Below, piece by piece: positions 1 to 33,499 of a stretch of DNA of 33,499 nt. How positions within the stretch are numbered: the first letter of the stretch is position 1; each line of letters starts with the position of its first letter. The notes beneath the pieces were generated by a model. The model searched no databases. It was not told the origin of the DNA and was given only the letters and a program-made list of their open reading frames with translations. Origin of the DNA: Persephonella sp. (GTDB lineage: Bacteria > Aquificota > Aquificia > Aquificales > Hydrogenothermaceae); contig JALSNI010000050.1 of NCBI GenBank assembly GCA_026987075.1, positions 1 through 33,499 of the forward strand, read 5' to 3'. Made by a program: the position numbers and the translations under genes.

Positions 1-48
1 GGCACGCCGCCAACGTTCGCGCTGAGCCAGGATCAAACTCTCCATACA
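1..48 (-). rRNA. rrs: 16S ribosomal RNA, 5' end (partial)
   Basis: The reverse complement of 22-41 is the universal bacterial 16S start, AGAGTTTGATCCTGGCTCAG, followed by GCGAACGTTGGCGGCGTGCC running off the window edge. By analogy with E. coli numbering, where this motif begins at base 8, the mature 5' end should lie near 48. Only about 48 bases are inside the window, so the organism cannot be named from it. The GCGAACG continuation fits Aquificales. The gene is transcribed away from the efflux operon on the same strand. Confidence 0.97.
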
Positions 49-101
49 AAATCTTATCCTTTCCCTGGCCCTCAGCTCCCTTATTCCCTATGCCAAGTAG
101 C

Positions 102-122
102 CTTTAACACAGATAGTTAAAG
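102..122 (-). other. rRNA leader stem-loop
   Basis: On the minus strand CTTTAAC (122-116) pairs perfectly with GTTAAAG (108-102) around a 7-nt loop. It lies in the transcribed leader between the P2 promoter and 16S. Position and size suit a boxB-like antitermination element. A TGCTCTTA string resembling boxA is at 136-129, but it is so close to the predicted transcription start that its role is doubtful. Assignment is inference; the stem itself is plain in the sequence. Confidence 0.45.
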
Positions 123-143
123 CGACCCTAAGAGCAGATGAAC

Positions 144-172
144 AGTATATATGTATTTTTCTCAGCTGTCAA
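144..172 (-). promoter_or_regulatory. Main 16S rRNA promoter (P2)
   Basis: On the minus strand a perfect -35 TTGACA (172-167) is followed by a 17-nt spacer and a near-perfect -10 TATACT (149-144). Immediately upstream (189-175) is an A/T tract typical of an UP element. Transcription would start near 137, about 90 nt before mature 16S. This is the strongest sigma-70-type promoter in the window, as expected for an rrn operon. Confidence 0.85.
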
Positions 173-219
173 GCTTATTTTATTTTTTTCAAGTAGCCTT
201 AACTAACAGGGTTATACAA

Positions 220-246
220 TTTATAACGATAAATCTATTTTGTCAA
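220..246 (-). promoter_or_regulatory. Upstream rRNA promoter (P1), overlapping the end of cusA
   Basis: A perfect -35 TTGACA (246-241 on the minus strand) is followed, after a short 15-nt spacer, by TATAAA (225-220). The -35 box lies within the last codons of the RND pump gene, whose stop is at 237-235. Tandem P1/P2 promoters are common for rrn operons. The short spacer makes this one less certain than P2. Confidence 0.5.
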
Positions 247-3200
247 GTATTTTTTATTCTGAAAAACAGAATATATGGCAGGTATCACCAAAAGGGTAAG
301 AACAGCTGAGGATATAACACCTCCTATCATTGGGGCTGCTATTCTCTGCATAACTTCTGAACCTACACCTGTTATATACATAAGGGGAATAAGACCTGCA
401 AGTATTGTTATAACAGTCATCATTTTTGGCCTTACCCTGAGGACTGCCCCTTCATAAACTGCTTCCATAAAATCAGATTTGTTTAATTTGCCTTTCTGGG
501 ACAGTTTTTTCTTCACAGCCTCTTCCAGGTACACAACCATAACAATAGCTGTTTCTGCTGCAACGCCAAGGAGTGCTAAAAATCCAACAACAACTGCAAT
601 ACTCATATTAAAATTCAGGTAATCTATATATAAGAGCCCTCCAATCAGTGCAAAAGGTAAAGAGAGCATCACTATGAGAGTGTTTGTTAAATCTTTAAAT
701 GTGATGTAAACCAGAAGGAATATAATCAGAACTGTGAGGGGAATTATGTATTTCAGTCTTTCTTTTGCATGTTGAAGGTACTGGCTCTGTCCAGCCCACT
801 CTATGAAATATCCCTCTGGAATTTTTATATGTTTCAAAGCCTCTGTTGCTGCATTAACATACTCTTCTGGCGTTACATTCTGCATAGGTGTTATATAAAC
901 AAACAACACCTTCATTCCTTTCTCTGACTTTATAACAGACGGTGCCTCTGCATAGTAGACTTTTGCCACTGCCTTTAAGGGTATCTGCTTACCATTTCCC
1001 ACCGGTATGTAAAGATTTTTTATCTCTTCAACATTGTTTCTGTAGTCCAGAGGATATCTGAGGAGTATAGGGTACCTTTCAAGTCCGTTGTAGAACTGTG
1101 ATACAGGCATTCCTCCCATAGCTGTCTGTATAAAGCTGTTTATCTCATCAACAGACAGGTTATATCTGGACAGTTTTTCCCTATCTATTTCAATGTTCAG
1201 GTAATACCCGTTTGAAACTCTGTCTGCAAATACTGACATGGTTTGCGGTATTGATTTGAGAGCTTTTTCTATCTGTGAACCTATCTCTTGAAGCTTTTTC
1301 AAATCTGCACCATAGATTTTTATACCTAAAGGTGTCCTTATTCCTGTAAGGAGCATATCTATTCTTCCTCTTATAGGATAAGTCCAGCTGTTTGTCAGTC
1401 CGGGTATCTGTAGTTTCTCGTCCATCTCCTGCATCAGTTTTTCGTATGTCATTCCTTCCCGCCAGTACTCTTTAGGTTTAAAGGTGATAATAGTTTCTAT
1501 CATAGAAAGTGGAGCCGGGTCTGTTGCTGTCTCTGCTCTTCCTGCCTTACCAAAAACAGTATCAACCTCAGGAAATGATGCGATTATTCTGTCTGTAATC
1601 TGTGTCAGCTTTTTTGCCTGTGTTACAGATATACCGGGAGGTGTAACAGGCATATACATAAAGGTCTGCTCATTCATCATAGGCATAAATTCCCAGGAGA
1701 GTTTTTTGTACAGTGGATATATAGAGAGTATAGCTAAAACGGTAAGGAACAAAACAAGATACCTGATTTTAAGAGTAAGTTTTATCAGTGGTGAGTAGCT
1801 TTTTATCATAACGAAACTAACAGGATTCTTCATCTCAGGAAGAATTCTGCCCTTAATCAGATAAATCATCAGAACAGGAACAAGGGTAACAGCTAAAACA
1901 GAGGCTGCAAGCATAGTAAAGGTCTTTGTGTAGGCAAGGGGTTTAAAAAGCATTCCTTCCTGTCCTGTCAGAGCAAAAACAGGTAAGAAAGAAACCACAA
2001 TAATCAGAAGGGCAAAGAATACAGGCTTTCCCACCTGAATAGATGATTTTATTACAGCATCAATTCTGTCTTTTTCTGTTATTTCTCCCTTTTCTTTTTT
2101 CAGCCTCTCTATATGTTTATGAACATTCTCAACCATAATGATAGCACCATCAACAAGGGCTCCAATGGCAATAGCAATTCCTCCTAAAGACATGATGTTT
2201 GATGTGATGCCTAACATTTTCATAAACAAAAATCCTGAAAGGACTGCGAGGGGAAGGGTTATAATTATAACGAGAGCACTCCTTATATGTAAGAGAAACA
2301 GGGTTATCACTATAAGAACAATAATACTTTCCTCAAACAGTGCCCTTTTTAGTGTGTTTATCGCTTTTTCTATAAGCTCTGACCTGTCGTAGGTAGTGAT
2401 AATTTTTATGTCTTCTGGAAGGGATTGCTGAAGCTCACGGAGTTTTTGCTTTACTTTCTGTATTACGCTGTAAGCATTTTCTCCGAACCTCATCACAACA
2501 ATTCCACCTACAACCTCACCAAGACCATTAAGATCTGCAACTCCTCTTCTTCCCATAGGGACAAGCTGAACTGTAGCAATATCTTTTATCCTGAGTGGTG
2601 TGCCGTCTTTTAAGGTTTTTACTGTTATCTCTCTTATATCATCAAGATTTCTCAGATATCCCAGTCCCTGTATAATAAATTCAAAACCGTTTTTTTCTAC
2701 CGTTCCTCCTCCAACATCGTTGTTATTGCTTCTAACGGCTTTCAACACATCTTTGATAGAGATGTTATACTCTCTCAGCTTTTCCGGTTTTACTGTTATC
2801 TGGTATCCTTTTACAAATCCACCGATAGATGCAACCTCTGCAACTCCATCAACTCCAAGAAGTGCATATCTGAGATACCAGTCCTGCAGTGTCCTGAGCT
2901 GCCATAGATTTCTCTTTTCTGAAAACAGCGCATACTCGTAAACCCATCCAACACCTGTAGCATCTGGTCCTATAGTTATCTCCGCTGTTTTTGGAAGTTT
3001 GTCCTTTATCTGTGAAAGGTACTCTAACACTCTGCTTCGCGCCCAGTATATATCTGTACCTTCTTTAAAAATCACATATACGGCAGATGTTTCAAATGAG
3101 GAAACACCTCTGACTGTCTCTATTTCAGGGGCTGAAAGGAGAACAGAAACTATAGGATAGGTAAGCTGGTCTTCAATCACAGAAGGGGACTGGCCTGTCC

Positions 3201-3357
3201 ATTTTGAGTATATGATTACCTGTGGTGGGGAGAGGTCTGGAATAGCATCAAGAGGTGTCTTTTTTAGAGCCCATATTGATGCTCCAATCAGAATAACAAC
3301 AAGAGATAAAACGATAAGTTTATTCTTTACAGACCATCGGATAACGCTTTCTATCAT
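235..3357 (-). CDS. cusA: CusA/CzcA-family heavy-metal RND efflux pump, Cu(I)/Ag(I) type
   Basis: Inner-membrane proton-driven trimeric pump of a Cus-type tripartite exporter, about 1040 residues, full length for the HME-RND family. Seen: the N-terminal helix 'RWSVKNKLIVLSL', the TM4 motif GALVDGAIIMVEN with the proton-relay Asp403, and all three methionines of the CusA metal path: Met569 (in MYMPVTPPGI), Met619 (in PLSMIE) and Met668 (in RIDMLLTGI). These correspond to E. coli CusA Met573, 623 and 672, so monovalent copper/silver is more likely than zinc/cobalt. An upstream TTG at 3372 is in frame and overlaps the cusB stop, but the ATG at 3357 has a good ribosome site (AGGGTGG) just before it, so I chose that. 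Last gene of the efflux operon. Its 3' end contains an rRNA promoter, and I see no terminator before 16S. Confidence 0.93.
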   Translation of the reverse strand: MIESVIRWSVKNKLIVLSLVVILIGASIWALKKTPLDAIPDLSPPQVIIYSKWTGQSPSVIEDQLTYPIVSVLLSAPEIETVRGVSSFETSAVYVIFKEGTDIYWARSRVLEYLSQIKDKLPKTAEITIGPDATGVGWVYEYALFSEKRNLWQLRTLQDWYLRYALLGVDGVAEVASIGGFVKGYQITVKPEKLREYNISIKDVLKAVRSNNNDVGGGTVEKNGFEFIIQGLGYLRNLDDIREITVKTLKDGTPLRIKDIATVQLVPMGRRGVADLNGLGEVVGGIVVMRFGENAYSVIQKVKQKLRELQQSLPEDIKIITTYDRSELIEKAINTLKRALFEESIIVLIVITLFLLHIRSALVIIITLPLAVLSGFLFMKMLGITSNIMSLGGIAIAIGALVDGAIIMVENVHKHIERLKKEKGEITEKDRIDAVIKSSIQVGKPVFFALLIIVVSFLPVFALTGQEGMLFKPLAYTKTFTMLAASVLAVTLVPVLMIYLIKGRILPEMKNPVSFVMIKSYSPLIKLTLKIRYLVLFLTVLAILSIYPLYKKLSWEFMPMMNEQTFMYMPVTPPGISVTQAKKLTQITDRIIASFPEVDTVFGKAGRAETATDPAPLSMIETIITFKPKEYWREGMTYEKLMQEMDEKLQIPGLTNSWTYPIRGRIDMLLTGIRTPLGIKIYGADLKKLQEIGSQIEKALKSIPQTMSVFADRVSNGYYLNIEIDREKLSRYNLSVDEINSFIQTAMGGMPVSQFYNGLERYPILLRYPLDYRNNVEEIKNLYIPVGNGKQIPLKAVAKVYYAEAPSVIKSEKGMKVLFVYITPMQNVTPEEYVNAATEALKHIKIPEGYFIEWAGQSQYLQHAKERLKYIIPLTVLIIFLLVYITFKDLTNTLIVMLSLPFALIGGLLYIDYLNFNMSIAVVVGFLALLGVAAETAIVMVVYLEEAVKKKLSQKGKLNKSDFMEAVYEGAVLRVRPKMMTVITILAGLIPLMYITGVGSEVMQRIAAPMIGGVISSAVLTLLVIPAIYSVFQNKKYLTK

Positions 3358-3368
3358 CTTTCCACCCT

Positions 3369-4541
3369 TCAATGATGATGATGCATCATTTTCATTTCTT
3401 TTTTACCTTTGGAGTATTTACCTTTTAGCTGGGCATCTGCATCAAGAAGAAACAGTGCAGAGTTTGCAACAACCATTCCTCTATGAAGACCTTTTTTTAT
3501 CTGGTAGTAATCGTCTGCGTAAACCCCTAATCTGACGAATACCGGTTCAAACACTCCTTTTTCTTTCTGAACAAAAACAACCTGCCTTTTTCCTGTGTCC
3601 AAAACTGCTGTTTCTGGAAGAGTAAGGAACTTACCTAAAGGAACCTGAATTTTTAGCTCCCCGTACATTCCCGGATAATACATTTTGCCTGTATTGTTAA
3701 CGACAACTCTTACTTTCAGTGTTCTGTTTTTTTCATCCATCATAGGGTATATGTAATCAACAACTCCTTCCATCTTTCTGTCTGGGTATGACAGAAAGTA
3801 AAACTGAACTTTCTGTCCCTTTCTGATAAATGGAATGTCATCTTCGTATATGTCTGCAATCAGCCACAGGTTCTGATGTTTTGCAATTCTCATAACAGGC
3901 TTTCCTTCTTTAACATAAGAGCCTAAATAAACAAACTTCTCCATTACCCAGCCGTCGTAAGGGGAATACAGGGTTATACTTTTCACCACCTTTTTTGTTT
4001 TCAGTATCTTTTCTATCTGTTTATCTGTAATGTCCCAGTATTTGAGCCTCTTGTATGCTGCTTCGTAAAGCTCTTTTGCTGACTTTTTTAAAACTCTGTC
4101 AGAGCTGTTTTTCATCTTTTGATAATACTGGTATGCCCTGAGTAATTCTTCCTGTGCTGAAACAAGCTCTGGACTGTAAACAGAAAGGAGAGGCTGGCCT
4201 TTTTTTACGTATTTTCCTGTAAAATCTGCATACAGTTTTTCCACATAACCAGATATTTTAAATGTGATATCCTTCAGGTCATTTTCTGGATGCTCTAACT
4301 TTCCAAAACCTTTTATATTTTTGGTTAAAAATCTCTCTTCCACTACTGTTGTGTCAATGTTAAACATCTGACTAATCTGACCTGTATTAACAGGTTTGAC
4401 TGCTGTCTGGGGCAGTTTTTCTGACTGAACTTCAGGAGTTTTATCTTCTATCTGTGGAAAGCTTTTGGAAAAAAACAGGAAAGAACCCACTGCTCCTATG
4501 ACCAGACCGGCAATAAGAAAAAGTAGCATCTTTAGCTTCAT
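3369..4541 (-). CDS. cusB: CusB-like periplasmic adaptor (membrane fusion protein) with His/Met tail
   Basis: Adaptor linking the RND pump to the outer membrane channel, 390 residues. Seen: an N-terminal membrane anchor (about residues 5-26), a barrel-sandwich (lipoyl-like) half with 'YVEKLYADFTGKYVKKGQ', an alpha-hairpin rich in Gln/Lys/Tyr (about 125-185), the return half with 'SPYDGWV', and the beta-barrel region with 'LWLIADIYEDDIPFIRKG'. This matches the CusB subgroup of HlyD-like adaptors. The protein ends in MKMMHHHH, which is encoded by the genome and is not a cloning tag. It probably binds copper or another soft metal. The start ATG overlaps the preceding stop (ATGA) and the stop overlaps the region just before cusA, so translation is probably coupled. 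Confidence 0.9.
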   Translation of the reverse strand: MKLKMLLFLIAGLVIGAVGSFLFFSKSFPQIEDKTPEVQSEKLPQTAVKPVNTGQISQMFNIDTTVVEERFLTKNIKGFGKLEHPENDLKDITFKISGYVEKLYADFTGKYVKKGQPLLSVYSPELVSAQEELLRAYQYYQKMKNSSDRVLKKSAKELYEAAYKRLKYWDITDKQIEKILKTKKVVKSITLYSPYDGWVMEKFVYLGSYVKEGKPVMRIAKHQNLWLIADIYEDDIPFIRKGQKVQFYFLSYPDRKMEGVVDYIYPMMDEKNRTLKVRVVVNNTGKMYYPGMYGELKIQVPLGKFLTLPETAVLDTGKRQVVFVQKEKGVFEPVFVRLGVYADDYYQIKKGLHRGMVVANSALFLLDADAQLKGKYSKGKKEMKMMHHHH

Positions 4542-5734
4542 TTTATCTCTCCTGTCAGTTTTTCAATTTTTTTGACGGCTATGTTGTAAGAGGCAGTCTC
4601 TTCAATAATCTTATTTTTTACTGTCAGTATCTGGTTTATTGCCTTGAGCACATCAAAGATATTCTTCCTTCCAACCTGATACTCAGACAGGATACTTTCG
4701 TAAACAGAATGGGATATCTGACTCATTATATCTTTCAGTAGCTGATAACTTTCGTAGGAAGAGAGTGCATCGTAGTAACTTTCTTCCAACTGGGTCTTTA
4801 CCTCTCTGACAGTTGCCTTCAGCTGATTTTCTTCTTTCTCTTTCAGCAGTACATTTTGTAAAACAGCCCTGTCCTGTTTATTTTTCTTCCATACAGGAAG
4901 GTTAAAACTCAGACCTACAGAAATGTAATCCCTGTATCCCTTTCTGTAAGAGTAAGCTCCAAAAAATGCAAAATCCGGCTTGTATTCTAATTTAGCTAAT
5001 GAGACCTTCTCCTTCTGGAGTTTTACAAGCTGAAATCTTCTCTGAACTGCTGGATTATTTTTCAGTGCAGTGTCTATAAGAGTTTTTAATTCTGTTATCT
5101 TTTCAGGTTTTTCAGGGGATATCTTTATTTCCCTGTCTGAAAAATATCTGATGCGGGACTTTATCCTTTTCAGTCTGTTTTTCAGAACTATCTCCTTTCT
5201 CTGGAGCTGTGTGAGAAAAAACTGGGCATCAAACACCTCTGACTGGGATGCTTTCCCCACAGAGTAGAGGGTTGTGGTGAGAGATATTAAATCCTGAGCT
5301 ACTTTTTCATACTCTTTTACTATTTTCAGCTTTTCCTCCACTTCCCACATTCTGTAAGCTGCCTGATAAAGCTGAAACATCAGCTCCTGTTTTTTTTCTA
5401 AAAGTGCATAATACCTGCTTCTGTATCTACTCTTTACTATCTGAGACTTTTTTTCTCTTTTGCTGTAAAGAGGGTAGGATTGCAAAAGCTTCAGCTCTAT
5501 AGACTGCATAGGCTCTAAGTTTCTGTCAAATGGTCTGTAAAAAAGCTGAACATCTTTAACAGCAACACTGAAAATCGGGTCTGGAAGTGAAAGCTCGTAA
5601 ATTTCTTTTTCTTTGAGGCTCTTCAGCTCTCTGTCTATGGCTTTTATCTCCGGATGATTTTTTATAATCTCTCCTATCTCTACTCCAAATGCTACAACAT
5701 GTAGTAATAAAACAGAAAAAATAATAAATCTCAT
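4538..5734 (-). CDS. TolC/CusC-family outer membrane efflux protein
   Basis: Outer membrane channel component, 398 residues, slightly short for the TolC/OEP family. Seen: a signal peptide (about residues 1-18, ending VVAFG) and two OEP-like halves rich in long amphipathic helices. The first includes 'LYSVGKASQSEVFDAQF', the second 'ILSEYQVGRKNIFDVLKA'; these are the two symmetric family signatures. It sits between the protease gene and the adaptor, with ATGA overlaps on both sides, so it is almost certainly the partner channel of the CusBA-like pump. Low Met content gives no specific metal clue. Substrate is inferred from neighbours. Confidence 0.87.
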   Translation of the reverse strand: MRFIIFSVLLLHVVAFGVEIGEIIKNHPEIKAIDRELKSLKEKEIYELSLPDPIFSVAVKDVQLFYRPFDRNLEPMQSIELKLLQSYPLYSKREKKSQIVKSRYRSRYYALLEKKQELMFQLYQAAYRMWEVEEKLKIVKEYEKVAQDLISLTTTLYSVGKASQSEVFDAQFFLTQLQRKEIVLKNRLKRIKSRIRYFSDREIKISPEKPEKITELKTLIDTALKNNPAVQRRFQLVKLQKEKVSLAKLEYKPDFAFFGAYSYRKGYRDYISVGLSFNLPVWKKNKQDRAVLQNVLLKEKEENQLKATVREVKTQLEESYYDALSSYESYQLLKDIMSQISHSVYESILSEYQVGRKNIFDVLKAINQILTVKNKIIEETASYNIAVKKIEKLTGEIK

Positions 5735-6516
5735 CCCATAACTCCGCAGAAGCAGGTTTTATAAAGATATAATAACACAGCCGTAAGCTGTAAAATCAGT
5801 AAAGGGATAATCCATATTTTTGTCAGAGGTGGAAATCTGTCTTCAGAAATAAAATGGAATCTACTTTCTGAAAAGTTATATCCAGAAGGCTGAAGAAGGC
5901 TAAACTCTTTTATTTTCAAAATTGCCCCAAGCAACGTTGTTTTTGAGACTTTTTTCAGTGCGTATCTATCTGCATAGATTTCAGACACAATAACGAGCTC
6001 TTTTAGCAGTCTGTTTTTTAGTTTTTCTGGCAGTAGAGAAAGAATAGTATCAGCAATCAGATATCTAAAAGCATCAAGATGCTTAAGGTGTCCCTGTTCG
6101 TGATGATACACTGCCCTTTTTTCATTCTTTCCAAGTTTTTTCAAAAAACCTGTAGAAAGAACAATGCTTTTTGAGAAGTTAAAGGATAAAATCTTTTCAC
6201 TGTCTATAACGATAATGTTTTTGTACCGCATAACAGAGAGACTGTCTATACTTCTTTTTACTGTGTAAAAATGATTTATGTTCTTAAAAGCTGTGAATGT
6301 CATTCTTACCAGATAAACAGTCATAACACAGAAAAGAAACAGATAAAATAACACATTTGCATGATTAAGCAAGAAGTAATCTATATGCATAACAGAAAAA
6401 CAGCTTTTAAGGTCGTTTATCCATAAAGGAACACCTGCAAAGAGCTTTAGATAAACAAACAGATAAACAAAAAGAAAAAAACCTGTCAGCAAAAATAGAG
6501 CATCACTCTTTTTCAT
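5731..6516 (-). CDS. M56 (BlaR1/MecR1-like) membrane zinc protease lacking a beta-lactam sensor domain
   Basis: Integral membrane metalloprotease, 261 residues. Seen: predicted membrane helices at about 7-28, 53-72 and 232-252, a zinc motif H139-E140-Q-G-H143 within 'YHHEQGHLKHLD', and a downstream 'SEIYADRYA' whose Glu179 is the likely third zinc ligand. In BlaR1/MecR1 this type of domain, when activated, leads to cleavage of the BlaI repressor. Those proteins also carry a C-terminal penicillin-binding domain; here the protein ends just after the last helix, so it cannot sense beta-lactams that way. It overlaps the blaI-like gene by 14 bp. I infer that it inactivates that repressor when metal or envelope stress is sensed. 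Confidence 0.8.
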   Translation of the reverse strand: MKKSDALFLLTGFFLFVYLFVYLKLFAGVPLWINDLKSCFSVMHIDYFLLNHANVLFYLFLFCVMTVYLVRMTFTAFKNINHFYTVKRSIDSLSVMRYKNIIVIDSEKILSFNFSKSIVLSTGFLKKLGKNEKRAVYHHEQGHLKHLDAFRYLIADTILSLLPEKLKNRLLKELVIVSEIYADRYALKKVSKTTLLGAILKIKEFSLLQPSGYNFSESRFHFISEDRFPPLTKIWIIPLLILQLTAVLLYLYKTCFCGVMG

Positions 6517-6937
6517 TTTTCACCTTTTTGTCTATCATTTCTCTCAGCTTTTTTATCTCCTCTTCTGACAGCTCTTCAATCACACCTTCAAAAGCAGCAA
6601 TACCGGAAGGACTGCTCTTGAGTATGTCAGTAACTACCTTTTTTGCAACCTCTTTTTCAAACTCTTCTCTGCTCATAACTGGATAGTATCTGTAGCCTTT
6701 TCCTTCTTTTTCTCTTCTCAGTATGCCTTTTTTATAAAGTCTGTCCATCACTGTCATAACTGTCGTGTGGGCGAACCTGCTTTCACCCAAATATGCTCTA
6801 ACCTCTTTAACTGTTCCACTGCCTTTTTTCCATAAAAACTCCATTATCTGTTCTTCAAGTTCTCCAAATGGGGAGGGTTTTTTCCTCTTGAATTTCAGCG
6901 TTTTAAATCCTTTTTTGAAAAACTCTATCATCTTCAC
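6503..6937 (-). CDS. BlaI/MecI/CopY-family winged-helix repressor
   Basis: Transcriptional repressor, 144 residues, slightly longer than usual BlaI (about 125). Seen: the winged-helix core 'ELEEQIMEFLWKKGSGTVKE', the recognition-helix region 'FAHTTVMTVMDRLYKKGIL' and the wing 'REKEGKGYRYYP', followed by a dimerisation segment with Lys/Glu helices. It lacks the C-terminal Cys motif typical of CopY, so direct copper sensing is not obvious. The adjacent M56 protease gene, and a BlaI-like palindrome before the operon's first gene at 7341-7359, suggest autoregulation of the efflux operon and induction by proteolysis. A separate repressor role elsewhere cannot be excluded. Confidence 0.88.
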   Translation of the reverse strand: MKMIEFFKKGFKTLKFKRKKPSPFGELEEQIMEFLWKKGSGTVKEVRAYLGESRFAHTTVMTVMDRLYKKGILRREKEGKGYRYYPVMSREEFEKEVAKKVVTDILKSSPSGIAAFEGVIEELSEEEIKKLREMIDKKVKNEKE

Positions 6938-6938
6938 C

Positions 6939-7325
6939 TCACAGATTAAAACCGAATTTTAACTTTTTTGTTTCTCCGTTTCTTTCCACATATATGGTTA
7001 TCTGCCACGTTCCACCCATAGATAAGTTTACGTCAGATTCGTAATAATCACCAGACTTTTTAACAGGATAGTCCATGCTCATCTCAGGCATTCCCGGCAT
7101 AGGAGGCATGTATCCGTTTATTTTTACCACTGCATCTGTCACAGCTTTTCCATTTTCATAAATCCTCAGCATCCATCTGTTTATCCCAACATGGGGAGGC
7201 TGGTCTGATGTGACAACAACCTTTAGACTTCCTTCTGAAAGCTCTTTCTTAAAACCTTCCTTCTGCGTGCAGGAAAATGCAAGTAAAAAAACAACTGGTA
7301 AAAAGAGCAGCACTATTTTTTTCAT
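6939..7325 (-). CDS. YtkA-like lipoprotein with Met-rich metal-binding loop
   Basis: Small exported protein, 128 residues, first gene of the efflux operon. Seen: a lipoprotein-type signal (MKKIVLLFLPVVFLLAFSC, Cys19 as the likely lipidated residue; Ala at -3 is not ideal). An immunoglobulin-like YtkA/FixH-type beta domain follows, containing 'GINRWMLRIYENGKAVTDA' and ending in '...KLKFGFNL'. Residues 73-84 hold five Met among prolines (MPPMPGMPEMSM), a pattern seen in Cu(I) chaperones. I infer a periplasmic copper/silver-binding protein feeding the pump. Good ribosome site (AGGAGAG) 6 nt before the ATG. Confidence 0.72.
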   Translation of the reverse strand: MKKIVLLFLPVVFLLAFSCTQKEGFKKELSEGSLKVVVTSDQPPHVGINRWMLRIYENGKAVTDAVVKINGYMPPMPGMPEMSMDYPVKKSGDYYESDVNLSMGGTWQITIYVERNGETKKLKFGFNL

Positions 7326-7340
7326 CTTTTCTCTCCTTTT

Positions 7341-7359
7341 ATACTATAACATGTAGTAT
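7341..7359 (-). promoter_or_regulatory. Likely BlaI-type operator of the efflux operon
   Basis: ATACTA (7341-7346) and TAGTAT (7354-7359) form perfect 6-nt inverted arms. On the minus strand the site contains TACTACATG, the same half-site as the known BlaI/MecI operator TACTACATATGTAGTA. It lies 16 nt before the lipoprotein start codon and covers any -10 element (TATAGT or TAGTAT). A TTGGAT at 7369-7364 could be the -35. The exact promoter is uncertain because the start site would be very close to the ribosome site. Confidence 0.7.
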
Positions 7360-7405
7360 TAATATCCAAAAATAAAAGAAAATAAAAAATGATTTTTATC
7401 ACAAA

Positions 7406-7423
7406 GCTGCCCCGAAGGGCAGC
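7406..7423 (-). terminator. Terminator hairpin after korB
   Basis: GCTGCCC and GGGCAGC form a perfect 7-bp GC-rich stem closed by a TTCG loop on the minus strand, starting 5 nt after the korB stop. On the minus strand only a short TTT follows; on the plus strand the stem is followed by ACTTTTT. It separates the kor operon from the efflux operon. Confidence 0.75.
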
Positions 7424-7428
7424 ACTTT

Positions 7429-8352
7429 TTAAGGCCTATACTTTGCTAAAATCTCATCCCAATCAGGCTCTCCAGATTCAGGTCTGAATTTCTCTTGAAG
7501 ATTTGCAACTCTCTCTTCAAATGTCTCTTTTTCTACTTTGTAGAATATTCCTATAGGTCTTTTCCCTTTGAATGGTTCTGCATCCTCTAATTCTGGAAAA
7601 TCAGCATCAAGAGCGTGGGATGCAAGTTCTAAAGCCGCTTTCATATCTGATGGGTCGTGTCCAAGCTCTTTATTGATGTCTATCAGTCTTCCTTTGTAAT
7701 ACTTGAATGTATCAATCTTGTTGAATGTTGGACATGGAGAGAGGACGTTAACAAAGGCAAATCCTTTATGTTCAACAGCCGCCTGTATTGTTTCTGCCAG
7801 ATGTTTTGGATTACCAGAGTAAGATTGAGCCACAAATGTTGCTCCAGATGCTATTGCGAATTTTATAACGTTGAACGGATCTTCAATGTTTCCGTAAGGG
7901 TTCAGTGAACCTTTGTATCCGTGTCTGGAAGTTGGGGATGTCTGGTTTTTTGTTAGAGCATACATCCTATTGTCCATAACAACAAGTGTTATATCAAAGT
8001 TTTTCCTTGCTGTATGGGGAAAGTGCTCCATACCAATAGAGAATATGTCACCATCTCCAGCAGTAACAATGGTTGGTGTTTCAGGCTTTGCAAGTCTTAT
8101 TCCAACAGCCGCAGGTAAAGCTCTACCGTGAGCTGTGTGAACACCAAAAGCATTCATCCACAGTGGCAGTCTTGAAGAACATCCAATACCTGAAGTCATT
8201 GTGATGGCTGTAGGGTCTAACTTCTCTTCAGAGAACGCCTTTGTGAGGGCGGTAACAACACCAAAGTCCCCACAACCTGGACACCAGGTAGGTTCAATAT
8301 CACTTCTGTATTCTTTAGGTGGTAATTTTTCCTGTAGTCTGATGTATTCCAT
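7429..8352 (-). CDS. korB: 2-oxoglutarate:ferredoxin oxidoreductase, beta subunit
   Basis: Catalytic thiamine-diphosphate subunit, 307 residues, of the enzyme that carboxylates succinyl-CoA to 2-oxoglutarate with reduced ferredoxin in the reductive TCA cycle. Seen: Cys24 and Cys27 in 'PTWCPGCGDFG', Cys58 in 'GIGCSSRLP' and Cys207 in 'LSPCPTF', the usual four ligands of the single [4Fe-4S] cluster; and the ThDP/Mg motif GDGD (99-102) with Asn128 in 'VVMDNRMYALT'. Together with the 600-residue korA it matches the two-subunit (about 70 and 36 kDa) Hydrogenobacter enzyme, not the four- or five-subunit pyruvate enzyme. Substrate is inferred from subunit layout and the neighbouring succinyl-CoA synthetase genes. 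Strong ribosome site AAGGAGG. Confidence 0.88.
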   Translation of the reverse strand: MEYIRLQEKLPPKEYRSDIEPTWCPGCGDFGVVTALTKAFSEEKLDPTAITMTSGIGCSSRLPLWMNAFGVHTAHGRALPAAVGIRLAKPETPTIVTAGDGDIFSIGMEHFPHTARKNFDITLVVMDNRMYALTKNQTSPTSRHGYKGSLNPYGNIEDPFNVIKFAIASGATFVAQSYSGNPKHLAETIQAAVEHKGFAFVNVLSPCPTFNKIDTFKYYKGRLIDINKELGHDPSDMKAALELASHALDADFPELEDAEPFKGKRPIGIFYKVEKETFEERVANLQEKFRPESGEPDWDEILAKYRP

Positions 8353-8387
8353 AACAAATCCTCCTTTTCGTTTTACTTAATTCTTAT

Positions 8388-8409
8388 AAAAAAAGGGCAT
8401 AAAAGCCCT
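8388..8409 (-). terminator. Terminator-like hairpin between korA and korB
   Basis: On the minus strand AGGGC (8409-8405), a 6-nt loop and GCCCT (8398-8394) are followed by a T run (to 8388). This is the layout of a weak intrinsic terminator with a 5-bp stem. It lies in the 69-nt gap between the korA stop and the korB start, so it could reduce korB transcription or protect the upstream mRNA end. Confidence 0.6.
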
Positions 8410-8421
8410 GATAAAAATCAT

Positions 8422-10224
8422 CTATGCACTTACCTTCTCACCTAAAAGTTCAAGGATTTTTTCTTCTATCTCCTTAGGTATAAATGGCTCTCCTCTATAA
8501 ATGTTAAACTGGACAATCTTTTCCTGAGGTATGTTTGTGAACATCTTTATAAATCTTGCAAAGTGTCCAAGGTATGAAGCTTCAGGAACGAGTATTTTAT
8601 CTGCCATTGATGCAAGTTTCTCAAGGGCATTCTTAGGCACCGGATACAGAAGCTTAGGATAGAGGGCAGCTATTTTGTAGCCTTTTTCTCTCAATCTTTT
8701 TACTGCTTCCTGTGTTATTGAAGCGCTGAGACCCCACGATACCACTGCGATATCAGCCTTATCTCCTTCCTGAAGGTCACCTAAGTCCCACTCAACAAGG
8801 TGCGGATTTTCTTCTTCTATATTTGCAATTTTCTTAAATCTCTTGTTCATCATTTTTACCCTCTCGTCCGGTGTTGTTCTCGGACGGGAGTTTTCTGCGT
8901 GTTCAAGACCAGTAGCTGTATACGGCTTTGGAGATTCTCCTGGAACAAAAACAGGTGATATACCTGTTTCTGTCACTGCATATCTGAACAGGTTTTCTAT
9001 TTCTTCAGGTTTTACTTCACCTTTCCTTATAACCGGTCTTTCTATCAGGTTTTCTTTTATCTTTTTGATATTAGGTGTTGGTATAGCTTCAGCTCTGAGA
9101 GAGAGTGAACCATCTGTCAGCATTATAACTGGAAGTTGATATTTCTCTGCAAGGTTAAACGCTTCTATAGTCAGATAGAAGTTTTCTTCAACATTCTTTG
9201 GTGCAATAACAACCCTCTGGTCATCACCGTGCCCACCAAGAGCAGCAGCAAAGAGGTCTGCCTGCTCGTGTTTTGTTGGCATACCTGTTGAAGGACCTGC
9301 CCTTTGAACGTCAACAATAACAGCAGGAAGCTCTGTCATAGATGCAAGACCAATAAGCTCCTGCATGAGAGAAATACCTGGCCCCGATGTTGCTGTCATT
9401 GCTTTTGCCCCTGCAAATGAAGCACCAATAACAACAGCCATTGATGATATCTCGTCTTCTGACTGATAAACAAAACCACCAGTTTTGAGTATTATAGGAG
9501 AGAGATAGTTTCCAACAGTAGTAGCTGGTGTTATTGGGTAAGCTGCAAATACCTTAACACCTGCGACTGCAGCTCCGAGAGCAATTGCTTCGTTCCCCTC
9601 AAGTATAATAACGTCTTTCTTTGGCAGTGGCCCTGGAACTTTGTATGGGTCTATCTTTTTTATATGTTCCTTTATGTAATTCTGTGCTACTTCAATAGCT
9701 TTAAAGTTCAGATTAACAACATCTTCACCTTTTTTAGAAAACTTTTTAACAATTTCCTGCTTCAGAACTTCCATTGGAAAACCAAACAGCTCAAACACAG
9801 ATGCCATTGCAATAACGTTTTTTGTGATGTAAGCTCCAACTTCTTCTTTAGCCAGTTTTGACATGGGAACTGCATAAACAAAAACGCCCATTTTCTCAAG
9901 CTCTTCCAAATCTGGCTCAAAATCTCCACCTTCTGGACCATCCCAGATAAGAACCTTACCCTTTCCAAGAAGAGGCTTGTTTACCTCATATGCTTCACCG
10001 TTAAAGGCAACCAGTATGTCAAACCCATCACCCTGGGAAAGAATCTTTTCATCAGACATTCTAACCTGAGACAGCGCATATCCCCCCTTGATTTCAGCTG
10101 GAAAAGATTTGAACGTAACAACTTCATAACCTAAGTTTGAAGCTGCCCTCATTGTAAAATCACCGGCAGAGATAACACCTTCTCCACCTTCACCGGCATA
10201 CTTAACAGTTAAATCAAATGCCAT
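8422..10224 (-). CDS. korA: 2-oxoglutarate:ferredoxin oxidoreductase, fused gamma-alpha subunit
   Basis: Large subunit, 600 residues, in which the gamma (CoA-related) domain is fused before the alpha domain. Seen: residues about 8-185 form the gamma domain ('GEGGEGVISAGDFTMRAA', 'FPAEIKGGYALSQVRMSD'); about 203-600 form the alpha domain with 'EGNEAIALGAAVAG' and the substrate-binding YPITP loop at 229-233. No ferredoxin-like domain is present. Partner of korB, which lies 69 nt downstream with a hairpin between them. Preceded by a good ribosome site and by a promoter whose spacer holds a 19-nt motif shared with the mdh operon. The gene diverges from a TetR regulator, which I infer controls it. 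Confidence 0.9.
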   Translation of the reverse strand: MAFDLTVKYAGEGGEGVISAGDFTMRAASNLGYEVVTFKSFPAEIKGGYALSQVRMSDEKILSQGDGFDILVAFNGEAYEVNKPLLGKGKVLIWDGPEGGDFEPDLEELEKMGVFVYAVPMSKLAKEEVGAYITKNVIAMASVFELFGFPMEVLKQEIVKKFSKKGEDVVNLNFKAIEVAQNYIKEHIKKIDPYKVPGPLPKKDVIILEGNEAIALGAAVAGVKVFAAYPITPATTVGNYLSPIILKTGGFVYQSEDEISSMAVVIGASFAGAKAMTATSGPGISLMQELIGLASMTELPAVIVDVQRAGPSTGMPTKHEQADLFAAALGGHGDDQRVVIAPKNVEENFYLTIEAFNLAEKYQLPVIMLTDGSLSLRAEAIPTPNIKKIKENLIERPVIRKGEVKPEEIENLFRYAVTETGISPVFVPGESPKPYTATGLEHAENSRPRTTPDERVKMMNKRFKKIANIEEENPHLVEWDLGDLQEGDKADIAVVSWGLSASITQEAVKRLREKGYKIAALYPKLLYPVPKNALEKLASMADKILVPEASYLGHFARFIKMFTNIPQEKIVQFNIYRGEPFIPKEIEEKILELLGEKVSA

Positions 10225-10276
10225 AGCTTATTCCTCCTTTATATTTTTAGGCTACAAAAACCAAAAGGTTTATAAA

Positions 10277-10306
10277 AATATAACACTGTTTGATTTTTTA
10301 AATCAA
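10277..10306 (-). promoter_or_regulatory. korA promoter with operator in its spacer
   Basis: On the minus strand TTGATT (10306-10301) and TATATT (10282-10277) are separated by 18 nt. The spacer holds the 19-nt motif at 10282-10300 (AACACTGTTTGATTTTTTA on the plus strand). An inverted repeat, TTGATTT-3-AAATCAA, spans 10290-10306 and covers the -35 box. The layout is what a repressor site would look like. Confidence 0.6.
10282..10300 (+). promoter_or_regulatory. Shared rTCA control motif, copy 1
   Basis: AACACTGTTTGATTTTTTA on the plus strand. It is identical to 15569-15587 except for the central C/G. The core AACAcTGTT is a small palindrome, as expected for a dimeric repressor such as the neighbouring TetR protein. 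That the TetR protein is the binder is inference. Confidence 0.6.
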
Positions 10307-10394
10307 GTGTAAAATAAAAAACAAGAAAAGAGATGCTATCTGTGGAAAAATCTTTTATATTTAAAATTAAAACAAAGAAAAAGAGGAAAATAAG

Positions 10395-10988
10395 TTGAAA
10401 GAAAAAAGGAGAAAACCTGTTAGTCAAAGGAAAGAAGAAGTTTTTCTTATAATATCTCAGATAATAGCAGAAAAAGGTCTGTCCGAAGTATCAACAACGG
10501 AAGTTGCAAAAAGATTAGGTGTTTCTCAACCTGCAATATACAAATACTTCAAAAGTAAAGACGAGATGATTATTTACTTTTTAGAAAACTTAAAAGAACA
10601 GCTATCGGATATTATAAAGAAAGCAAAGAAAGAAAAAGATACAGAGAAAAGATTAAGAAGAATTTATACTGAACATTTTAAACTTCTTGAGAGAACAAAA
10701 ATACTGCCGAGGGTTGTGTTCTCTGATGTTATACACATAGGAAAAAAGGAAAAAAAGGAAAAGCTTAAAGAAGTTGTAAATATGTATAGAGAAGGTATAA
10801 AGGAGATTTTACAGGAGGGTATAAAAAAAGGGGAAATAAAGTCAATTGACCCTGAAGTAGGAGCGAGATTTTTTATAGGGAGTATCCTATCAACAACACT
10901 CTTTTGGATGTTAAATAACATGGAGAAAAGTATAACTGATGAAACAGAGTCCCTAACGGAAAATTTAAAAAAGATGCTTTTTAAATAG
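10395..10988 (+). CDS. TetR/AcrR-family transcriptional regulator
   Basis: DNA-binding regulator, 197 residues, normal TetR length. Seen: the N-terminal helix-turn-helix 'TTEVAKRLGVSQPAIYKYFK' (about residues 34-53), followed by an all-helical ligand domain ending in 'GARFFIGSILSTTLFWML'. The start is a TTG at 10395 with AGAGG upstream; no ATG exists before residue 58, which would remove the HTH. It is divergent from korA with about 170 bp between them, containing palindromes suited to a TetR dimer. I infer that it controls korAB, itself, and perhaps the mdh operon; the effector could be a CoA ester or an organic acid, but nothing in the sequence shows which. Confidence 0.88.
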   Translation: MKEKRRKPVSQRKEEVFLIISQIIAEKGLSEVSTTEVAKRLGVSQPAIYKYFKSKDEMIIYFLENLKEQLSDIIKKAKKEKDTEKRLRRIYTEHFKLLERTKILPRVVFSDVIHIGKKEKKEKLKEVVNMYREGIKEILQEGIKKGEIKSIDPEVGARFFIGSILSTTLFWMLNNMEKSITDETESLTENLKKMLFK

Positions 10989-11003
10989 CTCCCCGGAGGG
11001 AGC
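10988..11003. terminator. Bidirectional terminator between tetR and sucD
   Basis: GCTCCC and GGGAGC form a perfect 6-bp stem around CGGA in the 24-nt gap between the convergent tetR and sucD stops. The last base of the tetR stop TAG is the first base of the stem. Downstream runs are AT-rich on both sides but not clean T tracts. Confidence 0.65.
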
Positions 11004-11012
11004 CATCTTCCG

Positions 11013-11888
11013 TTATTTTAAAACTTCTGCTACTGCATCTCCGATAAAGGATATGTTTTTGACTGTGATAGCACCTGCAGATTCAAGTGCTTTATATTTT
11101 TCTTCTGCTGTTCCCTTTCCACCTGCGATAATTGCCCCTGCATGTCCCATTCTTTTTCCAGGAGGTGCTGTAACACCTGCAATGTATGCAACAACAGGTT
11201 TTTTAACATACTCTTTGATAAACTCTGCTGCTTCCTCTTCTGCGGTTCCTCCAATCTCACCTATCATAACAATAGCCTCTGTTTCAGGGTCATCCTGAAA
11301 CCATTTAAGAACATCTGAAAATACTGTTCCAGGAACAGGGTCTCCACCTATTCCGATAACTGTTGACTGTCCTATTCCTCTGTTTGAAAGCTGAAATGCT
11401 GCTTCATAGGTCAATGTCCCAGACCTTGAAACAATTCCGACTTTTCCTCTTTTGAATATATGACCAGGCATAATACCAATTTTTGCCTCATCTGGAGTTA
11501 TTACTCCAGGACAGTTTGGCCCTATAAGAACAGTTTCAGGATAGTATGTTTTTATATAATTCTTTACAGGTATCATGTCATTAACAGGAATTCCTTCTGT
11601 TATACATATGACTGTTTTTATTCCCGCATCTACAGCCTCAAGAACAGCATCTGCAGCAAAAGGAGGAGGAACAAAAATGAGTGAGCAGTCGGCCCCTGTG
11701 TTTTCAACTGCCTCTTTTACAGAATCAAAAACAGGAATACCTTCCACATCCTGACCACCTTTTCCCGGTGTAACACCGCCAACAACCTGTGTTCCATATG
11801 CCTTACACTGGATAGCATGGAAAGAACCTTCTCTTCCTGTTATTCCCTGAACAATAACCTTTGTATCTTTATTTACTAAAACACTCAT
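11013..11888 (-). CDS. sucD: Succinyl-CoA synthetase (ADP-forming), alpha subunit
   Basis: Alpha subunit, 291 residues, of the enzyme interconverting succinate + CoA + ATP and succinyl-CoA; in the reductive cycle it runs toward succinyl-CoA. Seen: the CoA-binding Rossmann domain ('[15 protein letters not shown]'), the '[10 protein letters not shown]' loop, and the phosphohistidine His249 in '[14 protein letters not shown]'. The paralogous citryl-CoA synthetase small subunit is longer (about 340 residues), so I favour succinyl-CoA. Last gene of the mdh-fum-suc operon, 15 nt after sucC. Confidence 0.95.
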
Positions 11889-11903
11889 CTTCTTCCTCCT
11901 TCA

Positions 11904-13070
11904 TTATCCTTTTTTAGCAAGTTCAACAGCTTTTTGTGCCCCTTCCCACATTGTATCTGCGGGAATAAGGTCTAAACCTGATTCTGCAAGCATTTTTTTA
12001 CCAAGTTCAACGTTTGTTCCTTCCATTCTTACTACTATAGGAACATGAGGTTTTACTTCCTTTGAAGCCTGTATAATTCCTTCTGCCAATCTATCACATC
12101 TGAGTATTCCGCCAAAAATGTTAATGAATATCGCTTTAACATTAGGGTCTGACAGTATTATTTTGAAAGCATTTGCTATCTGCTCAGCATTGGCAGAACC
12201 TCCAACATCAAGGAAATTAGCCGGCTCTCCTCCGGCAAGTTTTATTGTGTCCATCGTTGCCATAGCAAGACCAGCTCCGTTAACCATACACGCAATATTT
12301 CCGTCAAGTTTTATGTAATTCAGGTTGTACTGTTTAGCCCTGACTTCTAATTCAGATTCCTGAGTAGGGTCTTCCATCTCCATAATGTCTGGATGTCTAA
12401 ACAATGCATTATCATCAAAATCAACTTTTGCATCTAAAACAACAACATTTCCTTCTTTTGTTAAGACAAGAGGGTTTATTTCAACCATTGAGGCATCTTC
12501 TTTCATGTATACATCGTAGAGTTTCAGGAATACACCTGCAACTTTATTTATAAGATTTTTGGGAAATCCAAGCTTTAATGCTATTTCTCGTGCTTGAAAG
12601 GGTCTAAGACCTATAAATGGGTCTATCACTTCTGTAATGATAGCATCTGGATTTTTAGCTGCCACTTCTTCTATTTCCATACCACCTTCAGCAGATGCCA
12701 TAATTATTAGCTTTGATTTGCTTCTGTCTAATGTTATTGCCACATAGAATTCTCTGTCTATGTTTGTTCCTTCTTCAATGTAAATTCTACTAACAGGTAG
12801 TCCCTCAGGACCTGTCTGGAATGTAACGAGAGTTTTTCCTAAAAGCTCTGCTGCATATTTTTGAACCTCATCTAAACTATTTGCCAGCTTAACACCTCCA
12901 GCTTTTCCTCTACCTCCTGCATGTATCTGAGCTTTTACAACAACTGGAAATTTCCCAAGCTGCTGGGCAGCTTCTACAGCTTCTTCTACAGTAAAAGCAG
13001 GATAACCTTTAGGAACAGGAAGTCCATATTTAGCAAATATTTCTTTTGCCTGATGTTCGTGTACCTTCAT
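11904..13070 (-). CDS. sucC: Succinyl-CoA synthetase (ADP-forming), beta subunit
   Basis: Beta subunit, 388 residues, the same size as E. coli SucC. Seen: the N-terminal '[16 protein letters not shown]', the ATP-grasp domain with '[18 protein letters not shown]', '[10 protein letters not shown]' with the metal-binding Glu/Asn, and the C-terminal ligase domain with '[12 protein letters not shown]'. It supplies the nucleotide and succinate sites and pairs with sucD immediately downstream. Located 10 nt after the fumarase beta gene with an AAGGAGG ribosome site. Its product succinyl-CoA is the substrate of KorAB, encoded on the other side of the TetR gene. Confidence 0.95.
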
Positions 13071-13080
13071 ACCTTCCTCC

Positions 13081-13656
13081 TTACGGGTCTATTTCAATTT
13101 TTTTGTAGGCTTTTTGCCCCTGGGTAAAAACGTCACCACCGTAAATATCGTTAGCCACTATCACAGGAAAGTCTTCAAAATACAGTTTCCTTATAGCCTC
13201 TGGTCCTAAATCTTCATAAGCAATTATCTCTGATGATTTAATATGTTTTGACAAAAGAGCCGCCGTTCCTCCATAGGCGGCAAAGTAAACAGCTTTGTAT
13301 TTTTTTAAAGCCTCCTTAACCTCTATCCCTCTCCATCCTTTCCCTATAGTGCCTTTTAATCCTAATTCAAGGAGTTTAGGAGTATATTTGTCCATTCTGT
13401 AGGCTGTTGTTGGTCCTGCAGAACCAATAACCTGCCCTGGTTTTGGTGGTGTTGGACCAACATAGTATATGACCTGTCCTTTTATGTCAAAAGGTAATTT
13501 TCCTGTTTTTTCATACTCTTCTAACATCCTTTTATGGGCAGCATCTCTTGCTGTGTAAATATAGCCACTTAATAGAACCCTATCTCCTGCTCTTAAATCC
13601 TGTATCACATCATCTGTAAGTGGTGTTGTTATCTTTTTTACCTGTGACATCTCCAT
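13081..13656 (-). CDS. Class I fumarate hydratase, beta (C-terminal) subunit
   Basis: Second subunit of a two-subunit [4Fe-4S] fumarase, 191 residues, corresponding to the C-terminal third of single-chain class I enzymes (also TtdB-like). Seen: '[20 protein letters not shown]', '[20 protein letters not shown]' and '[16 protein letters not shown]', all family-typical. L(+)-tartrate dehydratase is a close relative, but the neighbours mdh and sucCD make fumarase far more likely. It interconverts malate and fumarate. Eight nt after the alpha gene. Confidence 0.9.
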
Positions 13657-13664
13657 CTCCCTGA

Positions 13665-14510
13665 CTATATTTCTATTTCATTATGTCTGTTTGCATGACA
13701 CTGAATGTTTACAGCTACCGGAAGTGACGCTATATGAACAGGAGCAACTTCTATTTTCACGTCAACAGCTGTAACTGTTCCTCCAAAACCAAGAGGTCCT
13801 ACACCAAGCTGGTTTGCAAGGGAAAGTAACTCTTCTTCTAACATGGCAACTCGTGGGTCTGGATGCCTATCTCCAATAGGTCTAAACAACGCCTTTTTTG
13901 CTAAAACAGCTGAATAATCAAATGTTCCACCTATTCCTACACCAACAGTAAACGGTGGACATGCATTAGGACCTGCGTTCGCAATAGTTTTTAAAACAAA
14001 TTTTTTAACACCTTCTAATCCATCAGCAGGTTTTAGCATTGTCTGTTTACTTTGGTTTTCTGAGCCACCGCCTTTTGCAGCAAACTTTATTTTTATTTTA
14101 TCTCCAGGAACAACATCAAAATATATAAGAGCAGGCGTATTATCTCCTGTATTTTTCCTCTCAAAAACAGGGTCAAAAGCAAGGGATGCCCTCAGATAAC
14201 CTTCCTTCGTTGCCTGTCTAACGCCTTCGTTTATTGCATCTTTTATACTTCCCCCTACAATATGAACCTCCTGTCCTATTTCAACAAAAAATACAGGATA
14301 ACCGGTATCCTGACAGTATGCCACCTTTTCTACTGATGCCACTTGTGCATTTTGAAGTATAGTTTCAATAATTTCTTTCCCTATAGGAGATTCTTCAAAA
14401 GCCTTTGCTGTCTCTAATGATTTAACGAAATCTTCAGGAAGATTATACTCAGCATCCATAACCATATTTTTTACTTTCTCTACTATCTCATTGACGTGAA
14501 TCTCTCTCAT
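13665..14510 (-). CDS. Class I fumarate hydratase, alpha (N-terminal, Fe-S) subunit
   Basis: Cluster-carrying subunit of fumarase, 281 residues. Seen: the three Cys ligands of the oxygen-sensitive [4Fe-4S] cluster, Cys66 ('AYCQDTGYP'), Cys184 ('GPNACPPFTVGVGIGG') and Cys271 ('NIQCHANRH'), plus 'AAKGGGSENQSK'. In the reductive TCA cycle it dehydrates malate to fumarate. Its start follows the mdh stop by one base, so translation is coupled. Use of the oxygen-labile class I enzyme fits a microaerophilic or anaerobic lifestyle. Confidence 0.93.
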   Translation of the reverse strand: MREIHVNEIVEKVKNMVMDAEYNLPEDFVKSLETAKAFEESPIGKEIIETILQNAQVASVEKVAYCQDTGYPVFFVEIGQEVHIVGGSIKDAINEGVRQATKEGYLRASLAFDPVFERKNTGDNTPALIYFDVVPGDKIKIKFAAKGGGSENQSKQTMLKPADGLEGVKKFVLKTIANAGPNACPPFTVGVGIGGTFDYSAVLAKKALFRPIGDRHPDPRVAMLEEELLSLANQLGVGPLGFGGTVTAVDVKIEVAPVHIASLPVAVNIQCHANRHNEIEI

Positions 14511-14511
14511 T

Positions 14512-15510
14512 TTATATCAGCCCCAGTTCTTTAATTCTTTCTATCCCAGATTTTACAGACTTTACAGAAGATTTCCACAACTCTTTTTCTTCTTCTGTAA
14601 AGTCCAGTTTAACAATTTCTTCAATTCCATGTGCACCAAGTTTAACAGGGACACCTATACATATATCTTCTGCCCCATAGTGTTCTGCATCTTCTCCTTC
14701 AAGATATGCAGAACAAGGGGCTATCTCTTTTTTATCGTTTAGCACCGCTTCTATCATCTCAACAACAGACGCCCCGGGAGCGTGATAAGCAGAAGTTCCC
14801 ATAAGAGAAACTATCTCTCCTCCACCAAACTTTGTTCTCTCTACAATTTCTTTCAGTCTATCTTCTGGAATTAACTTGGTTAATGGTTCACCTCCTACAT
14901 TAGATACAGAAAGGAGCGGAACCATATCATCTCCATGACTACCTAAAACATAGGCATTTATATTTTTTACAGACACCTTTAGCTCCATTGATAAAAATGC
15001 TTTAAACCGTGCCGTATCTAAAACACCTGCCATTCCCATCACTTTGCTTGTTGGAAATCCAGTTAACTTCAAGGCAGCATAAGTTAAAACATCTACAGGA
15101 TTAGAGACAACTATAACAATTGATTCAGGTGCATATCTGGCTATTCTTTCTGAAATTGTTCTTATTATCCCAACATTTTTAGATAAAAGGTCATCTCTAC
15201 TCATCCCTGGTCTTCTTGGAAATCCAGCTGTTACGACTACAATGTCCGAACCTTCTAACGGTTCATATCCTTCACCTTCAGCTGTTACAGTAAAACCTTC
15301 TACCTCAACATCACACCCAATGGCAGCAGCCATCTGTTTTATATCTAATGCTTTTCCTTTTACTATTTCATAAATCTTATCGCCATCTTTTCTGGCAAGG
15401 TCAAACATTCTTACATTTGCAAGTTCTTTTATTGCTACTAAGTTAGCAACATGCTCCCCAACATTTCCTGCTCCAACAACAGAAACAACAGGTCTTTTAT
15501 ATTCTCCCAT
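14512..15510 (-). CDS. mdh: NAD-dependent malate dehydrogenase (LDH-like)
   Basis: Reduces oxaloacetate to malate, the first step of this operon's pathway segment; 332 residues. Seen: the Rossmann motif GAGNVG (13-18), the mobile loop 'GFPRRPGMSRDDLL' whose arginines bind the dicarboxylate (malate rather than lactate), 'VSNPVDVLTYAA' and the catalytic His192 in 'LGSHGDDMVPL'. First gene of mdh-fumA-fumB-sucC-sucD, in pathway order except that fumarate reductase is missing. Divergent from the fliJ-like gene, with overlapping promoters and two palindromes between them. The cofactor (NAD) is inferred from the family and not tested by a decisive residue. Confidence 0.95.
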   Translation of the reverse strand: MGEYKRPVVSVVGAGNVGEHVANLVAIKELANVRMFDLARKDGDKIYEIVKGKALDIKQMAAAIGCDVEVEGFTVTAEGEGYEPLEGSDIVVVTAGFPRRPGMSRDDLLSKNVGIIRTISERIARYAPESIVIVVSNPVDVLTYAALKLTGFPTSKVMGMAGVLDTARFKAFLSMELKVSVKNINAYVLGSHGDDMVPLLSVSNVGGEPLTKLIPEDRLKEIVERTKFGGGEIVSLMGTSAYHAPGASVVEMIEAVLNDKKEIAPCSAYLEGEDAEHYGAEDICIGVPVKLGAHGIEEIVKLDFTEEEKELWKSSVKSVKSGIERIKELGLI

Positions 15511-15531
15511 GGCAGCCTCCGGTTGTTTATT

Positions 15532-15544
15532 GACTAAATTAGTC
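15532..15544. promoter_or_regulatory. Perfect palindrome between the mdh and fliJ promoters
   Basis: GACTAA-A-TTAGTC is a perfect 13-nt inverted repeat. It lies in the spacer of the plus-strand promoter candidate (TTGTTT 15523-15528, TATAAT 15545-15550) and touches the -10 of the mdh promoter. A protein here would affect both directions. Not similar to the 19-nt motif, so a second regulator is possible. Confidence 0.5.
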
Positions 15545-15569
15545 TATAATTTATGAAAAACTTTGTCAA
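15541..15569 (-). promoter_or_regulatory. mdh operon promoter
   Basis: On the minus strand a perfect TTGACA (15569-15564) is followed by 17 nt and TAGACT (15546-15541, 4 of 6 to consensus; TATAGA two bases upstream is an alternative with a 15-nt spacer). Transcription would start about 24 nt before the mdh ATG, leaving room for the GGAGG ribosome site. Confidence 0.65.
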
Positions 15570-15587
15570 ACAGTGTTTGATTTTTTA
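15569..15587 (+). promoter_or_regulatory. Shared rTCA control motif, copy 2
   Basis: AACAGTGTTTGATTTTTTA on the plus strand, one base different from 10282-10300. Here it is part of a perfect 15-nt palindrome, TCAAACA-G-TGTTTGA (15566-15580), that overlaps the mdh -35 box by four bases. Confidence 0.6.
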
Positions 15588-15600
15588 TGTTTATACTACT

Positions 15601-16005
15601 ATGGATATTTTAGAAGCTTTTCTGAAAAAGATTAAAAACGAGATAAGCAAAGAAAAACAAAAACTAAAAAAAGTTGAGGACGAAATTTTTTCCCTTGCGC
15701 AGGAGAAAAATAAGTTAGAAAAAGAATATTCCTTTTTAGAAAATGCTATCTTTTCAGACCCCCTTTCTCTACAGATGAAAACAGGCCGTATGCTGTCTAT
15801 AATTCAGTCTATAAAATCTATTGAAAAAGATATAAGATTAAAAGAAGAAGAAGCAGAAAAATTAAGGATAAAAATAAAAGAAAAAAATGCCGAAAAAAAG
15901 GCAATAGAGAAATACAAGGAGACGCTGAAAAAAGAAAAAAATGTGGAAGAGATTAAAAGGGAAACACAGCTTATTGATGAAATTTTTAATCGTAACAATC
16001 ATTAA
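15601..16005 (+). CDS. fliJ: FliJ-like flagellar export coiled-coil protein
   Basis: Predicted cytoplasmic coiled-coil protein of 134 residues from the ATG at 15601 (an in-frame ATG at 15553 lies too close to the -10 TATAAT at 15545-15550 and would add the odd stretch MKNFVKQCLIFYVYTT). Almost all heptad-like Lys/Glu/Leu helix, with FliJ-type C-terminal features 'KKAIEKYKETLKKEK' and 'ETQLIDEIFNR'. FliJ is the stalk-like component of the flagellar type III export ATPase FliHIJ; fliH and fliI are in the main cluster here but no fliJ is, which supports this call. Overlaps the MotE-like gene by 29 nt. Sequence similarity in coiled coils is weak evidence, so the symbol is tentative. Confidence 0.62.
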   Translation: MDILEAFLKKIKNEISKEKQKLKKVEDEIFSLAQEKNKLEKEYSFLENAIFSDPLSLQMKTGRMLSIIQSIKSIEKDIRLKEEEAEKLRIKIKEKNAEKKAIEKYKETLKKEKNVEEIKRETQLIDEIFNRNNH

Positions 16006-16429
16006 TGTTTCTTATGGACAAACCCCATCTCCTACAACAGACGAAATAAAAAAAGAGATAAAAAGGTTAGAACAGCTCAGACAGGAGCTAAAAAAGACGA
16101 TTGCTGAAAATAAAAAAATATTAGAGAAAATAAAAGAAGAAAGAAAAAAATTAGAGAAGGAAAAGAAAGAATTAGAAGAGATTGAAAAGAAAATAACAGA
16201 AAAACGATACAAAAAATTGGCAAAAGTGTTTGAAAAAGCTGTTGACGAAGACCCAGAGCTTGCAGCAGAAAGGATATCCAAAATGAAAGACCCAGTAAAG
16301 GCAGCTTACATTATATACAATATGAAAGAGTCTAAAGCAGGAGTTTTGATGGATTACATAGACCCAAAAATGGCAGACAGGATAGTGAGAATTTTGGCTC
16401 AGATTAGAAAACAAAAAGGAAACAAATAA
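15977..16429 (+). CDS. MotE-like secreted coiled-coil protein with MgtE-N-type C-terminal domain
   Basis: About 150 residues from the ATG at 15977; an upstream in-frame ATG at 15941 would give a longer, more basic N-terminus (MWKRLKGKHSLL...) that also suits a signal peptide, so the start is open. Seen: a short hydrophobic export signal ending 'NVSYG', a long Lys/Glu coiled coil (about 20-75), then a small helical domain 'AERISKMKDPVKAAYIIYNM' with 'VLMDYIDPKMADRIVRIL', the pattern of the MgtE-N/FliG-N fold found in MotE. MotE is a periplasmic chaperone of the stator-associated MotC. Adjacent to the fliJ-like gene, a frequent pairing. No ribosome site is convincing, so coupling is likely. Confidence 0.6.
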   Translation: MKFLIVTIINVSYGQTPSPTTDEIKKEIKRLEQLRQELKKTIAENKKILEKIKEERKKLEKEKKELEEIEKKITEKRYKKLAKVFEKAVDEDPELAAERISKMKDPVKAAYIIYNMKESKAGVLMDYIDPKMADRIVRILAQIRKQKGNK

Positions 16430-16434
16430 TCTTC

Positions 16435-16443
16435 TGCTATAAT
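16435..16443 (+). promoter_or_regulatory. Extended -10 promoter of the AhpD-like gene
   Basis: TGC followed directly by a perfect TATAAT (16438-16443) lies 34 nt before the ATG, with the AGGAGG ribosome site in between. No good -35 is visible, as is usual for extended -10 promoters. Confidence 0.55.
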
Positions 16444-16476
16444 TAATAACAATTAATAAAAATCAGGAGGAAAATA

Positions 16477-17007
16477 ATGGCTTATATTAAACTTCCTGAA
16501 CTTGAAGATATGGACCCAGAAATTCAAAAGCTGGCAAGAGAGATATTAGAGAAAACAGGGAAATTAGGAGAGATTTTTAAACTCTTGGCTATCAGGAAAG
16601 ATATATACTTTATGACAGACAATTGTGTAAAAACTCTTCTCCTCAAAGAAACAGAGCTTCCCTACTCAACAAAAGAAAGAATAGCCCTTTTGATATCAAA
16701 AGAAAATAACTGTCCTATGTGTGTTGACGTTCACAAAAATATAGCAAAAATGTTAGGTATGTCAGAGGAACAGATAGAAGAAACATTAAAAGGGGTAGAC
16801 TACATAAATGCATCAGAAGAAGAAAAAGAACTTCTTAAATTTTGTATCAGAGCATCAAGAAAAGATAACTACAAAATAACAAAAGAGGATATAGACAGGA
16901 TATTAGGACTGAGATACACAGTAAGCCAGCTTTTTGAAGCTATAACCATAACTGCGTATTTTAACTACATAAACACTCTTTCAAATGTTTTTGGATTAGG
17001 AAAGTAA
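16477..17007 (+). CDS. AhpD / carboxymuconolactone decarboxylase-family protein
   Basis: Helical protein of 176 residues with the peroxidase-type motif Cys79-Pro-Met-Cys82-Val-Asp-Val-His86, preceded by 'YSTKERIALLISKENN' as in the CMD/AhpD fold. Such proteins use the Cys pair for thiol-dependent reduction of peroxides or other redox relay, often with lipoylated partners. The actual substrate cannot be told. It has its own promoter and ribosome site (AGGAGG). Its last 12 nt overlap the end of flhB on the opposite strand, and it shows no functional link to either flagella or rTCA beyond a possible oxygen defence role for the labile Fe-S enzymes. Confidence 0.82.
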   Translation: MAYIKLPELEDMDPEIQKLAREILEKTGKLGEIFKLLAIRKDIYFMTDNCVKTLLLKETELPYSTKERIALLISKENNCPMCVDVHKNIAKMLGMSEEQIEETLKGVDYINASEEEKELLKFCIRASRKDNYKITKEDIDRILGLRYTVSQLFEAITITAYFNYINTLSNVFGLGK

Positions 17008-18051
17008 TCTTTTTTCTCTATAAATACGGGCTAATATTTTTGCTATTGCTACATAGAACTTTTCTGGGATTATACTTCCCACTTCCACGCTGGAGTATAA
17101 GGCTCTTGCGAGAGGAGGGTCTTCTACTATAGGAACGTCGTGTTTTCTTGCAATATCTTTTATCTTTTGAGCTATAAAGTCTTTTCCTTTGGCTACAACT
17201 CTTGGAGCATTATCTTTTCCCCTTTCATACTTAAGGGCGACAGCAAAGTGCTCTGGGTTTGTTATAACAACATCAGCCTTAGGAACTTCTGCCATCATTC
17301 TCATCATTGCCATCTCTCTTTGTTTTTTCCTGATGGCAGCCTTGACCTGAGGATTTCCTTCATACATTTTTCTCTCTTCTTTGACTTCGTGTTTTGACAT
17401 CTTTAGGTTCTCTTCATATTCCCACTTCCTGTAAACAAAATCAATAATTGCCACTGGAATTGATATAAGAGCAAATGCTAAAATAAGCATAACTGTATAT
17501 TTAATCAAGAAGTATATCTCGTGATTTATAGGAATAAACGACATATTTAATGCTTCATTTATTATTTTCATTACAAGAAAATAGGCAACAACAGATGCAA
17601 AAATTAACTTGAGTAAATTCCTTACAAGCTCAAATGCTGTTTTTAAAGAAAATAATCTTCCTAATCCTTTTACAGGATTTACTCTCTCTAATTTAGGAGT
17701 TATGGCCTTAGTAGAAAGCAAAAATCCAAACTGGGCTACATTTGAAACAATTCCTGTTATCAAAAGAGCAAGGAAAAAAGGGGCTACCAACAAGGATATT
17801 ATTTTAATTGTATAAGTTACAAAACTTCCATTTGTATCAGGAATTAAATATAAAGGGTCAGAAAATGTATAGCTAAAGTATTCAGATAAAATGTTATAAG
17901 AATAAGGTATATATCCAATTAACACTACAAAGGTTATCAAAAGAGTTGCAGCTATCGGTATGTCTTGACTTCGTGCAACCTGACCTTCTTCTCTCGCCTT
18001 CTGACGCCGCCGGGGGGTGGCTTTTTCTGTTTTACTTGGGTCTTTCGCCAT
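16996..18051 (-). CDS. flhB: Flagellar export switch protein FlhB (NPEH variant)
   Basis: Export-gate protein that switches secretion from rod/hook to filament substrates; 351 residues. Seen: the N-terminal 'KTEKATPRRRQKAREEGQVA', four membrane helices (about 31-51, 82-104, 142-163, 181-207), and the cytoplasmic domain with 'MSKHEVKEERKMYEGNPQVK'. The self-cleavage motif, normally NPTH, is Asn265-Pro-Glu-His268 ('VVITNPEHFAVALKYERG'); the Asn-Pro bond is present but Thr is replaced by Glu. Last gene of the flagellar run; its start follows the fliR stop without a gap. No terminator is visible before the convergent AhpD-like gene. Confidence 0.95.
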   Translation of the reverse strand: MAKDPSKTEKATPRRRQKAREEGQVARSQDIPIAATLLITFVVLIGYIPYSYNILSEYFSYTFSDPLYLIPDTNGSFVTYTIKIISLLVAPFFLALLITGIVSNVAQFGFLLSTKAITPKLERVNPVKGLGRLFSLKTAFELVRNLLKLIFASVVAYFLVMKIINEALNMSFIPINHEIYFLIKYTVMLILAFALISIPVAIIDFVYRKWEYEENLKMSKHEVKEERKMYEGNPQVKAAIRKKQREMAMMRMMAEVPKADVVITNPEHFAVALKYERGKDNAPRVVAKGKDFIAQKIKDIARKHDVPIVEDPPLARALYSSVEVGSIIPEKFYVAIAKILARIYREKRLLS

Positions 18052-18828
18052 TTATCTACCTATTGTTCCTATGCCTTTTATAAAACTTTCGGCAAAGCTG
18101 TTAATTACTGAAATGGAAAAATAAACAATGAGGGAAGCACCAACAGCAAGAGATGCAAGTCCTACAAAAATTTGGAGAGGGAGACCAACAATAAACACAT
18201 TTATCTGGGGAATAAGTCTGTTTATCAGTGCAAGGGTAACATTTATGATAAACAGTATTAAAACAAATGGAAAAGCTATTTTAAAAGCCATATAGAATAT
18301 GTAAGGGGATTTGTAAAAGATGTATCTAAATATATCAGGATTAAAATAAATCTGCCCCACAGGAAAGATTTTAAAGCTCATAACAAGACCGCCTATCACC
18401 ATCTGATAAGCACCTGTAACAAAAAAGAGAAGATAAAACATCAGAATAAAAAATCTGTCAAGAACAGATATCTGACCAAATGTGGGGTCAAACACATTCA
18501 CTATGGTAAACCCCATAAAATAACTTATAAGCTCTGCTGCATACGAAAAAGCTGCTATAAATATGTTTGCGATAAGTCCAAGAAAGAAACCTATAAGTAG
18601 CTCTCTTAAAATAAGCAGTAGATAGGCTATTAAAGAAAAATTATCCACAGATATTCTTATATCAAAGATAGACATAAAGAAAAATGAAAAAGCAACAACA
18701 AGCATAACTCTTATGTTTAGGGGGATTAAGGCAGTATTAATAAGGGGAAACCCTAAAAAAACCCCTATAACTCTTGATAAAACAAGACCAAAAGCAACTG
18801 CCACATCAGGTGTTATTAACGGATTCAT
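18052..18828 (-). CDS. fliR: Flagellar export gate protein FliR
   Basis: Membrane component of the FliPQR export pore, 258 residues. Seen: five to six hydrophobic helices starting 'VAVAFGLVLSRVIGVFLGFP', the family-typical 'RVIGVFLGFPLINTALIP', and 'LLLILRELLIGFFLGLIANI'. Start overlaps the fliQ stop (ATGA), and the stop directly abuts the flhB start, the classic fliP-fliQ-fliR-flhB order. Confidence 0.95.
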   Translation of the reverse strand: MNPLITPDVAVAFGLVLSRVIGVFLGFPLINTALIPLNIRVMLVVAFSFFFMSIFDIRISVDNFSLIAYLLLILRELLIGFFLGLIANIFIAAFSYAAELISYFMGFTIVNVFDPTFGQISVLDRFFILMFYLLFFVTGAYQMVIGGLVMSFKIFPVGQIYFNPDIFRYIFYKSPYIFYMAFKIAFPFVLILFIINVTLALINRLIPQINVFIVGLPLQIFVGLASLAVGASLIVYFSISVINSFAESFIKGIGTIGR

Positions 18829-19097
18829 CAGGATATGTATACCACTAAGTTTTTAAGTAATATCTGGGTAAAATCTATAAGCTTTCTAAAAATCCACGAA
18901 CCAAATATAATCAGAGCAACTATTGTTGCAAAAATCTTGGGGATAAAAGTAAGGGTCATTTCATGAATTTGAGTTGCAGCCTGAAATATACTGATAAGAA
19001 GTCCTACAATAAATGCTATAAGAATAACGGGAGCTCCAACAAGTAAAGCGGTATATAACATATCCTGAATAAGAGAAATTGCCTGGTCTACACCCAT
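18828..19097 (-). CDS. fliQ: Flagellar export gate protein FliQ
   Basis: Two-helix membrane protein of the export pore, 89 residues from the ATG at 19097, which has an AGGTGG ribosome site just before it. A TTG at 19121 would add MFKDTGGK and overlap fliP; the family normally starts at this ATG ('MGVDQAISLIQDM'). Seen: helices about 15-38 and 50-72 and the motif 'QAATQIHEMTLTFIPKI'. Confidence 0.95.
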   Translation of the reverse strand: MGVDQAISLIQDMLYTALLVGAPVILIAFIVGLLISIFQAATQIHEMTLTFIPKIFATIVALIIFGSWIFRKLIDFTQILLKNLVVYIS

Positions 19098-19098
19098 T

Positions 19099-19815
19099 TT
19101 ACCACCTGTATCCTTGAACAAGTGCTTTTGTTAAAAGTTCAAAACCATCAGCAAGAACGAAAAGTATTAGCTTAAATGGAAGTGATATAAGCATAGGGGG
19201 TATCATCATCATTCCCATAGACATGAGTATACTTGCCACCAAAAGGTCTATAATAAGAAAAGGTAAAAAAATAACAAAAACAATCTCAAAGGCAGTTTTT
19301 ATCTCGCTAATCATAAATGCTGGGATGAGAGTTATCATGTTCACGTCTTCTGGATTTTTTGGCTTTTCCTTTGCTATGTCAAGAAACAATTTTAAGTCCT
19401 CTTTTCTTGTATTGTTTATCATAAAAGTTTTTACAGGATTTTTTGCTCTCTCTATTGCTTCCATATCTCCAATTTCCTTTTTTAGATAGGGCTGGATGGC
19501 ATTTTTATTTATTTCTTCAAATACAGGTTTCATTATAAAAAAGGTTAAAAACAGAGAAAGAGCTATAATAACCTGATTTGGTGGAGATTGGGGTATACCC
19601 AATGCATGTCTAAGTAAGGAAAGAACTATTACTATTCTGACGAAAGAGGTTAAAGCTATAAGTATTGATGGTGCGAGACTTAATATGGTTATTAAGAAAA
19701 GTATTTTTAAAGTGATGTCAAGATTGTTTAACTGAGCTAAGGTATCAGAAACTGCATCTGCATAAGAAACATTTACAGCAGTAAGCAGACTAATCAGTAA
19801 CAGGACTTTTTTCAT
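19099..19815 (-). CDS. fliP: Flagellar export gate protein FliP
   Basis: Core of the export pore, 238 residues. Seen: a cleavable signal peptide (MKKVLLLISLLTAVNVSYA), the family signature 'TSFVRIVIVLSLLRHALG' followed by 'PPNQVIIALSLFLTFF', a soluble loop, then 'FLPFLIIDLLVASILMSMGM' and 'PFKLILFVLADGFELL'. Overlaps fliO by 26 nt; fliQ starts two bases after its stop. Confidence 0.97.
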   Translation of the reverse strand: MKKVLLLISLLTAVNVSYADAVSDTLAQLNNLDITLKILFLITILSLAPSILIALTSFVRIVIVLSLLRHALGIPQSPPNQVIIALSLFLTFFIMKPVFEEINKNAIQPYLKKEIGDMEAIERAKNPVKTFMINNTRKEDLKLFLDIAKEKPKNPEDVNMITLIPAFMISEIKTAFEIVFVIFLPFLIIDLLVASILMSMGMMMIPPMLISLPFKLILFVLADGFELLTKALVQGYRW

Positions 19816-20101
19816 TACTTTCTACTTTTTCTCCTTTTTCAAGACTGTCCCATTTTTCTATTATACTCACTTTATGCTCATCAAAAGATAAAAGATAAAA
19901 CTTTTTATTGGCTTCTATTATGGCAACACCTCTGTTCTTACCAAAATACTTAATATCTAAAATCTTAATCAATCCTCTCTGTCCAGGAATAAATCCCCTT
20001 CCATATCTGATAACAACATAATAGATAGAGTAAATGATTACAATTACAATGACTAATGATGCAAAAAGTCTGACTATGTCTGAATATTCAAGCAAGGTCA
20101 A
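19790..20101 (-). CDS. fliO: FliO-like flagellar export assembly protein
   Basis: Small protein of 103 residues with one membrane helix (about 12-31, 'LFASLVIVIVIIYSIYYVVI') followed by a basic, beta-rich cytoplasmic domain ('IKILDIKYFGKNRGVAIIEA'). FliO aids assembly of the FliP ring. Sequence conservation in this family is low; the call rests on the topology and on the position between fliN and fliP. Overlaps fliN by 14 nt and fliP by 26 nt. Confidence 0.8.
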   Translation of the reverse strand: MTLLEYSDIVRLFASLVIVIVIIYSIYYVVIRYGRGFIPGQRGLIKILDIKYFGKNRGVAIIEANKKFYLLSFDEHKVSIIEKWDSLEKGEKVESNEKSPVTD

Positions 20102-20363
20102 CTATCCTTACAGCATATTTTTCGTTTACAACAACAAGCTCACCAATGGCAAAAATCTGTCCCCTCAGATATATTTCCACATAATCCTCTACGTGTTTAT
20201 CTAATTTTATTATGTCTCCTTCTTTTAGTCTTAAAATGTCTATAAAATTCTTTTGCGTTCTCCCTACTTCTCCAGTTATTTTTAAGGTTATATCGTGCAA
20301 AAAAGAGATATCAAGCCCATCTTCTTCCACTACTGTAAGCTGTTGTTCTTTTTTTTCTTCCAT
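20088..20363 (-). CDS. fliN: Flagellar motor switch protein FliN (SpoA domain only)
   Basis: C-ring protein, 91 residues, essentially one SpoA domain: 'LHDITLKITGEVGRTQ', 'ILRLKEGDIIKLDKHVEDYV', 'IYLRGQIFAIGELVVVNEKY' and 'AVRIVD'. The N-terminal extension is short and there is no CheC-like domain. Usually fliM precedes it directly; here fliL does, with only two bases between fliL's stop and fliN's start. Confidence 0.93.
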   Translation of the reverse strand: MEEKKEQQLTVVEEDGLDISFLHDITLKITGEVGRTQKNFIDILRLKEGDIIKLDKHVEDYVEIYLRGQIFAIGELVVVNEKYAVRIVDLA

Positions 20364-20365
20364 TT

Positions 20366-20878
20366 TTACGCCGTCTGGATAACAAAATCTGTAAAGTAAA
20401 CGTTTTTTACACCTCCTAATGGGAGGATTGCATTAACTCTTCTGAGAATTTCTTCTTTTAGCTTTTCCACTCCTTCAGCTGTTTTCAATTCCCGGGATGT
20501 TTTTGTGAACAACAAAGTGGTAATGCTGTCTTTTATCTGGGGCAGTCTTTTCTCAACTTCTTGCTTCACCTGTTCATTTTCTATTTCTAATATTATGGTT
20601 ACTTTTAAATATCTGTCAGCATCTTTATCTGCTAAATTAACAACAAATGTTCCTACTTCAAACATTATTCCAAGGTCTTCAACATTTCTAATCTCTTCCT
20701 GAATTTTTTCAGCTTTATTCTCTTTTTGCTCTTCTTTTTGTTTATCTAAGACCAAAAATTTATAAGCTGCACCACCTCCACCACCAAGAAGAAGTAAAAG
20801 AGCAACAAGGAGGATTATAAGTTTTTTCTTTCCTCCTTTTTGCTCCTGTTGTTCCTGTTCTTTATTCTCTTCTGCCAC
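20366..20878 (-). CDS. fliL: Flagellar basal body-associated protein FliL
   Basis: Single-pass inner membrane protein around the stators, 170 residues. Seen: a charged, Gln/Glu/Lys-rich cytoplasmic tail, a helix at about 24-45 with a GGGGG run, then a periplasmic stomatin-like domain: 'FEVGTFVVNLADKDADRYLK' and 'VTIILEIENEQVKQEVEKRL', ending 'VYFTDFVIQ'. Typical length. Sits between flgE and fliN. Confidence 0.92.
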   Translation of the reverse strand: MAEENKEQEQQEQKGGKKKLIILLVALLLLLGGGGGAAYKFLVLDKQKEEQKENKAEKIQEEIRNVEDLGIMFEVGTFVVNLADKDADRYLKVTIILEIENEQVKQEVEKRLPQIKDSITTLLFTKTSRELKTAEGVEKLKEEILRRVNAILPLGGVKNVYFTDFVIQTA

Positions 20879-20899
20879 TATTTCTCTCCAGATTTATTG

Positions 20900-22480
20900 T
20901 TATCTCTTAATGTTCATTGTTTCTTGCAGAACCTGGTCTGAGGTTGTTATTGTCCTTGCATTTGCTTGATATGCTCTCTGAGCGGTAATTAGATTAATAA
21001 ACTCTCTTGATATATCTACATTTGAAAGCTCTAAAAAACCACTCCTTATTTTTGATATAACTCCACCAGGAACAATAATCGGTGTATAAGTCTGGCTATT
21101 TGGCAGGTAAAGGTTATTTCCTTTTCTTACTAAAATCTCTTTGTCCTTAAAGGTAGCTATAGCTATTCTTGCAAGGTCTCTTACCTGTCCATTAGAGTAA
21201 ACACCTTTTACCACTCCATCTTCACTAACGGCAACAGAAAGGAGGTCTCCTTTTGCATATCCGTCTTGCTGGGCATAGAATATAAAGTCAGAAGCTACCT
21301 GTTTAATTTCTTTGAAGTTTTCTGTAGTCTGGAGGGGAACATCTGCTCCATTATTAGGGTCATAACCTGAGAATGTTACCTGTGTAGGGTCAACATTAAC
21401 AGGAGTTACAGCTGTTTCAGAATGCAAGTAATCTACAGTTATCTGGTCTGTTGTTGAACCATTTTCTAACAGGTATATTCTTATAGTTCCTGTTCCATAA
21501 TCTATTGTTCCTATAGAATTTCCATTCTCGTCAACAATGTTTCCTGCTCCATCATCGTGCCAGTTAACGACGTAAGGTGTTCCTCCTGTTGTGTAGGATT
21601 TGATGTGAACACTTCCTCTGATAGGTAAGTTTGCAAGGGTAAAATGACCGTCAGTGGTAGAATCAGTCTGGGTTTCGTTAGAAGCTGCAGTTACTTGTGT
21701 GTCTACGTATACATTGTTTACATTAAGTGTGCCATCTGGATTAAATGTTAGCTTAACAGATTTGTAAAGTGTTCCTCCAACATCTACAGGTGATATGGTT
21801 CCATCAATCAGTTTATAAACTGCCCATGTGTTAGTTCCTACTCTCTGAAAGTAATAAGAAGTGATGTGCGGATTTCCCAGCGAATCGTAGGTTGTGAATG
21901 AGTTCACATAATTGAATGTTGTTGAATCCCCTGGATTAAATCCTGCAGATATAACATTAACCCTTGAATCAAGGTTCGTAGGCTCTTTAAAGGATATTTT
22001 GGTTGTCTGAGAAGGAGCCATAGAGTTCGGGATATTTATCTCTTTTATAGAACCTGATATGTTTCCATTTCTGTCAAGTGCCCAACCTAAAAGTCTTTGA
22101 CCGTTAAGATTTACAAGGTCTCCATTTGCATTTGTTCTAAACTGTCCAGCCCGCGTGTAATAAACAAGCCCCTGGTTATCCTGAACCATAAAAAATCCTT
22201 CTCCGTCAAGGGCAAGGTCTGTTGGTGTGTTTGTGTTCATCAGAGAACCCTGAGAAAAGTCTTTAGTTGTTGAACCTACGTAACTTCCTCCACCAATTTC
22301 GTAATTTTTAGGTGAACCGTTGGCATAGGTGGTAATGCTTTTTGATATCAGGTCTTCAAAATTTGCCCTTTCTGCCTTAAAGCCAATGGTGTTTACATTA
22401 GCAATATTGTCTGATATAACAGAGAGCCATTCTCTATTTGCACTAAGTCCCGCATTCCCTGTGTAAAATGATTGTATCAT
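20900..22480 (-). CDS. flgE: Flagellar hook protein FlgE
   Basis: Hook subunit, 526 residues, longer than the E. coli protein (about 400) owing to inserted surface domains (about 150-400). Seen: the N-terminal rod/hook motif 'ISDNIANVNTIGFKAERANF', the core 'LDGEGFFMVQD', and the C-terminal 'NLITAQRAYQANARTITTSD'. Both ends form the coiled-coil D0 domain; no cleavable signal, since it leaves by type III export. Preceded by flgD (5 nt apart), its capping protein, as expected. Confidence 0.95.
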   Translation of the reverse strand: MIQSFYTGNAGLSANREWLSVISDNIANVNTIGFKAERANFEDLISKSITTYANGSPKNYEIGGGSYVGSTTKDFSQGSLMNTNTPTDLALDGEGFFMVQDNQGLVYYTRAGQFRTNANGDLVNLNGQRLLGWALDRNGNISGSIKEINIPNSMAPSQTTKISFKEPTNLDSRVNVISAGFNPGDSTTFNYVNSFTTYDSLGNPHITSYYFQRVGTNTWAVYKLIDGTISPVDVGGTLYKSVKLTFNPDGTLNVNNVYVDTQVTAASNETQTDSTTDGHFTLANLPIRGSVHIKSYTTGGTPYVVNWHDDGAGNIVDENGNSIGTIDYGTGTIRIYLLENGSTTDQITVDYLHSETAVTPVNVDPTQVTFSGYDPNNGADVPLQTTENFKEIKQVASDFIFYAQQDGYAKGDLLSVAVSEDGVVKGVYSNGQVRDLARIAIATFKDKEILVRKGNNLYLPNSQTYTPIIVPGGVISKIRSGFLELSNVDISREFINLITAQRAYQANARTITTSDQVLQETMNIKR

Positions 22481-22484
22481 GACT

Positions 22485-23129
22485 TTAACCTCCTATCTGA
22501 ACAATTGAATTTATGTCTACCTCACTATCATTAACAACTGCTTTAATGCTGTCAGAAGATTTTATAACAGAGCTAACGATACCTTCGCTTATTACTGTAG
22601 CTTTTACTGTTTTGTCTCCTTTGGTAGCTTCTATGTATACAGTGTAATAACCATCTTGAAGGTCAGAATTACTAATCTCAAAAGGATATTCCTTATTCCC
22701 CTCTAAGTTTGTAAAACTTTTCTGTTCCACAACAGTTCCATCTGAAGCCATAATTGTTACTTTTACAAAGTCTGCGTTATCTTCTAATTTAAACTTAACT
22801 GTGGATTTGCCTTTTTCAACATATGTGTGGTTTCCTTCGTAAAATATTTTTTTCCCTATCAGATTTGATGCATATAAAAGAGAGTTTGCTTGATTTGCCT
22901 TTTTCAGTAACTCTACAGTTTCTTGAAAGTTGTTCAAAACTTCCATCTGTCTAAGCTTTACTGTGTTGTTGATAAATTCAGATATATCTTTCGCATTTAA
23001 GGGGTCTTGCCACTGAAGGTCTGCAAGGAGAACTTTGAGAAAATCTTTATTTTCCATCTTTGCATTATCGTAATTTGCATCCACTATCTTAGGTTTTTTT
23101 AGTAGTCCATCAATCCCATTTAATTCCAT
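22485..23129 (-). CDS. flgD: Flagellar hook capping protein FlgD
   Basis: Hook cap/scaffold, 214 residues. Seen: the N-terminal signature 'NKDFLKVLLADLQWQDPLNA' fitted as MENKDFLKVLLADLQWQDP, 'FINNTVKLRQMEVLNN', and a FlgD Ig-like domain ('GNKEYPFEISNSDLQDGYYT'). Its 5' end overlaps the fliI 3' end by 20 nt. Order fliH-fliI-flgD-flgE is common when fliJ and fliK have moved elsewhere. Confidence 0.93.
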   Translation of the reverse strand: MELNGIDGLLKKPKIVDANYDNAKMENKDFLKVLLADLQWQDPLNAKDISEFINNTVKLRQMEVLNNFQETVELLKKANQANSLLYASNLIGKKIFYEGNHTYVEKGKSTVKFKLEDNADFVKVTIMASDGTVVEQKSFTNLEGNKEYPFEISNSDLQDGYYTVYIEATKGDKTVKATVISEGIVSSVIKSSDSIKAVVNDSEVDINSIVQIGG

Positions 23130-24435
23130 AGCTTAACCCCTTGTTTCTTATTTTTTCATAGATGTCAGAAAGCTGCTTTATACTCTCCTGAAAATCAACT
23201 TTTATATTCATATCCTGTTTTATAAATTTCTCCATATCTTTGTGCATGTCAATTGCAAGGTCTACCTTTGGTGTTGTTCCTTTCTTATAAAGCCCTAAGT
23301 TAATCATATCTTCAGCCTCTCGGTAGGTAGCTTCTAAATCCATAAAAACTCCCTGTTTTTTTAATATATCGTCATCAACTAACTGTGGCATTAATCTGCT
23401 TACACTTTTAAGAACATCTATTGCAGGAAAAATTCTTTTGTTTGCAAGTTCCCTTGAAAGAACAATATGTCCGTCTAAAAATCCCATTGCAGCATCAGCA
23501 ACCGGGTCCATTCTTATGTCATCTCCCTCAACAAGAACTGTGTATACTCCTGTTATGCTACCTCTATCTACAAAATTTCCTGCCTGCTCTATAAATTTTG
23601 GGAGAAGAGCAAAAACAGAAGGGGTATAACCTTTTGTTGTGGGAGGTTCTCCTACGGCTAAACCTATTTCCCGCTGTGCCATCGCAAGCCTTGTAAGAGA
23701 ATCAAGTAAAAAGAGAACATCTTTGCCTGTGTTAGAAAAATAGTTTGCTATTGCGATTGCTGTGTAAACTGCTCTGATTTTTGCAAGGGGAGGTTGGTCA
23801 GATGTGGCAACTACCACAACAGATTTTCTCAACCCTTCTTCTCCTAAATTGTCTTCAATAAACTCTCTAACTTCTCTTCCCCTTTCTCCAACCAGGGTTA
23901 TGACGTTAACATCAGCCTCTGTAAAGCGAGAAATCATTCCCAGTAGCGTGCTTTTACCTACTCCGGCTCCTGCAAAGATGCCTATTCTCTGTCCCTTTCC
24001 GATAGTGAGAAGTGCATTTATAGCTCTTATTCCCACATCAAGGGGTTCTGTTATTCTTCCCCTTTTTAATGGGTTTACGATTTCATTTTTTATGTAATAC
24101 TGATGAGAAGGATTTATCTTTTCCTTATTTAAAGGTTTTCCAAAAGGGTCTACAACGCAACCAAGCAGGTCTTCCCCAACGCCTACACTGATAGGTTCCT
24201 GCCTTGCTTCTACCCAACCACCAACAGAGATTCCTTTTGTGTCATCATATGCCATAAGCAGTGTTTTACCGTCTTTGAAACCTACAATTTCACCTTCTAT
24301 AGTCCCTTCTATTATGCAGGAATCCCCAATAGACACTCGAGGCAGATAAGCTTCTATAATAGGTCCTGTTACCCCTGTGATTCTTCCTTTTATCTTATAA
24401 CGGGGAATTCTTTTTAATCTCTCTTTTAATTTCAT
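23110..24435 (-). CDS. fliI: Flagellar export ATPase FliI
   Basis: Hexameric ATPase of flagellar type III export, 441 residues. Seen: the F1-like N-terminal barrel ('GRITGVTGPIIEAYLP'), the P-loop GAGVGKST (156-163), 'LVGERGREVREFIEDNLG', Walker B-like 'LFLLDSLTRLAMAQREIG', and 'VEGDDIRMDPVADAAMGFLD'. All catalytic features are present. Overlaps fliH by 41 nt. Confidence 0.97.
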   Translation of the reverse strand: MKLKERLKRIPRYKIKGRITGVTGPIIEAYLPRVSIGDSCIIEGTIEGEIVGFKDGKTLLMAYDDTKGISVGGWVEARQEPISVGVGEDLLGCVVDPFGKPLNKEKINPSHQYYIKNEIVNPLKRGRITEPLDVGIRAINALLTIGKGQRIGIFAGAGVGKSTLLGMISRFTEADVNVITLVGERGREVREFIEDNLGEEGLRKSVVVVATSDQPPLAKIRAVYTAIAIANYFSNTGKDVLFLLDSLTRLAMAQREIGLAVGEPPTTKGYTPSVFALLPKFIEQAGNFVDRGSITGVYTVLVEGDDIRMDPVADAAMGFLDGHIVLSRELANKRIFPAIDVLKSVSRLMPQLVDDDILKKQGVFMDLEATYREAEDMINLGLYKKGTTPKVDLAIDMHKDMEKFIKQDMNIKVDFQESIKQLSDIYEKIRNKGLSYGIKWD

Positions 24436-25069
24436 CTTTCAAAATTTTCATTTTTTCTTTAAATCTATTTTCAAATTGAATATTTTCAATTTTTATTGTA
24501 AAATCTCCACCTTCAAGCTGTTCATTTTCAATGAGTTTAATATTTATTCCAGTTCCTTCTAAGTAACCTTTTAGCTGTGGGGATACTTCTATGACTATTT
24601 CTGGAGCATTTTTTATATCTTCAATTATTCCTTTTATTTCTTTTGCTACATATTCTGCATTTTCAGGGCTTACATATAAATATTCCATCACTTCTTCTAT
24701 TACAGATAAAATTAATTCATCTGTAAACTGAACATGTTGAGCGTATTTTTCCTTTAGGTTATCTATCAGGGAAAATATGCTTTTTAGTTTTTTCTCAAAT
24801 TCCTGCGTTATTTTTTCTTCCTGTTTTTTTAGACTTTCAGAGAGTTCTTTTTGAAACTGGTCTTTCAGGAGTTTTTCTGTTTCTTCTTTTCCCTTCTGAA
24901 ACCCTTCCTCCAATCCTTTTTCGTATGCTTCTTTTATCTTCTTTTGTAACTCATCTTTTATTTTCTTTATATGATTTTGGTAAAATTTCTCTATTTCTTC
25001 TTTTGATACAGTCTGGGTGTCTATCTTTTCTTGACTTTCACCAAAATCTTCAAGGTTTAAGGAGGGCAT
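24395..25069 (-). CDS. fliH: Flagellar export regulator FliH
   Basis: Stator-like regulator of the export ATPase, 224 residues. Seen: an acidic N-terminus (MPSLNLEDFGE), a long charged coiled coil (about 25-95) containing 'AYEKGLEEGFQKGKEETEKL' with the Gly-x-x-x-Gly pattern typical of FliH, and a C-terminal domain resembling the V/A-type ATPase E subunit ('VIEVSPQLKGYLEG'). Directly follows fliF by one base; fliG is normally found between them but is absent. Confidence 0.9.
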   Translation of the reverse strand: MPSLNLEDFGESQEKIDTQTVSKEEIEKFYQNHIKKIKDELQKKIKEAYEKGLEEGFQKGKEETEKLLKDQFQKELSESLKKQEEKITQEFEKKLKSIFSLIDNLKEKYAQHVQFTDELILSVIEEVMEYLYVSPENAEYVAKEIKGIIEDIKNAPEIVIEVSPQLKGYLEGTGINIKLIENEQLEGGDFTIKIENIQFENRFKEKMKILKDEIKREIKKNSPL

Positions 25070-25070
25070 A

Positions 25071-26663
25071 TTACTTACCTTCTTCTCTCAACCACTTACT
25101 TACAAGGTCAGCAATTAACTCAGGAGATTCTTCGGCAATCTCTAAGAGCTTTTGAAATGCTGGTTCCTTTTCTAACCTGAATTCTTCCATCTCTTTTTCA
25201 TGCATTGCATAAACACCTGCTGCCATCTCTGGTGTCACGCCTGGAGGAAGTGTAATTTCTTCCTTTTTCTTTTTCTTAAGAACTTTGAGAGCCATAAATC
25301 CTGCTATAGCAATAATTATTAAAACAAGAATACTAATCCCTGCGATAAGTATCCAGTTATGAAGACCAACTTTTTCCTTTTCTCCTTTTGCTAAACCTTT
25401 TGTTTCAAAAGGAACACTTACAACAGTTATCTGGTCTCCCCTTTCAGGATTAAAACCTACTGCACTTTTAATAAGGGCTTCGTAAGTTTTAATCTCTTCA
25501 GGAGACCTTGGCACAAACTTTACTGTTTCGTTGCCCTGTTTGTCTTTTATTTTCTCGTATTTTCCGTCTATTAAAACCCCAATACTAAGTCTTTTTATTT
25601 TGAATACATTTTTGTCTGTGCTGATATAGGTTTTTGAAACTTCATAGTTTTTAGTCTGGTCTTTGGAAGTTTTGTCTCTTGTTACAACAGTCTGTGTTCC
25701 TTGCATTACTGGGGGAACGTTAGTTGCCGTTCCTGGAGGCGTAATGGCTGGTGTTTCTCTTTCCTGTAATTTTTCCTGTATTTTTCTTTCACTTACAACT
25801 GCTACTTTATCAGGGTCAACTATCTCATCCTTTTGTTTTACTTTTGCAAGTTCAAGCTCTACTGAAGCTCTAACCACAACCCTGTCAGAGCCTAACGCTT
25901 TAGCAAGCATAGACTGGACATTCCTTTCTATCTGTCTTTCTAATTTCTTTTTTAACTGAACAGTTTTATCTGTTGCTGCTTCTGGTGAGTCTTCGTCAAG
26001 AAGGTCTGACAGAACTCTCCCTCTGTTGTCAACAACTGTTACATTTTCTTTCTTTAATCTTGGGACAGCATGTGATACCAAAAACACTATAGCCTTTACC
26101 TGCTCTTTTGTCAGGTCTTTTCCAGGCCACAGCTTTATAATAACAGATGCTTTTGGTTCCTCTTCTTCTCTGACAAATATACTTTCTTTAGGTAACGCGA
26201 TGTTTACTCTCACGTCTTGAACTGCATCAATCTGCCTTATGGTTCTTGCCAATTCTCCTTCTAATGCTCTTAAATAGTTAACGTTCTCCTGGAACTGGGT
26301 AATTCCCATTTTTGGTTCTTCAAAAATCTCAAATCCTACTGTCTGGCTGGATGGAAGTCCTTTTGAGGCAAGTTTCAGCCTTATCTCGTGTATCTTGTCC
26401 TTTGGAACCATAATAATACTGCCGTTACCTTCTACTTTGTAAGGAATTTTTTCTTCTTGAAGAACGGTAAGTATCTTCCCTGCATCGTCTGGGCTTAGAT
26501 TTGTGTATAGAACTCCATAATTAACCGTTGTTAATGTCCTTACAGCAATAAAACCTAAAAAGGATACAAGTATAATACCAGCAGTAAGTAATGCAATATT
26601 TCGTGGGGTTGCAAACTTTTTCCCTATGTTTAAGGCTTTTTCTTTTAACTTCTCTAAATCCAT
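25071..26663 (-). CDS. fliF: Flagellar MS-ring protein FliF
   Basis: Membrane ring protein, 530 residues, standard length. Seen: N-terminal helix (about 19-41), the ring-building motifs 'LYTNLSPDDAGKILTVLQEE' and 'GTRTIRQIDAV' in the form 'LARTIRQIDAVQDVRVNIAL', second helix (about 443-466, 'HNWILIAGISILVLIIIAIA'), and the C-terminal FliG-binding tail ('ESPELIADLVSKWLREEG'). The tail implies a FliG protein exists, encoded elsewhere. Confidence 0.96.
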   Translation of the reverse strand: MDLEKLKEKALNIGKKFATPRNIALLTAGIILVSFLGFIAVRTLTTVNYGVLYTNLSPDDAGKILTVLQEEKIPYKVEGNGSIIMVPKDKIHEIRLKLASKGLPSSQTVGFEIFEEPKMGITQFQENVNYLRALEGELARTIRQIDAVQDVRVNIALPKESIFVREEEEPKASVIIKLWPGKDLTKEQVKAIVFLVSHAVPRLKKENVTVVDNRGRVLSDLLDEDSPEAATDKTVQLKKKLERQIERNVQSMLAKALGSDRVVVRASVELELAKVKQKDEIVDPDKVAVVSERKIQEKLQERETPAITPPGTATNVPPVMQGTQTVVTRDKTSKDQTKNYEVSKTYISTDKNVFKIKRLSIGVLIDGKYEKIKDKQGNETVKFVPRSPEEIKTYEALIKSAVGFNPERGDQITVVSVPFETKGLAKGEKEKVGLHNWILIAGISILVLIIIAIAGFMALKVLKKKKKEEITLPPGVTPEMAAGVYAMHEKEMEEFRLEKEPAFQKLLEIAEESPELIADLVSKWLREEGK

Positions 26664-26945
26664 TTATACCTGCATTCTCATTATTTCTTGATAACTTTCT
26701 AATGCTTTATTTCTTATTTCGGTTATTAATCTCAAAGATATGTCAGATTTTGCTATCTGGTACATCAGGTTTTCAAGGTTATCTACTTTTCCCTCTGCTA
26801 TCAGTTTTTCTGCTTCTTTTGCTTTTTTAAGGTCTGAATTTACATCTGCTACAAATTCCTGAAGAACCTCACCAAAAGATTTTTCACTCTTTTTCTCAAT
26901 TTTTTGGGTTAACTGTCCAAAATCTTGTAATCCTTCAATCCTCAT
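26664..26945 (-). CDS. fliE: Flagellar hook-basal body protein FliE
   Basis: MS-ring/rod junction protein, 93 residues. Seen: 'SFGEVLQEFVADVNSDLKKA', 'LIAEGKVDNLENLMYQIAKS' and 'SLRLITEIRNKALESYQEIM', the three helices of the family. Twelve nt after flgC and abutting fliF, the usual flgB-flgC-fliE-fliF order. Confidence 0.95.
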   Translation of the reverse strand: MRIEGLQDFGQLTQKIEKKSEKSFGEVLQEFVADVNSDLKKAKEAEKLIAEGKVDNLENLMYQIAKSDISLRLITEIRNKALESYQEIMRMQV

Positions 26946-26957
26946 TTTATCACCACC

Positions 26958-27368
26958 TTAAACTTTTATTAACTCAAGACTTTTAAGTAGCATGTCTTTG
27001 TGGGTATTAAATGCTGTTAAGTTTGCTTCGTATGTTCTGATTGCTGACATCATGTCAACCATTTCTCTAAGAGGGTCAACATTAGGCAGTCTCACGTATC
27101 CGTCAGGTCCTGCATCTGGGTGTTTAGGGTCATATTTCATTTTGAAAGGGGAAGGGTCTGTATCTATCTTTGATACTCTTACCTGATAGACAGGAACTCC
27201 TGCTTCTTTGTCTAATATTGCTTGAAAAACAGGGACTTTTCTTCTATAAGGCTGACCATTTTCTGCTCTTGTTGAGTTAACGTTTGCGAGGTTGGAAGAT
27301 GCAACATCTATTCTTATTCTCTGGGCTGCCATTCCTGTAACTGAGACTTCTAAACCTTTGAAAATCAT
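26958..27368 (-). CDS. flgC: Flagellar proximal rod protein FlgC
   Basis: Rod protein, 136 residues. Seen: N-terminal 'VASSNLANVNSTRAENGQPY' and C-terminal 'MVDMMSAIRTYEANLTAFNT', the coiled-coil ends of rod proteins, with 'KYDPKHPDAGPDGYVRLPNV' in the centre, which is specific for FlgC. Confidence 0.96.
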   Translation of the reverse strand: MIFKGLEVSVTGMAAQRIRIDVASSNLANVNSTRAENGQPYRRKVPVFQAILDKEAGVPVYQVRVSKIDTDPSPFKMKYDPKHPDAGPDGYVRLPNVDPLREMVDMMSAIRTYEANLTAFNTHKDMLLKSLELIKV

Positions 27369-27379
27369 ACCGTTTCTCC

Positions 27380-27757
27380 TTATCTACCTGTTATTGCATA
27401 TTTCAGTTTTGCCATTTCTTTTTTCATAGATTCAAGTAAGGTTTTATACATTATGGAACTTTCTGCAAGTTTTGCTAATTCTTCTTCTACATTAACCCTG
27501 TTTTGGTCATATCCTGTAAAGTTTTTTAGTTTTATCTGTTTAATACTTACTTTTGTTTCAGGAAATGGGTCCATATGCTTTGGATTTGTTATTTTTAACT
27601 TTACCTGTTGCCTCACTAATTTCTCAAATTTAAGGTCAACAGGTTGATAAAATGGTGTATCAGCATTTGCAATGTTTCCCTGTATTACTTTAACACGCTG
27701 AAGAAAAAATGAAGCTTTTTCTTCAAGGTTATCAATATGAGAAAAAAGCTCACTCAT
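27380..27757 (-). CDS. flgB: Flagellar proximal rod protein FlgB
   Basis: Rod protein, 125 residues. Seen: 'VIQGNIANADTPFYQPVDLK' and a C-terminal helix 'SIMYKTLLESMKKEMAKLKY', with 'DQNRVNVEEELAKLAE' as in FlgB. The start overlaps the TPR gene's stop (ATGA), tying that unknown gene into the rod operon. Confidence 0.95.
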   Translation of the reverse strand: MSELFSHIDNLEEKASFFLQRVKVIQGNIANADTPFYQPVDLKFEKLVRQQVKLKITNPKHMDPFPETKVSIKQIKLKNFTGYDQNRVNVEEELAKLAESSIMYKTLLESMKKEMAKLKYAITGR

Positions 27758-29718
27758 TTTTTCATACCTCTAATCAACTTAAAATCTTCATACACGTTTT
27801 TTGCAACGATGCTCCACTGTGTCTGACACATTGCTATTCTGTCCTTTATTTCTTCTACCCTGTCCACTTTTCCTGTTCTAATCATTGCAATCAAATACCA
27901 GCTGTTCAGGTCACAATCTCTGGTAAGTTTTTCGGAAATTGTCTGGATTATCTTTAGGGCTTCTTTGTATCTGTTATTCTTAAAAAGGGTGTAAATAAGT
28001 TTTCTTAAGAACATTTTACCTATTATGTCCTGTCTGTAGTATTTGTAGAACTGTTTACCTGTTTTGCTAAATAGTTTAAGTGATTTATCTAACCTGCCAT
28101 TCTCTAATAGTATGTAGGAAGCTATAACATATTTTTCTACTTTATCTGCTTTACAGTTTGAGATTACTTTTCTTGCTAAATCTAAACTGCTCTTTTTCAA
28201 AAATATATAGTTTTTACCCAGTATTATGTAATACTCACAGCTTTTATTTTTTATTTTTTTCAAAGTTCCCAATGATTTTTGATATTTTCCAACTGAAAAA
28301 TAGGCATCTGCTAAAATGAGTAGGGATTTATCATCTTTCCATTTCTGATACATTTTTTTTGCGAGATAAACAGCCAATTCATATTTGCCACATTTCTTCA
28401 GGTCGTTGTAAACATACAATAAATTTTTCCTGTTGAAAACTGTGTAAAAAAATTTTTTGTTTGCATTAAATAACTGACATACTCTCATGTAATTGGCTTT
28501 TTTTAGCTCCTTGCCCCATAAGTTGTTAATATATTCCCTGTGTTCAAATCTCATCCTGCTCACGTCAACAAGTGAAAGTTCCCATACTAATTTTTTAAAC
28601 AGTTCTTCCGAGTTAGAGTTTATGGCAATACTTCCCAAGTTTCCCAGGGCAAAAAAACCAACATAGTTATTTCTGTTTAAAACAAGGGTTTTAATAATAA
28701 AGGATAGAGGGTTTTTAAAATCTTTATCTTCTGAACGAAGAAGTTTTTTCTTTATCTCTTCGTAATGGGAGAGGGCTATTAATTTAAGTTTTGCTACTTT
28801 TGCTTCTGTTGTGTCAGGATATTTTGTCAATACACGATAGTAATAGTTAAAGGCAAGAATTCTATCCCCATTTTTCAGGGCTATGTCTCCTAATCTCAGC
28901 ATTGCTTTTCTTATAACTGATTCGTCTTTCACTATACTGATAATTCTTCTAAAAATCTGTTTGGCAAACTTGTAATCTCCCAAGCGGTATGCATTTTCTC
29001 CTAAGATAAGATAGTATTCTGGATTTTCTATCAGATACTGTTCATAGCTTTTGTATACAGGCATAAGATACTTTATTGCTTCTCTGTAATTTCCTTTCTG
29101 GAATTCTGCTAATCCTTTTACAAATTCAAATTCTTTCTTTTCTTCTTCTGAGAGCTCTTCCAGATTAACAAGTATCAGATATCTTGTGAATATGTCTAAT
29201 CTTTTGAGCCATGCAGCTGTTCTTAATATTCCTATTACTGTTTTAAATTGCTCTTTTTTGTTTTTAGCCTGTCCAAAGGCCATTTTATATGCAGCCAATG
29301 CCCTTTCATACATAAACAAGTTTTCGTATATTTTTCCTTTTATGTAGTAAAATTCCCAGTTAAACGGATTTTCTACAGAGTATGAGTATGTATTGAGATA
29401 GTATAAAGCTTTCTGGAGAAATTCTTTTATTCCTGTTTTTATTCCAAGGTGTAAATATATCTTTGCAGATAGTAAAAGGGCATCAGGATAGTAGGGATTT
29501 TTTCTGTCCTGGATTAATTTGGAAAGTAAGTTTAAAGCAGTGTAATAAGAACCTCTTTTATACATTAGGTAGGCTAACTTATATTTTTCTTCAAACTCCT
29601 GTTTCTGTTTTTGAGAGTAACTTTTTTTGGGAAGAGCAGTATCTCCTTTGTTATTTTCAGGATGAGTAAAAGCAAAAGATAAAAGCACTGCCAAAAGAAC
29701 TACTTTATACTTTGACAT
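27754..29718 (-). CDS. Exported TPR-repeat protein of the flagellar cluster, function unknown
   Basis: I do not recognise a named family. About 654 residues; a TTG at 29721 is in frame but the ATG at 29718 is preferred. Seen: a signal peptide (MSKYKVVLLAVLLSFAFT) and then almost entirely paired helices with TPR character, for example 'YLILGENAYRLGDYKFAKQ' and 'LADAYFSVGKYQKSLGTLKK', rich in Tyr, Lys and Leu, without a catalytic motif or later membrane helix. So probably periplasmic. It overlaps the FliK-like gene by 14 nt and flgB by 4 nt, a position suggesting co-translation with flagellar parts. In Campylobacter the periplasmic TPR protein PflA supports the stator ring; whether this is an analogue is speculation. 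Confidence 0.75.
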   Translation of the reverse strand: MSKYKVVLLAVLLSFAFTHPENNKGDTALPKKSYSQKQKQEFEEKYKLAYLMYKRGSYYTALNLLSKLIQDRKNPYYPDALLLSAKIYLHLGIKTGIKEFLQKALYYLNTYSYSVENPFNWEFYYIKGKIYENLFMYERALAAYKMAFGQAKNKKEQFKTVIGILRTAAWLKRLDIFTRYLILVNLEELSEEEKKEFEFVKGLAEFQKGNYREAIKYLMPVYKSYEQYLIENPEYYLILGENAYRLGDYKFAKQIFRRIISIVKDESVIRKAMLRLGDIALKNGDRILAFNYYYRVLTKYPDTTEAKVAKLKLIALSHYEEIKKKLLRSEDKDFKNPLSFIIKTLVLNRNNYVGFFALGNLGSIAINSNSEELFKKLVWELSLVDVSRMRFEHREYINNLWGKELKKANYMRVCQLFNANKKFFYTVFNRKNLLYVYNDLKKCGKYELAVYLAKKMYQKWKDDKSLLILADAYFSVGKYQKSLGTLKKIKNKSCEYYIILGKNYIFLKKSSLDLARKVISNCKADKVEKYVIASYILLENGRLDKSLKLFSKTGKQFYKYYRQDIIGKMFLRKLIYTLFKNNRYKEALKIIQTISEKLTRDCDLNSWYLIAMIRTGKVDRVEEIKDRIAMCQTQWSIVAKNVYEDFKLIRGMKK

Positions 29719-31513
29719 CAATTTCTCTTAAATTACTGTTTTTGTGGCTTGAAAAATAAGATGTATTTGAAGATATTTTATAGCTTTTGTTCTTGCTTTT
29801 CACTCTTAGTATGTAACTTTGTATTCCACTTTCTTCAATAATATGGGGTATGTCTGTTTTTAATACCTTGATTATTTCTGATGAATAACTGTTTGCCATT
29901 ATCATCATATCTAATCGATAGCCATTGTATCTTGCCTTTAGACCAATGTCCCCTATTTTCATAGAAAAGGTTAAATTCCTGCTGTTAGGTTCTTGTGATT
30001 TTTCTTCTCCAGTATAGTCAGTCTTATGTTGCTCAAACCCTCCATCTGAGTCATCTTTTGTTTGATAGAAGGTGTCTTTTTCACTGACTGATATTTCTGT
30101 AGATACGCGACTTTCTGATGCTATTTTCTTGTTCTCACCATCGTTATATTCTACTTTTTCTTTCTTACCTTCTGTGAAGACAATGTGCTGTGAGTTTTCA
30201 TTTATTTTTTCATCTATTTTGATGTCTGTGCTGTCTACTACATCTTCTTTTTTACCAGCTTTTTCTTCCTTTATGCTTTTGTGAAAATCTTTTTTTGTCT
30301 TATGCTCTACAATTTTTATTTTTTCAGAAACTTTTTTTCTAAAAAACATCTCTACTTTCTCATCTGTTCTTTTAGTATCTGCTTTTTCTGAGTTTAAAAT
30401 CTCACCTTTGTTATCAAGATGCTGTGAGAACACTTTGTGGTCATTAGATACTTTTCTGTTGGTCTTGTGTATGCTATCAGCTATGAATTTGGTTACAGTG
30501 CTTCCTGTTGAATGCTCTTTAGGCTGAATATCAACTGCTGACTTGTCTATAATAAATCTATCTTTTTCTTCTGCAAAGGCATTTTTTTCTTTATGGAGTT
30601 TCTGTCCTTTTCCATAGGTAAATTCCTGAGTTAGCAACTTTTTGTCAGGTTTTAAATAGGTCTTTACACTTTTTAATTTTGAATAATAGGCGTTTCCAAC
30701 TAAAAAATTATCTCCTGAATAGGAAAGCTTACCATTAATAGAATGACTTACATCTTTTGATAAAACACGGGATTTTTTCTCTAAAGCTTCAGAGGTAAAA
30801 CCTGTTTCACCTTTGGGAAGAAAATCTGTTTCTGAAACTTTAGAGGTTAACAGGGTTGGAGGTTTTCCCTGTATGGAAGTTATATTGGTATACTTTTGTG
30901 CAGAAAGGATTTTTGTCTTTTTTTCTGATTTTTTTTCATCTTTTATTTCTTGTGTTATTACTCCCTGGCTTTCCGTAATTTTCTGAGAAGTCTGTTTTAA
31001 AGTATATCTTGATTCCTCTGGAGAGAGAATGCGAGAGGACTTTTTTAGAGGAGTATGGAGCAGACTTTTAGAGTTATGTTTTAGACTGGATTTTACTGGT
31101 AGTTTTTCTTTATCAGTATGAGTTTCTATAAAATAGGTTTTGTTTCTTGACTGAAGGTGAGAAACTGTTTTATGTGAAAAAGAAAAAACAGGTTGTTGGC
31201 TTACCAGAACAGATAATTTAGGTTTTATAAGCTCTTCTCTATGCTGGACACTATCTTGATAAGAATATAGATAAGACTTGACCTTCCCAGTTTTTTTTGT
31301 TCTTATCTCTTTTTTGAACTCTTTCTCATTTTTATAAAAACTGTCAAATAGATGTTTATCTGCTGATTTATCTTTTGAAGGGGTTTTTTTCTCTTCTGAT
31401 AGGGATACTACAGACATTAATAACTTGTCAAAATCTGCTTTTTTGTTAATTTTCTTCCCGCTACTACCCTTAACATTAAGCTGTATCTGAAATAAAATCT
31501 TTGCTAAATTCAT
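29705..31513 (-). CDS. fliK: FliK-like flagellar hook-length control protein
   Basis: About 602 residues from the ATG at 31513, which has AAGGTG six nt before it (an ATG at 31546 adds MSKHNLNLRCI but has no ribosome site). No signal peptide or membrane helix. Residues about 15-515 are low-complexity, Lys/Ser/Thr/Glu-rich and almost without folded signatures, as in FliK N-terminal rulers. The last ~90 residues resemble the FliK C-terminal switch domain: 'FSMKIGDIGLKARYNGYRLD', then 'VLKTDIPHIIEESGIQSYIL'. FliK measures the hook and triggers FlhB switching; flgD, flgE and flhB are in the same run and no other candidate is. Call rests on layout and context. Confidence 0.6.
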   Translation of the reverse strand: MNLAKILFQIQLNVKGSSGKKINKKADFDKLLMSVVSLSEEKKTPSKDKSADKHLFDSFYKNEKEFKKEIRTKKTGKVKSYLYSYQDSVQHREELIKPKLSVLVSQQPVFSFSHKTVSHLQSRNKTYFIETHTDKEKLPVKSSLKHNSKSLLHTPLKKSSRILSPEESRYTLKQTSQKITESQGVITQEIKDEKKSEKKTKILSAQKYTNITSIQGKPPTLLTSKVSETDFLPKGETGFTSEALEKKSRVLSKDVSHSINGKLSYSGDNFLVGNAYYSKLKSVKTYLKPDKKLLTQEFTYGKGQKLHKEKNAFAEEKDRFIIDKSAVDIQPKEHSTGSTVTKFIADSIHKTNRKVSNDHKVFSQHLDNKGEILNSEKADTKRTDEKVEMFFRKKVSEKIKIVEHKTKKDFHKSIKEEKAGKKEDVVDSTDIKIDEKINENSQHIVFTEGKKEKVEYNDGENKKIASESRVSTEISVSEKDTFYQTKDDSDGGFEQHKTDYTGEEKSQEPNSRNLTFSMKIGDIGLKARYNGYRLDMMIMANSYSSEIIKVLKTDIPHIIEESGIQSYILRVKSKNKSYKISSNTSYFSSHKNSNLREIDVKV

Positions 31514-31587
31514 AATACACCTTAAATTTAAATTATGTTTCGACATATTGCAAAATTTTATTAAAAAAATTAAGATTTATAACTAAG

Positions 31588-31896
31588 GTGAGCAAGATAG
31601 GATTTTTTATTATCTTTCTTATAATTGTTTTGAGTACTGGTGGTTTAGGTTATCTGCTGTATGACAGGATTTCAAAAAATCAGTATAGGTATTACAAAGG
31701 AGAGATAAGAAAAGTCCCTAAATATTACAAGGCAAATCCTGCTAATGCACCTAACTACTATAAAGGTTCTATACAGAAAGTTCCCAACTACTATAAAAAA
31801 GACATAAAAGACTTGCCTAATTATTACAAACCTAAATCTTCTTCTACACCTTCTGATAGGGCTTCTAAACTGAGAAGTTTAAAAGAAAATTGGTAG
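31588..31896 (+). CDS. Small membrane-anchored protein with five YYK repeats, unknown function
   Basis: I recognise no family. 102 residues from a GTG start at 31588 (no ATG available; ribosome site unclear). Seen: a membrane helix or uncleaved signal (about residues 4-25, 'IGFFIIFLIIVLSTGGLGYL'), then five Tyr-Tyr-Lys units starting at residues 35, 46, 57, 68 and 79, exactly 11 apart. Four of them read Pro-(Lys/Asn)-Tyr-Tyr-Lys, separated by six variable residues, then a Ser/Thr-rich basic tail. Codons of the repeats differ (TAT TAC versus TAC TAT; AAA versus AAG), which argues for an old, protein-level repeat. It is the only plus-strand gene inside the flagellar run, and its last 18 nt overlap the end of the sigma gene. 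Confidence 0.7.
   Translation: MSKIGFFIIFLIIVLSTGGLGYLLYDRISKNQYRYYKGEIRKVPKYYKANPANAPNYYKGSIQKVPNYYKKDIKDLPNYYKPKSSSTPSDRASKLRSLKENW
31693..31830 (+). repeat. In-gene 33-nt tandem repeat encoding the YYK units
   Basis: Five units of 33 nt (11 codons) cover codons 36-81. The conserved part of each encodes Tyr-Tyr-Lys with a preceding Pro-Asn or Pro-Lys in four units; the six residues between are variable but mostly small or charged. DNA identity is limited, so this is not a recent slippage array. Confidence 0.75.
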
Positions 31897-32493
31897 ATTT
31901 TTTAACTTTTTTATAGCTTCATGTTTTATCTGGGAAACCCTTGAAACAGAGATGTCTAACTCCTGAGCAACTGTTTTCAAGTCTTTTTCTTCAAAGTAAA
32001 GCATTTGGAGAACTTTTTTTTCTTTTTCATTTAAAAGCTCTATAGCTTCTAAAAGTTTTTCTTTCTGGTCTTCTTTTATTACTTCTTCTTCAGGGGTATT
32101 TTTGTCTGATACAAGTGTATCAACAATTTTTAGACTTTCATCAGATGAAAGAGCTTTTTCAATACTTACCATCACTGCAGTGTTAGAAAGGGGAACAGGT
32201 TTACCCTCTTCTATAGGAGGTTCTTTTTTTATTTTGTCTCTTATTGTTCTTGGAACAATGTCTAAACTCCTCAGGTAGTCTAAAATTTCTCCTCTAATTT
32301 TTATGTATGCGTAAGTGGAAAATTTTGCCTTGTCCTTGTCATATCTTTCTATAGCTTTAATAAGACCTATAACTCCCACATTAACAAGGTCGTCAAACTC
32401 TATGTCCCCTTTTGGCAACCTGTAGTAAATTTTACTTGCTACTTTTTTAACAAGGGGAAGATTTTCAAGGATTAAACGGTCTCTTTCTTTCAT
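31879..32493 (-). CDS. fliA: Flagellar sigma factor of the FliA/WhiG type with reduced sigma-3 domain
   Basis: Alternative sigma factor for late flagellar genes, 204 residues, whereas FliA proteins usually have about 235-260. Seen: sigma-2 (about 5-80) with 'FDDLVNVGVIGLIKAIERYD' and 'FSTYAYIKIRGEILDYLRSL', the start of sigma-3 ('VPRTIRDKIKK', 80-90), then only about 18 residues of Pro/Glu-rich linker, then 'SIEKAL' and sigma-4 (about 145-200) with 'TVAQELDISVSRVSQIKHEA'. The usual second half of sigma-3, with its 'GREPTDEEVAxxLG'-like stretch, is missing in frame, with no sign of a frameshift. Follows flhG by two bases. Confidence 0.87.
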   Translation of the reverse strand: MKERDRLILENLPLVKKVASKIYYRLPKGDIEFDDLVNVGVIGLIKAIERYDKDKAKFSTYAYIKIRGEILDYLRSLDIVPRTIRDKIKKEPPIEEGKPVPLSNTAVMVSIEKALSSDESLKIVDTLVSDKNTPEEEVIKEDQKEKLLEAIELLNEKEKKVLQMLYFEEKDLKTVAQELDISVSRVSQIKHEAIKKLKNLPIFF

Positions 32494-32495
32494 CT

Positions 32496-33347
32496 TTAAT
32501 CTTTTCTCAAAAAGTTTATAACCCTTTCCCAGAAATTTTCTTTAATAGGAGGCGGAGGCTGACCAACCTCTTCTGCTACAATCTGCTTTAGTTTTATCAC
32601 AAATTTTTCTGATGGATAAACTTCTGTTATAATCTGCTTTTTCTTTACAGTTTTCTGTATGTTTTTTGTATATGGGAGAATTCCTCCAAGATAAATGTCC
32701 ATATTTAAAAATTTCTGAACTGAGTTCCTAATCCTTTCAAATGTCTCAAACCCCTCTTCTTCGCTTTTTGCCATATTTACAACTACCCTAAAATCTGTAT
32801 AGTCATACAGTTTTTTCATAGATTTTATCAGGGCATATGCATCCATAATAGCAGTAGGTTCTGGTGTGGTAATCACATATGTTTTTGAAGATGCTCTGAT
32901 AAATGAAATTACTTTATTATCTATACCTGCTGCTGTATCAATAATTATGTAGTCATAATTTTCTGACACATCGTTAAGATTTTGAACAAATCTAAAAACT
33001 GTGCTGTCCTCAACCTCATTTATGGCATCTATGCCTGAAAAACCTGGAAGAACATCAAAACCCCGTGTAGAAAATATAATATCTTCTATCTTTTCACCAT
33101 TTAGTATATCTTTTAGGGTTTTCTTTGTGCTTACATTGACAAGTATGTGAACGTTAGCCATCCCAATGTCTGCATCAATAAGAAGCACTTTCTTGTCAAA
33201 GTCATTCGCTAATACATAAGCAAAATTTACTGCAAAATTAGTTTTTCCCACTCCTCCTTTCCCACTTGCCACAGCTAAAAATTTTGTATTTTTCTCTATT
33301 TGGTTTTCTTTAACCTTTTTCAACAAACCTTTTGCCTGCTCTTCCAT
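32496..33347 (-). CDS. flhG: MinD-like ATPase FlhG, flagellar number regulator
   Basis: ParA/MinD-family ATPase that limits flagellum number and position with the GTPase FlhF; 283 residues. Seen: an N-terminal 'EEQAKGLLKKV' matching the DQAxxLR-type FlhF-activating helix, the deviant Walker A 'SGKGGVGKTNFAVNFA' (28-43), 'VLLIDADIGMANVHIL', 'YIIIDTAAGID', and a Lys-rich C-terminus that could form the membrane helix. Its ribosome site GGAGG lies inside the last codons of flhF. Confidence 0.94.
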   Translation of the reverse strand: MEEQAKGLLKKVKENQIEKNTKFLAVASGKGGVGKTNFAVNFAYVLANDFDKKVLLIDADIGMANVHILVNVSTKKTLKDILNGEKIEDIIFSTRGFDVLPGFSGIDAINEVEDSTVFRFVQNLNDVSENYDYIIIDTAAGIDNKVISFIRASSKTYVITTPEPTAIMDAYALIKSMKKLYDYTDFRVVVNMAKSEEEGFETFERIRNSVQKFLNMDIYLGGILPYTKNIQKTVKKKQIITEVYPSEKFVIKLKQIVAEEVGQPPPPIKENFWERVINFLRKD

Positions 33348-33348
33348 C

Positions 33349-33499
33349 CTATCCTCCGTTTTCCCCTAAGATGTAGGAGGAGATTAGCTCTGGGGTTAGC
33401 ACTTTCAAGTCTTCTGGAACTCTCTGCCCTGTGCTGATGTAAGAAACGGGAAGGTTTGTTTCAACAGGAAGATTTAATAGTATTCCCGGCTTCAATGTT
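33349..33499 (-). CDS. flhF: Flagellar SRP-like GTPase FlhF, C-terminal end (partial)
   Basis: The minus strand reads 49 codons before a TAG at 33351-33349. They include 'LPVSYISTGQRVPEDLKVLT' and 'PELISSYILGENGG', the typical end of the SRP-GTPase NG domain of FlhF. The remaining sequence lies beyond the window. One base separates its stop from the flhG start. FlhF recruits the first flagellar parts to the pole. Confidence 0.88.
   Translation of the reverse strand, partial: TLKPGILLNLPVETNLPVSYISTGQRVPEDLKVLTPELISSYILGENGG

Follow-up and report, generated by a model that had tools for sequence, protein, structure and literature searches.

Comparison with TonB, TolA and other known proteins

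The closest described systems are TonB and TolA. Both have an N-terminal membrane helix, an extended, proline-spaced and charged periplasmic region, and a C-terminal binding element (PMC7098700, PMC12204202). The proline-rich region of TonB is believed to reach across the periplasm as an extended polyproline-II structure (PMC7098700), and the spacers of TonB and TolA vary widely in length (PMC12204202).

Here we describe a small protein with a similar outline, which we call the YYK protein for its repeated Tyr-Tyr-Lys. Its gene lies in a stretch of 33,499 nucleotides from Persephonella sp. (contig JALSNI010000050.1 of assembly GCA_026987075.1), which was analyzed as a whole and which we refer to as the window. 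Like TonB and TolA, the YYK protein has a predicted membrane helix, a proline-spaced charged chain, and a C-terminal element. When we looked for an extended region of the TonB/TolA type, we found 6-13% proline past the helix, and the AlphaFold2 model has little structure there, at low confidence. But the YYK protein lacks a globular domain of about 100 residues at its C-terminus (just 22-28 residues follow the last Tyr pair, and there is no match in Pfam); the SHLS motif is absent from the helix in all of the aligned YYK sequences; and there are no ExbBD or TolQR neighbors at the gene. Also, the YYK protein has 11-residue aromatic units that are fixed in number, while the spacers of TonB and TolA are variable.

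Two other kinds of proteins are similar in some respects. Rz-type spanins are small inner-membrane-anchored proteins whose length could bridge the periplasm, and the YYK protein is also small, apparently membrane-anchored, and of a suitable length. However, there is no lysis gene or prophage nearby, and just one member matches a spanin in PHROGs, weakly (E = 0.12). Plant extensins, which are secreted, are basic chains spaced by prolines and contain Tyr-Tyr-Lys motifs, and two members of the YYK family match the Pfam model Extensin_1 (best E = 0.0012). But extensins are eukaryotic, have Ser-Hyp4 blocks, and lack a membrane helix. This match is most likely compositional and is not evidence of homology.

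The YYK gene is real and under selection

The YYK gene is at 31588..31896 on the + strand and encodes 102 amino acids. The window's copy begins with GTG and has a poor ribosome-binding site upstream, whereas the start codon in the homologues is ATG. We found the gene in 18 genomes from four genera, all within one family of the hot-vent bacteria Aquificota, so there are 17 homologues in genomes other than the window's. In a search of the 41 genomes of this family, 11 of the 14 genomes of the window's genus (Persephonella) had a clear homologue (61-99% identity). Of the three genomes of this genus with no match, two have a completeness of just 55% and 70%; G021, the third, is at 74%. Members from other genera, which are firm by profile, are present in 4 of 6 genomes of genus g2, in 2 of 3 genomes of genus g3, and in the one genome of genus g7. 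A profile built from 17 sequences did not add any further genus among 136 genomes of Aquificota. Several genera of the family do not have the gene, so its role is dispensable or replaceable.

Within the genus, dN/dS (by the Nei-Gojobori method) was mostly 0.07-0.25, with one pair at 0.35. For the closest pairs, whose synonymous sites are the least saturated, it was 0.07-0.17. These ratios are well below 1, so the protein is under purifying selection, as the original prediction had inferred from codon differences between the repeats.

Five units and a C-terminal motif

In the window's protein, an N-terminal hydrophobic helix (residues 6-24, 31603..31659, mean hydropathy of 2.4) precedes the repeats. 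This agrees with the single membrane helix that had been predicted, as does a helix at residues 3-30 in the AlphaFold2 model, albeit at low confidence. Tyr-Tyr-Lys then occurs at residues 35, 46, 57, 68, and 79, with an exact period of 11, just as described originally. The units are YYKGEIRKVPK (residues 35-45, 31690..31722), YYKANPANAPN (residues 46-56, 31723..31755), YYKGSIQKVPN (residues 57-67, 31756..31788), YYKKDIKDLPN (residues 68-78, 31789..31821), and YYKPKSSSTPS (residues 79-89, 31822..31854), which is repeat-like only in its Tyr-Tyr-Lys start. The residues before the five Tyr pairs are QYR, VPK, APN, VPN, and LPN, so four of them (units 2-5) are indeed preceded by Pro-Asn or Pro-Lys. 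(When residues 26-102 were shuffled 200,000 times, three or more YYK appeared in 137 cases, the maximum was four, and five were never seen.) The codons for Tyr-Tyr-Lys in units 1 to 5 are TATTACAAA, TATTACAAG, TACTATAAA, TACTATAAA, and TATTACAAA, and any two of the 33-nucleotide units differ at 11-23 positions, which rules out a recent duplication of the DNA.

All 18 proteins have the same plan: an N-terminal hydrophobic helix is followed by five units, and a short hydrophilic linker then leads to a C-terminal motif. None has more or fewer than five units, down to about 29% identity. The first position of the Tyr pair is aromatic in all 90 units (87 Tyr and 3 Phe), the second is Tyr in 83 (otherwise Ile or Val), and the third is Lys or Arg in 84. 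Pro is found two residues before the pair in 63 of the 90 units and Asn one residue before it in 59. From the first unit to the last, the Tyr pairs are 44 residues apart, or 45 in three proteins from g2 with one 12-residue unit, so the exact period holds for the window's protein but is not universal. Past the membrane helix, the net charge is +10 to +15 in every homologue.

The C-terminal motif was overlooked by the original prediction. In the window's protein it is LRSLKENW (residues 95-102, 31870..31893). The pattern [LMI]xx[LIV]xxx[WFL], with hydrophobic residues at i and i+3 and an aromatic residue or Leu at i+7, is present in 18/18 proteins and ends 0-2 residues from the C-terminus. AlphaFold2 places a low-confidence helix at residues 90-100. 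Besides the N-terminal helix, it has one other helix, at residues 67-74; the mean pLDDT is 56.6, and the repeats have little regular structure and mostly very low confidence. The model was built from just five sequences. An extended chain would agree with this model but is not demonstrated by it.

Searches for known relatives

The original prediction knew of no family with this layout, and we did not find a convincing relative in Pfam, NCBIfam, PHROGs, PDB sequences, plasmids, or phages. The best scores for the window's protein were 11 bits in Pfam (cut-offs are 22-27) and 13.3 in NCBIfam (cut-off of 71.1), and the other members had only weak E-values against these two databases (0.0012 at best). 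Matches of any member to PHROGs were also weak (best E = 0.016), as was the best hit of a profile search of PDB sequences (E = 0.09, as expected by chance). There was no tblastn match in 50,697 records of phage genomes, and no relative was found in plasmid records or in scans of IMG/VR. (Matches in IMG/VR with three YYK at a period of 11 have another layout, and any open frames there are short and partly in repetitive DNA.) A profile search of 391 genomes, many of them from outside the phylum, added two chance matches and nothing else. We considered the weak profile matches in G106 and G304 (both TPR-like), G377 (UvrC-like), and G074 to be unrelated proteins. Within the window's own genome, the pattern YYK-x8-YYK matches the YYK gene alone, and a 379-amino-acid frame on contig C53, which matches weakly (E = 0.002), was not accepted as a paralogue.

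In Aquificaceae, the pattern YYK-x8-YYK picks up another small basic protein, one that contains YYKLPINVPSVYYKYKK. This protein is conserved across L048-L066, has about 65-80 amino acids, and begins with MKETRIxKYIKSLIRNHKY.

Judging by these comparisons, the YYK protein seems to be undescribed and restricted to this lineage. Beyond the searched genomes, we scanned 84,980 species with patterns that reach close relatives only, so distant relatives may exist elsewhere. The family adds an undescribed and well-conserved small protein to a deep-branching phylum of thermophilic diderms. Three things stand out: a unit count that never varies, the C-terminal motif, and a gene that moves. That the number of units is constant at about 29% identity, while the gene has been relocated, implies that selection keeps the protein itself.

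A proposed role in the cell envelope

We tentatively propose, as the best available explanation, that the YYK protein is an extended, basic peptide in the periplasm that is anchored in the inner membrane. The hydrophobic helix would be held in the inner membrane with its N-terminus inside and its C-terminus outside, and the roughly 75 residues in the periplasm would form a chain that is extended, spaced by prolines, and strongly basic. With its five Tyr-Tyr-Lys units, this chain could then make five equivalent, in-register contacts with an anionic or carbohydrate polymer of the envelope or with the extended surface of a partner, while the C-terminal eight residues, as an amphipathic helix, might dock onto a second partner. 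The outline would be like that of the spacer part of TonB or TolA, but without a globular domain and with the binding units fixed in number. Because the number of units is fixed and the spacers of TonB and TolA are variable, the YYK protein is unlikely to be a mere spacer, and in-register binding is favored over distance. The number of units is also a direct handle for telling a spacer from multivalent binding. We did not find a partner gene linked to the YYK gene.

The proposed orientation is favored by the proteins from g3, whose N-terminal tails have five or six positive residues and a charge of +6 or +7 (including the amine), versus +2 after the helix, and by those from g2 and g7, which start with MK or MKK as in signal anchors. 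In the window's genus, the charges of the N-terminal tail and the C-terminal flank are nearly equal and do not decide.

The nearest rival is that the YYK protein is an accessory subunit of a membrane complex, with one membrane helix and an extended arm, rich in Pro and Tyr, that lies over the larger complex. Each YYK unit would fill one groove on its surface, and the C-terminal helix would clamp the end. We view this as a real possibility: the size, the single membrane helix, the fixed length, and the conserved terminal helix would all suit a subunit that staples a complex together, and strong conservation with no predicted fold would suit binding to a protein surface. However, no complex is conserved among the neighbors, and close genera that do not have the gene presumably share the main respiratory complexes.

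A bolder version of our preferred explanation, which we find rather doubtful, is that the protein is a lineage-specific binding rod in the periplasm. The five units would form a non-globular surface of fixed length, running from the inner membrane to a second envelope partner that is held by the C-terminal helix. If so, this would be an undescribed type of tether, whose gene has been repeatedly relocated.

Regularly spaced aromatic pairs share their logic, but not their sequence, with other aromatic-repeat glycan binders. The YYK units recall this spacing, and their most constrained positions are the aromatic and basic residues, so stacking of the aromatic residues, together with charge, might hold the units to a polysaccharide such as peptidoglycan or lipopolysaccharide, much as the original prediction suggested. 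Even so, no glycan-binding family in Pfam or NCBIfam was matched and genes for the cell wall or polysaccharides are not linked to the YYK gene. A role as a glycan binder is somewhat improbable.

It is unlikely that the protein has the reverse topology, with the N-terminus outside and the C-terminus inside, in which a basic, Tyr- and Lys-containing tail would face the cytoplasm and, at the membrane, bind ribosomes, nucleic acid, or acidic lipid. The strong positive charge of the tail would suit this, as would the flank of the helix in the window's genus, which is as positive on the C-terminal side as on the N-terminal side. But the positive residues before the helix in g3 and the signal-anchor-like starts of the others argue against it, and nucleic-acid-binding families were not matched convincingly.

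The flagellar neighborhood is incidental

In the window, as the original prediction stated, and also across its genus, the YYK gene lies antisense between fliA (31879-32493 on the - strand), which encodes the flagellar sigma factor, and a fliK-like gene that is also on the opposite strand. The YYK gene and fliA converge, and their 3' ends overlap by 18 bp (31879..31896). The likely start of the fliK-like gene is the ATG at 31513 (MNLAKIL...), which agrees with the homologues, rather than the start of the open reading frame at 31546. This leaves a divergent gap at 31514..31587. A stretch in this gap that is conserved in the genus, TTTCG[AT]...GCAAAA...TTAATTAA at 31538-31562, is probably part of the promoter of the fliK-like gene, the YYK gene, or both. 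We did not detect a regulon around this stretch, as sites in the genome were not in excess of a control pattern, and in a sigma-70 scan, sites were no more frequent than in shuffled sequences.

Beyond the window's genus, the YYK gene has other neighbors (whose names we assigned from sequence by eye). In g3 and g7, it is between a CBS-type tRNA nucleotidyltransferase and a pair of genes for an OmpR-type response regulator and a histidine kinase, all in the same direction; in three genomes of g2, it is behind a TlyC/CorC-like gene; and in G001, it is near hypB. So, four positions are known. At two of these, the YYK gene evidently came between genes that were already adjacent, because we see empty sites: fliA and the fliK-like gene are adjacent, with no YYK gene between them, in g2, g5, g6, g7, and g9, and the response regulator gene comes right after that of the nucleotidyltransferase in g2, in one member of the window's genus (G018), and in the distant g9. 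In a tree of FliA and the tRNA nucleotidyltransferase, the carriers are on two main branches, with genera that do not have the gene (g4, g5, and g8) between them. This pattern could come from descent in which the gene was lost and relocated or from some transfer, and the data do not separate these scenarios.

We therefore dropped the flagellar role that the neighborhood had suggested, as the position is not conserved. An accessory flagellar protein of the fliA/fliK locus would account for the arrangement in the genus, and all 18 carriers have a match to FliA, while g8, which does not, has no YYK gene. But the gene is on the opposite strand, it is elsewhere in three genera, many FliA-positive genomes do not have it, and the correlation with FliA reflects few independent lineages and too few events to argue from. 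Overall, a flagellar role is very improbable, and position alone is an unsafe basis for proposing one. Because the layout was kept while the gene moved around the genome, a role in the envelope is probable instead. As for a chance open frame, the weak start site of the window's copy is the sole point in its favor, and the 17 homologues across four genera and dN/dS well below 1 exclude it for practical purposes, independently of the shuffles. The original prediction had named a lack of homologues or of purifying selection as signs of such a frame, and neither was the case.

We also note two differences in flagellar genes within the family. The absence of a match to FliA from g8 (G030-G032) suggests that this genus has lost the flagellar sigma factor, and perhaps flagella as well. 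In G021, the genes beside fliA are not the YYK gene and fliK but one that is methyl-accepting chemotaxis-like and one that is PolX-like, and this genome branches far from the rest of its genus in the tree of FliA and the tRNA nucleotidyltransferase.
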